Source: Agromyces sp. Root81 (GTDB lineage: Bacteria; Actinomycetota; Actinomycetes; Actinomycetales; Microbacteriaceae). From it: a stretch of DNA of 64,000 bases. The notes under the pieces are model-generated. The model was given only the letters and a program-made list of their open reading frames with translations. It had not been told where the DNA came from and searched no databases. The stretch is taken from contig NZ_LMIR01000002.1 of assembly GCF_001429165.1 (NCBI RefSeq), positions 449,183 to 513,182 on the forward strand, written 5' to 3'. The first letter of the stretch is position 1; every line of letters begins with the position of its first letter. Shown here piece after piece: positions 1-64,000 of this stretch. The translations under genes were made by a program, and so were the position numbers.

Positions 1-740
1 TAGAGCGCGCCCTTCTGGTGCGAGTTCTCGCCGTAGCGGAGGTCGGCGTCCTTCGTCCACGTGCCGCCCACCCAGGCGGGGAAGGGCGACTCCTCCGCGG
101 GCTGGTCGGGGGCGACGACGCTGCCGAGCCACGAGGCGACGGCGACGTCGTACGACGCCGTGTGACGGAACGCCTCGCGGGCGAGCACCGTGCGCTGTGC
201 GAGCGTCGTGCCGCCGGCCGTGACGGCTGCGGCGATGTCGTCGTAGCGGTCGGGCGAGACGACCACGGCGACGTTCGCGTGGTTCTTGGCGGAGGCGCGC
301 ACCATGGCCGGGCCCCCGATGTCGATCTGCTCGATGACGGCGTCGGGCGCCGCGCCCGCGGCGACCGTCGCGGCGAAGGGGTAGAGGTTCACGACGACGA
401 GCTCGTAGGGCTCGATGCCGAGGCCCGCGAGCTCGGCCTCGTGGCTCTCGAGGCGGAGGTCCGCGAGGAGGCCCGAGTGCACGGCGGGGTGGAGCGTGCG
501 CACGCGGCCGTCGAGGTGCTCGGGGTAGCCGGTGACCTCGGCCACCTGCGTGACCGGCAGGCCGGCGTCGGCGATCGCCGTGCCGGTGCCGCCGGTCGAG
601 ACGATCTCGACGCCGGCGCCGACGAGGGCCGTCGCGAGCTCGACGAGGCCGCGCTTGTCGCTCACGGCGATGAGCGCACGGCGCACCGGCACGAGGTCGC
701 GTTCGCGGTACAGGCTGGGGTCGATGGCGTGGCCGCTCAT
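1..740 (-). CDS. purH: PurH, bifunctional AICAR formyltransferase / IMP cyclohydrolase (3' end outside window)
   Basis: Catalyses the last two steps of de novo IMP synthesis in the cytoplasm. About 246 N-terminal residues are visible, read from the ATG at 740; the frame runs off the left edge, so the C-terminal formyltransferase domain is missing from view. The visible part is the MGS-like IMP cyclohydrolase domain: [15 protein letters not shown], the STGGT loop (about residues 48-52), [12 protein letters not shown] and the family motif VVNLYPF. The start overlaps the purN stop as ATGA, so the two genes are translationally coupled in a purN-purH operon. Identity is secure. Confidence 0.96.
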
Positions 741-1330
741 GATCGTGCGAGTTCCTTCAGGTCGAGGTGCTGGTTGGCGATGTCGAGCACGGCCTGGATC
801 AGCAGGCGTCGTTCGACGGGCTTGATGCGATCGTGGAGGCTCGACTCGGTGTCGCCGGGCAGCACCGGAATGCGCTCCTGCGCGATGATCGGGCCGCCGT
901 CGACGGAGTTGTCGACGACGATGAGGCTCGCACCGGTCTGCGTGACACCGGCGGCGAGCGCGTCGCGCACGCCGTGCGCGCCGGGGAACTCGGGCAGGTA
1001 GGCCGGGTGCGTGTTGATGAGGTTCGGCGAGAACGCGTCGACGACGGCGGGCGGCACCAGTCGCATGAGCCCGGAGAGCACGACCACGTCGGGCTCCCAG
1101 CGCCGCACTTCTGCGATGAGGGCGTCGCCCCAGCTGTCGCGGTCGGGATACGCCGTGAAGGGCACGGAGAAGGTCGGCACGCCGTACTCCTCGCCGAGCA
1201 CGAGCCCTTCGGCGTCGCGGTCGGCCCCGATCGCGACGACCCGTGCGGGGAACTCCGCGTCGGCGGAGGCGTCGAGCAGGGCACGGAGGTTCGAACCAGT
1301 GCCCGAGATCAGGACGACGAGCTTCAGCAC
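737..1330 (-). CDS. purN: PurN, phosphoribosylglycinamide formyltransferase
   Basis: Transfers the formyl group of 10-formyl-THF to GAR, the third step of purine synthesis. At 197 residues it is a normal length for PurN. Visible motifs are the phosphate loop [12 protein letters not shown] near the N-terminus, the catalytic segment [15 protein letters not shown] (Asn and His of the family's N-x-H) and DNSVDGGPI with the catalytic Asp. The start is GTG at 1330. A TAGGCT hexamer (1337-1342) lies six bases upstream and there is no Shine-Dalgarno sequence, which suggests a leaderless transcript. It is followed by purH with an ATGA overlap. Confidence 0.96.
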
Positions 1331-1414
1331 CCTTCGAGCCTACCGGCTGCGCAGATGCGCACCGTGCGGGCCGCCCCCCGCGCAGACGGCGTGGGCGGCA
1401 ACCGCCCGGCCGGG

Positions 1415-2785
1415 CTACCGGCCGAGCACCTCGGTCGCGTTCGGGTTGAACGTGCGCGGCCCGTCGTCGTCATCGAAGCCGTCGTCGTACCGAGAGCGCC
1501 GAGCGGATGCCCCGGGCCCACTCCCCGATCGTTCGCGGACCCACGCCGAGTAGGCGCCGGCGATTGCGCCGATCCCGATCGTGGCGGCGGCGACACCGCC
1601 GACGGCCCACGGGTCGGGTCCGACCTCGGCGAGCCGACCCGGCCCGACCGCACCGCCCGACCACCAGGCGAGCAGCCCGAGCACGAGCCCGGCCGCGGCC
1701 GCGGAGCCGGCACCGGTCACGAGCGGGAACCACCACGAGGCGCGCACGTCGGCGCGCTGCATCCGCGGCGCCGGCCACGCCGTGGCCGGTGCGGCCGGCG
1801 AGGTCGTCCCCGACGACACGAGCCAGGCCCCGACGAAGCCGAACAGCACGGGCACGACGAGCCAGAGGGCGCCGAACGGCTGCGCCTCGTTCGGCATCGC
1901 ACCGAGCAGGGGGATTCCGGGCACCGGGCCGAGCAGGGTGCCGGCGGGCGAGACCGCCGAACCGGCACCGATCGCGAACCCCGGGCCCAGCAACCAGGCC
2001 GCGCCCCACACGACGAGGTTCGGAATGAGGGAGAGCTCGACGACGGTCAGCGCGATGCCGCCGTCGACGCCGCTGCCGAGCGACTGGTAGAGCCCGGCGA
2101 TCGTCGCGTAGTCCACGGTGATGAGCCCGGCGACGAGCACCGCGGCGACCGCGAGCACCCCGAATGCGGCGCCGGCACCGATGCGCACGACCGCACGCGT
2201 GGTCTCCACCAGCACCACGGGCAGCTCGGCGACCCGACGGCGCACGAAGCCGGCCGCGGCATCCGTCACCTGGTCGCCGCGCAACGATTCGATGACCGCG
2301 CCGATCACGACGCCGAGCGCCATCGTGAACGCCGGCAGCAGCGCGGACTGCCAGAGGGAGGACCGCGCACCGTCGACGCCCGCGGTCATCGCGAGCACGA
2401 GTCCGGCGATCGCGTAGACGGTGATGGCCGAGATGCTGCCGGTGAACGAATGCCCCTCCGCGGCCGAGCGACGGCCGATGCGACGGCCGAACGCCACGGA
2501 GATGAGGGCGAAGCCGAGTAGTGCGATCGTGATCGGGAACGGATCGCCGGCGCCGGGCAGGCCGGTGCGGGCCGCCGTCAGCGGGTCGAGCTGCAGCACG
2601 AGATCGACGCCGTGGCCGAGCAGCCACACGTCCGCCGCTGCCCGGAGGAAGAGCGCGGCATCGACCGCGAGACCGAAGTGCACCGCCCAGAGCAGCATGA
2701 GCGGCACGAGCGCGATGCCGAGGCCGATGAGGGCGGCGACGGATGCCTCGAGGCCGGCGAGCAGGGCGATCGTCGTGCGTCTCAT
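1415..2785 (-). CDS. PerM-like multispanning membrane protein (DUF6350)
   Basis: A 456-residue, highly hydrophobic protein with roughly ten or more predicted membrane segments from residue 5 to about 425, followed by a short charged tail with a run of Asp. Position directly upstream of purN-purH matches the actinobacterial DUF6350 family; in mycobacteria the gene at this place is perM, needed for cell division under stress. The family assignment rests on context plus topology, since I see no catalytic motif. The ATG at 2785 has TAAGCT nine bases upstream (2795-2800). The 84-nt gap to purN holds the purN promoter. Confidence 0.75.
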
Positions 2786-2816
2786 TCCACCGGGAGCTTA
2801 TCCCGGTCACCGCCGC

Positions 2817-4337
2817 TCAGTCGGCAGGACGTGCGGTGTCGGGCCGACTCGACGATTCGACGTCAACCTCGTCGACGACGGCCTCGACCTCCGCCGTCCC
2901 GTCGGCGCCGACGACGACGAGCACCGACTCGTCGACCTCGGTGACGACGTCGACCTCGGCTTCGGCTCCGCCGGCCGCCGCCGCGGCAGCGGCAGCCACC
3001 TCGGCCTCAGGCCGCCTGAGCAGTTCGACGATGAGCAGCGCCAGCAGCGCGAGGAGCAGCGTCGTGAAGACGAGACCGGCCGAGACGGGCCGCGAGAACA
3101 GCACGACGAGCGAGGCGATCACGGCGATCGCGATGTAGGCGATGACGCGCCAGCGATCGAGCCAGATTCCGAAGCGCCCCGTCGTGATGCCGTGGGCCGC
3201 GGCGGCGCCGCGCACCGCCCTGAACCCCGACTCGGCGAAGCCGCGCAGGGCACGGGCTGGGCGCCACGGCCCCGAGAACCAGGCGACGATCGCGACCAGG
3301 ACCCCGAGCACGATGAGCGCGACGACCGTCGACATCATGATCTCGATGAGCCCGGAGTAGATCGCCTCGGCCGCGCCCGCCGGCATCACCGATGGGCTGA
3401 CGGCGCCGACGAAGTACCAGCGGCCGATGCCGACACCGCTCGCGAGGATCACCATCGAGAGGGCGAAGCCGCCGGCCGTCCACACGAGCGCCCTGACCTT
3501 GTTGCGTGCCAGGACGACGCCGAGGACGAGGAAGGCCAGCATGATCCACGGCAGCCAGGTGCCGACGCCGATGGCGAGCGCGTAGATCGTGCGGATCAAC
3601 CCGAATGCGTCGTCCTGCGCGATGACGATGCTCTTGTCGACTTCGGGGATCGCCTGGGCGAACCCGACCCCCTGGTCGATGAGCCGTTGCTTCACGGAGT
3701 CGACGATCGGCCCGAGTTGCACCGAGATCGTGCCGTCGCTGCCCACGGCGAGCGCGGCGTCGGGGTCGCCCTGCATGGCGGCCACGAACTGCGTGTGCGT
3801 GATGCGCAGGGTGTTCGCCCAGATGTCGGCGAACGCCGGCGACTCGACGAGGCGATCGACGACGTCGGAGACGAGCGACTGGATGCCCTGCGTCGCCGGC
3901 CCCTCGAGCAGCCCCAGCGCGGTGTCGGCCTTCGGCGGCAGGCCGAGCGAGCGGATGCCGTCGAAGACGTCGGCGGTCAGCGCCGGGATGTCGACCTGCT
4001 CCTCGATGGCGGCCGTCACCTCGTCGCCGATGTAGGCCTGCACCGCCGGCTGCTCGACGAGCGGGGCGAAGGTCGCCACGAAGCGCTCGGTGTCGGCGAG
4101 TTCGAGGCGCGCCCACGCGGAGATCACCGCGACGGGTGCGAGCAGGAGGCCCACGACGATGAGCACGACGGCCGTGAAGCTGCGCCCCCAGTGCCGCTTC
4201 GGTCGCGAGCCGGCGGATGCCGCGGCATCCGCACCGCCCGACGCCTCCGCCTGCTCGAGACCCGCGCGAAGCGCCGCGTTCTCGGATTCGAGTGCTGCGA
4301 TTCGTGCCTCGAGTTCGTTGTCACCGGTCATGGCCAT
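2817..4337 (-). CDS. Integral membrane protein with N-terminal coiled coil, unknown function
   Basis: 506 residues. I place the start at ATG 4337, preceded by AGGGGTG; an ATG two codons later (4331) is also possible, and the frame stays open far upstream without a convincing start. Order: a short heptad-like coiled coil (residues about 8-32, LEARIAALESENAALRAGL), one membrane segment (about 53-75), a large soluble region of some 240 residues, then a block of about five membrane segments, and an acidic Ala/Val-rich C-terminus. I recognise no enzymatic motif. Proteins of this layout are common in actinobacteria as unnamed membrane proteins; the soluble domain probably faces outside. Function unknown. 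Confidence 0.7.
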   Translation of the reverse strand: MAMTGDNELEARIAALESENAALRAGLEQAEASGGADAAASAGSRPKRHWGRSFTAVVLIVVGLLLAPVAVISAWARLELADTERFVATFAPLVEQPAVQAYIGDEVTAAIEEQVDIPALTADVFDGIRSLGLPPKADTALGLLEGPATQGIQSLVSDVVDRLVESPAFADIWANTLRITHTQFVAAMQGDPDAALAVGSDGTISVQLGPIVDSVKQRLIDQGVGFAQAIPEVDKSIVIAQDDAFGLIRTIYALAIGVGTWLPWIMLAFLVLGVVLARNKVRALVWTAGGFALSMVILASGVGIGRWYFVGAVSPSVMPAGAAEAIYSGLIEIMMSTVVALIVLGVLVAIVAWFSGPWRPARALRGFAESGFRAVRGAAAAHGITTGRFGIWLDRWRVIAYIAIAVIASLVVLFSRPVSAGLVFTTLLLALLALLIVELLRRPEAEVAAAAAAAAGGAEAEVDVVTEVDESVLVVVGADGTAEVEAVVDEVDVESSSRPDTARPAD

Positions 4338-4420
4338 GAGACACCCCTGCCCATGACCATAGCGCTCGGTGCGCTCGCGCACATCCGACCGGCCCGGACG
4401 AAACCGTCGCGTCGCCCGGC

Positions 4421-4948
4421 TCAGTGCACGACGGCCTTCAGGACGATCAACGCGACACCGAACATGGCGGTGATGAGCGAGCCGAGGATCTGGACCGGCC
4501 ACGGTGCACCTCGGCGGTGGAATGCGATGAACCCCAGCACCGCGAGCACGACGACGCCCGCCCAGAGCGCCGCCCAGATGGCGATGGGATCGGGGATCGC
4601 CCGGGTGGCACCGAGCAGCAGGATGAACAGGGGGATGGTCGCGGAGAGCAGGAGTCCGCGCGAACGGAGCAGGGCGATCCCGAACGACTCCTTCAGGCCG
4701 ACGACCCGATCGTGATCGAGGCCGTGGTGGGCGACGGTGCCCGCGTAGACGTGCGCGGCCCAGAAGACCACGACGGTGACGGCGACGCTCCAGAACACGC
4801 GCCACGAGCTCTCGCCGTGACCACCGGATGCGACGATCATGCCCGACACGAGCAGTACCCCGTAGACCGACTCCTCGGTCACGAAGGTGGCCCGAACGAT
4901 CCGGTGGGCCTGGCTCATCCCCTTCGCCGGTGACTTCTGCTCGCTCAT
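4421..4948 (-). CDS. Small four-to-five-span membrane protein, unknown function
   Basis: 175 residues from ATG 4948 (MSEQKSPAKG), with GAGTGG just upstream; an in-frame upstream start at 4987 would add 13 residues of non-hydrophobic sequence and is less likely. Predicted membrane segments lie at about residues 25-45, 55-75, 100-120 and 125-175, with a short conserved-looking cytoplasmic stretch (GLKESFGIALLRSRGLL) between them. No motif suggests a substrate. The gene may be co-transcribed with the downstream membrane protein ending at 2817 (83-nt gap). Confidence 0.65.
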   Translation of the reverse strand: MSEQKSPAKGMSQAHRIVRATFVTEESVYGVLLVSGMIVASGGHGESSWRVFWSVAVTVVVFWAAHVYAGTVAHHGLDHDRVVGLKESFGIALLRSRGLLLSATIPLFILLLGATRAIPDPIAIWAALWAGVVVLAVLGFIAFHRRGAPWPVQILGSLITAMFGVALIVLKAVVH

Positions 4949-5077
4949 GCTTCCACTCTGGCACGGGAGCCCGACCTCGTGGAACACGACGGGTCAGGTG
5001 CGCCAACGAGTCGGCCTCGACGCCTCCGGCCGCCCGTCCGTACCTCCCGTACTGGAGGGTGAGGAATCATCACGTTT

Positions 5078-5135
5078 GCTTCCAGGCGAATCTTCGCCGG
5101 GTGTAGCCTGCGCCTGACAAGCGTAGGACTCCTCT
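5078..5135 (+). promoter_or_regulatory. Upstream motif P1 of the first secreted paralogue
   Basis: The 352-nt gap 4949-5300 holds no gene I can support. It contains GCTTCC (5078-5083), an 18-nt spacer, TGTAGC (5102-5107) and, further on, GACTCCTCT (5127-5135). The same three blocks recur upstream of the second paralogue (7464-7516) although the rest of the two leaders has diverged. I infer a promoter with a predicted leader of about 165 nt; the hexamers do not look like the standard -35/-10, so an alternative sigma factor or activator is possible. Confidence 0.45.
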
Positions 5136-5300
5136 TCGGGTCTTGATGCTGCCGGCCGTCGATTACCCGCGGCGACCGGACCACGACAGGCACTTGCGCG
5201 CTTCGGCGCGCCGGCACACCGCCGCACATCACCACCCGCAGGGGAACCGATCGGCCATCCCCGACCGATCGGAATCTGCAACACCCCAACGGAGGCGACG

Positions 5301-7358
5301 ATGTTTCGACGCGATACCACTCTGCCAAGCCCCATCCCCCCGGATCATCCCAGGCGTCGACGAATGCGCATCATCGCGGCTGCCGCCGCCGGAGCACTCG
5401 TCATCACCGGATTGACCGTCACGCCGGCTCAGGCGCACGCCGAAGTGAGCCTGCCCGGCAGCGACTTCGAGATCGAGGATCCGGTATCGCCAGGCGGCGC
5501 GAACCTCAAGGTCGACGACGCGGCTCCGTCGCTCGACTGGATGAACGTGGAACAGGAGAAGACCGCCGACGTCACCGACCCGAAGAACGACAACTCGTTC
5601 GGCCAGGGCGCGAAGGAGGACACGGAGGTACCCACGGTCGTCACGGGCGGCATCCCGCCGAACAAGAGCGACCTGAAGAACTTCGGCCTCTACCTCGAGA
5701 CGAACCTCAGCGGACACCAGTACCTGAACCTGTACTGGCACCGGGTCCAGGATCCGACTGGCACGACGAACATGGACTTCGAGTTCAACCAGTCGGAGAT
5801 CCTCTCGGCCAACGGGTTCACGCCCGTGCGGACGCACGGCGACATGCTGATCCAGTACGACCTCGCGAACGGCGGCACGCGCCCCGAGCTCTCGGTGTCG
5901 AGGTGGCTCACCTCGTTCGGCCCGACTCCGCTCAACGCGTGTCAAGCGGGCAGCCTGCCCTGCTGGTCGACGAAGGTCAACTTCAGCGCGCTCGGTCTCG
6001 CGACCGGATCGATCAACACGGGCGCCATCCCTGCCGGCGAATCCGACGGTCTCGGCGCGATCTCGGCGAGGACGTTCGGCGAGGCGACGGTCGACTTCAC
6101 CGCGCTCGCGAGCACGCTCGACGAGTGCCAGACGTTCGGCAGCGCGTACCTGAAGAGCCGGTCCTCCGACTCGTTCACGGCCGCACTGAAGGACTTCATC
6201 GCTCCGATCGGCACCGGGTTCCCGACGTGTGGCAACGTCACGATCCGCAAGGTCACCGACCCGACGGGCTCGACCGAGGACTTCGAGTACACGAAGGACT
6301 TCACGAGCGACCCGGCTGACAGCACTTTCACGTTGAGCGACGGCGAGTCGCAGTCGTTCAGTGAGGTGCCGATCGACACCGAGGGCCATGTGACCGAGTC
6401 GACCCTGCCACCCGGCTGGGATCTCGATCATGTCGACTGCGAAGCGAGTACTGACGGAGCGAATGTCACGATCGACGGCGCAGAGATCACCTTCAACCTC
6501 GACACCGCTGCTGACACGGTCGATTGCACGTACTACAACCGTGCACGCGGCACGATCACCGTCGAGAAGATCACCGATAGCGGGCAGGGCGAGTTCGAGT
6601 TCACCTCGAGCACGTTGACCCCGTCGCCGTTCACACTGGAGACGACCGGCGCCGGCGCCGCGGGCATGGACTCGGAGGCGTTCGAAAACCTCCCGCCCGG
6701 CAACTACGACGTCGCCGAGACCGCTCCGGACAACTGGCATCAGGTCAGTGCGACCTGCACCGGTGACGATGACGGGACCGACCCCGCGTCGATCGTGCTG
6801 GACGCAGGCGAGAACGTGGTCTGCACCTTCCACAACGACCGCGACCTCGGAGCGATCAAGATCGTGAAGACCCGCAAGCACGTGGCATCCAACCTGCCCA
6901 ACGGGCCGACGGACCACCCGCACGCGGGAGTCACGTTCACCGTCACCGGCGGTGAGCTGCCGCCGGGTGGCGTGCCGGCCGTAACCGGTGCCGACGGCAC
7001 CGTCTGCGTTCCCGGGCTGCTCGTGAGCGCGTTCGCCGACGACTACACCGTCACCGAATCGGTGCCGGCGGGGTACCACCTGGTCGGCCCCAACGGCCGG
7101 ACGGCGACGGTCGTCGAGAGCGAGGGCGATTGCGATCCGATCACTCCCGCCGCGACGGTGTCGTTCCAGAACATGCCGCTGACGAACCTCACGGTCTCGG
7201 TCGACTCGCAGGTCGACGGAGGCACCAAGTCGACGATCGACTGCGTCCCCGGCCTGCCGGAACCGGACCAGACGACCGGTCCGAACGGAGACGGTTCCCT
7301 GACCCTCAACAACCTGGAACCGCAGGTGGTGACGTGCACGATCGTCATCGACCCCTGA
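5301..7358 (+). CDS. Secreted protein with N-terminal domain of unknown type and SpaA/prealbumin-like repeats (paralogue 1)
   Basis: 685 residues; ATG 5301 follows a strong GGAGG six bases upstream. A signal peptide (hydrophobic core about residues 23-40, cleavage near AQA-HAEV) is followed by a domain of some 270 residues (about 46-313) containing NSFGQGAKEDTEVPTV, IPPNKSDLKNFGLYLE and VQDPTGTTNMDFEFN, then three repeated beta-rich modules beginning near GNVTIRKVTD, GTITVEKITD and GAIKIVKTRKH. The modules carry Lys near their start and a TVTES-type Glu near their end, as in SpaA-type isopeptide folds. There is no LPXTG motif or C-terminal membrane anchor, so it is probably secreted. Function unknown; adhesin or matrix protein is an inference. 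Confidence 0.75.
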   Translation: MFRRDTTLPSPIPPDHPRRRRMRIIAAAAAGALVITGLTVTPAQAHAEVSLPGSDFEIEDPVSPGGANLKVDDAAPSLDWMNVEQEKTADVTDPKNDNSFGQGAKEDTEVPTVVTGGIPPNKSDLKNFGLYLETNLSGHQYLNLYWHRVQDPTGTTNMDFEFNQSEILSANGFTPVRTHGDMLIQYDLANGGTRPELSVSRWLTSFGPTPLNACQAGSLPCWSTKVNFSALGLATGSINTGAIPAGESDGLGAISARTFGEATVDFTALASTLDECQTFGSAYLKSRSSDSFTAALKDFIAPIGTGFPTCGNVTIRKVTDPTGSTEDFEYTKDFTSDPADSTFTLSDGESQSFSEVPIDTEGHVTESTLPPGWDLDHVDCEASTDGANVTIDGAEITFNLDTAADTVDCTYYNRARGTITVEKITDSGQGEFEFTSSTLTPSPFTLETTGAGAAGMDSEAFENLPPGNYDVAETAPDNWHQVSATCTGDDDGTDPASIVLDAGENVVCTFHNDRDLGAIKIVKTRKHVASNLPNGPTDHPHAGVTFTVTGGELPPGGVPAVTGADGTVCVPGLLVSAFADDYTVTESVPAGYHLVGPNGRTATVVESEGDCDPITPAATVSFQNMPLTNLTVSVDSQVDGGTKSTIDCVPGLPEPDQTTGPNGDGSLTLNNLEPQVVTCTIVIDP

Positions 7359-7382
7359 TCGGAAGGCGACTGAACACATGAA

Positions 7383-7417
7383 GAAGGGCCCCGCCGGCAT
7401 TGCCGGCGGGGCCCTTC
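7383..7417 (+). terminator. Terminator hairpin after paralogue 1
   Basis: Two perfectly complementary 16-nt arms (GAAGGGCCCCGCCGGC and its complement) enclose the loop ATT, 25 nt after the stop codon. There is no long T tract, as is usual in GC-rich actinobacteria. It is almost identical to the hairpin after the second paralogue. Confidence 0.8.
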
Positions 7418-7463
7418 TCGCGGATTCACCCCCGCGTTATTTCATGACGAATCCTCATGAATG

Positions 7464-7516
7464 GGTTCCTGTGGAACGAGCGCGGGTGTAGCGTTCAGAC
7501 AGCGTGAGACTCCTCT
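7464..7516 (+). promoter_or_regulatory. Upstream motif P2 of the second secreted paralogue
   Basis: The 314-nt gap 7359-7672 contains the terminator of the previous gene and this motif: GGTTCC (7464-7469), a 17-nt spacer, TGTAGC (7487-7492) and GACTCCTCT (7508-7516). These match P1 upstream of 5301 in sequence, order and distance to the start codon (about 160 nt). The rest of the leader shows nothing else I can interpret. Confidence 0.45.
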
Positions 7517-7672
7517 CGAGCCCGATGGGGCCGCGCCGGCGAGTACCCCCGACCGCACGGCCGCACGAACACGACGATCGCGCCCTACAGCTCCGCCTTT
7601 TCGCCACCTCGCCCGCAGAGGACCGTCCGATTCACCCGAACCGGACGAACCCCGCAACACAGGAGGCGGATC

Positions 7673-9046
7673 ATGCCCCTCACGAACATTCCCACATCCG
7701 AGACACCGACACGGTCGCATCGACGGTGGAAGCACGTCGCCGCGGCAGCCGGAATCGGCGCACTCACCCTCACCGCCCTCGTGGCAGGACCGGCGCTCGC
7801 GGGCCACGGCGATGTCAGCCTGGCCGGCAGCAACTTCGAGATCGACACCGACGCGAACCTCAGGGTGGATCACCCCGCCCCGCCGTCGCTCGACTGGGCG
7901 AACGTCGACCAGATCGACCAGCCCGAAGAGTTCCAGGGCGCCCAGGACGACTCGTTCGGCCAGGGGTCGAAGGAGGACACCGCCGTTCCGACGGTCATCG
8001 ACGGCAGCATCCCGCCCAACAAGAGCGACCTGCTGCAATTCGGACTGTACCTCGAGAAAGCGGCGGCCGGTGACTTCCTGCACCTCTACTGGCAGCGCGT
8101 CCAGGACCCGACGGGCACGACGAACATGGACTTCGAGTTCAACAAGTCCGAGACGTTGTCCACCAACGGCGTCACGCCCGTGCGCACCGCAGGCGACCTC
8201 CTGATCCAGTACGACCTCGCCAACGGCGGGACGGAGCCCGAGCTGTTCCTCTCGCGGTGGGTCGACACAGGTCCCAAGTCGCTGTGCGAAGCCGCGAACA
8301 GCACTCCCTGTTGGGGCGTCCGCGACAACCTGACCGATGCCGGCGATGCGACCGGGTCGATCAACACGAGCGATATCCCGGCGGCCGAGTCCGACGGGCT
8401 GGGTGCCATGGATCCGCGAACCTTCGGTGAGGCCACCGTGGACTTCGACGTGCTCGGCGGAGAAGGCTGCGTGGCGTTCGGAAGCGCGTACCTGAAGAGC
8501 CGGTCATCCGACTCGTTCACCGCGGCGATGAAGGACTTCATCGCTCCGGTCGAGACCGGGCTGAACAACTGCGGTGCCCTCGCGATCGAGAAGACGAAGA
8601 AGCATGCAGCGGACGGCCCTGGTGACCACCCGCACGCGGGTGTCGTCTTCACGATCACCGGTGGCGACCTTCCCGCAGGCACGACCCGCACGACCGACGC
8701 GAACGGCGAGGCCTGCGTGGCCGGCATCGAGGCGGGCAGCTACACCGTGACCGAAGCGGTCCCGGCGGGCTACGCGGTGACCTCCGCCAACCCGCAGAAC
8801 GGAACCGTGGTCGAGAACACGACCTGTGAAGACGCGACGCCTGTCGTGTTCAGCAACATGCCGTTGACGAACATCACGGTGAGCGTCGACTCGCAGGTCG
8901 ACGGCGGCACCGCGTCGACGATCGACTGCGACGCCGCTGCGGACCCGCCGTTCGAGGCGACCACGAATGCGGTCGGCGACGGATCGCTCACCAAGAGCGA
9001 CCTGCAGCCCGACACGTACGTGTGCACGATCGTCATCGATCCGTGA
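7673..9046 (+). CDS. Secreted protein with the same N-terminal domain and one SpaA/prealbumin-like module (paralogue 2)
   Basis: 457 residues; ATG 7673 follows AGGAGG. The signal peptide core lies at about residues 22-42, with cleavage near ALA-GHGD. The N-terminal domain shares long near-identical stretches with the upstream paralogue (SFGQGSKEDTAVPTV, IPPNKSDL, VQDPTGTTNMDFEFNKSE, FGSAYLKSRSSDSFTAA), and the C-terminal module (KTKKHAADG ... TVTEAVPAGY ... NMPLTNITVSVDSQ ... CTIVIDP) matches the last module of paralogue 1. It lacks the two middle modules of paralogue 1. No sorting signal or anchor. The pair arose by duplication or has lost/gained modules; function unknown. Confidence 0.75.
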   Translation: MPLTNIPTSETPTRSHRRWKHVAAAAGIGALTLTALVAGPALAGHGDVSLAGSNFEIDTDANLRVDHPAPPSLDWANVDQIDQPEEFQGAQDDSFGQGSKEDTAVPTVIDGSIPPNKSDLLQFGLYLEKAAAGDFLHLYWQRVQDPTGTTNMDFEFNKSETLSTNGVTPVRTAGDLLIQYDLANGGTEPELFLSRWVDTGPKSLCEAANSTPCWGVRDNLTDAGDATGSINTSDIPAAESDGLGAMDPRTFGEATVDFDVLGGEGCVAFGSAYLKSRSSDSFTAAMKDFIAPVETGLNNCGALAIEKTKKHAADGPGDHPHAGVVFTITGGDLPAGTTRTTDANGEACVAGIEAGSYTVTEAVPAGYAVTSANPQNGTVVENTTCEDATPVVFSNMPLTNITVSVDSQVDGGTASTIDCDAAADPPFEATTNAVGDGSLTKSDLQPDTYVCTIVIDP

Positions 9047-9101
9047 TTCAGCGGAACGGCCTGTGATCGGCCGGAGCCATCCGTTCGATCGCAACTGACA
9101 C

Positions 9102-9134
9102 GAAGGCCCCGCCGGCATCGCCGGCGGGGCCTTC
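9102..9134 (+). terminator. Terminator hairpin after paralogue 2, shared with convergent sucD
   Basis: Perfect 15-nt arms (GAAGGCCCCGCCGGC and complement) with loop ATC, 56 nt after the stop of paralogue 2 and 18 nt beyond the 3' end of the convergent sucD. It can serve both genes. Near-identity with the hairpin at 7383-7417 suggests it was duplicated together with the gene. Confidence 0.8.
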
Positions 9135-9151
9135 CCGATGGTGCGGAGTGC

Positions 9152-10060
9152 TTATGCGCCGAGCGCCGCGTAGACCTCGCGGAGCAGCTGCGCGGTCTCG
9201 GACGGCGTCTTGCCGACCTTGACGCCGGCGGCCTCGAGGGCCTCCTTCTTCGCCTGCGCGGTGCCCGCCGAGCCCGAGACGATGGCACCGGCGTGGCCCA
9301 TGGTCTTGCCCTCGGGAGCCGTGAAGCCCGCGACGTAGCCGACGACCGGCTTCGTGACGTTGGCCTTGATGAAGTCGGCCGCGCGCTCTTCGGCGTCGCC
9401 GCCGATCTCGCCGATCATCACGATCGCCTTCGTCTCGGGGTCGGCCTCGAACGCGGCGAGCGCGTCGATGTGCGTCGTGCCGATGATGGGGTCGCCGCCG
9501 ATGCCGATCGCGGTCGAGAAGCCGAGGTCGCGCAGCTCGTACATCATCTGGTACGTGAGCGTGCCCGACTTCGACACGAGGCCGATCGGTCCCTTGCCGG
9601 TGATGTTCGCCGGGGTGATGCCGACGAGGGCCTCACCGGGGCTGATGATGCCGGGGCAGTTCGGGCCGATGATGCGGGTCGCGTCGCCCTTCTCCTTGGC
9701 GTAGGCCCAGAACTCCGCGGAGTCCTGCACGGGCACGCCCTCGGTGATGATGACGAGGAGCGGGATCGAGGCGTCGATGGCCTCGACCACGGCGTCCTTC
9801 GTGAACGCCGGCGGAACGAATGCGATGGAGACATCCGCGCCCGTCTCGGCCATCGCCTCGGCGACCGAGGCGTACACCGGCAGCTCGACCGGGTTGCCCG
9901 CTGCGTCGTTGTGCAGCACCGTGGTGCCGGCCTTGCGTGCGTTCACGCCGCCGACCACCTGGGTGCCCGCCGCGAGCATGCGCGCGGTGTGCTTGGAGCC
10001 CTCGCCACCGGTGATGCCCTGGACGATGACCTTGGAGTCCTTGTTGAGGAAGATCGTCAT
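9152..10060 (-). CDS. sucD: Succinate-CoA ligase, alpha subunit
   Basis: Subunit of the TCA-cycle enzyme that interconverts succinyl-CoA and succinate with phosphorylation of a nucleoside diphosphate. At 302 residues it has the family length. N-terminal CoA-binding Rossmann fold ([18 protein letters not shown]), the GPNCPG motif, the active-site region with the phosphorylated His near GHAGAIVSG. It starts 15 nt after sucC with AAGGGA as ribosome binding site, so sucC-sucD form an operon. Confidence 0.97.
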
Positions 10061-10075
10061 GTCTGAATCCCTTAC

Positions 10076-11242
10076 TTACGCGGCGTTCGCCAGCTCGGCG
10101 GCCTTGTCGGCGCCCTGGTCCATGTTCTCGGCGAGGGTCACGAGCGGGTGCGCGGCCTCCTCGAGGATGCGACGGCCCTCGACGACGTTGTTGCCGTCGA
10201 GACGCACGACGAGGGGCTTGTTCGCGGCCGAGCCGAGCTCGGCGAGCGCGCCCACGATGCCCTTGGCGACCTGGTCGCACGCCGTGATGCCGCCGAAGAC
10301 GTTCACGAAGACGCTCTTGACCTGCGGGTCGCCGAGGATGATGCCGAGGCCGTTGGCCATGACCTCAGCCGAGGCGCCGCCGCCGATGTCGAGGAAGTTG
10401 GCGGGCTTGACGCCGCCGTGGTTCTCGCCGGCGTAGGCGACGACGTCGAGCGTCGACATGACGAGGCCCGCGCCGTTGCCGATGATGCCGACCTCGCCGT
10501 CGAGCTTGACGTAGTTGAGGTCGAGCTCCTTCGCGGCGGCCTCGAGCGGGTCGGCTGCGGCCTTGTCCTCGAGGAGGGCGTGGTTCGCGTGACGGAACTC
10601 GGCGTTCTCGTCGAGCGAGACCTTGCCGTCGAGGGCGACGACGTTGCCGTCTTCGTCGAGGATGAGCGGGTTGACCTCGACGAGCGTCGCATCTTCGCCC
10701 TTGTAGACCTCGTAGAGCTTCACGAAGACGTCGGCGACCTTGTCGACGAGCTCGGCGGGGAAGTTCGCGGCGACCGCGATCTCACGCGCCTTCGCCGCGT
10801 CGATGCCGGCGATGGGGTCGACCTCGATGCGTGCGAGCGCCTCGGGCTTCTCGACGGCGAGCACCTCGATCTCCATGCCGCCCTCGACGCTCGTGAGCGA
10901 GAGGTAGGAGCGGTTGGCCCGGTCGAGCAGCACCGAGAAGTAGAACTCCTGCGCGATGCGGGCGCCGCCGGCGACCATGACGCGCTTGACGACGTGGCCC
11001 TTGATGTCGAGTCCGAGGATCGCCTTCGCGGCCTCGTAGGCCTCGTCGGGGTTCTTCGCGACCTTGACGCCGCCGGCCTTGCCGCGGCCGCCCGTCTTCA
11101 CCTGGGCCTTGACGACCACGACGCCGCCGAGCTTCTCGGCGGCCGCGCGCACCTCATCGGCGGTGTCGGCGACGATGCCCGGGAGCACGGGAACCCCGTA
11201 CTGCTCGAACAGGTCTCTGGCCTGGTACTCGTAAAGATCCAC
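10076..11242 (-). CDS. sucC: Succinate-CoA ligase, beta subunit
   Basis: ATP-grasp subunit of succinyl-CoA synthetase, 388 residues, opening with the typical [20 protein letters not shown]. Further landmarks are [17 protein letters not shown] (nucleotide site), EVNPLI and [13 protein letters not shown]. The start is GTG 11242 with a purine-rich stretch (GGAAGTAGAG) just upstream. First gene of the sucC-sucD operon; a near-palindromic operator-like sequence sits about 75 nt upstream. Confidence 0.97.
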
Positions 11243-11314
11243 GCTCTACTTCCAATCGATCCGCACGCGCGAGAGCGCACAGGGGCTGGTGGGTGTCGGC
11301 CCGACCCGCCGAAG

Positions 11315-11343
11315 AATCTCGACGTCAAGATAAGTAGGGCCAA
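11315..11343 (-). promoter_or_regulatory. Putative sucCD promoter overlapped by a 16-bp inverted repeat
   Basis: On the minus strand TTGGCC (11338-11343) and GAGATT (11315-11320) are 17 nt apart. The spacer and downstream element contain the near-perfect palindrome ATCTCGACGTCAAGAT (11316-11331, one mismatch between the arms). A repressor or activator bound here would overlap the polymerase site. Only the palindrome is certain; the hexamers are weak. The rest of the gap 11243-11502 is covered by this and the next entry. Confidence 0.4.
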
Positions 11344-11446
11344 GTTCCATGCTACTCCCCCCGTTCCGCGCGACCGAACCGGCCGAGTGGCGACGGATGC
11401 CTCTCCGGCACCGCCTCTCCGGACACCGCCTCGACGCGCGCTCGGG

Positions 11447-11465
11447 TGAGGTGAGGCTCAGCACG
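11447..11465 (+). promoter_or_regulatory. DtxR/IdeR-like box upstream of the VIT transporter
   Basis: TGAGGTGAGGCTCAGCACG matches the DtxR/IdeR consensus (TTAGGTTAGGCTAACCTAA) at about 12 of 19 positions, best in the left half, and lies 38-56 nt before the start codon of a predicted Fe/Mn transporter. Position and context are right, but the match is partial; this is a candidate only. Confidence 0.3.
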
Positions 11466-11502
11466 CTGGCGGCCGTCTCCGGCCGAGTGCGAGACTGGCG
11501 CG

Positions 11503-12225
11503 ATGACGCACACGGACGAACCGATCCACCGGGCCGATCCGCACGACGGCTCGGTGCACGCGAAACTCAACTGGCTCCGGGCCGGCGTGCTCGGCGCGAA
11601 CGACGGCATCGTCTCGGTCGCCGCGCTCGTCGTCGGTGTCGCGGCGGCCGCGGCGAACGACCTCGGCGCGATCCTCGTCGCCGGCGTGGCATCCGTGATC
11701 GCCGGTGCGATCTCGATGGGGCTCGGCGAGTACGTGTCGGTGTCGAGCCAGCGGGACACCGAGCATGCGCTCATAGCGAAGGAGCGATGGGAGCTCGAGA
11801 CGATGCCCCAGCAGGAACTCGCCGAGCTCGCGGGGCTCTATCGCTCGAAGGGGCTCTCCGCCGAGACAGCCGAGACCGTCGCCCGCGAACTCACAGCCCA
11901 CGACGCGCTCGCCGCGCACCTCGAGGTGGAGCTGCACATCGATCAGGACGACGTCGCGAACCCCTGGCATGCTGCAGGGGCATCCGCCCTGTCGTTCGTC
12001 GTCGGCGCGGTGCTGCCGATGCTCGCGATCCTCCTGCCGCCGCCCGAATGGCGGATCCCGACGACGTTCGTCGCCGTGATCGTCGCGCTCGCGATCACCG
12101 GCTGGCTGAGCGCGTGGATCGGGGGCAGCCCGAAGCTGCGCGCCGTGCTGCGCGTCACGATCGGCGGGGCGCTCGCGCTCGCTGCGACGTGGGCGGTCGG
12201 TGCGCTCCTCGGCGTGGCCGTGTGA
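11503..12225 (+). CDS. VIT1/CCC1 family iron/manganese transporter
   Basis: 240 residues from ATG 11503. It opens with the family signature LNWLRAGVLGANDGIVSVAALVVGVA in the first membrane helix, followed by GAISMGLGEYVSVSSQRDTE with the conserved Gly/Glu/Tyr of helix 2, a cytoplasmic Glu-rich loop (about residues 85-145, the metal-binding region in plant VIT1) and three C-terminal helices. Members move Fe2+ or Mn2+ out of the cytosol by exchange with protons. Single gene, divergent from sucC; a DtxR-like box upstream hints at metal control. Confidence 0.88.
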   Translation: MTHTDEPIHRADPHDGSVHAKLNWLRAGVLGANDGIVSVAALVVGVAAAAANDLGAILVAGVASVIAGAISMGLGEYVSVSSQRDTEHALIAKERWELETMPQQELAELAGLYRSKGLSAETAETVARELTAHDALAAHLEVELHIDQDDVANPWHAAGASALSFVVGAVLPMLAILLPPPEWRIPTTFVAVIVALAITGWLSAWIGGSPKLRAVLRVTIGGALALAATWAVGALLGVAV

Positions 12226-12253
12226 TCGAACGGCGCTGACCGAACGGCGCTGA

Positions 12254-12796
12254 TCAGCCGACGCGACCGAGCGCTGCTGCGGCGTAGAAGAGGGCGGCGA
12301 TCGTCTCGCCGTCGGTGATCTCGCCGGCCGACACCATGCGGACCGCCTCGGCGAACGGCACCGCCTGCACGGCGCTGATGCCCTCTTCAGCCTGCGAATC
12401 GGCGACGGATGCCACGCGCCGCGCGCCGGTCGCGAGGTACACGGTCTCCGCGGCGCGGCAGATGCCGTTGAGTGCGGTCATCCGCCCGATCTCGCGCCAC
12501 TCGGCCGCCTCGTGGCCGGTCTCCTCGAGCAGCTCCCGACGTGCCGCGACGAGCGGCTCCTCGCCGTCGGTGCCGCCCGCGGGAACCTCGATCGACGAGC
12601 CGACGGTGTGCCGGTCGACCGTCACGAGGAGCACCTCGTCGTCGTCGGTCATCGCGACGACGAACACGGCATCGTTGCGGATCTCGACGACCCCGTAGAT
12701 GCCGTCGGTGCCATCGGGCCGGACGACGACGTCTTCGGTGACGGTGATCCACCGGTTCTCGTACACGGTGCGCCGTTCGCGCGTCGGCCAGGTCAT
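12254..12796 (-). CDS. Nudix hydrolase, ADP-ribose pyrophosphatase-like
   Basis: 180 residues from ATG 12796, which overlaps the stop of the upstream FUSC-like gene as ATGA. The Nudix box lies at about residues 75-97 (VPAGGTDGEEPLVAARRELL then EETG). From the conserved Gly to the first catalytic Glu there are four residues rather than the usual five, so the loop is one shorter. The PAGG and ARRELLEETG surroundings resemble ADP-ribose pyrophosphatases; the substrate is inferred only. Last gene of the pcrA-FUSC-nudix unit. Confidence 0.85.
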   Translation of the reverse strand: MTWPTRERRTVYENRWITVTEDVVVRPDGTDGIYGVVEIRNDAVFVVAMTDDDEVLLVTVDRHTVGSSIEVPAGGTDGEEPLVAARRELLEETGHEAAEWREIGRMTALNGICRAAETVYLATGARRVASVADSQAEEGISAVQAVPFAEAVRMVSAGEITDGETIAALFYAAAALGRVG

Positions 12797-13908
12797 GGGT
12801 GCTCCCTCGGTCGGATGCTCGGCGTGGCGGCGGTCGGCGGCGGCATCGGCACGTGTTCGACGAAGCGCCGCGCGAGGAGCACCGCCGCGACCCCGAGCAC
12901 GGCGCCGACGACGGTCTCGACCAGTCGGTCGCCGAGCAGCACCGGCAGCGGCGTCGGCGTCGCGAGGTGCGCGACCGTGAGGGCGAGCGGCGTGACGAAG
13001 ACGAGGGCGGCGCCATAGTGGCGGCCGACGAGGATCTCGGCGGCGAACTGGCAGACCGCGATCACCGCGACGAGCACCCAGATCGGCGGCTCGGGCAACA
13101 GCACGAGCGCGGTCACGCCGACGCCGACGGCCGTACCGATGACACGGTGCCACGCGCGCTGCACGGTGTGGGCGGCCCGTGCCGGCGGGATCACGGCGAC
13201 CGCGCTGACCACGGCCCAGTACGGGTGGCCGATGCCGAGCGCGATGGCGACTCCCCCGGCGGCGAGCGCCGCGAGCACGTTCTGCACCACGTTCAGCCAG
13301 ACCCTGGGGTCGGCGTACGCGCGCGCCCGAACGGGTGCGCGTCGCGGCAGGGTCTTGAAGATCGCGTCCTCGCGGGTGCGCACGGCGCGGCGGAGGAGCC
13401 AGCCCGACATGGCGAGCAGCCACGCGAACACGGCGGCCGCCGCCGCGACGCCCCAGCGGAGCCAACCGCTGCCGTCGTCGACGGGCTGGGCCGCGCACAC
13501 GAGCACGGCGAAGACCGCGAAGAGCGGACCCGACGGCGTCACGCCGAGCGTGTTGTAGACGAGGATCACGACCGCGATCACGACGGCCAGCACGCCGGCC
13601 TCGACGATCAGCGGGGCCTGCGCGGCGGAGAGCAGGATGCCGACGCCGATCGAGCCCAGCTGCACGGCGCCGGCCGCGGTGACCGTGCGCAGCCGCGTGC
13701 GGTACGGCTCGCTCCGGCCGAAGATCGCCGTCATGCCGCCGAACGCCGCGTACGCCGCGAGATCGACCCTGCCGAGCGCGACGAGCACCGTGAGCGGCAC
13801 GACGGCGGCGAGCGCCGCTCGCAGCGCGACCTCGAGGTCGAGCGCCCGCAGGGAGCGGAGTCGCGCGACGAGCCCTTCCGGTCGCTGGTCGCCCCGCGGG
13901 TCGGCCAT
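12793..13908 (-). CDS. FUSC/aromatic acid exporter-like membrane protein
   Basis: 371 residues from ATG 13908. Two blocks of hydrophobic helices (about residues 30-165 and 205-345) are each followed by a polar stretch, the usual half-size FUSC layout. The second block contains the characteristic HPYWAVVSAVAVIPP and the following RAWHRVIGTAVGV. Relatives are proposed efflux components for small aromatic or organic acids. It lies 2 nt after pcrA and overlaps the Nudix gene. Exporter function is inferred from the family. Confidence 0.8.
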   Translation of the reverse strand: MADPRGDQRPEGLVARLRSLRALDLEVALRAALAAVVPLTVLVALGRVDLAAYAAFGGMTAIFGRSEPYRTRLRTVTAAGAVQLGSIGVGILLSAAQAPLIVEAGVLAVVIAVVILVYNTLGVTPSGPLFAVFAVLVCAAQPVDDGSGWLRWGVAAAAAVFAWLLAMSGWLLRRAVRTREDAIFKTLPRRAPVRARAYADPRVWLNVVQNVLAALAAGGVAIALGIGHPYWAVVSAVAVIPPARAAHTVQRAWHRVIGTAVGVGVTALVLLPEPPIWVLVAVIAVCQFAAEILVGRHYGAALVFVTPLALTVAHLATPTPLPVLLGDRLVETVVGAVLGVAAVLLARRFVEHVPMPPPTAATPSIRPREHP

Positions 13909-13910
13909 CG

Positions 13911-16379
13911 TTAGAGCTTCTCGATGGGCGCGATCTTGATGAGGAGCTTCTTCTGGCCCGCGGTGTCGAAGCTCACGTGGGCGATGCGCTTGGTGCCCTC
14001 GCCCGTGACCTGGGTGACCTTGCCCTCGCCGAAGTCGGTGTGGCGGATGCGGTCGCCGGCCGCGAGCGTGAGGTCGCCGTTGTCGCGCACCGTGCCGGTG
14101 ACGCGGTTGGCCCACTCGGTCTTCGGCTTGTCGGAGCGGGTGACGCTGAACCGCTCGAGGTCGCGATCGCGCGTGCCCCAGGCGCCGCCTGGCGCACCGC
14201 GGCGGGCGTTCAGGGCGCGCGGCTGCGTGCCGCCCCGGGAGGTCGCCATGCCGGGCGACTGGCGCCAGTCGATGAGCCCCTCGGGGATCTCCTGCAGGTA
14301 GCGCGACGGCATCGCCACGGCGACCTCGCCGAACTGCGCCCGACTCATCGCGAGCGAGAGGTAGAGGCGCTTGCGGGCACGGGTGATGCCGACGTAGAAG
14401 AGCCGGCGCTCCTCGGCCGGGCCGCCCGGCTCGGAAGCCGACATCTGGTGCGGCAGGAGCCCCTCTTCGATGCCGGTCAGGAAGACGGCGTGGTACTCGA
14501 GCCCCTTGGCCGTGTGCAGCGTCATGAGCGAGACGGTGCCCGATGCGTCGTCGAGCTCGTCGGCCGCCGCCACGAGCGAGACCTGGGTGAGGAAGTCGAC
14601 GAGAGTGGCGCCCGGGTTCTCGCGATCGAAGTCGCGGGTCTGGGCGACGAGTTCTTCGACGTTCTCGGCGCGGGTCTCGTCTTGCGGGTCGCGGCTGTTT
14701 CGCAGCGCGTCGAGCAGGCCCGACCGCTCGACGAGGAAGACGAGCACGTCGGAGACCTTCGCGGCTCCGACATTGGTGCCCGCCTCGATGCCCTCGGCCG
14801 ACGGCACGAGCATGGCCGCGGCCTCGTCGAGCACGTTCGCGAGCGCGGAGATCGCGCCCGTCACCTTCGGCCCGAGCCCGAGCCCGTCGGCCGCGCGCAT
14901 CGCCTGGCGGAAGGTGAGTTCGTTCTGCTCGGCGAAGGAGGCGAGCGCCGTCTCGGTGGCCGGACCGATGCCGCGCTTCGGCGTGTTCAGGATACGGCGC
15001 AGCGCCAACTCGTCGACGGGGTTCGCGACGGCGATGAGGTAGGCCATCGCGTCCTTGATCTCGGCGCGCTCGTAGAACTTCGTGCCGCCGACGACCCGGT
15101 AGGGCAGCGCGGAGCGCACGAAGATCTCCTCCAGCGCGCGGGTCTGCGCGTTGGTGCGGTAGAAGACGGCGATGTCGCGATAGGCCACGCCCTCGCGATG
15201 CAGCGACTCGATCTCGTCGGCGATGAACTGCGCCTCGTCGTGCGCCGTGTATCCCGTGTAGCCCGTGATCTTGTCGCCGTCGCCGTCGGCCGTCCAGAGC
15301 TTCTTCTCTTTGCGGTCGAAGTTGTTCGAGATGACGGCATTGGCCGCGGACAGGATGTTCTGCGTCGAGCGGTAGTTCTGCTCGAGGAGCACGACCTTCG
15401 CGCCGGGGAAGTCGCGCTCGAACTCCGAGATGTTGCGGATGTCGGCCCCGCGGAACGCGTAGATCGACTGGTCGGAGTCGCCGACGACCGTGAGGCTCGC
15501 GCCCGGGATCGACCCGGAGCCATCGGTCAGCCCGCGCACCAGGATGCCGTGCTCGTCGAGTTCGGCGACGATCTCGCGCGGCACCGACCGGGTCAGCTCG
15601 TGGATGAGCGAGTACTGGGCGTGGTTCGTGTCTTGATACTCGTCGACGAGGATGTGCCGGAAGCGACGCTGGTAGAGCGCGGCGACCTTCGGGAAGGCGC
15701 GGAAGAGGTAGACGGTCTCGGCGATGAGGTCGTCGAAGTCGAGCGCGCTCGCCGCGCGCAGCCGCCGCGTGTACTGCCGGAAGATCTCGAGGAACATGAC
15801 CTCTTGCGGGTCGTTCGTGTTCGCGTTGCGCGCGTGGGTCTCGACGTCGGTGAGTTCGTTCTTGAGCTTCGAGATCTTGGCCTGCGCGCTCGCGGGCGTG
15901 AAGCCCATGGTGTCGGCGGCGAGCTCCTTGATGATGCGCTTGAGGATCGTGCGCTGGTCGGCCGAGTCGTAGATCGTGAACGTCGACGACATGCCGATCG
16001 ACTCGGCCTCGCGGCGGAGGATGCGCACGCACGCCGAGTGGAACGTCGAGATCCACATGCCGGAGGCGCTCTCGCCGAGCAGCGCCTGGACGCGCTCGCG
16101 CATCTCGGCGGCCGCCTTGTTGGTGAACGTGATCGCGAGGATCTGGCTCGGCCACGCCTCACGGCTCTCGATGAGGCTCGCGATGCGGTGCGTCAGCACG
16201 CGCGTCTTGCCGGAGCCGGCGCCCGCGACGATGAGCAGCGCAGGGCCGCGGTACTCGACCGCCTCGCGCTGCTCGGGGTTCAGGCCGTCGGTCAGTCGGG
16301 AGCCGGTGGTGGCCGCATCGGAGGCGGGCGGCGCCTCGCGCCAGCCGGCCGGGTCGTCGGGGTCGAGGATCAGCGTCAT
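13911..16379 (-). CDS. pcrA: ATP-dependent DNA helicase PcrA/UvrD
   Basis: 822 residues, superfamily 1 helicase of repair and recombination. Motif Q/I: LNPEQREAVEY ... VAGAGSGKTRVLTHRI (about residues 35-63). Motif Ia: AITFTNKAAAEMRERV. Motif II: LVDEYQDTN. Motif III: GDSDQSIYAFRGA. Motif IV: EQNYRSTQNIL. Motif V/VI: TLHTAKGLEYHAVFL and RRLFYVGITRARKRL. The C-terminus (VSFDTAGQKKLLIKIAPIEKL) is the PcrA RNA-polymerase-binding tail. ATG 16379 follows TTGGAGGGAC; TAGACT (16389-16394) lies just upstream and includes the TAG stop of the P450 gene. Confidence 0.96.
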   Translation of the reverse strand: MTLILDPDDPAGWREAPPASDAATTGSRLTDGLNPEQREAVEYRGPALLIVAGAGSGKTRVLTHRIASLIESREAWPSQILAITFTNKAAAEMRERVQALLGESASGMWISTFHSACVRILRREAESIGMSSTFTIYDSADQRTILKRIIKELAADTMGFTPASAQAKISKLKNELTDVETHARNANTNDPQEVMFLEIFRQYTRRLRAASALDFDDLIAETVYLFRAFPKVAALYQRRFRHILVDEYQDTNHAQYSLIHELTRSVPREIVAELDEHGILVRGLTDGSGSIPGASLTVVGDSDQSIYAFRGADIRNISEFERDFPGAKVVLLEQNYRSTQNILSAANAVISNNFDRKEKKLWTADGDGDKITGYTGYTAHDEAQFIADEIESLHREGVAYRDIAVFYRTNAQTRALEEIFVRSALPYRVVGGTKFYERAEIKDAMAYLIAVANPVDELALRRILNTPKRGIGPATETALASFAEQNELTFRQAMRAADGLGLGPKVTGAISALANVLDEAAAMLVPSAEGIEAGTNVGAAKVSDVLVFLVERSGLLDALRNSRDPQDETRAENVEELVAQTRDFDRENPGATLVDFLTQVSLVAAADELDDASGTVSLMTLHTAKGLEYHAVFLTGIEEGLLPHQMSASEPGGPAEERRLFYVGITRARKRLYLSLAMSRAQFGEVAVAMPSRYLQEIPEGLIDWRQSPGMATSRGGTQPRALNARRGAPGGAWGTRDRDLERFSVTRSDKPKTEWANRVTGTVRDNGDLTLAAGDRIRHTDFGEGKVTQVTGEGTKRIAHVSFDTAGQKKLLIKIAPIEKL

Positions 16380-16391
16380 GTCCCTCCAAGT

Positions 16392-17582
16392 CTAGGCGCG
16401 GCCGCCGACACCCCTGCCGAGCACGACGCTCCGATAGCCGGGGATCAGCACCCCGCGCGCGACGCGCCGCGAGTGCACCTCGAGCGGCTGCTCGACGGCG
16501 GCGTCGAGCACCGCCGAGAGCATGCCGCGGATCTGCGCCATCGCGAGCGGAGCCCCCAGGCAGAAGTGCGATCCGGCGCCGAACCAGAGCTGCCTGAGGC
16601 TCGCCGCGGGATTGCCCACCGGGTCGAATCCCGGCGCGATCCGATCCGCGAGGAAGGTCGCGAGCACGACCCGTTCGCCCGGGCGCACCACGACGTCGCC
16701 GATGCACGACTCCCGCACCACGCTCCGCAGCATGACCGGCGACGGGGTCGTCACGCGGAGCCCCTCGGCGATCGCCGGGTCGACGTGCTCCCGCTCCGTG
16801 GCGAGGCGGCCGAGCCATCCGGTGTCCGCCAGCAGGCAGATGAGCCGCGGCAGGTAGGCGACGAGCGTCTCGGTCCCCGTCAGCACGAAGGCGCCGACCG
16901 CGCCGAGCGACTCCTCCTCGTCGAGCCCGAGCTCGCGCATACGGCCGGGCACGGTGTCGGGATCGCCGCGGCGCCACGCCTCCGCGGCGTGCCCGGTGAG
17001 CTCGGCCATGACCTCGCGTGCGTGCCGCACCTGCGCAGGGGTCATCCGCGGCCGGGAGAGCCGCACCGCACCGGTCACCGTCGCGATCCGGCGGAACAGC
17101 CGGTCGTCGACGACCTCGGGCGGCAGCCCCACGAGGGTCGAGATCACCGCGCTCGCGCACCGTCGCGCCTCGGCCACGAGTTCGACCCGCTCCCCCGCTG
17201 CGAGGCGCGCGCGCAGGGACTCGAACGGCCCGCCGAGCGTGCGATCGACGAGCGAGCCGACCGCCGCCGGGGTGAAGAGCGGCGCGAGCCTGCGCCGGAG
17301 CTCCAGGTGGTCCGCACCCTCCATGTTCAACAGCACGCGCGGTCCGAGCACCGGTGTCCAGAGCTCGCTCGGCGCCCCCGGGCCGGTCTTCGTGTACGAG
17401 ACGGTGTCCATGAGCACGGCGCGCAGCAACGCGGCATCCGTCACGACCGTGCCGATTCCGGGCACCCGCAGGGCCGGTCGCGTGATGCGCGCGAGCATCG
17501 GATAGGCGATCGGATGCGCCGCGCGCATCACGCGCTCCTCCCACCGCATCGCGGTGCGGTCGGGTGCCGGCGCGAGCGTCAC
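16392..17582 (-). CDS. Cytochrome P450
   Basis: 396 residues from GTG 17582, which overlaps the KAS III stop as GTGA. Heme ligand loop FGAGSHFCLGAPLA with Cys341; ExxR helix as EGLR in AEGLRVTTPSP; I-helix LTGTETLVAYL in place of the usual AGTDTT, so the acidic residue is Glu. Soluble, with no N-terminal membrane anchor, as is normal for bacterial P450s. No ferredoxin or reductase gene lies nearby, so electrons must come from elsewhere. Last gene of the biosynthetic operon; probably oxidises a lipid or glycolipid intermediate (inference). Confidence 0.93.
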   Translation of the reverse strand: MTLAPAPDRTAMRWEERVMRAAHPIAYPMLARITRPALRVPGIGTVVTDAALLRAVLMDTVSYTKTGPGAPSELWTPVLGPRVLLNMEGADHLELRRRLAPLFTPAAVGSLVDRTLGGPFESLRARLAAGERVELVAEARRCASAVISTLVGLPPEVVDDRLFRRIATVTGAVRLSRPRMTPAQVRHAREVMAELTGHAAEAWRRGDPDTVPGRMRELGLDEEESLGAVGAFVLTGTETLVAYLPRLICLLADTGWLGRLATEREHVDPAIAEGLRVTTPSPVMLRSVVRESCIGDVVVRPGERVVLATFLADRIAPGFDPVGNPAASLRQLWFGAGSHFCLGAPLAMAQIRGMLSAVLDAAVEQPLEVHSRRVARGVLIPGYRSVVLGRGVGGRA

Positions 17583-18628
17583 CACCGCAGCACCGTGACA
17601 CCCAGGCTGATGCCGCCGGCGAGGCCGACGAGCGCGACGAGGTCGCCCGGCCGGAGTCGGCCCTGCTCCCGCGCGCGGGCGAGCTGCACCGGCAGCGACA
17701 CGCTCGCGAGGTTGCCGTGCGCCGAGATCGTCTCCTCGGTGATCGACGGGTCGACGCCGAGGAGTTCGACGATGCGGGTGTGCATGGGCAGCGCAACCTG
17801 GTGCACGGCCACGAAGTCGAGCGCCCCGGCTTCGAGGCCGAGACCCGCGAGCGTCTCGTGGAAGATGCCGAGCCCGACGCGACGGAACGCCCGTTCGAGC
17901 GCACGCCCGTCCATGTCGAAGTAGCTCCCGCCGATCGCGTGCGGGTTGATCGAGCCCCCGGTCGGCAGCGTGCCGACGTCCCAGTACTGCGAGTGCGCGC
18001 TGAATCGGGAGCCGATGATGCCGACGCCCGAGTCGTCGCTGGCCTCGAGCACCACGGCGGCACCGCCGTCGCTCATCGTGTAGCCCGGGAACGAGCGCAG
18101 GAACTGCGCGTCGCCGTCGAGCTTCCACCGCACGGCGTGCGAGGGCTGCTCGCCGCTCACGACGAGCGCACGCCTCGCCTGCCCCGTCGCGATGAGCGCC
18201 TCGGCGACCTGCATGCCGACAAGCAGGCTGTTGCACGCGTTCTTGACGTCCATGACGGCCGCCGTCAGCCCGAGCTTCGCGGCCACGATGTGGGCGGTCG
18301 CCGGCTCGATCAGGTCCTGGCTGGCCGAGGCGAAGACGAGCAGGTCGATCGGCCCAGGCGACTCGGCGAGCGCCGCGCGCGCCGCCGCCACGGCGAGATC
18401 GGAGGTCTGCCACCCTTCGGGCCGCACATGCACGCCGCGCACACCCGTGAGCCGGGCGATGATGCCGGTCGGCAGCGAGAGCCCGGGATTCGCCGCGGCG
18501 ATGCGGGCCTCGGTCTCGCTCGTCGACCGCCAGTCCTCCGGCAGGTGCACGCCGAGGCCCGCGATGCGGGCGGAGGTCGTCCAGCGCGCGGCATCCGGTC
18601 GCTGCAACCGTTCGCCCAACAGCGTCAT
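17579..18628 (-). CDS. KAS III family condensing enzyme, OleA-like
   Basis: 349 residues from ATG 18628 (ATGA overlap with the upstream glycosyltransferase). Thiolase-fold triad visible: Cys132 in MDVKNACNSLLVGM, His276 in VAVHQVALP, Asn306 in SAHGNLASVSLP. The active-site context NAC, rather than the AAC of FabH, and the ending VALVGLAGGISLG resemble OleA, which condenses two acyl-CoAs head-to-head. A stand-alone KAS III beside a reductase and an adenylating enzyme indicates a dedicated pathway rather than housekeeping fatty acid initiation. Substrate unknown; FabH-like elongation starter or ester synthase (CerJ-like) remain alternatives. Confidence 0.85.
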   Translation of the reverse strand: MTLLGERLQRPDAARWTTSARIAGLGVHLPEDWRSTSETEARIAAANPGLSLPTGIIARLTGVRGVHVRPEGWQTSDLAVAAARAALAESPGPIDLLVFASASQDLIEPATAHIVAAKLGLTAAVMDVKNACNSLLVGMQVAEALIATGQARRALVVSGEQPSHAVRWKLDGDAQFLRSFPGYTMSDGGAAVVLEASDDSGVGIIGSRFSAHSQYWDVGTLPTGGSINPHAIGGSYFDMDGRALERAFRRVGLGIFHETLAGLGLEAGALDFVAVHQVALPMHTRIVELLGVDPSITEETISAHGNLASVSLPVQLARAREQGRLRPGDLVALVGLAGGISLGVTVLRW

Positions 18629-19995
18629 GCCATCGCCCCGCTCTGTTCGCCGCCAGCGCCGACTCCCGACATCCATGCCTCCTCGATCAGATCCGCCGCG
18701 CCCGTCGCGCCGTCGCGGTGTTCGCTCGCCAGCCGGAACCGTGCGAGCGCGAGCCGCCGTCCATCGCTCGGGGCGAGCGCCCGCTCGATCGCCGCTGCGA
18801 GCCTGGTCGCCCCCGCAGCGCCGCGCACGGCCGACGGGGCGAGACGTTCCGCGAGTCCATGGTGCACGAGACGCGCAGCGAGATCGGGCTGGTCGTAGTC
18901 GACCGGGATCACGACCGCTGGCAGCCCCGCGGCGAGCGCGGCATGCACGATGCCCGCGCCGCCGTGGTGCACGATCGCGTCGTAGCCGCCGAGCTCGCCG
19001 TAGTCGGCGTAGTCGATGAGGTGCACCCGGGCGTCTCGGGCCCCGTTCGCCCCGAGATCGCCGTCCGGCTGCGTGCCGCCGAGCGTCATCTCGAGATCCA
19101 CGCCCGGCAGCAGCGCCGCGGTCCGCTCGACGATGCCGAGGAGTTCCGCCTTCGTCGCCGCCAGGTGGGTGCCGCAGGAGACGAGCACCAGCGGCCGGCG
19201 GCTCACCGCGGCATCCGTCGACGAGGTCACGACCGGCGGCGCAGCGGATGTCTCAGCGCCCCACGCCCCCGGACGACCGGGCGGCGTGTACCGCACGGGC
19301 CCGACGAACCGCATCGCGGGCGGCCAGGTGCGCGGCAGCTCGAGCTCGGGGAGCCCGAGGCCGAGCACCAGCTCGGGCGAGTACACCTGCTCGGTACCGT
19401 CGGCGCGGAACGCCCCCGAGAACCCGAGCGCCTGCAGCGGTGCCGCGTTCATCGCGAAGACCCCGCGCTTGAACGCGCGCGCTGCACCCCGCGCTGCGGC
19501 GTCGCGCACCCGTCCGGCCGCACCGCGCGGCGGCGCCCACCCGCCGAAGTACGCCGGGGTGCCGTCGACCGAGCCGATCGCGACCGGCGAGGCGATGACG
19601 GTGATCCAGCGCGCGCCATGGCGATGCGCGGCGATGCCGGCGACGGGCAGCGTGAAGTCGGCGACGACGACGGCGGGCCGCTCGTCGCGGTATCTCCGTT
19701 CGAGTTCGTCGCCGATCGTGCCGAGCACTCCGAGCGTGCCGCGGAACTGCCGGTGCAGTCGAACCGGGTTCGCGCCGATGCGCTCCGGCGGGTCGGCGAT
19801 GCCGGCGATCACCCGGTCGTCGGCGCTCTCGAGCGCCACCGCGGTGAGGCCGGCGGCCTCGATCTGGGCGCGGGCCGCCTCGGTGCTCACGACGCGAACG
19901 GGCACGCCGCGACGCGCCAGTTCGACGCCGATGCCGAGCGTCGGATGCAGGTGGCCCGCGAACGGCGGCGACACGAGTTCGACGTGGCCGGTCAT
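18625..19995 (-). CDS. MGT/UGT-type glycosyltransferase (GT1 family)
   Basis: 456 residues from ATG 19995 (ATGA overlap with the upstream gene). GT-B fold: an N-terminal acceptor domain opening VELVSPPFAGHLHPTLGIGV, with the catalytic His in GHLHP-type position, and a C-terminal nucleotide-sugar domain with LVLVSCGTHL, then YDAIVHHGGAGIVHAALAAG and PVDYDQPDLAARLVHHG, the family donor-binding signature. Relatives glycosylate macrolides, sterols or carotenoids. In this operon it probably adds a sugar to the product of the KAS III/SDR/P450 enzymes; acceptor unknown. Confidence 0.88.
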   Translation of the reverse strand: MTGHVELVSPPFAGHLHPTLGIGVELARRGVPVRVVSTEAARAQIEAAGLTAVALESADDRVIAGIADPPERIGANPVRLHRQFRGTLGVLGTIGDELERRYRDERPAVVVADFTLPVAGIAAHRHGARWITVIASPVAIGSVDGTPAYFGGWAPPRGAAGRVRDAAARGAARAFKRGVFAMNAAPLQALGFSGAFRADGTEQVYSPELVLGLGLPELELPRTWPPAMRFVGPVRYTPPGRPGAWGAETSAAPPVVTSSTDAAVSRRPLVLVSCGTHLAATKAELLGIVERTAALLPGVDLEMTLGGTQPDGDLGANGARDARVHLIDYADYGELGGYDAIVHHGGAGIVHAALAAGLPAVVIPVDYDQPDLAARLVHHGLAERLAPSAVRGAAGATRLAAAIERALAPSDGRRLALARFRLASEHRDGATGAADLIEEAWMSGVGAGGEQSGAMA

Positions 19996-20564
19996 GCCGG
20001 CACTCCCTGCTCGGCGCGGAGCCGCTCGATCGCCGCGACCACGATGTCGCGGAGCTCGGGCGACGACAGGTAGTCGAGGTGGTGGGCGTCGATCTCGTGG
20101 TCGGGTGTGCCGGTCGAGCGTCGGGCGAGCGCGTCGGCGCGGCCCGTCACGGTCTCGAGCCGCGCTGCGACCGGGCGCGATCTCGCCACCGGCCCGTAGG
20201 CGACGACGTGCAGTCTGGCGAGCACGTCGTCGTCGAGGCGGAGGTTCGCGAGGAGTTCGAGCCCGCAGCTGCCGGCGAGCACGAGCGTGCGGTCCGACGC
20301 GGCGAGCGCCTCGCTCACGGCGGCCCGGTGTTCGTGTGCGAACGCGGCCCGACGCGAGCCGAAGTAGTCGCGCGCGTTGCGCACGCTCGCGATCGGCAGC
20401 GGCGTGCGCCGCCACGGGCCGCTCGCGGGCCGGTAGGGGAAGTTCACCTCGACGCGCTCCTCGGTTGTGATCGGCAGTCCGTCGAGGAAGGCGCGCTGCA
20501 CGGGCGAGAGCGCGGTGTTCGACCGGTCGCTGCGGCCCGTCAGGAAGCAGACCCTGATCGTCAT
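19992..20564 (-). CDS. Unknown 190-residue protein in the biosynthetic operon
   Basis: Start ATG 20564 overlaps the upstream glycosyltransferase stop (ATGA), and its own stop overlaps the next start, so it is a genuine coupled gene. Visible features are a hydrophobic strand ending in LVLAGSCGLELLANL (a possible nucleophile-elbow-like turn, though the first Gly of GxSxG is Ala) and a late His-rich stretch DHEIDAHHLDYL that could hold a catalytic His. Taken together this could be a small degenerate alpha/beta hydrolase, but I cannot assign it to a family. Cytoplasmic; no signal peptide. Confidence 0.8.
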   Translation of the reverse strand: MTIRVCFLTGRSDRSNTALSPVQRAFLDGLPITTEERVEVNFPYRPASGPWRRTPLPIASVRNARDYFGSRRAAFAHEHRAAVSEALAASDRTLVLAGSCGLELLANLRLDDDVLARLHVVAYGPVARSRPVAARLETVTGRADALARRSTGTPDHEIDAHHLDYLSSPELRDIVVAAIERLRAEQGVPA

Positions 20565-21736
20565 CGCGCCTCCTCCTCGAAGTGGTCGTTCGCGTGCACG
20601 ACGTAGCGGCTGCCGCGCCAGACGATGCGCCGGTCGGCGATCGCCCGGCCGAACTGCAGGGGCAGCGCGAGTTCGCCCGCGAGCGAGAGGAACGGGTCGT
20701 GCCGCACCTTCCCGGTGACGATGCGCTGCACGACGGCGATGACCGCCGAGCGCACGGCGAGGGTGGCGGCGAGCGCCGCGACGCGGGTCGTCGACGGCCG
20801 AACGGCGGTCGAGGCCACGAGCGCGCCGAGCAGCACCGACGGCACCGCGTATCCCGCCACGACACCCGCGCGCCACGCCGAGCGCTCCGCCCGGAGCAGG
20901 AGCCCAGCGAAGACCATCCAGCGGTGCATGAGCTCGCGGTAGCTGCGGCCGCTCTCGACCGTCGTCGAGACGAACTGCACGACCTCGCTCTGGTCGATCG
21001 TGCCGCCCGTCTCGCGCACCCGGGTCGCCACGGCGAGGTCGTCGGCCAGCAGCGGCAGCAGCGGGGCGAAGCCGCCGAGCCGTTCGAGGGTGCCCCGCCG
21101 CATCGCCCAGGTCATGCCGTTGATGGTGCGCGGGCTGCCGATCGCCGCGGCGGGCAGGTACGAGAGTGTGGCCTGGTCGTTGACGAACTGCGCGAGCAGT
21201 CGCGACCAGGCTCCCGGCCCCGGCACGTAACTCGGCAGTCCGGTGCTCACCTCGGCGATGCGCAGCCCGTCGCGGAGCGCGGCGAGCCCGGCGGCCGTGA
21301 CGCTCGTGTCGTCGTCGACGACCGCGAACGCCTCGGTCTCGATGAGGGGCTCCGCCAGGTGCAGCTTGAAGGTCTTGGGTCCGGTCCGGGCCGGGCACGG
21401 CGGGCAGTCGACGATGCGCACGTCGGCGAGCGGATGCCTCGAGCTCGCCTCCTCCGCGGCGCGGCGCCCCTCGGGGTCCGCCGTGTCGACGAGCCACAGC
21501 ACCGGCGAGTCGTTCGCGACCTCGAGCGTGTTCGCGAGGGTGGCCGCGAGCTGCGGGTCGCCCGAGAGGATCGGTTGCACGATCGTGAGCTCCGACGACG
21601 GCACCGTCGAGCCCGATGCCGAGCGCAGGCGGGCACGGCGCCGACGGACGGCGACGGCCGCGAGCGCCGCCTTCGCGAGCATGAGCGCCGAGTAGCCGAG
21701 CGCGGCGGTGACGGCGAAACGGTCGGATCGTCTCAT
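20561..21736 (-). CDS. GT2/GT21-like membrane glycosyltransferase (ceramide glucosyltransferase-like)
   Basis: 391 residues; ATG 21736 overlaps the SDR stop. One N-terminal membrane segment (about residues 8-30), then a GT-A domain with VVDDDTS (Asp141-143), ADDLAVATRVRETG (Asp232-233) and HRW (271-273) standing in for QxxRW, then about three C-terminal hydrophobic segments (about 275-345). This order is that of GT21 enzymes, which glycosylate ceramide-type lipids, and of HpnI-like proteins. It suggests the operon product is a membrane-associated lipid. Donor and acceptor are not deducible. Confidence 0.85.
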   Translation of the reverse strand: MRRSDRFAVTAALGYSALMLAKAALAAVAVRRRRARLRSASGSTVPSSELTIVQPILSGDPQLAATLANTLEVANDSPVLWLVDTADPEGRRAAEEASSRHPLADVRIVDCPPCPARTGPKTFKLHLAEPLIETEAFAVVDDDTSVTAAGLAALRDGLRIAEVSTGLPSYVPGPGAWSRLLAQFVNDQATLSYLPAAAIGSPRTINGMTWAMRRGTLERLGGFAPLLPLLADDLAVATRVRETGGTIDQSEVVQFVSTTVESGRSYRELMHRWMVFAGLLLRAERSAWRAGVVAGYAVPSVLLGALVASTAVRPSTTRVAALAATLAVRSAVIAVVQRIVTGKVRHDPFLSLAGELALPLQFGRAIADRRIVWRGSRYVVHANDHFEEEAR

Positions 21737-22725
21737 CGGGTCACCTCCGCCGCGCCACGCACCGCTGTGATGGTGCGGGCGAGCCCCTCGGCCATCGTGA
21801 CGCTCGGCGGTCCGAGCAACGCTCGCGCGTGCGAGACGTCGAAGGTCTTCGACGAGGCGAGGAGCCAGACCGCGTACCGGGTGAGCGGCGGTTCACCGCG
21901 GAGGCGGCCGAGGCGCCACACGGTCTCTGCTGCGGCGGCGAGACCGAGCGCCGGCCCGCGGCCGAGGTGCCGGGTCGGCACGGGCACGTCGAGTTCGGCG
22001 AGGATCCGGGCGATCGTCGGCATAAGCGGCACGGGCTCCCCGTTCGTGAGGTTCACGCAGGTGCCGGAGAGCCCCGGCAGCAGTGCCGCGGCGATGAGGT
22101 GATCGACGACCGTGTCGATGTAGACCAGGTCGCCGACGGCGGGCGCGGCCCGGTCGCCGATGAACGGCAGGCGCCCGGCGGCCGCCGCCTCGACGATGCG
22201 GGGCAGCAGGGTCGTGTCGCCCGGCCCGAACACGGCTCGTGGGCGGGCGATGACCCATTCGCCCGGGTAGTCGCGCACGAGGAGTTCGCCCTCGTGCTTC
22301 GTCCTGGCGTAGTCGTTCAGGTAGTCGGGCCCGATCGGCGTCGCCTCGGTGATGTCGTACTGGTCGGCCGGCCGGTAGAACACCGAGGTCGATGAGACGT
22401 ACACGACGCGGGGCAGGCCAGTGCGGCGCGCGAGATCGAGCACGTTCGCGGTCGCGTCGACATTCTGGGCGCGGAACTGCGCGCGAGTGCCCCACTGGCT
22501 CGCCCGCGCCGCCGCGTGCACGATGACGTCGGGGCGGAACTCGACGGCGAACGGCGCGGAGATCGGCCGGACGAGGTCGACGCTCGCGATGTCGGCGTCG
22601 GGCACCTGCCGCCGTCCGACCCCGCGGACCTCCACGCCGGGGCGTTCGCGGAGCGCCCGCAGGAGGGCGCCGCCGACGAATCCGGTCGCGCCGGTGATGA
22701 GGATCCGTACGGGTTCAGCCGGCAT
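21733..22725 (-). CDS. Extended SDR, OleD / 3-beta-HSD-like reductase
   Basis: 330 residues; ATG 22725 has GAGGAG eight bases upstream and overlaps the preceding gene by 11 nt. Rossmann motif TGATGFVGG (residues 11-19); catalytic Tyr139 and Lys143 in NDYARTKHEG; upstream Ser in VVYVSSTSVFY. The segment VIVHAAARASQWG followed by FRAQNVDATANVLDLAR resembles OleD and sterol dehydrogenase relatives. In olefin biosynthesis OleD reduces the beta-keto acid made by OleA, so pairing with an OleA-like KAS III suggests the same ketoreduction here (inference). Confidence 0.87.
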   Translation of the reverse strand: MPAEPVRILITGATGFVGGALLRALRERPGVEVRGVGRRQVPDADIASVDLVRPISAPFAVEFRPDVIVHAAARASQWGTRAQFRAQNVDATANVLDLARRTGLPRVVYVSSTSVFYRPADQYDITEATPIGPDYLNDYARTKHEGELLVRDYPGEWVIARPRAVFGPGDTTLLPRIVEAAAAGRLPFIGDRAAPAVGDLVYIDTVVDHLIAAALLPGLSGTCVNLTNGEPVPLMPTIARILAELDVPVPTRHLGRGPALGLAAAAETVWRLGRLRGEPPLTRYAVWLLASSKTFDVSHARALLGPPSVTMAEGLARTITAVRGAAEVTR

Positions 22726-24115
22726 CGGCGGTCTCCTCGTTCACCGCGGCGCAGGTGATGCGCACGTTCTTGGCCCCCGGCGACCGCGACGGGAGTGGGA
22801 CGAATCGCAGCGCGGGAAGCTCCGCGTCGACCGTCTCGAACAGTTCGGCGAGCGCGCCCCGAACCGCGCGCTCGGATTCGGCGTCGAGCGGATCGAGCCC
22901 GACCTCGAGGGCGCCCGGCGACCAGCGGATGCCCCACTCCCCCGCCTGCGCCATCGTCAACGTCCGCCGCACGATGTCGGGGAGGACCCGCACGATGCGC
23001 CCGTCACCGCCGTGAGCCTCGATCACCTCGTCGGCGCGCCCTTCGACCGCCTCGATGACGCGCGCGGGGTTCCCGCACGGGCACCGCTCATCACCGGCCG
23101 GCATCCGCAGCACGTCGTCGAGGCGGTACCGCACGATGAGCTGCGTGCTGCGATCGAAGTCGGTGACGATCGGCACGAAACGCCGGCCCGCGGCATCGGG
23201 GTCCGGCGCGTCGATCCACTCGGCTTCGACCACGACGCTCTGCTCGTTCAGGTGCAGCCGCCCGTGCTCGCAGTCGAGGGCGAGCAACCCCTCCGTCGCC
23301 TGGTACACCCGCCGCGGCCGTACACCCCACGTCGTTCCGACGAGCTCGGCATCGAGCTCGTCGAGCACCTCCGCGACGGCGACGACGAGCCGGGGCGCGA
23401 CGTCGAGCTCGCCGCGACGCTGCGCGCGGGCGAGTTCGACGAGCACGCTCGACGGGGCCACGAGCACGTCGGGTCGGGCGGCCGCGGCCGCCCGCCGGAT
23501 CCGGTCGAAGGGCGCGACGAGATCGATGAAGGCGAACGACAGGCGCCGGCTCGCGACGGACTCGTAGAGGTTGCTGTTCGCACGCAGGGCGAAGGCGATG
23601 CGCAGCGGTGGCCGCCACGGCTGCACGAGCTGGACGACGCTGCGGCGGTCGAGCAGCCGGCCGAGCACGGTGCCCGCCCAGCGTATGCGCTCCGCGGGGT
23701 CGACGAGGAAGACGCCCGGACGACCCGAGGTGCCGCTCGAGAGCCCGACCGTCACACCCCCGGGGAGTTCACCGCGGAAGTCGCGGCTCTCCTCAGCGGC
23801 ACGCGCCTCGGCGAGCGCCGTCTCGAGCGCGATGCCGAACACGTTGAAACCCGAGAAGTCGGCGAGCACGGTCGCCTTGTCGACGACGGGCGCGTCCTCG
23901 AGCCGCTCGAGCCCGCCGCCGTAGTGGGCGGCACGAGGCATCCGCTCGCGCAGCAGCCGTTCGAGGCCGCGACGCCGACGTCGTTCGAGCCCCGCCGGCC
24001 CGCCGATGCGGTCGCCCCACCGCGCGCGGACGAACCGCGCCGCCGCGATCGCCTGCAGCCGCACCGCCGACCGCCGGGCGCGTCGCTGCGCGCCGGCGTC
24101 GTCGCGCCCCGACAC
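22715..24115 (-). CDS. F390 synthetase-related / PaaK-like adenylate-forming enzyme
   Basis: 466 residues from GTG 24115, which begins two bases after the stop of the upstream gene. ANL-type adenylation motifs: GLSSGTSGRPG (residues about 125-134, phosphate loop), YQATEG (271-276), a late RYRLDDVL (329-336) followed by CPCGNP. This is the compact PaaK/coenzyme F390 synthetase subfamily, not the larger OleC type. Such enzymes activate a carboxylate as acyl-AMP and often transfer it to CoA. Coenzyme F390 itself is not implied. It probably activates a substrate or intermediate of the operon. Confidence 0.85.
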   Translation of the reverse strand: MSGRDDAGAQRRARRSAVRLQAIAAARFVRARWGDRIGGPAGLERRRRRGLERLLRERMPRAAHYGGGLERLEDAPVVDKATVLADFSGFNVFGIALETALAEARAAEESRDFRGELPGGVTVGLSSGTSGRPGVFLVDPAERIRWAGTVLGRLLDRRSVVQLVQPWRPPLRIAFALRANSNLYESVASRRLSFAFIDLVAPFDRIRRAAAAARPDVLVAPSSVLVELARAQRRGELDVAPRLVVAVAEVLDELDAELVGTTWGVRPRRVYQATEGLLALDCEHGRLHLNEQSVVVEAEWIDAPDPDAAGRRFVPIVTDFDRSTQLIVRYRLDDVLRMPAGDERCPCGNPARVIEAVEGRADEVIEAHGGDGRIVRVLPDIVRRTLTMAQAGEWGIRWSPGALEVGLDPLDAESERAVRGALAELFETVDAELPALRFVPLPSRSPGAKNVRITCAAVNEETADAG

Positions 24116-24117
24116 GC

Positions 24118-25200
24118 TCAGCGGCCTCCCGCCGACGCGGCACGGGCCTCGACGCCGAGGTCCGGGTGGTCGAGGAACACCCCGTCGACCCCCATCCCGA
24201 TCACGAGGGTGAACTCGCCGAGCCAGTCGCCGTAGGCCGCGCGCGCCGATCCCCGGCGGAACGATCCGGAGAGGAATCGGTTCTCGGGGCGCAGGGTCCA
24301 CGTGTAGATCTCGAGGCCGGCGGCGTGCGCTGCGTCGACGAGTTCGGCGCCGATGAGCGGCCTGCCGGGTGCATGACGGACGAGATTCTCGAGCTGCGCC
24401 GCATCCACGTTCTTCGAACGCAGTTCGCCGACGAGGCGGCTCGTGCCGACGCTCACCCCGTCGAACCGGCCGGCGAGGCCGAGCAGCCCTGCCTCGGTCA
24501 CGAAGGAGTCGTACTTCGGGGCGGCCCTGCCCTGCTGGAGCGCGAGATCCCACGGCGTGCCTGAGCCTTCGACGAGCAGCACCCGCTTGCCCCGGATGCC
24601 GCGCGCGCCGAGCCGATCGAGCAGCGTCGGCTCGAACGCCTCCATGATGAGCCGCTCGTCGCCGCGCCCCCACCCCGCAGCGTCGAGCTCCGCTGTGAAG
24701 AGCTCGTCGAGCGGCAGCCCGAGCGCATCGAAGTGCGCGGCGTGCTTGAACTCGGCCACCATGCGCAGCACCCGCCGCTGTTCGTCGGCGGCGACGTCGA
24801 TGACCTCGAAGAGATCGCGCAGGCGGATGATCGGGAAGCGCCCGTCGAAGCTCGCACTCGACTGGCGCAGCGCCCCGAGGCGTTCGCGCGCCCGCAGCGT
24901 CGCGAGTTCGGCCCACGTGAAGTCCTCGGTGAACCAGCCGGTGAGCGCCGTGCCGTCGATCTCGCGCGTGGTGCGGCGGCCGGCGAACTCGGGGCGATCC
25001 GCGACATCCGTGGTGCCCGAGATCTCGTTCTCGTGCCGCAGCACGAGCACGCCGTCGCGCGTGGCGACGATGTCGGGTTCGACGGCGTCGGCGCCGAGCG
25101 CGAACGCGAGCTCGTAGGCCGAGCGCGTGTGCTCGGGGCGATAGCCGGGAGCACCGCGGTGCCCGATCACGAGCGGGCGAGGGGCGTCGTGGTGCTGCAT
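24118..25200 (-). CDS. Glycerophosphodiester phosphodiesterase family protein
   Basis: 360 residues from ATG 25200, with TACGCT (25207-25212) six bases upstream and no Shine-Dalgarno, so probably leaderless. GDPD motifs: IGHRGAPGYRPEHT (catalytic His, Arg, Glu), EPDIVATRDGVLVLRHE (metal-binding Glu/Asp and second His), and a C-terminal GVDGVFLDHPDLG. No signal peptide, so cytoplasmic; it would release glycerol-3-phosphate from phospholipid headgroups. As the first gene before the coupled cluster it may be the start of that operon, though it also occurs alone in relatives. Confidence 0.9.
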   Translation of the reverse strand: MQHHDAPRPLVIGHRGAPGYRPEHTRSAYELAFALGADAVEPDIVATRDGVLVLRHENEISGTTDVADRPEFAGRRTTREIDGTALTGWFTEDFTWAELATLRARERLGALRQSSASFDGRFPIIRLRDLFEVIDVAADEQRRVLRMVAEFKHAAHFDALGLPLDELFTAELDAAGWGRGDERLIMEAFEPTLLDRLGARGIRGKRVLLVEGSGTPWDLALQQGRAAPKYDSFVTEAGLLGLAGRFDGVSVGTSRLVGELRSKNVDAAQLENLVRHAPGRPLIGAELVDAAHAAGLEIYTWTLRPENRFLSGSFRRGSARAAYGDWLGEFTLVIGMGVDGVFLDHPDLGVEARAASAGGR

Positions 25201-25355
25201 GCGCCCAGCGTAGTCAGCGCCGGGCATGCCGACTGGGGAATGTCGCGAGAACTCAGGGCGTTGTCACGGACAACTCGGGTAGGTTGGGAGTGGTGCGGAT
25301 GCCTCGTGCACCCGATGCCGACCCCCCGAACACAGCCGAAAGCAGAGGAAACCCA

Positions 25356-26174
25356 ATGGCTCTCGACAACCCCGCCTTCTCGCGGAACTCCGCGTTCTCC
25401 GCGCAGGGGGGCGTGGCCGCAGCGCAAGACATCTCGGCCCAGCAGCTGCAGGAGATGTACAACCAGCCCGCGACGCCGCCCGCCGGCGAGACCATGGCGG
25501 TCGAGACGACCATCCAGAAGTCGGCGCTCGCCTTCGGCCTGCTCGTCGTGGGCGCGGCCCTCGGCTGGGTCACGGCCGATTCGATGCCGTTCATCTGGGG
25601 CGCAGCCGGCCTCGTCGGCTTCGTGCTGGCGCTCGTCAACATCTTCAAGAAGGAGCCGTCGCCGGCCCTCGTGCTCGCCTACGCGGGTGTGCAGGGCGTC
25701 TTCGTCGGCGGCATCTCGGCGTGGTACGAGGCGTCGTTCGGCGGCGGCATCGTCGCCCAGGCCGTCATCGCGACCCTCGTCGTCGTCGGCGTGACGCTCG
25801 CGCTCTTCGCCTCGGGCAAGATCCGCGCCTCGAAGAAGGCGACGAAGATCTTCCTCATCGCGATGGTGGGCTACGTCGTCTTCTCGCTCGTGAACTTCGG
25901 CCTCATGATCTTCGGTGCGACCGACAGCGCCTTCGGTCTCCGCAGCGAGCCGAGCTTCATCTTCGGCATCCCGTGGGGCGTCATCATCGGCATCTTCGTC
26001 GTCATCATGGCGGCGTACTCGCTCGTGCTCGACTTCGACTTCATCCAGCAGGGCGTGCGCAACCGCGCCCCGAAGAAGTACGAGTGGTCCGGCGTCTTCG
26101 GCATCATGGTCACGGTCATCTGGCTGTACCTCGAGATCCTGCGCATGCTCGCGATCATGTCGTCGAGCGACTGA
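25356..26174 (+). CDS. Bax inhibitor-1 / YccA family membrane protein
   Basis: 272 residues from ATG 25356, preceded by AGAGGAAA. A hydrophilic N-terminus of about 65 residues (MALDNPAFSRNSAFS ...) is followed by seven membrane helices. Actinobacterial members share the starting motif NPAFSRN and the late DFDFIQQGVRNRAPKKYEW, which carries the conserved acidic residues of the presumed ion pathway. Relatives leak Ca2+ or protons across membranes; the role in bacteria is not settled. Single gene, with a hairpin terminator 24 nt after the stop. Confidence 0.9.
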   Translation: MALDNPAFSRNSAFSAQGGVAAAQDISAQQLQEMYNQPATPPAGETMAVETTIQKSALAFGLLVVGAALGWVTADSMPFIWGAAGLVGFVLALVNIFKKEPSPALVLAYAGVQGVFVGGISAWYEASFGGGIVAQAVIATLVVVGVTLALFASGKIRASKKATKIFLIAMVGYVVFSLVNFGLMIFGATDSAFGLRSEPSFIFGIPWGVIIGIFVVIMAAYSLVLDFDFIQQGVRNRAPKKYEWSGVFGIMVTVIWLYLEILRMLAIMSSSD

Positions 26175-26197
26175 CCCGCGACACGGGCATGACGTCG

Positions 26198-26223
26198 AAC
26201 GGCCGCCTTCGGGCGGCCGTTCG
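26198..26223 (+). terminator. Terminator hairpin between the BI-1 gene and convergent ldh
   Basis: Arms GAACGGCCGCC and complement with a TTCG tetraloop. It lies 24 nt after the BI-1 stop and 16 nt beyond the 3' end of the minus-strand lactate dehydrogenase gene, so it probably acts in both directions. Confidence 0.8.
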
Positions 26224-26238
26224 TGTTTCCGGCGCGGC

Positions 26239-27183
26239 TCAGATGCCGAGCGTCGCGACCGAGGCGCGGATCGTGTCCGCCGACGCCCGGAGCAACAGCT
26301 CCTCCTCGGCCGAGAACGGCGTCTCGGCGACCGGCACGGCACCGTCTCCCCCGACGACGCTCGGCAGCGACAGGGCGACCCCGTCGAGGCCCCGGATGCC
26401 CCCGAGCATCGTCGAGACGGGCAGCACCGCCCGTTCGTCGCGCAGCACGGCCTCGACGATGCGCGCCCCCGCGAGGCCGATGGCGTAGTTCGTGGCGCCC
26501 TTGCCGCGGATGACCGTGTACGCCGAGTCGCGCACCTCTCGGGCGATCTCGTCGAGCTCGGGGGCGGAGAACGGCTCGGCGCCCCGCCACTCGAGGATCG
26601 GCACCGGCCCGATGCGAGCGTTCGACCAGAGCGGGAACTCGGTGTCGCCGTGCTCGCCCACGATGTCGGCGTGCACGCTCGACGTGGTGACCCCGGCGCG
26701 CCGGGCGAGCAGCCATCGGAGCCTCGAGGTGTCGAGCACGGTGCCCGAGCCGAAGACGCGGTGCGGCGGCAGGCCGGTGATGCGCTGCGCGGCGACCGTC
26801 ACCACGTCGACGGGGTTCGTGACGAGCACGATGACCGCATCGGGAGCGCGCTCGAGCAGGGCGGGCAGCAGGGTCTCGAGGATGCGCACATTGGTGCCGG
26901 CGAGCTCGAGCCTCGACTGACCCGGCTGCTGCTTCGCGCCGGCGGTCACGACGATGACGTGCGAGCCCTCGACGACCGCGAGATCGGCGCCGCCGCTCAC
27001 CGAAGATCCGGTGAACTGCGTGCCGTGGGCGAGGTCGAGCACCTCGGCCTCGACCTTCTCGCGCGCGATGTCGTACAGCGCGACCTCGCTCGCACTCCCG
27101 CGGATCAGCGCCGAGTACGCGAGGCTCGTGCCCACGCTCCCGGCGCCGACGACGGTCAATTTCGAGTTCTCGACGACGCCCAT
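26239..27183 (-). CDS. ldh: L-lactate dehydrogenase
   Basis: 314 residues. NAD-binding VVGAGSVGTSLAY at the N-terminus; substrate loop AGAKQQPGQSRLEL with Gln at the position that is Arg in malate dehydrogenases, which selects lactate over malate; catalytic His in GEHGDTEFPLWS; VTNPVDVVT. Interconverts pyruvate and L-lactate with NADH. CAGACT (27190-27195) lies six bases before the ATG, without a Shine-Dalgarno, suggesting a leaderless message. Single-gene unit. Confidence 0.93.
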   Translation of the reverse strand: MGVVENSKLTVVGAGSVGTSLAYSALIRGSASEVALYDIAREKVEAEVLDLAHGTQFTGSSVSGGADLAVVEGSHVIVVTAGAKQQPGQSRLELAGTNVRILETLLPALLERAPDAVIVLVTNPVDVVTVAAQRITGLPPHRVFGSGTVLDTSRLRWLLARRAGVTTSSVHADIVGEHGDTEFPLWSNARIGPVPILEWRGAEPFSAPELDEIAREVRDSAYTVIRGKGATNYAIGLAGARIVEAVLRDERAVLPVSTMLGGIRGLDGVALSLPSVVGGDGAVPVAETPFSAEEELLLRASADTIRASVATLGI

Positions 27184-27216
27184 GCACCCAGTCTGTCAGC
27201 ACCCGCGGGGATGCGA

Positions 27217-27247
27217 GAAGGCCGGCACCCCATGGGTGCCGGCCTTC
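27217..27247 (-). terminator. Terminator hairpin after guaA
   Basis: Perfect 14-nt arms (GAAGGCCGGCACCC and complement) with loop CAT, 46 nt beyond the 3' end of guaA. Confidence 0.75.
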
Positions 27248-27292
27248 GTCAGCGGTCGCGCGGGAGCCGGAGTGCCGGTTCCCCGCCCGGCC

Positions 27293-28876
27293 TCACTCCC
27301 ATTCGATGGTGCCCGGCGGCTTCGACGTGACGTCGAGCACGACCCGGTTCACCTCGGGGACCTCGTTCGTGATGCGGTTCGAGATCTTCGCGAGGACGTC
27401 GTACGGCAGGCGCGTCCAGTCGGCGGTCATCGCGTCCTCCGACGAGACGGGGCGCAGCACGATGGGGTGGCCGTAGGTGCGGCCGTCGCCCTGCACGCCC
27501 ACCGAGCGCACGTCGGCGAGCAGCACGACCGGGCACTGCCAGATCTCCTGGTCGAGGCCGGCGGCGCTGAGCTCCTCGCGGGCGATCGCGTCGGCCTCGC
27601 GCAGCAGGTCGAGCCGCTCGCGGGTGACCTCGCCGACGATGCGGATGCCGAGCCCCGGGCCGGGGAACGGCTGGCGGCCGACGATCGCCTCGGGCAGCCC
27701 GAGGTCGCGGCCGATCGCGCGCACCTCGTCCTTGAAGAGGGTGCGCAGCGGCTCGACGAGCTCGAACTGCAGGTCTTCGGGAAGGCCGCCCACATTGTGG
27801 TGGCTCTTGATGTTCGCCGTGCCAGTGCCGCCGCCCGACTCGACGACGTCGGGGTAGAGCGTGCCCTGCACGAGGAACTTGATCGGCTCGCCCGCAGCCG
27901 CGGCCTCGGCGATGAGGTCGCGCTCGGCCTGCTCGAACGCGCGGATGAACTCGCGCCCGATGATCTTGCGCTTCTCCTCGGGGTCGCTGACGCCCTCGAG
28001 CGCTGCGAGGAAGGTGTCCTCGGCGTCGATGGTGATGAGCCGCACGCCCGTGGCGGCGACGTAGTCCTGCTGCACCTGCTCGCGCTCGCCCTTGCGGAGC
28101 AGCCCGTGGTCGACGAACACCGCGGTGAGCTGGTCGCCGACGGCCTCCTGCACGAGTGCGGTGGAGACGGCCGAGTCGACGCCGCCCGACAGGGCGGAGA
28201 TCACGCGCGCGGTGCCGACCTGCTCGCGGATGCGGGCGACCTGCTCGGCGATGACGTTGCCCGAGTTCCAGTCGGCGGGGATGCCGGCGGCGCGGTGCAG
28301 GAAGTTCTCGATGATGCGCTGGCCGAACTCCGAGTGCTTGACCTCGGGGTGCCACTGCACGCCGTAGAACTTCTTCTCGTCGTTGGCGAACGCGGCGACG
28401 GGCGTCGACGCCGTCGAGGCGAGCACCTCGAAGCCCTCGGGGGCACGCGAGACGGAGTCGCCGTGGCTCATCCACACGGTCTGGTCGGCGGGCTGGCCCT
28501 CGAGCAGCGCGTTGCCCGAGTCATCTGTGACCGTTGCGGCGGTCGCGCCGTACTCGCGGAGGCCGGTCTGCGAGACCTCACCGCCGAGCTGGGTGGCCAT
28601 CACCTGGAACCCGTAGCAGATGCCGAGCGTCGGCACGCCGAGCTGCAGGATGCCCTCGTCGAGTGCAGGGGCGCCCTCTTCGTACACCGACGACGGCCCG
28701 CCCGACAGCACGATGCCGATCGGGTTCTTCGCCGCGACCTCGGCCGCGGTGATCGTGTGCGGCACGATCTCGGAGTAGACGGATGCCTCGCGCACGCGCC
28801 GGGCGATGAGCTGGGCGTACTGGGCGCCGAAGTCGACGACGAGTACCGGCCGCTGCTCGGTGGGCTGATCGGTCAC
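27293..28876 (-). CDS. guaA: GMP synthase (glutamine-hydrolysing)
   Basis: Converts XMP to GMP with ATP and glutamine. 527 residues, family length. Class I glutaminase domain with [18 protein letters not shown], nucleophile Cys in GICYGFQ and His-x-Glu in [16 protein letters not shown]-loop ATP-pyrophosphatase domain with [11 protein letters not shown] (about residues 231-241); C-terminal dimerisation domain ending [18 protein letters not shown]. Its start overlaps the stop of the DUF3817 gene as ATGA, so the two are coupled. With guaB (37267) and guaB3 (32235) it covers guanine nucleotide synthesis. Confidence 0.97.
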
Positions 28877-29364
28877 TGCTGGGCCTCCACGGTGTCGGAA
28901 GTGTCGGTGGTGTCGGAAGTCACGGCCTCTGCGGCCTCGCGGCGGTCGAGGTACTGGCGCACCTCACGGCCGATGCGGGCCTCGAGGAAGAACGAGAGGA
29001 AGGGCACGATGCCGCCGAGTGCGATGACGATGAAGCGGCTGAACGGCCAGCGCATGAGGCTCCAGAGCCGGAAGTCGCTGAAGAGGTAGACGACGTAGAA
29101 CCAGCCGTGGGCGATGAGGATGCCGGTCGAGAGGTTCACTCCCGTGCCGGTCGATTCGAGGCCGGCCGCCGTCTCGAGCACCGGGGTGAAGGCGAGCACG
29201 CCCTGGTCGCCGAAGGCGTAGAGCTCGAGGTGGAACGCGTACTTCATGATCATCTCGGCGCACAGCAGGAGCAGCATGACACCGGTGATCACCGAAGCGA
29301 CCTGGTAGAACTTCAGCGCCCCGCGAATGCGCGGCAGATCGGCGGATTTCGGCTCGAGGGGCAT
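28873..29364 (-). CDS. DUF3817 family membrane protein
   Basis: 163 residues with three to four membrane segments. The opening [31 protein letters not shown] and the middle [18 protein letters not shown] are typical of DUF3817, found next to or fused with integral membrane proteins in actinobacteria. The C-terminus is a Thr/Asp-rich tail. TAGACT (29371-29376) six bases before the ATG implies a leaderless transcript that also carries guaA. Function unknown. Confidence 0.85.
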
Positions 29365-29398
29365 GGCACCAGTCTACGCGGCGTCGGACGGACGACGT

Positions 29399-30211
29399 TC
29401 AGTCGTCGCCCAGCGGCTCGGCTGCGGCGGTCGGGGCAGCGGATGCCTCGGCCTCCTCCTGCTCCTCGCGCTCGCGCTCGACGGCGTCGCGCACGAGTCG
29501 GTACCAGAGGTAGATCGCGAACCCGGCGAAGACCGCCCACTCGACCGCGTAGAAGACGTTCAGCCAGTCGAGCTGGGTCTCCTGCTCGGGCGGCGGCGAG
29601 GCGATCGTGTCGAGCCCGGCGGGCGCCTCGGCGGCGGTGACGTATCCGAAGTACACCGGCCGGTCGTCGTAGTCGGCCCACACGTTGATGAGCTGCGCCA
29701 CGGCGACCGTCTGCATCGAGAAGGGGTCGGCCTCGTGATCGGGTGCGATCGGCGCCTCGCTCGGCAGGAATCGGCCGCCGATCGTGATCGGCTCGGCCGG
29801 GTCGACGGCGGCCTCGAACACGTCGGCGGCCTCGCGAGCCGTCTGCTCGTCGGCGGCCCAGCCGAGTGCGACGGGCAGCCCGCCGGGGGTGCCATCGGTC
29901 ACCTCGAGGTGCACGACCGGCCAGAATCCCGCGACGCCGTCGTTCAACCGGCCCTCGACGATGACCGTGTCGCCGGGCACGAGGGTGCCGGTGACCTCGA
30001 CGAGCTGGGCGGTCGACGCCTGCTTCGTCGGCTGGTCGGGCTCGGCGAGGCCGGCGAAGGGCCGTACCTCCTCGGTCGGGCGCTCGACGACCACGGAGGA
30101 TTCGACGGCGCGCTGGAGCTGCCACTGGCCGAGCAGTGCGAACGCCGCGGCGATGCCGAGCGCGAGGAGCAGTGCGGCCACCCAGCGGGGGCGCAGCATC
30201 ATCTGCAGCAT
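29399..30211 (-). CDS. SURF1 family protein (cytochrome oxidase assembly)
   Basis: 270 residues: an N-terminal membrane helix (about residues 8-28) with the family GQWQLQRA motif, an extracytoplasmic domain of about 170 residues containing FWPVVHLEV and LPVALGWA, a C-terminal helix (LNVFYAVEWAVFAGFAIYLWYRL) and an acidic Glu/Ala-rich tail. SURF1 helps heme a insertion into aa3-type oxidases. The ATG at 30211 overlaps the stop of a 15-codon upstream reading frame as TGATG, so its translation may be coupled to that leader. Confidence 0.87.
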   Translation of the reverse strand: MLQMMLRPRWVAALLLALGIAAAFALLGQWQLQRAVESSVVVERPTEEVRPFAGLAEPDQPTKQASTAQLVEVTGTLVPGDTVIVEGRLNDGVAGFWPVVHLEVTDGTPGGLPVALGWAADEQTAREAADVFEAAVDPAEPITIGGRFLPSEAPIAPDHEADPFSMQTVAVAQLINVWADYDDRPVYFGYVTAAEAPAGLDTIASPPPEQETQLDWLNVFYAVEWAVFAGFAIYLWYRLVRDAVEREREEQEEAEASAAPTAAAEPLGDD

Positions 30212-30258
30212 CAGTCGTCGGCTCCCGCGCTGGGCGTGGTTCCGCGGGAGACGAGCAT
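30211..30258 (-). CDS. Possible 15-residue leader peptide upstream of the SURF1 gene
   Basis: ATG 30258 opens a frame encoding MLVSRGTTPSAGADD and ends in TGA overlapping the SURF1 ATG as TGATG. TAAACT (30266-30271) lies seven bases before this ATG, the same spacing as at other leaderless genes in this window, so a transcript would start with this small frame. GGAGGG between them could instead be a weak ribosome binding site. Not long enough for homology; expression is unproven. Confidence 0.4.
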   Translation of the reverse strand: MLVSRGTTPSAGADD

Positions 30259-30309
30259 GCCCTCCAGTTTAGGCGCGCGCTCCCGGTGCTCAGTCCACCT
30301 CGACGGCGC

Positions 30310-32055
30310 TCAGTCGACCTTCACGATGTCGGGAGCCTCCAGGCGCACGCGATCGGCCGACTCGTCGTCGGGCTGCTCCTGCGAGGCCCGTTCTGCGGCG
30401 ACCCGTTCGAGGTAGCGCTCGACCTCGAGCGCCTGGCGCGCCGCGTTCCAGCCGAGCACCTTGCCCATGAGCTTCGCGGCGACCGGCGCCGCGGAGACTC
30501 CGCGGTCCCACGCCTCGATGGAGATGCGGGTGCGACGGGCGAGCACGTCGTCGAGGTGCAGCGCGCCCTCGTGCGATGCCGCGTAGACGACCTCTGCGCC
30601 CAGGTAGTCGTCGGCACCCGGCAACGGTTCGCCGAGCGAGGGGTCCTCGCGGATGAGGTCGAGCAGTTCGTCGGTCATCGTGCCGTACCGGTTCAGCAGG
30701 TGCTCGATGCGCACCTCGTGCACGCCGAACGCCCGGGCGATCTTGCCGCGCTTGTTCCACGCGGCCTGGTAGCCCTCCGCACCCAGCAGTGGGATGTCCT
30801 GCGTCGTCGACCTCGGCACCTTGCCGTCGAGCGCGTCGGCCGCGGCGTCGATCGCGTCCTTGGCCATCACCCGGTACGTCGTCCACTTGCCGCCGGCGAT
30901 GACGACGAGTCCGGGCACGGTGTGCGCGACGAGGTGTTCGCGTGAGAGCTTCGACGTCTGGTCGCTCTCCCCGGCGAGCAACGGCCGCAGGCCGGCGTAG
31001 ACGCCCTCGACGTCCTCCCGGGTGAGCGGGATGCCGAGCACGGCGTTGACGTGCTCGAGCAGGTAGTCGATGTCGGCCGCCGTCGCGGCGGGATGCGCCT
31101 TGTCGAGGTTCCAGTCCGTGTCGGTCGTGCCGATCAGCCAGTGCCGGCCCCACGGGATCACGAACAGCACGCTCTTCTCGGTGCGGAAGATCATGCCCAT
31201 CGCCGACTGGATGCGATCCCTCGGCACGACGAGGTGCACGCCCTTCGAGGCGCGCACCTTGAACGTGCCGCGCTCGCCGACCATGCGCTGGGTGTCGTCC
31301 GTCCACACGCCCGTGGCGTTCACGACCTGCTTCGCACGGACCTCGAAGTGCTCATCGGTCTCGAGGTCGTGCGCCTTCACGCCGACGACGCGTTCGCCGA
31401 CCTTGATGAACCCCTCGACCTTGACCCGGCTCGCGACGTGGGCGCCGTAGAACGACGCCGTGCGGGCGAGGGAGGCCACGTACCGGGCGTCGTCGACCTG
31501 CGCGTCGTAGTAGGTGAGCCCGCCGACGAGCGCATCCTTCGAGAGCGATGGGATGGCGCGCATCACCTGCCGCTTCGAGAGGTGGCGGTGGTGGGGCACA
31601 CCGGGCGGCCGCCCGCCGGTGTAGCTGAAGACGTCGTAGAGCATCATGCCGGCACCGACGTAGAGCCGCTCGATGATGCGGGTCTTCAATGGGTAGAGGA
31701 ACCGCACGGGCTTCACGAGGTGCGGTGCGATGCGCTGCAGCAGCAGGCCGCGCTCGATGAGCGCCTCGCGCACGAGACGGAAGTCGAGCTGCTCGAGATA
31801 GCGGATGCCGCCGTGCACGAGTTTCGACGAACGACTCGAGGTGCCCGATGCCCAGTCGCGAGCTTCGAGGAGCCCGGTCGAGAGGCCTCGCGTCACCGCG
31901 TCGAGCGCGGATCCGGTGCCGACGATGCCGCCGCCCACCACGAGGATGTCGAGCTCTTTCTCTTTCAGCCGCGCGATGGCGGCCCGCCGTTCCTCGGGTC
32001 CGAGCTTGGTCGAACGCGTCACCGACTTGAGCCTCGCCGACTTCTGAGTCGCCAT
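30310..32055 (-). CDS. glpD: Aerobic glycerol-3-phosphate dehydrogenase
   Basis: 581 residues from ATG 32055 (GATGGAG upstream). FAD-binding ILVVGGGIVGTGSALDAVTRG (about residues 37-57), then EARDWASGTSSRSSKLVHGG and RYLEQLDFRLVREAL, characteristic of GlpD/GlpO; C-terminal GGKWTTYRVMAKDAID and the helical C-terminal domain. Membrane-associated flavoenzyme oxidising glycerol-3-phosphate to DHAP and feeding electrons to the quinone pool. The family is about 550-585 residues long. Single gene; no glpF or glpK adjacent. Confidence 0.95.
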   Translation of the reverse strand: MATQKSARLKSVTRSTKLGPEERRAAIARLKEKELDILVVGGGIVGTGSALDAVTRGLSTGLLEARDWASGTSSRSSKLVHGGIRYLEQLDFRLVREALIERGLLLQRIAPHLVKPVRFLYPLKTRIIERLYVGAGMMLYDVFSYTGGRPPGVPHHRHLSKRQVMRAIPSLSKDALVGGLTYYDAQVDDARYVASLARTASFYGAHVASRVKVEGFIKVGERVVGVKAHDLETDEHFEVRAKQVVNATGVWTDDTQRMVGERGTFKVRASKGVHLVVPRDRIQSAMGMIFRTEKSVLFVIPWGRHWLIGTTDTDWNLDKAHPAATAADIDYLLEHVNAVLGIPLTREDVEGVYAGLRPLLAGESDQTSKLSREHLVAHTVPGLVVIAGGKWTTYRVMAKDAIDAAADALDGKVPRSTTQDIPLLGAEGYQAAWNKRGKIARAFGVHEVRIEHLLNRYGTMTDELLDLIREDPSLGEPLPGADDYLGAEVVYAASHEGALHLDDVLARRTRISIEAWDRGVSAAPVAAKLMGKVLGWNAARQALEVERYLERVAAERASQEQPDDESADRVRLEAPDIVKVD

Positions 32056-32139
32056 CGTGCCACTCCATCCCCGCGGCCTCACGGCAGGGCCGCGCGATCC
32101 GCTTCCACGCTACCCGAAGCTGCGCTGGATGACACGGTG

Positions 32140-32229
32140 GGTTGAGGAGGCGCGCCAGCGCCGCCTCGACACACGAAGGTTCGATCGGGTGGGTTTCGAG
32201 ACGCTCGCTGCGCTCGCTCCTCGACCCGC
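32140..32229. repeat. Pair of REP-like palindromic units in inverted orientation
   Basis: In the gap between glpD and guaB3 lie two related units: GGTTGAGGAGGCGCG followed by CCAGCGCCGCCTCGAC (32140-32170), and in opposite orientation GGGTTTCGAGACGCTCGC followed by TGCGCTCGCTCCTCGACCC (32191-32227). Each is internally palindromic. Read in the same direction both have the order GGGTYGAGGA / GCGC / CTCGA. This is the layout of a REP/BIME pair. It may also end guaB3 transcription, which stops at 32235. Confidence 0.6.
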
Positions 32230-32234
32230 GGCCG

Positions 32235-33359
32235 TCAGGACGACTGGTACGGCGCGACGACGACGTCCACGCGCTGGAACTCCTTGAGGTCGGAGTAGCC
32301 GGTGGTCGCCATCGAGCGCTTGAGCGCGCCGATGAGGTTCGTCACGCCATCGGCCGACGGAGCCGGCCCGTAGAGCACCTCTTCGAGCGGGGCGACCTGG
32401 CCGACGTGCACGCGCTGGCCGCGCGGCAGCTTCGGGTGGTGCGCCTCGGCGCCCCAGTGGTAGCCGCCGCCCGGGGCATCCGTCGCCCGTGCGAGTGCCG
32501 CACCGAGCATGACCGCGTCGGCACCGCAGGCGATCGCCTTCACGATGTCGCCCGACTTCCCGACGCCGCCGTCGGCGATGACGTGCACGTAACGGCCGCC
32601 GGACTCGTCGAGGTAGTCGCGCCGCGCACCGGCGACGTCGGCGACCGCTGTGGCCATCGGGGCGTGGATGCCGAGGGTCGCGCGCGTCGTCGACGCCGCG
32701 CCCCCGCCGAAGCCGACGAGCACACCCGCCGCGCCGGTGCGCATGAGGTGCAGTGCCGCGGTGTAGGTCGCGGCGCCGCCGACGATCACGGGCACGTCGA
32801 GCTCGTAGATGAACTTCTTGAGGTTCAGCGGCTCCTGGTTCTTCGAGACGTGCTCGGCCGACACGGTGGTGCCGCGGATCACGAACAGGTCGACGCCCGC
32901 AGCGACGACGGTCTCGTAGAGCTCCTGGGTGCGCTGCGGCGAGAGCGCGCCGGCGACGGTGACGCCCGCCGCGCGGATCTCGGCGAGGCGGGCCTCGACG
33001 AGCTCGGGCTTGATGGGCTCGGAGTAGAGCTGCTGCATGCGGGCCGTGGCGTGCTCGGGCGCGAGGCCCCGGATCTCGGCGAGCACGGGCTCGGGGTCGT
33101 CGTAGCGGGTCCAGAGGCCCTCGAGGTCGAGCACGCCGAGGCCGCCGAGCTGGCCCATCATGATCGCGGTCTGCGGCGAGACCACGGAGTCCATGGGTGC
33201 GGCGAGGAACGGGATGTCGAACTGGTACGCGTCGATCGACCAGCCGACCGAGACGTCTTCGGGGTCGCGGGTGCGCCGGCTCGGCACGATCGCGATGTCA
33301 TCGAATGCATAGACGCGCTGGCCCCGCTTGGAGCGGCCGATCTCGATCTCCTGGGTCAC
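32235..33359 (-). CDS. guaB3: GuaB3 family IMP dehydrogenase-related protein
   Basis: 374 residues from GTG 33359 (six bases after TAGGGT at 33366-33371; a GTG one codon upstream is possible). TIM-barrel of the IMPDH/GMPR superfamily with MDSVVSPQTA, VIVGGAAT, IADGGVGKSGDIVKA and GAALARA, but without CBS domains. Where IMPDH has GPGSICTTR this protein has FGGGAASTTRATLG, so the canonical catalytic Cys is absent at that place. GuaB3 proteins are widespread in actinobacteria; a role in guanine nucleotide interconversion is likely but the reaction cannot be read from sequence. Confidence 0.9.
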   Translation of the reverse strand: MTQEIEIGRSKRGQRVYAFDDIAIVPSRRTRDPEDVSVGWSIDAYQFDIPFLAAPMDSVVSPQTAIMMGQLGGLGVLDLEGLWTRYDDPEPVLAEIRGLAPEHATARMQQLYSEPIKPELVEARLAEIRAAGVTVAGALSPQRTQELYETVVAAGVDLFVIRGTTVSAEHVSKNQEPLNLKKFIYELDVPVIVGGAATYTAALHLMRTGAAGVLVGFGGGAASTTRATLGIHAPMATAVADVAGARRDYLDESGGRYVHVIADGGVGKSGDIVKAIACGADAVMLGAALARATDAPGGGYHWGAEAHHPKLPRGQRVHVGQVAPLEEVLYGPAPSADGVTNLIGALKRSMATTGYSDLKEFQRVDVVVAPYQSS

Positions 33360-33503
33360 CACTCAACCCTACCCGGCCGATACCGCGCCGGTTGAGAGGA
33401 GCAGGGCGTCCACCGGAACTCGCACTCACTGCCATGACCGTTGCGATCGTCGACGCGGTGGTCGAGCCGACGCCCTCGGAGCCGACGACGGACTGGACCG
33501 AAC

Positions 33504-33992
33504 TCATGCCCTGCCCTGTCCCGATCGTGATGAGTGCTCGAGCCCGGCGCCCTCCGACGCCGACAGGTCCACTGCTTCGAACGGACGTTCGCCCCTGCCC
33601 AGGTCAGCCGATGCACGCCGACGGCTCTGGCGTGCCGACTGCACGACAGCGATGACCGCAGCCACGAGCACGAGCAGGAAGCCGGACACCGGCGCCGCGC
33701 TCACCCCGATCAGCGCGATCATCAGCAGCGCGATGCTGACCGACCACGGCAGCCGCCCGGCGTGCTCGAGGGCGGTCATCGCCAGGCCGGCGACCAATCC
33801 GAAGAATCCGGTCATCAAGAACCAGAGCGCCACCTCGAGCTCGCTCGTCATCGCTCCGTACCAGCCGCCGGCCAATGCCTCGCCCAGCGCTGGAGCAGAT
33901 GCAAGCACTCCGACTGCAGTGTGCAGCACCCACACGATGATGAGCACCGGTCCGGCAATCGCCGTTCGTCTGTTGCTTCTCTGTCTCGTCAT
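33504..33992 (-). CDS. Small membrane protein, DUF6463-like
   Basis: 162 residues from ATG 33992, which sits seven bases after CAGACT (34000-34005); a GTG at 34016 is an alternative. Four hydrophobic segments (about residues 12-32, 52-75, 85-105, 108-125), with the HTAVGVL motif after the first, followed by a polar, probably disordered tail of about 40 residues. The layout resembles DUF6463; the assignment is tentative and function unknown. Confidence 0.6.
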   Translation of the reverse strand: MTRQRSNRRTAIAGPVLIIVWVLHTAVGVLASAPALGEALAGGWYGAMTSELEVALWFLMTGFFGLVAGLAMTALEHAGRLPWSVSIALLMIALIGVSAAPVSGFLLVLVAAVIAVVQSARQSRRRASADLGRGERPFEAVDLSASEGAGLEHSSRSGQGRA

Positions 33993-34091
33993 GCCGATCA
34001 GTCTGGGTGTCGGCACCCCCTCCGCGCCTCACCCCATCGGGTGACCCGACTCCGCGCGTCCACGACTCGCTCCACGACTCCAGGCGCGAAG

Positions 34092-35792
34092 CTAGCGGGC
34101 CCGCACCACCCGGGACTCGTCCCAGACCGGGGCATCCGATTCGTAGACCTCGCCGTCGCTGCCGAAGACGAGGAACCGGTCGAAGCCGCGCGTGAACCAG
34201 CGGTCGTGGGTGACCGCGAGCACCGTGCCGTCGAAGCGCGACAGCCCCTCCTCGAGCGCCTCGGCCGAGACGAGGTCGAGGTTGTCGGTCGGCTCGTCGA
34301 GCAGCAGCAGGGTGGCGCCTGAGAGCTCGAGCAGCAGGATCTGCAGGCGCGCCTGCTGGCCGCCCGAGAGCGAGTCGAACGTCTGCTGCGCCGCAGCTGC
34401 GAGCCCGTACCGGTCGAGCGCGGAACTCGCCGCCTCGCGCGCCATGCCGTCGCGATTCGCGTCGCCCCGGTGCAGGATGTCGAGCAGGGTGCGCCCGCGG
34501 TACTCGGGGTGCTCATGGTTCTGCGCGAACCATCCGGGCACGACCCGTGCGCCGAGCACGGCGCGGCCGGTGTGGGGCACCTCGGCGAGCGACTCCCCCA
34601 CGGTCGTGACGTGACCGAGCATGCGGTCGGGCTCGGTGCCCCCTCCCGCGAGCAGCCGCAGGAAGTGCGACTTGCCCGAGCCGTTCGAGCCGAGCACGGC
34701 GACCCGGTCGCCGTACCAGACCTCGAGGTCGAAGGGCTTCATGAGGCCGGTGAGCTCGAGCCGTTCGCCGACGACGGCGCGCTTGCCCGTGCGTGATCCG
34801 CGCAGCCGCATCGACACCGCCTGCGCGGGCGGGCGCTCCTCGGGCGGCCCCGCCTCCTCGAACTTGCGCAGGCGCGTCATGGCCGCCTGGTAGCGCGAGG
34901 CCATGCCGTCGTTGTAGGTCGCCTTGACCTTGAGGGTGGCGACGAGGATCTTCAGCGCGGCATGCTGCTCGTCCCAGCGGCGGCGCAGCTCGTCGAGGCG
35001 CTCGAAGCGCTCCTCGCGCGCCCGGTGGTACCCCTCGAAGCTGCCGCCGTGCACCCAGGCCGTGTTGCCGGCCGCGCCGACCTCGAGCGTGACGATGCGG
35101 TCGGCGGCGCGCGCGAGCAGCTCGCGATCGTGCGAGACGAGCAGCACCGTCTTCGGCGTGGCCCGCAGCTGCGACTCGAGCCAGCGCTTGCCCGGCACGT
35201 CGAGCGAGTTGTCGGGCTCGTCGAGCAGCAGCACCTGCTCGGGGCCGCGGAAGAGCGCCTCGAGCGCGAGCCGCTTCTGCTCGCCGCCCGAGAGCGTGGA
35301 GAGCTCGCGCCACTTCGCGCGCTCGAACGGGATGCCGAGCGCCGCGATCGTGCAGTGGTCCCAGACCACTTCCTGGTCGTAGCCGCCCGCCTCGGCGTAC
35401 TCGGCGAGCGCGGTGGCGTACCGCATCTGCGCTGCGGTGTCGTCGCGTTCGATGAGGGCGCTCTCGGATGCCTCGAGCTCGATCGCCGCGGCACGGATGC
35501 GGGTCGGCGCGACCGAGACGAGCAGGCCCTGCACCGTGGCATCCGTGCCCTCGACCGTCGCCCCGGTGCCGACGAACTGGTCCATGACGCCGAGCCCGCC
35601 GTCGACCTGCACGCTGCCCTCGTCGGGGCGCAGCTCGCCGCGGACGATGCGCAGCAGTGTCGACTTGCCCGCGCCGTTCGCGCCGATGAGGGCGGTGGTC
35701 GCGCCGTCCGTCACCCGGAAGGCGAGGTCGGCGAGGAGCGGCCTGCCGTCGGCGAGCGAGAAGGAGACGCCGTTGACGTCGATGAAACCCAT
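34092..35792 (-). CDS. ABC-F family ATPase
   Basis: 566 residues from ATG 35792. Two nucleotide-binding domains and no membrane segments. First domain: GANGAGKST, LSGGEQKRLALEAL, LLLDEPDNSLD. Second: GSNGSGKSHFLRLLAGG (His after GKS in place of the common Thr), LSGGQQARLQILLLE, LLLDEPTDNLD. The linker between them (about residues 250-340) is rich in Arg/Lys/Glu and helical. ABC-F proteins act on the ribosome, in translation control or antibiotic protection; which role cannot be told from sequence. Single gene. Confidence 0.9.
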   Translation of the reverse strand: MGFIDVNGVSFSLADGRPLLADLAFRVTDGATTALIGANGAGKSTLLRIVRGELRPDEGSVQVDGGLGVMDQFVGTGATVEGTDATVQGLLVSVAPTRIRAAAIELEASESALIERDDTAAQMRYATALAEYAEAGGYDQEVVWDHCTIAALGIPFERAKWRELSTLSGGEQKRLALEALFRGPEQVLLLDEPDNSLDVPGKRWLESQLRATPKTVLLVSHDRELLARAADRIVTLEVGAAGNTAWVHGGSFEGYHRAREERFERLDELRRRWDEQHAALKILVATLKVKATYNDGMASRYQAAMTRLRKFEEAGPPEERPPAQAVSMRLRGSRTGKRAVVGERLELTGLMKPFDLEVWYGDRVAVLGSNGSGKSHFLRLLAGGGTEPDRMLGHVTTVGESLAEVPHTGRAVLGARVVPGWFAQNHEHPEYRGRTLLDILHRGDANRDGMAREAASSALDRYGLAAAAQQTFDSLSGGQQARLQILLLELSGATLLLLDEPTDNLDLVSAEALEEGLSRFDGTVLAVTHDRWFTRGFDRFLVFGSDGEVYESDAPVWDESRVVRAR

Positions 35793-35919
35793 GGGAGATC
35801 CGTTCGGTCCGCGGCCGGGCCACTTCGCCCGGTTCCGCACCGCCCGATGGGCAGCCGACCAGACTAGCGCGCTGCGATTGCCTCTGCCACCCGCGCGTGT
35901 TCTGCGGCAAGCTGGAGCC

Positions 35920-37074
35920 ATGCAACGCACCGCAGCCGAGCCCCTCGACGTCCTCCGCACGCGAACCAGCGAGAAATGGCGCCATTACCCCGCCGACGTG
36001 CTGCCGCTGCCCGTCGCCGAGATGGACTACCCGCTCGCCGAGCCGATCAAGGCGGCGTTGCACGCGGCCGTCGACCGCTCCGACACGGGCTACTCGGCCG
36101 GGAGCCTCCCCGTCGCCGAGGCGTTCCAGGGCTTCGCCGCCACCCGCCTCGGCTGGGACGTCGACCCGGCACGCGTGACCTGCACGGCCGACGTCAGCAT
36201 GGGCATCGTCGAGATGCTCCGCCAGGTCACCGAACCCGGCGACGGCGTCGTCATCACCCCGCCGATCTACCCGCCCTTCTTCGACCTCGTGACCGAGGCG
36301 TCGGGCCGCGTCGTCGAGGTGCCGATGATCGGCGGCATCGACGAGGGCTGGGCGCTCGACCTCGACGGCATCGACGCGGCGTTCGCGGCCGGCGCCCGGG
36401 CGATGGTGCTCTGCAACCCGCACAACCCGATCGGCCTGGTTCCGGATGCCTCGCAGCTGGCCGCCCTCGCCGAGATCGCCGCCCGTCACGGCGTGACGAT
36501 CGTCTCCGACGAGGTGCACGGCCCGCTCGTGCAGCCCGGCGTCGACTACACGCCGTTCCTCACGGTCTCCGACGCGGCGCGCGAGCACGGGGTCACCGTG
36601 ACCGCGGCGACGAAGGCGTTCAACATCGCGGGGCTGAAGGCGGCCCTCATCGTGACCGCGAGCGAACGCGGCGACCACGCCCGCACCGCCCTCCCCTACG
36701 AGGTCGAGTGGCGCATGAGCCAGTTCGGGTCGATCGCCTCGGTCGCGGCCTTCCGGCACGGCGGCCAGTGGCTCGACGGCGTGCTCGCGAGCCTCGACGA
36801 CAACCGGCGCCTGCTCGCGGAGCTCCTCGCCGACGAACTGCCTGGCGTGCGCTACCGCATGCCCGATGCGACCTACCTCGCGTGGCTCGACCTCTCGGCG
36901 CTCGGCTGGGGCGACGACCCCGCCGCGTACGCGCTCGAGCACGCCAAGGTCGCTCTCGGCATCGGGCCCATGTTCGGCTCGAGCGTCGGCCGCGGGCACG
37001 CGCGACTGAACTTCGCCTGCACGCCCGAGGTGCTCGCCGAGGCGATCACGCGCCTCGCCGACGCCCGCAGCTGA
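35920..37074 (+). CDS. MalY/PatB-type PLP C-S lyase or aminotransferase
   Basis: 384 residues from ATG 35920; CAAGCT lies six bases upstream (35908-35913). Fold type I PLP enzyme: WRHYPADVLPLPVAEMDY (family opening), NPHNPIG, VSDEVHGPL (Asp of the cofactor ring), TAATKAFNIAGLKAA with the Schiff-base Lys, and ARLNFACTP (carboxylate-binding Arg). The VAEMDYPLAEPI start is that of MalY/PatB cystathionine beta-lyases. Probably cleaves cystathionine or related thioethers to thiol, pyruvate and ammonia. Divergent from the ABC-F gene. Confidence 0.9.
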   Translation: MQRTAAEPLDVLRTRTSEKWRHYPADVLPLPVAEMDYPLAEPIKAALHAAVDRSDTGYSAGSLPVAEAFQGFAATRLGWDVDPARVTCTADVSMGIVEMLRQVTEPGDGVVITPPIYPPFFDLVTEASGRVVEVPMIGGIDEGWALDLDGIDAAFAAGARAMVLCNPHNPIGLVPDASQLAALAEIAARHGVTIVSDEVHGPLVQPGVDYTPFLTVSDAAREHGVTVTAATKAFNIAGLKAALIVTASERGDHARTALPYEVEWRMSQFGSIASVAAFRHGGQWLDGVLASLDDNRRLLAELLADELPGVRYRMPDATYLAWLDLSALGWGDDPAAYALEHAKVALGIGPMFGSSVGRGHARLNFACTPEVLAEAITRLADARS

Positions 37075-37137
37075 ATCCCGCTCGGCCGCGACTCAGACCT
37101 CCCCGTGGCCACCGTCCACCGTCCCCGCAGCGTTCCT

Positions 37138-37203
37138 GCGGATATACGATCCGCCGCGCCGTTCATCCAGGGGCGCCGACGGCGCGCCGGATCGTATATC
37201 CGC
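37138..37203. repeat. Long inverted repeat with 25-nt arms between convergent genes
   Basis: Arms 37138-37162 and 37179-37203 pair over 25 positions with a single mismatch; the outer 16 nt are GCGGATATACGATCCG and its exact complement. The loop is 16 nt. The outer arm contains an AT-rich core (GATATACGAT), unusual for this genome. It lies between the 3' ends of the C-S lyase and guaB, so it may be a two-way terminator, but its length and composition differ from every other terminator here. Confidence 0.8.
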
Positions 37204-37266
37204 TGTGACGCACGGCAAACGCCACCTGGCCGTGCGCAGAGCCGGACGCCAGTCCCCGAGCGGGGC

Positions 37267-40322
<3,056 letters not shown>

Positions 40323-40334
40323 GGAGGACCGACC

Positions 40335-41318
40335 ATGATCGACTGGATTCAGATCTTCTCCAACGCGGCGCAGGAGCTCATCAGCCCCACGACCGCGGCG
40401 TACGCGCTGGCCGCCCTCGGCCTCGCGATCCACTTCGGCTACACGGGCCTGCTGAACTTCGGCCAGGCGGGCTTCATGGCCCTCGGCGCCTACGGCTACG
40501 CCATCTCGGTGCTCTCGTTCGGGCTTCCCGTGTGGGCGGCGGTGCTCGTCGGCATCGGCGCGTCCGTCGTGTTCGCCCTGATCCTCGGTATCCCCACCCT
40601 TCGGCTCCGAGCCGACTACCTCGCGATCGTCACGATCGCGGCGGCGGAGATCCTGCGGCTCATCTTCACGACGAACACGTTCGAGGCCGTCACCGGCTCC
40701 GCACAGGGCCTGAACGGCTACAAGGGCAGCTTCGCCGCTCTGAACCCCATCCCCGAGGGCACCTACGGCTTCGGCCCGTTCCAGTACAACGAGTACGACT
40801 GGTGGCTGCGGATCGTCGGCTGGATCATCGTGGTGCTCCTGGCCCTGCTCACCTGGCTCATCATGCGCAGCCCCTGGGGCCGCGTCATCAAGGGCATCCG
40901 TGAAGACGAGGACGCGGTTCGCGCGCTCGGCAAGAACGTCTACTCGTACAAGATGCAGAGCCTCATCCTCGGTGGCGTCTACGGCACCCTCGCCGGCATG
41001 ATCTTCGTCCTGCCCCGCGCGGTGGTTCCGGCGAACTACCAGACCTCGCTCACCTTCTTCGTCTACGCGATCCTGCTCCTCGGCGGGGCCGCCACGATCC
41101 TCGGACCCATCATCGGTTCGATGATCTTCTGGGTGCTGCTCTCCTTCTTCTCGGGCTTCATCTCCCGAGCGGTCGAGGCGGGCTGGCTCCCGTTCATGAC
41201 GCAGGTGCAGGCCGGACAGCTCCGGTTCATCCTCGTCGGCATCGCGATCATGCTGATCGTGATCTTCAGGCCCCAGGGCATCTTCGGAAACAAGAAGGAG
41301 CTGGCCTTTGTCAAGTGA
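40335..41318 (+). CDS. livM: LivM-type branched-chain amino acid permease
   Basis: 327 residues; AAGGAGG before ATG 40335, 12 nt after livH. About eight to ten membrane helices; family motifs GLAIHFGYTGLLNFGQAGFM near the start, LRADYLAIVTIAAAEILRL and AVRALGKNVYSYK (coupling loop contacting the ATPases), ending IFRPQGIFG. Second transmembrane subunit of the transporter with LivH. Confidence 0.94.
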   Translation: MIDWIQIFSNAAQELISPTTAAYALAALGLAIHFGYTGLLNFGQAGFMALGAYGYAISVLSFGLPVWAAVLVGIGASVVFALILGIPTLRLRADYLAIVTIAAAEILRLIFTTNTFEAVTGSAQGLNGYKGSFAALNPIPEGTYGFGPFQYNEYDWWLRIVGWIIVVLLALLTWLIMRSPWGRVIKGIREDEDAVRALGKNVYSYKMQSLILGGVYGTLAGMIFVLPRAVVPANYQTSLTFFVYAILLLGGAATILGPIIGSMIFWVLLSFFSGFISRAVEAGWLPFMTQVQAGQLRFILVGIAIMLIVIFRPQGIFGNKKELAFVK

Positions 41319-42222
41319 AGTCACTCCCACGTCCAAGCCGGTGAAGACCACCGGCCTCCACATCGGCGCAGCAGAACCGGGATGCCGCAAGGTCGACCCG
41401 ATCCTCATCGCCGACGCGGTCACCCGCACGTTCGGCGGCCTGAAGGCCGTCGACGTCGACCACGTCGAGATCCCCCGCGGCGCCATCACGGCGCTCATCG
41501 GCCCGAACGGCGCCGGCAAGACCACCTTCTTCAACCTGCTGACGGGCTTCGACAAGCCCGACACCGGCAAGTGGGAGTTCGAGGGGCGTTCGCTTGCGCA
41601 CGTCCCGGCCTACCGGGTCGCGCGCATGGGCCTCATCCGCACCTTCCAGTTGACGAAGGCGCTGGGCCTGCTCAGCGTGCTCGACAACATGAAGCTCGGC
41701 GCGAAGGGCCAGAGCGGTGAGAACCTCTTCCGCGCGGTGTTCCCCTTCCTCTGGCGCAAGCAGGAGGAGGAGATCGAGGCGAAGGCGGTCGAACTGCTCA
41801 CCCGCTTCAAGCTCGATGCCAAGCAGACCGACTACGCGGCGAGCCTGTCGGGCGGGCAGCGCAAGCTGCTCGAGATGGCGCGAGCCCTCATGAGCGATCC
41901 TACGCTCGTGATGCTCGACGAGCCGATGGCGGGGGTCAACCCGGCACTGACGCAGTCGCTGCTCGACCACATCCTCGACCTGAAGGGGCAGGGCATGACC
42001 GTGCTGTTCGTCGAGCACGACATGCACATGGTCCGCCACATCGCCGACTGGGTCGTCGTGATGGCAGAGGGTCGCATCGTCGCCGAAGGCGACCCGCACA
42101 CCGTCATGGAGGATCCCGCCGTGATCGACGCCTACCTCGGCGCGCACCACGACGCCGACCTGGGTGTCACCGACACCGAACACGTCGAGGCCATCAAGGA
42201 GCTCATCGATGACGAACAGTGA
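41308..42222 (+). CDS. livG: LivG-type ATP-binding protein
   Basis: 304 residues from TTG 41308, with AAGGAG eight bases upstream; it overlaps livM by 11 nt. Walker A GPNGAGKTT, Q-loop RTFQLTKALG, signature LSGGQRKLLEMARAL, Walker B LVMLDEPMAGVNP, H-loop FVEHDM. The N-terminal about 30 residues are an extension relative to the usual 255-residue LivG, and the C-terminus has a short acidic tail. Energises branched-chain amino acid uptake with LivF. Confidence 0.94.
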   Translation: MSSEVTPTSKPVKTTGLHIGAAEPGCRKVDPILIADAVTRTFGGLKAVDVDHVEIPRGAITALIGPNGAGKTTFFNLLTGFDKPDTGKWEFEGRSLAHVPAYRVARMGLIRTFQLTKALGLLSVLDNMKLGAKGQSGENLFRAVFPFLWRKQEEEIEAKAVELLTRFKLDAKQTDYAASLSGGQRKLLEMARALMSDPTLVMLDEPMAGVNPALTQSLLDHILDLKGQGMTVLFVEHDMHMVRHIADWVVVMAEGRIVAEGDPHTVMEDPAVIDAYLGAHHDADLGVTDTEHVEAIKELIDDEQ

Positions 42223-42976
42223 ATCCACCGCGAGCGCGGTGATCGAGCCCGTCGGCGCCGAAGTCGTCGCAGTCGACAGCGTCACGGCGGGCTACCTGCC
42301 CGGCGTGAACATCCTGAACGCGTGCTCGCTGGTGGCGCGCCAGGGCGAGCTCATCGGCATCATCGGCCCGAACGGCGCCGGCAAGTCGACGCTGCTCAAG
42401 TCCATCTTCGGACTCGTGAAGGTGCGCGAGGGCTCGATCCGGCTGAACGGCGAGGAGATCACGAACCTCAAGGCGAACAAGCTCGTCGCCAAGGGTGTCG
42501 GATTCGTGCCGCAGACGAACAACGTGTTCCCGTCGCTCACCATCCAGGAGAACCTCGAGATGGGGCTCTTCCAGAAGCCCAAGGGGCTGAAGGAACGCCT
42601 CGAGTTCGTCACCGAGATCTTCCCCGAGCTCGGCAAGCGACTCGGCCAGCGCGCCGGCTCGCTGTCGGGCGGCGAGCGCCAGATGGTGGCCATGTCCCGG
42701 GCACTCATGATGGGGCCGCATGTGCTGCTCCTCGACGAGCCGAGCGCCGGTCTCTCGCCCGTGCGTCAGGACGAGGCGTTCCTGCGGGTCAAGGAGATCA
42801 ACCGCGCCGGGGTCACGACGATCATGGTCGAGCAGAACGCTCGCCGCTGCCTGCAGATCTGCGACCGCGGCTACGTGCTCGACCAGGGCCGCGACGCGTA
42901 CACGGGCACCGGTCGCGACCTGCTGAACGACCCGAAGGTCATCGGCCTCTACCTGGGCACGCTCGGGCAGGACTGA
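42209..42976 (+). CDS. livF: LivF-type ATP-binding protein
   Basis: 255 residues from ATG 42209 (AAGGAG upstream), overlapping livG by 14 nt. Walker A GPNGAGKST, Q-loop VPQTNNVFPSLTIQENLEMG, signature LSGGERQMVAMSRAL, Walker B LLLDEPSAGLSP, H-loop VEQNARRCL. Usual LivF length apart from a 25-residue polar N-terminus. Last plus-strand gene of the transporter; a strong terminator follows. Confidence 0.94.
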   Translation: MTNSESTASAVIEPVGAEVVAVDSVTAGYLPGVNILNACSLVARQGELIGIIGPNGAGKSTLLKSIFGLVKVREGSIRLNGEEITNLKANKLVAKGVGFVPQTNNVFPSLTIQENLEMGLFQKPKGLKERLEFVTEIFPELGKRLGQRAGSLSGGERQMVAMSRALMMGPHVLLLDEPSAGLSPVRQDEAFLRVKEINRAGVTTIMVEQNARRCLQICDRGYVLDQGRDAYTGTGRDLLNDPKVIGLYLGTLGQD

Positions 42977-42997
42977 CCGGCGCGCACCGGCGCACAC

Positions 42998-43035
42998 GAC
43001 AGAGGGGCGGATGCTGCGGCATCCGCCCCTCTGTC
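42998..43035. terminator. Bidirectional terminator between livF and the HIT gene
   Basis: Perfect 17-nt arms (GACAGAGGGGCGGATGC and complement) with a TGCG loop, 21 nt after the livF stop. Its right edge touches the stop codon of the convergent HIT gene at 43034, so it serves both strands. Confidence 0.85.
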
Positions 43036-43474
43036 ATTCCACGAGTGGTCCCCGCTCGTGTGCGAACGCCGCTCGGAGCCGTTCCGCCATCGGGTCGAGC
43101 CCGAGCGGATCGGCGAGCGTCTCGGTCCACGGTGGAACCAGCAGGTCGTCGTGCATCCTCGGAACCAGGTGGAAGTGGACGTGGAACACCGACTGCCACC
43201 CAGCGCTCCCGTTCGCCTGGAACACCGTCATTCCGTCGAGTTCCAGTTCGGTCGTGACGACGCTTGCGACGTGTCGAAGCGAACGGCCGAGTCCGGCAGC
43301 CGCGGCTTCGGACAGGTCCCACAGCTGCGGTGCATGCTCTCGTGGGATGAGCAGGGTGTGGCCGGGCGCTGCCGGATGGATGCTCAGGAACGCGATGGTG
43401 AGCTCATCCTCGTACACGCGATGCGCGGGTGCCTCACCCGCGAGGATCGCGCAGAACACGCAGCCGTCAGTCAT
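43034..43474 (-). CDS. HIT family protein
   Basis: 146 residues from ATG 43474; TAGCGT (43483-43488) lies eight bases upstream. Opens MTDGCVFCAILAGEAPAHRVYEDE with a CxxC-type start, and has the histidine triad HVHFHLVPR (about residues 105-113). Members are nucleotide phosphoramidases or hydrolases acting on AMP-linked substrates. It separates the binding-protein gene from the rest of the liv genes. Specific substrate unknown. Confidence 0.9.
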   Translation of the reverse strand: MTDGCVFCAILAGEAPAHRVYEDELTIAFLSIHPAAPGHTLLIPREHAPQLWDLSEAAAAGLGRSLRHVASVVTTELELDGMTVFQANGSAGWQSVFHVHFHLVPRMHDDLLVPPWTETLADPLGLDPMAERLRAAFAHERGPLVE

Positions 43475-43540
43475 GGGCCATGACGCTATCAGTGCCCATC
43501 CGGGACTGCTCGGCGGCCGCACGTCTCCGCGGCGCACGAA

Positions 43541-43570
43541 AGAGGGCCCCGGCCGAAGCCGGGACCCTCT
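43541..43570 (-). terminator. Terminator hairpin after the liv binding-protein gene
   Basis: Arms of 13 nt (AGAGGGCCCCGGC against GCCGGGACCCTCT, one non-Watson-Crick position) with a CGAA loop, 16 nt beyond the stop of the binding-protein gene. Confidence 0.75.
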
Positions 43571-43585
43571 CACTGACGACCCGTA

Positions 43586-44875
43586 CTAGTTGATGCGGGT
43601 GTACTTGTTGTCGTCGCCGTACTCGTAGACGCCGATGGTCGCCTCGGTCGGGTCACCGTGCTCGTCGAGCGTGATGGGACCGGAAGCGCCGTCGAAGTCG
43701 ATCTGCTTGCCCTCGGCGAGGAGCTTGGCGCCGTCGGCGAAGGTGGTGACCTTCTCGCCGTCGCCGGAGCCGCCCGAGACCTGACGCAGGTACTTGGCGA
43801 TGTCTTCACCTTCGGTGCTGTTCGCCGCGTAGGACGCGAGGGCGATCAGGATCGTCGCGTCGTACGACTCGGGACCGTAGCTGTAGTCGGCGAGGTCGGG
43901 GTCGATCGCGAGGAGTCGATCCCGGAAGTCGTCTTCCAGCTTCGGGCCGGGCAGCGTGCCCTTCGAGCCGGCGATCAGGCCGGGCGCGAAGTCCGCGCTG
44001 TAGTCGGACAGGTTGCCGTCGACGAAGTAGAGCTGGTCGCCGGGGTAGCCCGAGCCGACGAGGGCCGGAACCACGACCTTCGCCTCGTCGAACGTGATGA
44101 CTGCGACGGCGTCGGGGTTCGAGGCCGAGATGGCCGAGAGCTGCGCGTCGAAGTTCGAGTCACCCGTGTTGAAGAGCTCTTCTGCGACGACTTCGCCGCC
44201 GGCAGCTTCGAACGCCTCCTTGGTCGCGGCCGCGAGGCCGGTGCCGTAGGGGTCGTTCAGCACGAGCAGCCCGAGCGTCGAGTGGCCGTCGTCGGCGATC
44301 TGCGTGCCGAGCACCTCGCCCTGGAGCAGGTCGGAGGGTGCCGTGCGGAAGTACAGACCGGAGTCCTCGTACTCGGTGAAGTCTGGCGAGGTGTTCGCCG
44401 GGGAGAACTGCACGACTCCGGCCGATGCGATCTGGTCGATGACGGTGAAGGAGACGCCCGAGGACGCCGCACCGACGATCGCCGAGACGTCCTGCGAGAG
44501 CAGGTCAGTCACGGAGACGGTGGCGATGTCGGTCGTGGTGTCGCCCGAGTCACGGAAGACGACCTCCATGTTCATGCCGGCGTCTGCCTCGTTGACCTCC
44601 TGCGCGCCGAGCGCGACACCGGCCTCCTCGGGCGGGCCGAGGAACGCGAGCGTGCCGCTCTGGGGAAGAATCGTGCCGAGCTTGAGGTCCAGGTCACGTT
44701 CACCGGCCTCGATGGGCAGTGCGTCGCCGGTGTCGGCCGGCTCTTCCGTCTCGGTCGACGGCGTGCCGCCCGACGCGCACGCAGACAGGAGAAGGGTGCT
44801 GACGCCGGCAATGGCGAGACCCGTCCATGCTGCGCGAGCCGAACGCTTGGCCGTGGCCTTCGCGAATACGCTCAT
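43586..44875 (-). CDS. livK: LivK-type branched-chain amino acid binding lipoprotein
   Basis: 429 residues from ATG 44875, with AAGGAG five to six bases upstream. Lipoprotein signal: positively charged start, hydrophobic core, lipobox LSAC, followed by a Thr/Glu-rich linker. The mature part is a periplasmic-binding type I fold: LGTILPQSGTLAFLGPPEEAG, AASSGVSFTVIDQIASAGVVQFSPANTSPDFT, YGPESYDATILIALA. Captures branched-chain amino acids or related ligands for LivHMGF. It lies on the opposite strand from the permease genes, 1 kb away, with its own promoter. Confidence 0.93.
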   Translation of the reverse strand: MSVFAKATAKRSARAAWTGLAIAGVSTLLLSACASGGTPSTETEEPADTGDALPIEAGERDLDLKLGTILPQSGTLAFLGPPEEAGVALGAQEVNEADAGMNMEVVFRDSGDTTTDIATVSVTDLLSQDVSAIVGAASSGVSFTVIDQIASAGVVQFSPANTSPDFTEYEDSGLYFRTAPSDLLQGEVLGTQIADDGHSTLGLLVLNDPYGTGLAAATKEAFEAAGGEVVAEELFNTGDSNFDAQLSAISASNPDAVAVITFDEAKVVVPALVGSGYPGDQLYFVDGNLSDYSADFAPGLIAGSKGTLPGPKLEDDFRDRLLAIDPDLADYSYGPESYDATILIALASYAANSTEGEDIAKYLRQVSGGSGDGEKVTTFADGAKLLAEGKQIDFDGASGPITLDEHGDPTEATIGVYEYGDDNKYTRIN

Positions 44876-44937
44876 GTTGCTCCTTGGGACTGAAGGAATT
44901 GGTACACAATGCAGCGCCATGGTGACGCCGTTGTCTG

Positions 44938-44966
44938 ACAGTATTCCGCGCCCATGGCGGAAACAA
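44938..44966 (-). promoter_or_regulatory. Putative promoter of the liv binding-protein gene
   Basis: On the minus strand TTGTTT (44961-44966) and TACTGT (44938-44943) are 17 nt apart, giving a leader of roughly 55 nt before the ATG. The remainder of the gap up to the end of the RarD gene (45139) shows no gene or strong hairpin. Confidence 0.45.
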
Positions 44967-45138
44967 GACGCTGCGGTCACAACCGTGTAACACCGCGTCA
45001 ATCGTTACCCCGCCGACACCTCGGCCCCGTTCCACGCACGGAATCCGCGGAAAGACGCGCTCCCGCGCAGGGATCGCGCGCCGGCGGCATCCGCTCGCCC
45101 GAAGCGTCCACCCGAGCGTCCGCGGGCGCGGCCTTCGC

Positions 45139-46095
45139 TCAGGCGGGTTCGGCGATCACCCTGCGGGAGGCGCGGACGCCCCGCATCAGGTCGACCGTCA
45201 ACACGATGAGGGCGAGCCACACGAGCCCGAACCCGACCCAGCGCTCGGGCGGCATCGGCTCCTGCAGGATGAACACGCCGACGAGGAACTGGATGAACGG
45301 GGCGAAGTACTGGATGAACCCCATGAAGATGAGGGGCAGCCGTCGCGACGCGGCCGCGAAGAGCAGCAGCGGCACCGCGGTGACCGCGCCGAGGCCGATC
45401 AGCAGCACCGTGTGCCACACGCTGACGGTGCCGATCGTGAGCCCGGTCGTCATGGCGACGAACACGAGTTGCACGACCGCGAGCGGCGCGAGCCAGACGG
45501 TCTCGAGGGTCAGGCCCGAGACGGCGTCGACCTTGGGTCCGACCCGCTTCTTGATGAGCCCGTAGAACCCGAACGAGAAGGCGAGCACGAGGGCGATCCA
45601 GGGCAGCTGCCCGTAGCCGAGCGCGAGCACGATCACCGCCATGATCGAGATGCCGACCGCGGTCCACTGCGTCGGGTTCAACCGCTCGCGCTGCACGAAC
45701 ACGCCGAGGAACACCGTGACGATCGGGTTGATGAAGTAGCCGAGTGCCGCTTCGACGACCTGGTTCGTCGTCGCCGCGAAGACGTAGGTCTGCCAGTTGA
45801 TGAAGATCAGCACACCGGCGAGGCCCATCGTGAGCACGATCCGCCGATCGCGGAAGAGCAGGGCCAGCGCCCGCCAGGCGCGGGTGACCAGGATGAGCAG
45901 GGCGCAGAAGACGAGCGAGAAGAGGACCCGCCACGCGACGATCTCGACCGGACCCGACGGCGCAAGCGCGATGAAGTAGATCGGAAGGAAGCCCCAGAGC
46001 CCGTATGCCGCGATCGCGTAGAGGAGGCCGGAGCGGCTCACCCCCGCCGTGGGACTCGCCGGAGAGGAAACCTGGGTCTCGGAGCGGGATGACAC
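45139..46095 (-). CDS. rarD: RarD-type EamA/DMT superfamily permease
   Basis: 318 residues from GTG 46095, six bases after TAGTCT (46102-46107); a GTG two codons upstream (46101) is the alternative. Ten membrane helices in two EamA repeats. The first repeat has YGLWGFLPIYFIALAPSGPVEIVAWRVLFSL and INWQTYVFAATTNQVVEAALGYFINP, which are RarD signatures; the second ends FMGFIQYFAPFIQFLVGVF. RarD proteins are predicted exporters (chloramphenicol sensitivity in pseudomonads); substrate unknown. Confidence 0.9.
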   Translation of the reverse strand: MSSRSETQVSSPASPTAGVSRSGLLYAIAAYGLWGFLPIYFIALAPSGPVEIVAWRVLFSLVFCALLILVTRAWRALALLFRDRRIVLTMGLAGVLIFINWQTYVFAATTNQVVEAALGYFINPIVTVFLGVFVQRERLNPTQWTAVGISIMAVIVLALGYGQLPWIALVLAFSFGFYGLIKKRVGPKVDAVSGLTLETVWLAPLAVVQLVFVAMTTGLTIGTVSVWHTVLLIGLGAVTAVPLLLFAAASRRLPLIFMGFIQYFAPFIQFLVGVFILQEPMPPERWVGFGLVWLALIVLTVDLMRGVRASRRVIAEPA

Positions 46096-46191
46096 CTGCA
46101 CAGACTACGCCCGCGCTCCGGCGCCGATCACCGCGTCGACGGTCGTTCCATGTCGAGAACCGGTCACGCCGGCCGAGCGTTCGCATCGATG

Positions 46192-46215
46192 CTGCGGATG
46201 CCGCGGCATCCGCAG
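46192..46215. repeat. Perfect 11-bp palindrome built from the GGATGCC word
   Basis: CTGCGGATGCC and its complement flank a 2-nt centre. It lies between the RarD promoter and the groES terminator and is made of two facing copies of the octamer CGGATGCC that is strongly over-represented across the window. Role unknown. Confidence 0.6.
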
Positions 46216-46229
46216 CCCGTGGACGCGAC

Positions 46230-46263
46230 GAGGCCCGGATGCCCCATGGGGCATCCGGGCCTC
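46230..46263 (-). terminator. Terminator hairpin after groES
   Basis: Arms of 16 nt (GAGGCCCGGATGCCCC and complement) separated by AT, 19 nt beyond the groES stop. It also contains two facing CGGATGCC words. Confidence 0.75.
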
Positions 46264-46281
46264 GGATGAATCGTGTCGCGC

Positions 46282-46578
46282 CTAGCGGACGACGACTGCG
46301 AGCACGTCGCGAGCCGACAGGACGAGGAAGTCCTCGCCGCCGAACTTGACCTCGGTGCCGCCGTACTTGGAGTAGATCACCTTGTCGCCGACTGCGACGT
46401 CGAGCGGGACGCGGTTGCCGTTGTCATCGATGCGGCCGGGGCCCACTGCCACGACCTCGCCCTCCTGGGGCTTCTCCTTGGCAGTGTCGGGGATGACCAG
46501 ACCCGATGCGGTGGTCTGCTCGGCCTCGACCTGCTTGATGACGATGCGATCCTCGAGCGGCTTGATGGAAACCGACAC
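46282..46578 (-). CDS. groES: Co-chaperonin GroES
   Basis: 98 residues: [21 protein letters not shown] at the start, the mobile loop [18 protein letters not shown], and [30 protein letters not shown]. Caps the GroEL chamber in protein folding. No groEL follows; the next gene is unrelated, so the GroEL partner is encoded elsewhere. Controlled by two CIRCE elements around its promoter. Confidence 0.97.
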
Positions 46579-46606
46579 GGTTGACCTCTTTCTTGACGAA
46601 GACTGG

Positions 46607-46678
46607 TTAGCAGCCTCAGAGCGAGAGTGCTAAGCCGAGTCTAGGCGCGATTTGGCACTCGTGCAACGTGAGTGCCAG
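46607..46678 (-). promoter_or_regulatory. groES promoter flanked by two CIRCE elements (HrcA operators)
   Basis: On the minus strand TTGCAC (46661-46666), a 17-nt spacer and TAGACT (46638-46643) form a good promoter. One CIRCE-like element, TTGGCACTC-N9-GAGTGCCAG (46652-46678), covers the -35 box; a second, TTAGCAGCC-N9-GAGTGCTAA (46607-46633), covers the start of transcription, with one perfect and one degenerate half. Two HrcA sites bracketing the promoter imply tight heat-shock repression. Confidence 0.85.
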
Positions 46679-46731
46679 CCCGTTCAGCCGCTGGCGAAAC
46701 AGCGACGACGCGGTGCTCGCGTTGACGGCGT

Positions 46732-46860
46732 GATGCTAGCGTTGCCGCCGGGTGGGGATCGGAATCGCGACGCTCGACCGGGCGCGCGATGCTAGCGTTG
46801 CCGCCGGGTGGGGATCGGAATCGCGACGCTCGACCGGGCGCGCGATGCTAGCGTTGCCGG
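46732..46860 (+). repeat. Tandem 56-bp repeat that multiplies a leaderless promoter
   Basis: Two identical 56-bp units (46732-46787, 46788-46843) are followed by a partial third (46844-46860) that runs into the next gene. Each unit starts with GATGCTAGCGTTGCCG, containing TAGCGT. In the third copy TAGCGT (46849-46854) is six bases before the GTG start of the methyltransferase gene, so it is the likely -10 box of a leaderless transcript, and the upstream copies repeat the box together with a start-codon-like GTG. Confidence 0.85.
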
Positions 46861-48048
46861 GTGGATCGCGCCGAACTCGTCGAACTGCTCTCTCCAGAGG
46901 GCCTCACGCTGCTCGACGGGCTGCCCGATTGGGACTCGAAGGCCGACATCGTCAAGACCGTCGCCGATCTGCGCAAGCAGGGGCACCCGCCGACCCTCGT
47001 CGCGGCCGTGCTCAGCCAGGCGAAGCTCCGCGCGAAGGCCACAGCCAAGTTCGGCCCGTTCGCCTCGCGCATGCTCTTCACCGAGGCGGGGCTCGAGCAG
47101 GCCACGCGCCTGAAGGTCGCTGCTCTCCATGCGGGGCGCTTCTCACGTGCCGGGGTGCGCCACGTCGCCGACCTCGGCTGCGGCATCGGCGGCGACGCCC
47201 TCGCGATGGCGGCGATCGACCTCGAGGTCACGGCCGCCGACGCCGACGAGGTCACCGCGGCCATCGCCGCCTACAACCTCACGCCGTTCCCCCGCGTGCG
47301 CGTGCTGCATGAGAAGGCCGAGGAGGTCGCCCTCGGCGGCATCGACGGCGCCTGGCTCGATCCGGCACGCCGCACCACCGCCGGCGGCACGACGACGCGC
47401 ATCACGGATGCCTCCGCCTACTCCCCCTCGCTCGACTTCGCCTTCGGGCTCGGCGATCGCATGCCCGTCGGCGTGAAGCTCGGACCGGGCACCGACCGCG
47501 ACGTGATCCCGGCCGGCGCCGAAGCGCAGTGGGTCTCGGTCGACGGCGACCTCGTCGAACTGGGCGTCTGGTTCGGGGCGGTCGCCCGCCCGGGCATCCG
47601 CCGTGCAGCGCTCGTGATCCGCGGCGACGCCGCCCAGGAGCTCACCGCCGATGCCGACAGCGAGGATGCCCCGGTCGGCCCGCTCGGCGAGTACGTCTAC
47701 GAGCCCGACGGCGCCGTGATCCGCGCACGCCTGATCGGCGACCTCGCACGAGCGAACGGCGCGTGGATGCTGAGCTCCGGCATCGCGTACCTGACCAGCG
47801 ACACGGCGTTCGATTCGCCGTTCGCGCGCGGTTTCCGTGTGATCGACCGCCTCCCCGCAGATGAACGGCAGCTGCGTCAGGCACTCGCGGCCCGCGGCAT
47901 CGGCACGCTCGAGATCAAGAAGCGCGGCGTCGACGTCGACCCGGCGCAACTGCGCACTCGACTGAAGCTGAAGGGCGCGGCATCCGCGACCATCGTGCTG
48001 ACCCGCGAGGCCGGGCGCCACGTGGCGCTGCTCGTCGAGCGCATCTGA
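46861..48048 (+). CDS. THUMP-like class I SAM-dependent methyltransferase
   Basis: 395 residues from GTG 46861, probably leaderless. An N-terminal helical region (LVELLSPEGLTLLDGLPDWDSKADIVKTV, about residues 1-95) precedes a Rossmann methyltransferase core with motif I VADLGCGIGGDALA (about 102-115), an acidic end of strand 2 (VTAADAD), and LDPARRT as a motif IV-like sequence. The C-terminal 80 residues (GIGTLEIKKRGVDVDPAQLR) match the THUMP-like domain of uncharacterised actinobacterial proteins. An RNA substrate is likely from the domain but not demonstrated. Confidence 0.85.
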   Translation: MDRAELVELLSPEGLTLLDGLPDWDSKADIVKTVADLRKQGHPPTLVAAVLSQAKLRAKATAKFGPFASRMLFTEAGLEQATRLKVAALHAGRFSRAGVRHVADLGCGIGGDALAMAAIDLEVTAADADEVTAAIAAYNLTPFPRVRVLHEKAEEVALGGIDGAWLDPARRTTAGGTTTRITDASAYSPSLDFAFGLGDRMPVGVKLGPGTDRDVIPAGAEAQWVSVDGDLVELGVWFGAVARPGIRRAALVIRGDAAQELTADADSEDAPVGPLGEYVYEPDGAVIRARLIGDLARANGAWMLSSGIAYLTSDTAFDSPFARGFRVIDRLPADERQLRQALAARGIGTLEIKKRGVDVDPAQLRTRLKLKGAASATIVLTREAGRHVALLVERI

Positions 48049-48102
48049 GCCCTGCCGAACGGGCGGTCAGCAGCACCGGCGGTACCGCGAGCGCATCGGG
48101 CG

Positions 48103-48636
48103 TCAATGCGGCAGTGCGCCGAAGACGATCGCGTAGTACCCGATCCAGACGGCCGAGAACACGAGCCCGGCGAGGCCGGTACCGATGCCGACGAAGGCGA
48201 GCGTGCGGCCGTGCTCCTCGCGGCGGAGGCCGAGCACGCCGAAGACGATCGCAGCGATCGAGAGCGGCAGCATCCAGCCGACGAAGAGGGATGCCGCAGC
48301 GCCGATGATGCCGACCACAGCGGAGACCCAGCTGTACACCCGTCGCTGCGTCTGCTCTTCCGCCTCTTCAACCGGATCGAATCCGGGACGATGCACGATG
48401 AGGAGCTGGCCGGTCGAGATCGACTGGAGCTGCCCGGTGTCGAACGGCACCTCGAACTCCCGCACGGCGGGATCGGCACGGAGCGTCGGCTCGGCGGGCT
48501 GGTACGGAGCGAGCGGATCGAGCGGCGCAGTCTCGGACGGACGCCGCTCCTCCGAACCGGGCGTCCCGATCTCGCGATCGCCCGGGGAGCGGTCGGGGGT
48601 CTCGCCGTCGGGCGAAACCCCCTCACGCGTGTCCAT
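48103..48636 (-). CDS. DUF4190-like membrane protein
   Basis: 177 residues from ATG 48636, with GAGGAA upstream. The first 100 residues are polar and acidic; then two hydrophobic segments (about residues 105-135 and 145-172) separated by GLRREEHGRTLAFVGIGTGLAG, the usual DUF4190-type turn. It follows two related genes closely (10 and 7 nt gaps), so the three are probably one operon. Function unknown. Confidence 0.7.
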   Translation of the reverse strand: MDTREGVSPDGETPDRSPGDREIGTPGSEERRPSETAPLDPLAPYQPAEPTLRADPAVREFEVPFDTGQLQSISTGQLLIVHRPGFDPVEEAEEQTQRRVYSWVSAVVGIIGAAASLFVGWMLPLSIAAIVFGVLGLRREEHGRTLAFVGIGTGLAGLVFSAVWIGYYAIVFGALPH

Positions 48637-48646
48637 CAGCTATTCC

Positions 48647-49309
48647 TCAGTAGTAGTAGTCGTCGTACCCGGCGAAGACGACACCCCACAGAGCGAACGA
48701 CAGCAGCGCGATCGCGATGCCGACGAACCCGAGAATGATGCCCGTCAGCCACATGCCCTTGGCGGCCGGCTCCTTCGACTTGCCGAGGAAGCCGAGCACG
48801 ACGGCGGCGCCCGGGATGAAGAGCTGCATGATGCCGCCGACGAACGGGATGAACACGACGAAGAAGCCGATGACACCCACGATGCCCGCGATGAGCGAGA
48901 TCAGGCTGAGCACGGGGGTCGACTTCGTCGGAGCGGAGACACCATATGCCGGTGCACCGTATGCGGGCGGCACCGGTGCACCGTATGCGGGCGGCACGGG
49001 TGCACCGTACGCGGGCGGCACCGGTGCGCCGGTCGGGGGCTGCGCCGGCGCGCCGTAGGCGGGCGGCGGAGGGGGCGTCGGTGCGCCGTAGCTCGGAGCC
49101 GCAGGCGGCGCCGGCGGTGCCGGCGGCGCCGGCGGCTCGGGAACGGCCGGCGGCTCGGGGGCGCTGGGCACCTCGGGCGTCGATGCCGCAGGGGCGGCCT
49201 CGACCGGGGCGACCGGCTCGGGTGCGCTCGGCACCTCGGGCTCGGGCACGCTCGGCACCTCGGGCTCGTCGGGCACCTCTGGGAGGTCGGGGTTCTTCGG
49301 ATCAGTCAT
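48647..49309 (-). CDS. DUF4190-like membrane protein with long Pro/Ala/Glu-rich N-terminus
   Basis: 220 residues from ATG 49309 (GAGGTCG upstream). Residues 1-65 are Pro/Glu-rich, 65-135 Pro/Ala/Tyr-rich with repeats of PPAYGAPV, probably disordered and cytoplasmic. Residues about 140-215 hold two or three membrane segments with GKSKEPAAKGMWLTGIILGFVGI between them, almost identical to the next gene. Ends in a run of Asp/Tyr. The repeats are encoded by an exact 24-bp DNA repeat. Function unknown. Confidence 0.75.
   Translation of the reverse strand: MTDPKNPDLPEVPDEPEVPSVPEPEVPSAPEPVAPVEAAPAASTPEVPSAPEPPAVPEPPAPPAPPAPPAAPSYGAPTPPPPPAYGAPAQPPTGAPVPPAYGAPVPPAYGAPVPPAYGAPAYGVSAPTKSTPVLSLISLIAGIVGVIGFFVVFIPFVGGIMQLFIPGAAVVLGFLGKSKEPAAKGMWLTGIILGFVGIAIALLSFALWGVVFAGYDDYYY
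48951..49022. repeat. Three 24-bp direct repeats inside the DUF4190-like gene
   Basis: Copies at 48951-48974, 48975-48998 and 48999-49022 differ by only one or two bases; each encodes the octapeptide of the PPAYGAPV type. In-frame expansion or contraction by slippage would change the length of the disordered region without breaking the gene. Confidence 0.85.
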
Positions 49310-49316
49310 TTCGACC

Positions 49317-49805
49317 TCAGTAGGTTCCGTACGTGTTGCCGTAGCTCGCGAGGACGGCGAACGCGATGATCGCGAAGATGATGAAGATCAGGGAGACCAG
49401 GATTCCGACGAAGCCGAGGATGATGCCGGTCAGCCACATGCCCTTGGCGGCCGGCTCCTTCTTCTTCGCGATGAAGCCGAGCACGACGGCCGCGATCGAG
49501 AAGAGCAGGCCGAAGTAGATGAAGGACCCGAGGAGGCCGACGATGCCGCCGACCAGCGACAGGATGCTGAGCAGCTGCGACGGCTTGGCGGGCGCGGTGC
49601 CGTAGGCGGGCGCGGCAGCCTGGGGCTGACCGTAGGCAGGCGCGGCAGGCGCGGCCGGAGCCTGACCGTAGGCCGGGGCTGCAGGCGCTGCCGGCGGCGC
49701 GGCCGGCGGCGCGGCCGGAGGAACGGGTGCGGCCGCCGGGGGCACGGGCGCGGCCGGCGGAACCGGCGGAACGGCGGGCTGCTCGGGAGTGTTCGGATCG
49801 GTCAC
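49317..49805 (-). CDS. DUF4190-like membrane protein with Pro/Ala-rich N-terminus
   Basis: 162 residues from GTG 49805, preceded by GAGGGGAACC; an upstream GTG/ATG would add a segment without the acidic Pro-rich composition. Residues 1-80 are Pro/Ala repeats with PAYGQ units; residues about 85-155 contain two or three hydrophobic segments with KKKEPAAKGMWLTGIILGFVGI, shared with the adjacent gene at 48647. First gene of a three-gene family cluster that arose by duplication. Function unknown. Confidence 0.72.
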   Translation of the reverse strand: MTDPNTPEQPAVPPVPPAAPVPPAAAPVPPAAPPAAPPAAPAAPAYGQAPAAPAAPAYGQPQAAAPAYGTAPAKPSQLLSILSLVGGIVGLLGSFIYFGLLFSIAAVVLGFIAKKKEPAAKGMWLTGIILGFVGILVSLIFIIFAIIAFAVLASYGNTYGTY

Positions 49806-49929
49806 TGTGGGTTCCCCTCGATGTGGTCGAATGCGCTCCCGCCACGTTGGCAGGGCTTCGGGCGCCGTCAACGACGGCGACATCCGGTCTTCCGCACACA
49901 CTATCGCGCCACGCGCGCGGGCGCACGGC

Positions 49930-50997
49930 TTACGCGGCGTTCGCCGCCACTTGGATCTCGGTCGCCGGCAGGGTCGAGTCCGCGCCGAAGTCGAGGGTCG
50001 ACGGCGGATGCCCGGCCATCACGAGCTGCGCACCGAGCGCCGCGATCATCGCGCCGTTGTCGGTGCAGAGCGAGAGCGGCGGAATGCGCAGCGCGATGCC
50101 CGCGGCATCCGCTCGCTCGGTCGCGAGCTCGCGGAGGCGCGCGTTGGCGACGACCCCGCCGCCGAGGAGGAGGCGGGGCACGCCGAGTTCGGTGCAGGCT
50201 GCGACGGCCTTCGACACGAGCACGTCGGCGACGGCCTCGCGGAAACTCGCGGCGACATCGGCGAGCGGCACCGGCTCGCCGGCGGCCTGGCGCTGCTCGA
50301 CCCAGCGGGCGACCGCGGTCTTCAGCCCCGAGAAGCTGAAGTCGTAGCGATGCGCCGCCTGGTCCTTCGACTGGGTGAGCCCTCTCGGGAAGCGGATGGC
50401 GCGCGGGTCGCCGCCGATCGCGGCGCGGTCGATCTCGGGCCCGCCCGGATAGGGCAGGCCGAGCAGTCGCGCCACCTTGTCGAACGCCTCCCCCGCTGCG
50501 TCGTCGATCGTCTCGCCGAGCAGTTCGACGTCGGAGACGAGGTCGCGCACGAGCAGCAGCGAGGTGTGCCCTCCCGAGACGAGCAGGGCGACGGTGGGCG
50601 TCTCGAGCGGCGCCGCGGTGTCGAGCAGGTCGGCGCCGACGTGGCCGACGAGGTGGTTCACGGCGTAGATCGGCACGTCCAGCGAGAGGGCGAGCGCCTT
50701 CGCGGCGCCGACGCCGACCATGAGCGCTCCGGCGAGGCCGGGGCCGCTCGTCACGGCGACCGCGTCGATGTCGTCGAGCGAGACGGATGCCTCGGCGAGC
50801 GCGGTCCTGATCGTCGGGCCGAGCGCCTCGAGGTGCGCCCGCGCGGCGACCTCGGGGACGACCCCGCCGTAGCGCGCGTGCTCCTCCATCGATGAGGCGA
50901 TCGTGTTGGCGAGCAGGGTCGTGCCGCGAACGATGCCGACGCCGGTCTCGTCGCACGAGGTCTCGATGCCGAGGATGAGCGGTGCGTCGCGGTTCAT
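49930..50997 (-). CDS. tsaD: TsaD, tRNA t6A threonylcarbamoyltransferase subunit
   Basis: 355 residues of the ASKHA fold: [17 protein letters not shown] at the start; [14 protein letters not shown], carrying a single His of the usual metal-binding pair region; [10 protein letters not shown] with the second His; [12 protein letters not shown]. Transfers threonylcarbamoyl to A37 of ANN-decoding tRNAs together with TsaB and TsaE, all encoded here. It overlaps rimI as ATGA. Confidence 0.95.
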
Positions 50998-51548
50998 CGG
51001 CTCGCCTTCGCGTCATCGGTGCCGAGCGCAGTCCGTTCGGCGGGGCGGGTGACCGCCGGCGGAACGGTGAGGCGCATGTGCACGGCGTCGACGCCGTCCC
51101 GGTAGTACCGCCGTCGCACGCCGATCTCCTCGAAGCCGAGCGAGTCGTAGAGCGCCCGAGCGACAGGGTTGTCGGCGCGCACCTCGAGGAAGATCTCGGC
51201 GACGTGCCGGCGTCGCGCTTCGGTGATGAGGGCGTGCATGAGCCCGCGCCCGAGCCCGATGCCGCGGGTCGAGGGTGCGACCGCGATGGTCTGGATGTCG
51301 CCCTGCCCGCCTCCCACGGGAGCGAGGAGGCCCGCGTAGCCGAGGAGCCCCCCAGCGGGATCGGCGTCGGCATCGGCGGACGGGGACTCGAACTCGTCGG
51401 CGACCGCCACGAGGTAGTAGCCGTGCGGGCTCTCGATCTCGCGGCGCATCGCGTCTTCCGGCCACGCATCGGCCGAGAACGTCGCCCGCTCGAGCACCAT
51501 GATGCGGTCGAGGTCGGCGACCGTCGCACGCCGCATGAACACGCTCAT
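50994..51548 (-). CDS. rimI: RimI-type GNAT acetyltransferase
   Basis: 184 residues; ATGA overlaps with both tsaB upstream and tsaD downstream. GNAT fold: [24 protein letters not shown] (acetyl-CoA loop R/Q-x-x-G-x-G/A, about residues 85-108), [30 protein letters not shown] as in RimI, which acetylates the N-terminus of ribosomal protein S18. A 20-residue Asp/Ala insertion ([14 protein letters not shown]) sits before strand 3. The tail of about 25 residues after the fold is not conserved in the family. Confidence 0.9.
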
Positions 51549-52180
51549 CGCAGCACCTTCTTGCCGGCCGACGGGGTGACATCGGGCGCCCGCAGGTAGA
51601 TCGGGGCATCGGAGGTGAGCGGCAACCGCCCGGCGGCGAAGGCGAGCTCCGCGAGCATGCCGATCGCGCCGGCCGAGACGATCGAGGCGTCGAAGCGGAT
51701 GCCCCGCGCCGCGGGCACCTCGTCGCGCGGCACCAGCACGGGGCCTCCGACCCGCAACGGCATCCCGTCGGCGTCGAGACCGTCGTAGTCGGAGACGGCG
51801 AACTCGCGGCGGCGCGCATCGGTGACGACCTGCAGCGGGCCGGCGTCGCCTGCGGTGTACCGGGTCAGGGCGATCGCGTCGTGGCTCACGACCGGCACGA
51901 ACGGCCGGTCGATGCCGAGGGCGAAGGCGTGCGCGGCGGCGATGCCGACGCGGAGACCCGTGAACGGCCCCGGGCCCATGCCCGCGGCGACCCCCGACAG
52001 CGCCCGACGGTCGATGCCGGCCGTCGCGAGGGCGTCCCTGATGAACCCGCCGATCACCTCGGCGTGCCGCATCGTGTCGTCGGTGCTGGCCTCGGCGAGA
52101 CAGCGCAGCTCGCCGCTGGCACGGTCTCGATCGACGACGGCGACACTCGTGCCCGTCGAGGTGTCGATCGCGAGAAGCAT
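51545..52180 (-). CDS. tsaB: TsaB, t6A biosynthesis subunit
   Basis: 211 residues from ATG 52180. MLLAIDTSTGTSVAVVD opening, GVAAGMGPGPFTGLRVGIAAAHAFALG in the middle: the ASKHA-fold TsaB without the metal site of TsaD. TAGGCT (52188-52193) lies seven bases upstream; its TAG is the stop codon of tsaE, so an internal leaderless promoter may start inside the operon. Forms the TsaB-TsaD core. Confidence 0.92.
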   Translation of the reverse strand: MLLAIDTSTGTSVAVVDRDRASGELRCLAEASTDDTMRHAEVIGGFIRDALATAGIDRRALSGVAAGMGPGPFTGLRVGIAAAHAFALGIDRPFVPVVSHDAIALTRYTAGDAGPLQVVTDARRREFAVSDYDGLDADGMPLRVGGPVLVPRDEVPAARGIRFDASIVSAGAIGMLAELAFAAGRLPLTSDAPIYLRAPDVTPSAGKKVLR

Positions 52181-52190
52181 GCCCTCAAGC

Positions 52191-52703
52191 CTACGCGCGC
52201 GCGGCGTACGGGGTGTCCGCCCAGCGGGGTCCGTACCCGGCGACCGCCACCATGCGCGGCTCGTCGGCGTCGAGGATCGCGTCGCCCGCGTCATCCGTGC
52301 GGCTCGCCGTGACGGCGCTCGCACCGGTCGGCCGCTCGATGACGATCTCGAGCCACGAGTCGGTGACGTCGTCGACGAGTCCGGCGCCCCACTCCACGAC
52401 GACCACCGACCGTTCGAAGTCGAGGTCGAGGTCGTCGAGGAGCGCTGCGCTGCCGAGACGGTAGGCGTCGACGTGCACGAGCGGAGCGCCGCCCACGAGA
52501 CTGGGATGCGTGCGCGCGAGCACGAACGTCGGGCTCTGCACCGGGCCGCGCACGCCGAGGCCGCCGGCGAGGCCACGGGTGAGGGTGGTCTTGCCCGCGC
52601 CGAGCGGCCCCGTGAGCACGACCACGTCGCCCGCGCGCAGCACGGCGCCGAGCTCACGGCCGAACGCCTCCATCGCCTCGGTGTCGGGCGCCTCGAAGCG
52701 CAT
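52191..52703 (-). CDS. tsaE: TsaE, t6A biosynthesis ATPase
   Basis: 170 residues from ATG 52703, overlapping the alr stop as TGATG. Walker A LTGPLGAGKTTLTRGLA (about residues 30-46), VQSPTFVLARTH, HVDAYRL (TsaE signature) and VVVVEWGAGL, the Walker B-like strand with Glu. ATP hydrolysis by TsaE resets the t6A complex. The C-terminal about 30 residues extend beyond the usual fold. Confidence 0.94.
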   Translation of the reverse strand: MRFEAPDTEAMEAFGRELGAVLRAGDVVVLTGPLGAGKTTLTRGLAGGLGVRGPVQSPTFVLARTHPSLVGGAPLVHVDAYRLGSAALLDDLDLDFERSVVVVEWGAGLVDDVTDSWLEIVIERPTGASAVTASRTDDAGDAILDADEPRMVAVAGYGPRWADTPYAARA

Positions 52704-53848
52704 CACTCGCCGCCCACGTAACGCCTCGGCACGCGCGCCCCGATGCGGGTGACGATCTCGTAGCCGATCGTGCCGGCGGCGTCGCCCCAGTCGTCGGCCG
52801 AGGGCGCACCCGTCTCTGGGTCGCCGAACAGCACGACTTCGTCGCCCGTCTCGACGCGGGCGTCGCCGACGTCGACCACGAACTGGTCCATGGCGATGCG
52901 GCCGACGACCGGGCGACGCGCACCCGCGATCCAGACCTCGGCGCGGCCCGACGCCTGCCTCGGGATGCCGTCGGCATAGCCGAGGGGCACGAGCGCGAGC
53001 GTCGTCGGACGCTCGGCGCGCCAGGTGTGCCCGTACGAGACGCCGGTCCCGGCTTCGATGCGCCGCGTCGCCGCGACCCGGCCGCGCAACGTCATCGCCG
53101 GACGCAGCCCCAGGTCGGCGGCGGTGGTCCCGTCGCCGAACGGAGGAATGCCGTAGGCGCCGATGCCGATCCGCACGAGGTCGAAGCGCGCGGCGGGGAC
53201 CCGCAGTGCGCCCGCCGTCGAGGCGAGGTGCCGCACCTCGGGGTCGAGTCCGGCCGACGCGACCTGCTCGAGACCGCGTTCGAAGGCCTCGAGCTGACGT
53301 GCGTCCTCGTCGGAGGAGGTGTTGGCGAGGTGGCTGAACACGCCGCGCACGCGGATGCGCCCGTCGCGCTCCAGCTCCACGGCACGCGCGACCGCCCGGC
53401 CCCACGCCTCGGGGGCGACACCGCTGCGGCTGAGCCCGGTATCGAGCTTGAGGTGCACGGCGGCGACCCGGTCGACGGATGCCGCGGCGGCCGCGATCAC
53501 CTCGAGCTGGTCGAACGACGAGACGCCGAGATCGATGTCACGGTCGATCGCGGGTGCGAAGTCGGCTCCCGGGTCGTGCAGCCACGCGAGGAGCGGTGCG
53601 TCGATGCCGGCGCCGCGCACCTCGAGCGCCTCGAAGATGTCGGCGACGCCGAGCCAGTCGGCGCCGCCTGCGAGCGCGGCCCGCGCCACCGGAACGGCGC
53701 CGTGCCCGTAGGCGTTCGCCTTCACCACGGCCATGGTGCGAGCCGGCGCCACCGTCGCCGCGAGCGTGCGGATGTTGTCGCGCACGGCGTCGAGATCGAC
53801 GACCGCCTCGCGGAACGGCGACGCAGCGGCATCCGGCAATGTGCTCAC
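52703..53848 (-). CDS. alr: Alanine racemase
   Basis: 381 residues from GTG 53848, overlapping acpS as GTGA. PLP Lys in MAVVKANAYGHGAV (about residue 43), substrate-binding HLKLDTGLSRSG, VRIGIGAYG, second catalytic Tyr in GVSYGHTW, and VVGRIAMDQFVVDVG. Makes D-alanine for peptidoglycan. Part of the glmS-acpS-alr-tsaE-tsaB-rimI-tsaD gene series. Confidence 0.95.
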   Translation of the reverse strand: MSTLPDAAASPFREAVVDLDAVRDNIRTLAATVAPARTMAVVKANAYGHGAVPVARAALAGGADWLGVADIFEALEVRGAGIDAPLLAWLHDPGADFAPAIDRDIDLGVSSFDQLEVIAAAAASVDRVAAVHLKLDTGLSRSGVAPEAWGRAVARAVELERDGRIRVRGVFSHLANTSSDEDARQLEAFERGLEQVASAGLDPEVRHLASTAGALRVPAARFDLVRIGIGAYGIPPFGDGTTAADLGLRPAMTLRGRVAATRRIEAGTGVSYGHTWRAERPTTLALVPLGYADGIPRQASGRAEVWIAGARRPVVGRIAMDQFVVDVGDARVETGDEVVLFGDPETGAPSADDWGDAAGTIGYEIVTRIGARVPRRYVGGE

Positions 53849-54213
53849 GATGCGTCCCCGGTGCCGGTCTCGAGCACGACGAAGGCGCTCGCGATGCCGG
53901 CGTCGTGGCTCATCGTGAGGTGCACGCGGTCGATGCCGAGGCTGCTCGTGAGGTCGGCGATCGCGCCCGACAGCTCGAAGTCGGGGTTCCCGTGCTCGTC
54001 CTGCACGATGCGCATGTCGTGCCACCGGATCACGGGGTTGCCGCCGAGCGCCTTGATGAGCGCCTCCTTCGCGGCGAACCGTGCCGCGAGCGACCGCACC
54101 GGCCGCTCGCGTTCGCTCTCGGCGAACAGGCGCTCGCGGAGCGCGGGAGTGCGGGTCAGCGACCGCTCGAACCGGGCGATGTCCACGACATCGATGCCGA
54201 TTCCCGCGATCAC
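53845..54213 (-). CDS. acpS: Holo-ACP synthase
   Basis: 122 residues from GTG 54213 with GGGAGG eight bases upstream. IAGIGIDVVDIARFE (metal-binding Asp) and RFAAKEALIKALG (Glu/Lys of the second motif) are the AcpS hallmarks. Transfers 4'-phosphopantetheine from CoA to acyl carrier protein. Located 25 nt after glmS, and coupled to alr. Confidence 0.95.
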   Translation of the reverse strand: MIAGIGIDVVDIARFERSLTRTPALRERLFAESERERPVRSLAARFAAKEALIKALGGNPVIRWHDMRIVQDEHGNPDFELSGAIADLTSSLGIDRVHLTMSHDAGIASAFVVLETGTGDAS

Positions 54214-54238
54214 GGCGCCGCCTCCCGCACCCGCGCGC

Positions 54239-56089
54239 TCACTCGACCGTGACCGACTTCGCGAGGTTGCGCGGCTGGTCGACGTCGAGGCCCTTCGCCT
54301 GCGAGAGCTCCATCGCGAAGATCTGGAGCGGCACGACCGCGAGCAGCGGCTCGAAGAGCGGCGCAGCGAGCGGGATGCGCAGCACCTCGTCGGCGAACGG
54401 CAGCACTGCGGCGTCGCCGGCCTCGGCGATCGCGATCACCCGAGCACCGCGAGCGCGGATCTCCTGGATGTTCGAGACGACCTTCGGGTGCAGGGTCGCA
54501 GAGCCGCGCGGGCTCGGCACGACCACGAACACGGGCTGACCCGGCTCGATGAGCGCGATCGGGCCGTGCTTGAGCTCGCCGGCGGCGAAGCCCTCGGCGT
54601 GGATGTAGGCGAGCTCCTTGAGCTTCAGGGCCCCCTCGAGCGCGATCGGGTAGCCGACGTGACGGCCGAGGAAGAGCACCGAGCGGGTGTCGGCCATCCA
54701 GTGCGCGAGCTGCGCGACCTTCTCGGACTCGGCCAGCACGAGCTCGAGCTTCTCGGGCACCGCCTGCAGCTCGTGGAGCTGCTCCGCGATCTCGCCCGCC
54801 GACAGCGTGCCGCGCACGCGTGCGAGGTGCAGGCCGAAGAGGTAGAGCGCTGCGATCTGCGCGACGAACGCCTTGGTCGATGCCACGGCGACCTCGGGGC
54901 CGGCGTGCGTGTAGACGACCGCGTCGGACTCACGAGGGATCGTGGCGCCCTGCGTGTTGCAGATCGAGATCGTGCGCGCACCCTGCTCGCGGGCGTACTT
55001 CACGGCCATGAGCGTGTCCATGGTCTCGCCCGACTGGCTGATCGAGACCACGAGCGTGTGGTCGTCGAGCACCGGCTCGCGGTAGCGGAACTCGTGGCTG
55101 AGCTCGATCTCGACGGGCACGCGCGCCCACTGCTCGATCGCGTACTTCGCGACCATGCCCGCGTAGGAGGCGGTGCCGCAGGCCACGATCGTGATGCGAC
55201 GGATGTCTCGGAGCTCGTCATCGCCGAACGACGCGAGTTCGGGGATCACCACGGCGTCGTCGACGACGCGGCCGAGGAGGGTCTTCGCGACCGCCTCGGG
55301 CTGCTCTGCGACCTCCTTGCGCATGAACGAGGACCAGCCGCCCTTCTCCGCGGCGGAGGCGTCCCACGCCACGTCGAACGGCTCGACCTCGACGGGCTGT
55401 CCGTCGAAGTCGGTGACGACGACGTCGCCCGCGGTGATCGTCACGATCTGGTCCTGGCCGATCGCCAGGGCGCGCTTCGTGTACTCGACGAAGGCCGCGA
55501 CATCCGAACCCAGGAAGTTCTCGCCGTCGCCGAGGCCGATCACGAGCGGGGAGTTGCGACGGGCTCCGACGACGACGCCGGGCTCCGAGCGGTGCACGGC
55601 CAGCAGCGTGAAGGCGCCGTCGAGCCGCGACACGGTGTTGCGGAATGCCTCGCGGAGGTCGCCGGTCGACCGGTACTCCTTGCCGAGGAGCACTGCGGCG
55701 ACCTCGGTGTCGGTCTCGCTCTCGAAGGTGTAGCCGTCAGCGAGGAGCTCGGCCTTCAGTTCGGAGAAGTTCTCGATGATGCCGTTGTGGATGAGGGCGA
55801 GTCGGCCCTCGTCTCCGAGGTGCGGGTGGGCGTTGACGTCGGTCGGACCGCCGTGCGTCGCCCACCGGGTGTGGCCGATGCCGGTGCCGCCCCGGTGCAG
55901 CGGGTTCGCCTCGAGTTCGTCGGCGAGCACCTGGAGCTTGCCGGCGCGCTTGGCCGTCTCCATGACGCCGTCGTCATCGACGATCGCCACTCCCGCTGAG
56001 TCGTAGCCACGGTACTCGAGGCGGCGAAGGCCTCCCATAAGGACGTCGAGGCTGTTCCGCTCTCCGACATATCCGACGATTCCACACAT
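54239..56089 (-). CDS. glmS: Glutamine-fructose-6-phosphate aminotransferase
   Basis: 616 residues, family length. N-terminal glutaminase with Cys2 ([17 protein letters not shown]), [21 protein letters not shown]; two SIS domains with [29 protein letters not shown] and [19 protein letters not shown]-terminal tail [12 protein letters not shown]. First step to UDP-GlcNAc. glmM is nearby at 57159. No room for a glmS ribozyme upstream, since coaA starts divergently only 59 nt away. Confidence 0.97.
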
Positions 56090-56135
56090 GGGTGCGATTC
56101 TACTGGCGCGCTGCTGGGTGCCCGCTCCGTCTGAC

Positions 56136-56141
56136 TACACT
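56136..56141 (+). promoter_or_regulatory. -10 box of a leaderless coaA transcript
   Basis: TACACT, six bases before the GTG start of coaA, with no Shine-Dalgarno in between. Transcription would begin at or next to the start codon. The 58-nt gap between the divergent starts of glmS and coaA must hold both promoters. Confidence 0.55.
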
Positions 56142-56147
56142 GGCACG

Positions 56148-57104
56148 GTGCCCGATCCGCAGAGCCCGTCGTCGCACGCGGCGCAGATCTCCCCGTTCAT
56201 CGAACTCGATCGGGCCGACTGGGCCGCGCTCGCGCCGTCGATGCCGTCGCCGCTGCGGGAGACCGAGATCGTGCAACTGCGCGGCCTCGGCGAGCCGCTC
56301 GACCCGCGCGAGGTCGCCGAGGTCTACCTGCCGCTCAGCCGGCTGCTGAACCTCTACGTCGGCGGCACGAAGTCGCTGCACAAGGTCACGAGCGAGTTCC
56401 TGCGCGAGCGTTTCGAGTCCACACCGTTCGTCATCGGGGTCGCCGGCTCGGTCGCCGTCGGCAAATCGACGATCGCGCGCCTGCTGCGCGAGCTGCTCGC
56501 GCGATGGGAGCACACGCCGCGTGTGGAGCTCATCACGACCGATGGATTCCTCTTCCCCAACGCCGAGCTCGAGCGCCGCGGCCTCATGGCGCGCAAGGGA
56601 TTCCCCGAGTCCTACGACCGGCGGGCGCTGCTCCGCTTCGTGAGCGAGGTCAAGGCCGGGGCATCCGAAGTCCGAGCGCCCTTCTACTCGCATCTCGCCT
56701 ACGACATCGTCCCCGACGCGCAGATCACCGTTCGCCGGCCCGACGTGCTCATCGTCGAGGGGCTCAACGTGCTGCAGCCGCCCGGCCCCGGACACCGCCT
56801 CGCGGTCAGCGATCTCTTCGACTTCACCATCTACGTCGACGCACGCACGAGCGACATCGCCCGGTGGTACGAGGAGCGGTTCCTGAAGCTCCAGCGCGGG
56901 GCTTTCGCGAACCCGCGCTCGTACTTCCACCGCTTCGCGAGCCTCACCGAGGCCGAGGCGAGAAACCGTTCGCGCGAGATCTGGCACTCGATCAACGAGC
57001 CGAACCTGCTGCAGAACATCCGTCCGACGCGCTCACGGGCATCACTCGTCCTGCGCAAGAGTTCCGATCACACGGTCTCGAGCGTCCTGCTCCGCAAGCT
57101 CTGA
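56148..57104 (+). CDS. coaA: Pantothenate kinase, type I
   Basis: 318 residues from GTG 56148, close to the usual 312; an ATG at 56088 would lie within the glmS promoter region and is rejected. Walker [13 protein letters not shown] (about residues 97-108), [39 protein letters not shown], with the long C-terminal [24 protein letters not shown] typical of CoaA. Phosphorylates pantothenate, the first step of CoA synthesis, and is normally inhibited by CoA. Confidence 0.96.
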
Positions 57105-57112
57105 ACGCGGAA

Positions 57113-57150
57113 CATCCCCTCCCGGGCGCAGCGGCGCCAGGAAGGGGATG
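57113..57150. terminator. Terminator hairpin between convergent coaA and glmM
   Basis: Arms of 17 nt starting CATCCCCTCC, with two positions that pair only as G-U in RNA, around a 4-nt loop. It sits 9 nt after the coaA stop and 9 nt beyond the end of glmM, serving both. Confidence 0.75.
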
Positions 57151-57158
57151 CTTCGTCG

Positions 57159-58523
57159 TCAGACGGTGGTGAGACGCTCGCGCACGACGGCGGCGAGTGC
57201 CTCGGCGTGCCGCTCGGCGACATCCTGTTCGGCGGCCTCGACCATCACCCGAACCATCGGCTCGGTGCCCGAGGGGCGCAGCAGCACCCGGCCGGTGTCG
57301 CCGAGCTCGGCCTCGACCGCTGCGACCGCTGCGGCGATCTCAGTGTCGGCTGCGAGGGCGTGGTGGTCGACACCGCGCACGTTCACGAGCACCTGCGGGT
57401 AGACCGTCATCACCGAGGCGAGCTCGGCGATGGTCTTGCCGGTGCGCGCCATCTCGGCTGCGAGGTGGAGCCCGGTCAGCACGCCGTCGCCGGTCGTGGC
57501 GAACTCGCTCATGATGACGTGACCCGACTGCTCCCCGCCGAGGGCGAGGCCCTCGGCTGCGAGTGCCTCGAGCACATAGCGGTCGCCCACCTTCGTCTCG
57601 ACGACGCGGATGCCGTGCTCGGCCATCGCACGGCGCAGGCCGAGGTTCGACATGACCGTGACGACGAGGGTGTCGTCGGTGAGCGTGCCGCGCTCCTTCA
57701 TCGAGACGGCGAGGATCGCCATGATGCGATCGCCGTCGATGATGTCGCCGTCGGCATCGACCGCGAGGCAGCGGTCGGCGTCGCCGTCGTGGGCGATGCC
57801 GAGGTCGGCACCGTGCTCGACGACGGCGGCCTGGAGCTTCTCGAGGTGGGTCGAGCCCACGCCGTCGTTGATGTTCATGCCGTCGGGGTCGGCCCCGATG
57901 ACGATGACCTCGGCGCCCGCATCCTTGAAGGTCTCGGGCGAGACGCCCGCTGCGGCGCCATGGGCGCAGTCGAGCACGACCTTCAGCCCCTCGAGGCGGT
58001 GCGGCAATGTGCCGAGCAGGTGCACGACGTAGCGGTCCTCGGCGTCGGCGAAGCGGCGGATGCGGCCGACGCCGTCGCCGACCGGAGCGAGCTTCTGCTT
58101 GCCGAGGAAGGACTCGATGCGGTCCTCGACCTCGTCGGGCAGCTTGGTGCCGCCGAAGGAGAAGAACTTGATGCCGTTGTCGGGCGCCGGGTTGTGCGAC
58201 GCCGAGATCATCACACCGAAGTCGGCGCGGATCGAGTCGATGAGGAACGCCGTCGCGGGGGTCGGGATGACCCCGGCGTCGAGCACGTCGACACCGGAGC
58301 TCGCGAGGCCGGCCGAGACGGCAGCGGTGATGAACTCACCGGAGACGCGCGGATCGCGCGCCACGACGGCGACCGGGCGCCGTCCGGCGGCGCGAAGCTC
58401 GTCGGCGTGGCGCCCCTGCGTGAGGACGGCAGCAGCCGCCTGGGCGAGGCCCAGGGCCAGGTCAGCCGTGAGTTCACGGTTGGCCAGGCCCCGGACCCCG
58501 TCGGTTCCGAAAAGCCGAGGCAT
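57159..58523 (-). CDS. glmM: Phosphoglucosamine mutase
   Basis: 454 residues: [21 protein letters not shown], phosphoserine loop [18 protein letters not shown] (active Ser near residue 105), metal loop DGDADR, sugar-binding GGEQSGHVI, and [14 protein letters not shown]. Converts GlcN-6-P to GlcN-1-P between glmS and glmU. It is downstream of rplM-rpsI (23 nt after rpsI), as in most actinobacteria. Confidence 0.97.
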
Positions 58524-58546
58524 GTACGGAGAACCGGACGCTGGGA

Positions 58547-59032
58547 TCAGCGCTTCGAGAACTGCGGCGCCTTGCGGGCCTTCTTGAGACCGGCCTTCTT
58601 GCGCTCGATGACGCGAGCGTCACGCGTGAGGAAGCCCGACTTCTTGAGCGTCGCGCGGTTGTTCTCGCGGTCGATCTCGTTCAGCGCACGAGCGATCGCG
58701 AGGCGCAGCGCGCCCGCCTGGCCCGAGGGGCCGCCGCCCGTGATCTTCGCGACCACGTCGTACGAGCCGATGAGCTCGAGCACCGTGAACGGGTCGGTGA
58801 TGAGCTGCTGGTGCAGCTTGTTGGGGAAGTAGGCCGCGAACTCGCGTCCGTTGACGGTGATGCTGCCGGCGCCGGGAACGAGGCGCACGCGGGCGATGGC
58901 CTGCTTGCGACGGCCGACGGCCGCGCCCGACACGTTGAGCACGGGGCGGGGGGTGCTGGGAGCTGCCTCGGGGGCACTCTCGGTGGTGTAGCTCTCGGGA
59001 GCCGCTTCGATCTGGTCTGCGATCTTCGCCAT
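58547..59032 (-). CDS. rpsI: Ribosomal protein S9
   Basis: 161 residues: an N-terminal acidic Ala/Pro extension (about residues 1-30), then [49 protein letters not shown], and the C-terminal [14 protein letters not shown] tail that reaches the P-site tRNA. Second gene of rplM-rpsI-glmM. Confidence 0.97.
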
Positions 59033-59075
59033 GGTGGTGTGAATCCTTATTTCGAGAACGTCGAGGGTGCCGGAA

Positions 59076-59522
59076 TTACTGGGCGACCTGGGTGAGGGTG
59101 TACGGCTTCGGCTGCTGAGCCGCGTGCGGGTGCTCCGGTCCGGTGTAGACCTTCAGCTTCTTGAGCTGGGCCCGACCGAGCGAGTTCTTCGGGAGCATGC
59201 CGCGGATCGCCTTCTCGACGGCGCGGACGGGGTTCTTCTCGAGGAGCTCGGCGTAGCCGACTGCCTTGAGGCCACCCGGGTACCCGGAGTGGCGGTAGGC
59301 CTTCTTCTGCTCGAGCTTCTGGCCGGTGAGGGCCACCTTGTCGGCGTTGACGATGATGACGAAGTCACCGGTGTCGACGTGGTTCGCGAAGATCGCCTTG
59401 TGCTTGCCGCGCAGCAGGGCTGCGGTGTGGCTCGCGAGGCGACCGAGAACGATATCGGTTGCGTCGATGACGACCCAGTCGTGCTGGATGTCGGACGGCT
59501 TGGGAGTGAAAGTGCGCGTCAC
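59076..59522 (-). CDS. rplM: Ribosomal protein L13
   Basis: 148 residues from GTG 59522 ([21 protein letters not shown]), [55 protein letters not shown]. Large-subunit assembly protein. The leader from the predicted promoter is about 128 nt and includes the perfect palindrome GCGTTCGAACGC (59590-59601). Confidence 0.97.
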
Positions 59523-59655
59523 GGAAGTGCTGCTTTCTGATCGAGTGAGGGGTTCGTGAATCCCACTCCGGTGGGTGTTCGCCCGCGATGCGTTCGAACG
59601 CCCTGGTGGAGGGCTCAACTTCGGATGCCGCCGCAGAGGACGGCACCAAAGGGCA

Positions 59656-59685
59656 AGCTTAGCGGGTCGGGACCCGAGCGTCCAA
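59656..59685 (-). promoter_or_regulatory. Promoter of the rplM-rpsI-glmM operon
   Basis: On the minus strand TTGGAC (59680-59685), an 18-nt spacer and TAAGCT (59656-59661). The spacer contains the small inverted repeat CGGGTC/GACCCG (59663-59676). It lies just after the end of truA. Confidence 0.55.
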
Positions 59686-59696
59686 TCGGCGTCGTG

Positions 59697-60707
59697 TCAC
59701 TCCCCCGCGCCCGGTTCGCCCCGTTCGGCCGGATCCTCCTGATCTTCCGGCTCGAGCTGCACGCGCAGCTCACGTCGCGCGCGAGTCTGGGCGGCGCGGA
59801 TCTCGAGTTCGTGGTCGTCGGGGTAGCCGACCTCCGTCAGCACGAGCCCCTTCGCCGGCATGACCATGAAGGCGCTCGTGCGCTGCGCCGCTCGAAGCAG
59901 CGCGGCCGGCGCATCGGCATCGAGACGCCCCTCCCCGACCGCGACGGCCGCGCCGATCAGCGCGCGCACCATCGAGTGGCAGAAGGCGTCGGCCTGCAGC
60001 GACGCGACGAGCACGCCGCCCGCGTCGCGCCGCCATCGGTACGACTGCAGGGTGCGGATCGTCGTGGCCTCGGCACGCGGCTTGCAGAACGCGGCGAAGT
60101 CGTGGAGGCCGAGCAGCGTCTGCGCCGCGACATCCATCCGTTCCGCGTCGAGGGTGCGCGGATACCAGACCGTGCGCAGACGATCGAGCGGATCCCGCAC
60201 GGCGGCGGAGTCCGCGATGCGGTACTCGTATCGTCGCCACACCGCCGAGAAGCGCGCGTCGAAGCCGTCGGGCGCGATCGCGGCGCCGGTCACCACGACA
60301 TCGGCGTCGGATGCCCCGATCACACCGGTCAGGCGTCGAAGCAGCACCGCGGCTGGATCGCCGGCCCCCGGTTCGGTCGGATGGCCGCGCCGGGCCCGGG
60401 TAACCGCCGAGAGCGCGGATGGCGGGACGTCGAAGTGCGCCACCTGCCCCAGCGCATGGACGCCGGCATCGGTGCGCCCCGCGACCGTCAGCCGCGGGAC
60501 CGTGCCGGTTCGCCGGAAGAGGATCTCGAGGGCGTCCTCGATGACGCCCTGGACGGTGCGCTGACCCGGCTGCCGGCTCCATCCCTTGAAGTCGGTGCCG
60601 TCGTACGCGATCGAGAGTCGCACGCGAACCGCGCGGTCGCCGGCGTCCGTGGGAACGGCCGAGTCGGCACCGGGGCCGAGCGACACGACGGATTCGGGTT
60701 CGACCAT
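59697..60707 (-). CDS. truA: tRNA pseudouridine synthase A
   Basis: 336 residues. RLSIAYDGTDFKGWSRQPGQRTVQGVIEDAL, catalytic Asp in VAGRTDAGVHALGQVAHFD, RRYEYRI and FCHSMVRALIGAAVAVGEGR. Makes pseudouridine 38-40 in tRNA anticodon arms. The ATG at 60707 lies seven bases after TAGGCT (60715-60720), suggesting a leaderless message; the first 27 residues are an extension before the fold. The C-terminus is a 35-residue charged tail. Confidence 0.95.
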   Translation of the reverse strand: MVEPESVVSLGPGADSAVPTDAGDRAVRVRLSIAYDGTDFKGWSRQPGQRTVQGVIEDALEILFRRTGTVPRLTVAGRTDAGVHALGQVAHFDVPPSALSAVTRARRGHPTEPGAGDPAAVLLRRLTGVIGASDADVVVTGAAIAPDGFDARFSAVWRRYEYRIADSAAVRDPLDRLRTVWYPRTLDAERMDVAAQTLLGLHDFAAFCKPRAEATTIRTLQSYRWRRDAGGVLVASLQADAFCHSMVRALIGAAVAVGEGRLDADAPAALLRAAQRTSAFMVMPAKGLVLTEVGYPDDHELEIRAAQTRARRELRVQLEPEDQEDPAERGEPGAGE

Positions 60708-60717
60708 GCCCTCAAGC

Positions 60718-62022
60718 CTACGATCGAGCAGGGGACGAGGTCGCCGCGTCCCGCACCTCGGCGGGCGTCGCCGCGGCCCGGGTGCGCGGCCCGGGGCCGC
60801 CCACGATGAGTGCGACCACCGCGACGGTCACGAGCGCCCAGCCCAGCAGGCCGTTCTGCCACGGAACGTAGCCGAGTACGAGCAGCACGCCGACACCGGC
60901 CACGGCGCACGCGCTCCAGAGCAGCACCGCAGCGAGCGGGGTTCTGCGCTCGACCGGTTTCGGCCACCGCGACTCGATGCGCGGCACGACCACGCAGCAT
61001 CCGGCCACCACGACCGCGATGGCGAGGATCCAGAGCGGACGCGTCGCCCACCACGCCGGCGACAGCACCGGCGGATAGGACAGGCCGGACGCGAGGTGCA
61101 ACGCGGTCACGACCGCCATCGCGAACGTGTGCCAGAGGTAGATGACCATGCCGTACACGCCGAAGACGAACACCGCGCCGAGCATCGGCCGCCACTGCAT
61201 CATGCGCCGGATGAGCGGTTGCACGAGCGCGAACAGGCAGGCCTGGCCGAGTGCGAGGGCGAGGATCGCCAGCGTCGGAGGGTTGAGGTTGTCGAGCATG
61301 TCGTGCGAGTACCCGAACCAGGTCACGAGCACCCCGATGACGCCGTACGACCCGACCGCGACGAGCGCGAGCACGAGTCGCGACCGACGCGCGAACCAGC
61401 CGTCGCGCAGCCCGAAGCCCAACTGCTGGGCGAACAGCCAGACGAAGATCCAGTTGAGCGCGCCGACCGGCGCGCCGAACCCGCGAACGAGGATGTCCAC
61501 CGCGACCACCACGGCGGCGAGGCCGAGGTACGTGGGCCACGGCGCGTGCCGGTGCAGCCACGACATCGTCGGCACGAACGCCGTGCAGATCAGGTAGACG
61601 GGGATGAACCAGAGCGGCTCGGCGAGGCGCACCGCGAAGGTGCGGACGAACTCGGCGTCGACCCCCGCGAGGAGCATGAGCGCGAGCACCGCGCCGACCG
61701 CCGCGACGAGCACGACCACGGGCTGCGCCAGACGGATGGCGCGGATCCGGATGTAATGCGACACGGTCTCGCCGTGTCCGCGGAGCCGCCGCCACTGGGT
61801 GATCGACGCGAACCCGCCGCAGATGAAGAAGACGGGCATGATCATGAGCGGCCACGTCGCCCAGGCGAGCGGCTCGAAGCCGTCGAGCGCGTTGAACGCC
61901 CGCAGCGGGTCGCCGCCGATGCCCATCTGCAGTGCGTGCAGCAGCACCACGATCGGCAGGCAGAAGGCTCGAGCGAAATCGATCGAGAGATCCCGGTCGA
62001 CCGGGATGCGCACGGCGGCCAC
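60718..62022 (-). CDS. Acyltransferase family 3 (OafA/OatA-like) membrane protein
   Basis: 434 residues from GTG 62022, with AGGAG four to five bases upstream. Ten or more membrane helices. Helix 1 contains LSIDFARAFCLPIVVLLHALQMG, with the conserved Arg-Ala and His of acyltransferase_3 proteins; later FICGGFASITQWRRLR and YLWHTFAMAV. Such enzymes O-acylate cell-surface sugars or lipids. No attached SGNH domain. The acceptor is unknown. Confidence 0.82.
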   Translation of the reverse strand: MAAVRIPVDRDLSIDFARAFCLPIVVLLHALQMGIGGDPLRAFNALDGFEPLAWATWPLMIMPVFFICGGFASITQWRRLRGHGETVSHYIRIRAIRLAQPVVVLVAAVGAVLALMLLAGVDAEFVRTFAVRLAEPLWFIPVYLICTAFVPTMSWLHRHAPWPTYLGLAAVVVAVDILVRGFGAPVGALNWIFVWLFAQQLGFGLRDGWFARRSRLVLALVAVGSYGVIGVLVTWFGYSHDMLDNLNPPTLAILALALGQACLFALVQPLIRRMMQWRPMLGAVFVFGVYGMVIYLWHTFAMAVVTALHLASGLSYPPVLSPAWWATRPLWILAIAVVVAGCCVVVPRIESRWPKPVERRTPLAAVLLWSACAVAGVGVLLVLGYVPWQNGLLGWALVTVAVVALIVGGPGPRTRAAATPAEVRDAATSSPARS

Positions 62023-62159
62023 GCTGCTCCTCTTCGAGCACCGTTGACTGCGGCGCCGAGAACAGATTCTGGCACAACGCGAACGGCCGCGGTACGCCAG
62101 CACCCGGGGCTGTGCGATTCGCATGTCGCCGAGGCATCCGCGGCGCGCGGCGACCCGCC

Positions 62160-62889
62160 TCAGACCACGATCGTGTAACCGGTCTCGGTGGTCGCCGCGC
62201 GGAATCCCATCCGCTCGTAGAGGGCGAACGCCCCCGTCGGGTTCGCGGCGTCCACCTCGAGCGTCGAGTACTCGAGTCCGTCGGCTCCTGCGGCGATGAG
62301 ATGGGCCGCCAAGAGGGCTTTCGCGATGCCGCGGCCGCGGTGACCGCGCACCACGCCGACCAGCGGAACGTGCACGCTCGAGAACCCCTGCCCATCCCAG
62401 TCGTCTTCATTCACCTCAGCCAGCACGAACCCCACGACACGATCGCTCGCCTCGTCGACGGCGACGACGGAGAGGTCCGCGCGGAACACGGCGCTCGAGA
62501 CGAAGGCGCGCCATTCCTTTTCCGATCTCGGCTGGCTGCCCCAGTGATCGCGGAACGCGTCGTTCCTGGCTGCTCTCACCTCGTCGACCCGCGTTGCCTG
62601 GGGAATACGCGACGCCCCATGCCACAGCACGGCCGTCGGCATCGAGCGCAACGATCGAGTCGCGCTCGCGGTCGACGAACGACATCCCGAGGTCGTCGGC
62701 GAGCTCTTCTCGCGGGACCGTGTCTTCGGGATGGTCGGCGGCCGCCATGGCCGCTTCGAGCTCCGCGATCCGGTCGAGTTCGTCGTCACGGACCGGACGC
62801 CACGCGTGCACGTCGGGATGAGCAAGGGTCGGGAGCGTCTCGGGAGCCGTGATGCGCTCGAAGAGCGGCGACAGTTCGTGCTCGGTCAC
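62160..62889 (-). pseudogene. Tandem-GNAT acetyltransferase, frameshifted with internal deletion
   Basis: The N-terminal part (GTG 62889; TEHELSPLFERITAPETLP ... DSIVALDADGRAVAWGVAYSPG) and the C-terminal part (TRVDEVRAARNDAFRDHWGS ... LVGVVRGHRGRGIAKALLA ... LEVDAANPTGAFALYERMGF) are in different frames that meet near 62590-62620. Two-domain MshD-like proteins have roughly 100 more residues between these motifs, including the acetyl-CoA loop of the first GNAT domain. So a deletion with frameshift has joined them. The C-terminal GNAT domain is intact and might still be made from an internal start. Confidence 0.75.
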
Positions 62890-62927
62890 GGTTCCAGCCG
62901 AGACGGCGGCTTCGCGGCGGAGACGGC

Positions 62928-62960
62928 GAAGGGCCCCGGTGCGATGCACCGGGGCCCTTC
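62928..62960 (-). terminator. Terminator hairpin after rplQ
   Basis: Perfect 15-nt arms (GAAGGGCCCCGGTGC and complement) with loop GAT, 17 nt beyond the rplQ stop; it ends the rpoA-rplQ transcript. Confidence 0.8.
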
Positions 62961-62976
62961 GTGATCGAACAAGAGG

Positions 62977-63504
62977 CTACTTGGCCTCGGCGGCCTCCGC
63001 CTCGTCGGCGGCGACCTCGGTCGTCTCCTCGGCGGCAGCGTCGCTCGCCTCGACCTCGGTCGTCTCCTCGACGACCTCGGCCGGAGCCTCCTCGGCGACG
63101 GGCGCCTCGGCAGCGGCGGGCTTCGCAGCGCGCTTCTTCGGGGTCACGGGCTCGAGCACGAGCTCGATGACGGCCATGGGAGCGTTGTCGCCCTTGCGGT
63201 TTCCGATCTTCGTGATGCGGGTGTAGCCGCCCTCACGGTCGACGACCTGGGGGGCGATGACCGTGAACAGCTCGTGCACGACGGTCTTGTCGCCGATGAC
63301 GGCGAGCACGCGACGGCGCGCGTGCAGGTCGCCGCGCTTGCCGAACGTCACCAGACGCTCGGCCAGCGGACGGAGGCGCTTGGCCTTCGTCTCGGTGGTG
63401 GTGATGCGCTTGTGCGTGAACAGCGCTGCAGCGAGGTTCGCGAGCATCAACCGCTCGTGGGCGGGGCCGCCTCCGAGGCGGGGGCCCTTCGTGGGCTTCG
63501 GCAT
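62977..63504 (-). CDS. rplQ: Ribosomal protein L17
   Basis: 175 residues: [50 protein letters not shown] is the standard L17 core (about residues 1-120), followed by an extended Ala/Glu/Val-rich acidic tail of about 50 residues. The core is the usual bacterial length; such acidic tails are frequent in actinobacteria. Located 50 nt after rpoA. Confidence 0.97.
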
Positions 63505-63554
63505 GGTTCGTTCTCTCCAGTAGGTGGGGGTTGGTGGGCGACCGCGAGGTCTGC

Positions 63555-64000
63555 CTAGTTCTCGTCGTCGAAGCCCGTGTAGAAGTGGGCGCCGTCGAAT
63601 CCGGGGACGGAGTCCTTCAGCGACAGGCCCATTTCGGTGAGCTTGTCCTTGACCTCATCCACCGACTTCTGACCGAAGTTGCGGATGTTCATGAGCTGCG
63701 ACTCCGACAGGGCGACGAGCTCGGACACCGTGTTGATGCCCTCGCGCTTGAGGCAGTTGTAGCTGCGCACCGAGAGGTCGAGGTCTTCGATCGGGATCGA
63801 GAGCTCGCTGGAGAGCACGGCGTCGACCGGCGCGGGGCCGATCTCGATACCCTCGGCAGCGGTGTTCAGCTCGCGGGCGAGGCCGAACAGCTCGGTCAGC
63901 GTGCGGCCGGCCGAGGCGATCGCGTCGCGCGGCGTGATGGCCGGCTTCGACTCGACGTCGACCACGAGGCGGTCGAAGTCGGTGCGCTCGCCGGCACGGG
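63555..64000 (-). CDS. rpoA: RNA polymerase alpha subunit, C-terminal part (5' end outside window)
   Basis: The visible 148 residues are the end of the N-terminal domain ([13 protein letters not shown] ... [19 protein letters not shown]), the linker, and the complete alpha-[63 protein letters not shown], which binds UP elements and activators. The frame continues past the right edge. Confidence 0.96.

Follow-up and report, generated by a model that had tools for sequence, protein, structure and literature searches.

Seven consecutive minus-strand genes at 16392-24115 of the window (the whole 64,000-nucleotide stretch of Agromyces sp. Root81 DNA analyzed here) appear to form an accessory lipid operon of the OleA/OleD kind, and we lean, with modest confidence, toward a glycosylated, branched hydroxy-fatty-acid lipid as its product. 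Judged by gene content, the operon varies on a kind of cluster already published: its activating enzyme has been swapped, and a GT21-type glycosyltransferase, an MGT-type glycosyltransferase and a possible hydrolase have been added. The PaaK/F390-type activating enzyme and this tailoring set are what distinguish it from that published kind.

Operon organization and insertion site

Sequence and profile scans returned the gene families first named for the operon, and motif reading together with a KAS III alignment recovered the expected catalytic motifs in its proteins. The genes overlap or abut throughout. The first-pass annotation had described ATGA or GTGA overlaps or gaps below 3 nt; ATGA overlaps are indeed found at four junctions (SDR/GT21, GT21/190-aa protein, 190-aa protein/MGT and MGT/KAS III) and a GTGA overlap at the KAS III/P450 junction, but the stop of the F390-type gene and the start of the SDR gene overlap by 11 nt. 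The operon had also been placed between pcrA and a BI-1 gene. This is correct on the pcrA side (13911-16379, minus strand), where the downstream host gene starts 12 nt after the P450 stop, but on the other side a glycerophosphodiesterase (GDPD) gene (24118-25200, minus strand; PF03009, 113.4 bits) had been overlooked, which separates BI-1 from the operon and lies only 2 nt upstream of its first gene. GDPD was matched in 57 of the 60 genus genomes, whether or not the operon is present (in G078, only a weaker paralogue was matched), and is therefore a host gene; the same matches rule it out as a pathway gene. It is perhaps the first cistron of the operon transcript. Since the P450 stop is so close, pcrA (found in 59 of the 60 genomes of the genus) may be co-transcribed with the operon.

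Predicted pathway

The first step is expected to be the head-to-head condensation of two fatty acyl-CoAs to a 2-alkyl-3-keto acid. The 349-aa KAS III (17579-18628, minus strand) was examined in an alignment of 23 KAS III proteins and against X. campestris OleA (chain 3row). Cys132, His276 and Asn306 supply the Cys-His-Asn catalytic triad, and Glu108-Pro109 stands where OleA has Glu117-Pro. A Glu-Pro pair is present in all 32 OleA rows compared, and PMC7064751 (mBio 2020) states that Glu117 is followed by Pro in all but two of the OleA proteins it covers. Family and hallmark residues thus suggest that the window enzyme condenses two acyl-CoAs in this manner. No second close OleA was found in its own genome.

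Following condensation, the keto acid would be reduced to a 2-alkyl-3-hydroxy acid by a 330-aa NAD(P)-dependent reductase (21733-22725, minus strand), an extended SDR with GATGFVG and YARTK motifs. Its best NCBIfam model is OleD (NF042422), at 177.7 bits and below the equivalog cut-off of 580, so it is OleD-like rather than an assigned OleD; it is also weakly HpnA-like by NCBIfam. The hydroxy acid would then be adenylated by the enzyme whose gene opens the operon (22715-24115, minus strand; 466 aa, GTG start). This PaaK-type enzyme belongs to TIGR02304, 'F390 synthetase-related' (290.9 bits, cut-off 251.9), and contains SSGTSG, YQATEG and YRLDD motifs. Its sole PDB match is PaaK (4r1l), with an E value of 6e-6 over ~90 residues, and neither TIGR02304 nor 'F390 synthetase-related (protein)' was named in any paper of the library searched.

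The 396-aa cytochrome P450 (16392-17582, minus strand) is predicted to hydroxylate the acyl chain; it falls within PF00067 (25.7 bits, slightly over the gathering cut-off of 22.8) and shows the heme motif FGAGSHFCLG as well as TGTET. Sugars would be attached by the membrane GT21 enzyme and then by the MGT enzyme. The former (20561-21736, minus strand; 391 aa) is a member of PF13506 (89.2 bits, gathering cut-off 21.7) with three hydrophobic segments, and is HpnI-like at 95.3 bits, below that model's cut-off of 310. The latter (18625-19995, minus strand; 456 aa) has the GT1-type donor motifs HHGGAG and DQP, and its 69 bits against the macrolide glycosyltransferase model TIGR01426 (cut-off 260) make it GT1/MGT-like without placing it in that family.

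The remaining 190-aa protein (19992-20564, minus strand) is matched by neither Pfam nor NCBIfam models, and a sequence search of the PDB gave nothing significant. An AGSCG motif with Ser99, together with His162, had been read as a minimal alpha/beta-hydrolase before any fold search was made. With a low-confidence structural model (mean pLDDT 59.7), VIA-align fills its top 26 rows with lipases, cutinases and LCAT (Z 8.4-10.5), led by LCAT at Z 10.5 with lipase A and cutinase at 9.3, and in Foldseek alone flavodoxin-like folds rank first, none significantly (best E 0.012). The protein is thus a possible small alpha/beta-hydrolase, a call that Foldseek does not back; such an enzyme could transfer, trim or cyclize the activated acyl group.

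Exchange of the activating enzyme in Microbacteriaceae

OleA pathways lead to membrane hydrocarbons and beta-lactones. A close OleA was found in 25 of 299 Microbacteriaceae genomes. In 16 of these, OleA is adjoined by an AMP ligase of the ordinary kind together with a GT2 glycosyltransferase and a P450, and 13 of these sister operons additionally have an OleD-like SDR, which was not found in the stretches L152, L154 and L155 (E up to 1e-8). In eight genomes, including that of the window, TIGR02304 stands beside OleA in place of the AMP ligase, and the last locus (L144, in G583) is cut by a contig end before the ligase. A tblastn search (E up to 1e-8) of the window and all fetched TIGR02304 stretches detected no AMP ligase of the sister type, and the remaining 17 OleA stretches gave no TIGR02304 match. 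Since no fetched stretch has both, the two activating enzymes replace each other beside OleA. The OleAs of these 17 stretches are 50-66% identical to the window OleA, and the P450s of 15 sister operons share 58-67% identity with that of the window, the sixteenth 37%. OleA and P450 thus remain recognizably the same across operons whose activating enzyme comes from one or the other of two unrelated classes, which amounts to a natural experiment. In the OleA tree, 11 of the 12 TIGR02304-type rows group together (support 84/97, not a starred branch), with the remaining row unplaced; three changes are required on the P450 tree. For the other genomes, gene calls came from a codon-score script, so that starts are approximate and some genes are missed or fused.

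Seven TIGR02304 loci come from two neighboring genera (g265 and g280). In all seven, a Sap/Gap-type lipid-addressing gene (PF11139, 130 bits) lies divergently beside the locus, which fits a lipid product; these genes are 59-69% identical to the reference (itself 100%), and that of L050 was found by tblastn only. The GT21, MGT and GT2 queries detected no relatives in the seven fetched stretches (E up to 1e-8), and glycosylation therefore lies outside the shared core. The stretch of L054 (G712) ends inside the P450 gene, with no SDR seen, and G544, with TIGR02304 on two contigs, was left out. In G483, TIGR02304 occurs with an SDR and a P450 and no OleA alongside.

The operon had been said to fit none of the standard cluster types. 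This is not supported, given the abundance of the sister architecture and given PMC7064751, where a plan of OleA, glycosyltransferase, AMP ligase, P450 and OleD in Actinoplanes atraurantiacus is predicted to yield a glycosylated beta-lactone. Compared with that type as described there, the window shares OleA, a P450, an OleD-like SDR, an AMP-forming enzyme, a glycosyltransferase and the absence of OleB. It differs in having the TIGR02304 enzyme rather than an OleC-type AMP ligase, GT21 and MGT where that type has one GT2, an additional 190-aa protein and a different gene order. The proposed lipid pathway, which would include condensation, reduction, oxidation and glycosylation steps, in turn gains support at the level of sequence from the OleA hallmark and the sister operons.

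If the TIGR02304 enzyme took over from OleC as a beta-lactone synthetase, and the absence of OleB kept the lactone, the product would instead be a glycosylated beta-lactone. The enzyme does occupy the slot of the AMP ligase in an operon type that PMC7064751 reads as glycosyl-beta-lactone. OleB is missing from the operon proteins, and the genome has no close OleC (an OleC query finds at best a 70-bit match, 29% over part of the query). However, beta-lactone formation is not known from any PaaK-type enzyme, the TIGR02304 enzyme has no significant BLASTP similarity to the OleC of Streptomyces operon L056, and a lactone ring could be opened by the putative hydrolase, so that we regard this reading as unlikely. 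Even the step of the sister ligases is uncertain, given their low scores on the olefin beta-lactone synthetase model: the three scanned reach 62-74 bits, whereas true Ole operons score 498 and 403 bits, and the S. viridifaciens ligase is unlisted for this model at E 1e-15. It is likewise improbable that the TIGR02304 enzymes, being of PaaK type, make up a second class of beta-lactone synthetases (or of enzymes activating hydroxy acids) that has displaced the AMP ligase in OleA/OleD pathways, with a previously unseen diglycosylated beta-lactone as the Agromyces product. If true, roughly one complete E. coli genome in eight would encode this same unstudied activity, next to another ketosynthase.

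It is also quite unlikely that the pathway begins with the TIGR02304 enzyme, working as a PaaK-like CoA ligase that feeds OleA an unusual (e.g. aryl or branched) acyl-CoA. Its gene is the first of the operon and its only solved relative by sequence is a phenylacetate-CoA ligase, but OleA of known pathways draws on the cellular acyl-CoA pool, and sister operons place the ligase late, beside the SDR where one exists. In our preferred order, the TIGR02304 enzyme would carry out the same step as the sister AMP ligase, on the 2-alkyl-3-hydroxy acid.

Relation to other Ole and TIGR02304 clusters

OleABCD olefin operons share an OleA-type KAS III (43% identical in Nonomuraea L055, 42% in Streptomyces L056) and an OleD-like SDR with the window, which lacks their OleB and OleC and adds a P450 and glycosyltransferases. 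OleACD clusters are known for the beta-lactones lipstatin and nocardiolactone. Such clusters, for which PMC7064751 names products of S. toxytricini and Nocardia brasiliensis, resemble the window in having OleA and OleD and no OleB, and differ from it in having OleC and no glycosyltransferases. Neither OleB nor OleC was found among the eight window proteins scanned with Pfam and NCBIfam, which rules out a classic OleABCD or plain OleACD operon.

TIGR02304 also occurs in cassettes with a KAS III, an SDR and an MBL hydrolase in E. coli, Paraburkholderia, Ketogulonicigenium, Paenibacillus, Paracoccus and Pontibacillus. These share the TIGR02304 enzyme and an SDR with the window, but have the MBL hydrolase and other tailoring genes, and their KAS III lacks the OleA glutamate (8 of the 23 KAS III alignment rows). 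The TIGR02304 reaction therefore need not be tied to OleA chemistry. In H30, KAS III and SDR lie several kb away, in the plasmid match H32, TIGR02304 has no recognizable partners in the stretch, and the records of H1 and H2 are unannotated at this place. The gene is present in 672 of 5426 E. coli genomes, and its occurrence in E. coli Nissle 1917 and ATCC 25922 makes the chemistry testable in easy strains. TIGR02304 is a family named by similarity, and the OleA operons suggest a concrete substrate for it.

Distribution and history in Agromyces

The operon set is carried by five of the 60 genus genomes, and the same five carry both TIGR02304 and the 190-aa gene. G036 and G002 have all seven genes in identical order at this same site, and G072 has them as BLAST matches; this repetition makes a chance association unlikely. 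The G072 MGT matches lie in two different frames, and this copy may therefore be broken or mis-assembled. In G082 (taken as Agromyces tardus), the operon halves are on two separate contigs. The HpnI-like GT21 and weakly HpnA-like SDR might point to an unrelated hopanoid- or terpenoid-type glycoside, or to a cluster without a single product, but this is very unlikely given the gene order kept in other species, the five genomes that carry both TIGR02304 and the 190-aa gene, and operon proteins that include no hopanoid-synthesis genes.

The GDPD-pcrA gap is below 210 bp in 23 of the 46 genus genomes with a measurable gap. These short empty sites, with five carriers among 60 genomes, support the accessory insertion proposed in the first-pass annotation. 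The count omits 13 genomes that have a position for pcrA or GDPD but no measurable gap, among them the carrier G082 as well as G025 and G075, whose GDPD and pcrA genes are widely separated on a single contig; neither gene was found in G014. Coordinates were used to join the two GDPD pieces of G017 and the two pcrA pieces of G018, and rows of weaker GDPD paralogues were excluded.

A single clear acquisition is not shown. In a pcrA tree of 58 rows (G018 as a 500-aa piece, G014 and G078 absent), the carriers cluster no better than shuffled labels; five changes are required for the five carriers, four of them forced by starred branches. Operon identities drop roughly in step with the relatedness of the carriers, and the history of the operon may be one of repeated loss, or of repeated transfer together with its flanks.

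Gene content and insertion site

The operon occupies the minus strand from 24115 down to 16392 and was read from the sequence together with family profile scores. It encodes, in order, a PaaK-type adenylating enzyme of the 'F390 synthetase-related' family TIGR02304 and an OleD-like SDR (genes 1 and 2), a GT21-type membrane glycosyltransferase (gene 3), a 190-aa protein without a family match (gene 4), an MGT-like GT1 (gene 5), an OleA-type KAS III (gene 6) and a P450 (gene 7). Scores for OleD, MGT and, for the GT21, HpnI fall below the curated cut-offs, so these names are given as 'like'. The expected catalytic motifs were found in the enzymes. Seven contiguous, coupled genes had been claimed in the first-pass annotation, and the junctions (one 11-nt overlap, four ATGA, one GTGA) bear this out.

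The same annotation placed the operon between pcrA and a BI-1 gene; the pcrA side stands, but a GDPD gene (24118-25200, minus strand), 2 nt upstream of the operon, had been overlooked. Matches to GDPD and pcrA are present in 57 and 59 of 60 genus genomes, respectively, indicating that both are host genes. The distance between them was measured in 46 genomes that carry both on one contig and in one orientation. Half of these (23/46) have an empty site of 53-207 bp, and the remaining 23 hold 0.8-13.4 kb, which is the operon in four cases. With TIGR02304 above cut-off in only 5 of the 60 genus genomes, the operon is real, patchy and accessory, as its earlier description as an accessory insertion had it.

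The GDPD-pcrA gap (window 16380-24117; fetched stretches L096-L116) is an insertion hotspot in Agromyces that accepts varied genes. In other species, a YdjC-like and MFS sugar-transporter pair recurs there (L028:16225-18437, L102, L103, L104, L108, L110), identified by Pfam in L028 and by like N-termini in the other loci; in genome G036 it lies alongside the operon.

Distribution and history

Joint occurrence of the seven families, put forward earlier for checking, was found: G036 and G002 carry all seven genes in the same order, as does G072 with its MGT split over two frames. In Agromyces tardus (L066), also a carrier, the two halves of the operon lie on two contigs. The 190-aa protein occurs in the same five TIGR02304 carriers, with one extra weak match among the 60 genomes (G068, E 7.3e-4). 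TIGR02304 exceeds the cut-off in 12 of 299 family genomes and in 1 of 396 phylum genomes, namely the window's own (12/396 at E up to 1e-30).

Mapped onto a pcrA tree with 58 rows, the operon's presence in five genomes requires 5 changes, 4 of them forced. Operon identities drop roughly in step with relatedness, G036 being highest and G072 mostly lowest. Repeated loss and repeated transfer together with flanks are both compatible with this distribution. In G072, the MGT and BI-1 genes each match in two frames (L031:12295-13616 and 5969-6768), which suggests frameshifts or assembly errors.

Condensing enzyme and published relatives

According to PMC7064751, Glu117 of Xanthomonas campestris OleA is essential, and all but two of the OleA proteins treated there have this glutamate. 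By alignment, the window KAS III has Glu108-Pro in place of Glu117-Pro and a complete Cys-His-Asn triad. The window protein shares 43% identity with the OleA of an oleABCD-like set in Nonomuraea and 42% with that of one in Streptomyces; on the olefin beta-lactone synthetase model, the ligases of these two sets reach 498 and 403 bits, respectively. No second close OleA and no close OleC were found in the window's own genome.

The operon had been thought to fit no standard cluster type, a view that the comparison does not support. For Actinoplanes atraurantiacus, a set of OleA, glycosyltransferase, OleC, P450 and OleD is described in PMC7064751, whose authors predict a glycosylated, hydroxylated beta-lactone; by annotation, Streptomyces viridifaciens pKVP2 carries the same set. 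The sister operons of Microbacteriaceae have this architecture, so a pathway of this kind has already been published in predicted form. Mainly the activating enzyme and the tailoring genes set the window apart, which makes the operon a variant of a cluster kind that is published but uncharacterised.

Alternation of activating enzymes beside OleA

With the window OleA as query, OleA was found in 25 of 299 Microbacteriaceae genomes. TIGR02304 lies beside it in eight (G000, G498, G564, G624, G672, G712, G715, G752). Of the other 17 (L139-L155), 16 have OleA next to a GT2, a P450 and an AMP ligase of the ordinary type; one stretch, L144, ends before the ligase. By tblastn (E up to 1e-8), no relative of the sister-type ligase was found in the window or any fetched TIGR02304 stretch, and none of TIGR02304 in the 17 other OleA stretches. 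The activating enzymes therefore alternate beside OleA. This is the most interesting point of the analysis, since it gives TIGR02304 a testable role.

Across those 17 stretches, identity to the window is 50-66% for OleA and, for P450, 58-67% in 15 and 37% in one. One of the 17 genomes, G022, belongs to the window's own genus and has its OleA at a different locus. Eleven of the 12 TIGR02304-type rows cluster in the OleA tree (support 84/97), where the twelfth (G712) is unplaced; the P450 tree requires 3 changes. Three observations count against a neat swap: three scanned sister ligases score as low as 62-74 bits when compared with the beta-lactone synthetase model, making 'OleC' a loose name for them; the OleD-like SDR is present in 13 of 16 sister operons and absent from L152, L154 and L155; and G483 has TIGR02304, SDR and P450 without OleA beside them. 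Some sister operons have a second P450 nearby (L142, L145, L147, L148).

Proposed pathway and product

We infer the enzymatic steps as follows. OleA would join two acyl-CoAs by condensation, the OleD-like SDR would reduce the keto acid, and the TIGR02304 enzyme would adenylate the hydroxy acid. The P450 would add a hydroxyl, GT21 and MGT would add sugars, and the 190-aa protein would transfer or release the acyl group. Mycolic acids are made by condensation, reduction, activation and transfer by an alpha/beta-hydrolase; the operon resembles this logic, a likeness that implies no membership.

Pfam and NCBIfam contain no model matching the 190-aa protein, and PDB sequences gave no significant match. 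On its poor structure model (mean pLDDT 59.7, pTM 0.64, two sequences), the best 26 VIA-align rows consist entirely of lipases, cutinases and LCAT (Z 8.4-10.5), and the best Foldseek rows are flavodoxin-like, none reaching E 0.001. The protein is possibly a minimal alpha/beta-hydrolase; in our reading, its conserved AGSCG, Asp155-His156 and His162 would be compatible with a serine hydrolase.

In all seven TIGR02304 loci of two neighbouring genera (g265 and g280), a divergent Sap/Gap-type lipid-addressing gene stands beside TIGR02304, called by Pfam in one case (PF11139, 130 bits) and by 59-69% identity to that gene in six. This fits a lipid product. The window's own genome has three PF11139 genes, located elsewhere. 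No relatives of the GT21, MGT or GT2 queries were found in these seven loci; on the TIGR02304 side of the family, the sugars were therefore added in Agromyces.

TIGR02304 cassettes in other bacteria

In the alignment, 8 of 23 KAS III rows, unlike the window's, lack the OleA glutamate, each beside TIGR02304 (E. coli, Paraburkholderia, Ketogulonicigenium, Paracoccus, Paenibacillus, Pontibacillus and two Microbacteriaceae). An MBL hydrolase accompanies these sets, including the two from Microbacteriaceae. The E. coli KE48 plasmid record (L058:6029-12910) combines KAS III, SDR, MBL hydrolase, TIGR02304, PAP2, sterol-desaturase-like and acyl-CoA desaturase genes between narGHJI and purU. No paper recognisably about this cassette was found in the literature searched. 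Of 5426 E. coli genomes, 672 carry a close copy of the TIGR02304 gene that served as the E. coli query (670 places on chromosomes, 2 on plasmids), Nissle 1917 and ATCC 25922 among them. An ATP-grasp gene is part of the cassettes of Paraburkholderia (L059), Paenibacillus (L061) and Pontibacillus (L065), and those of Paraburkholderia and Paenibacillus include a GNAT gene as well; this gene content hints at products linked to amino acids.
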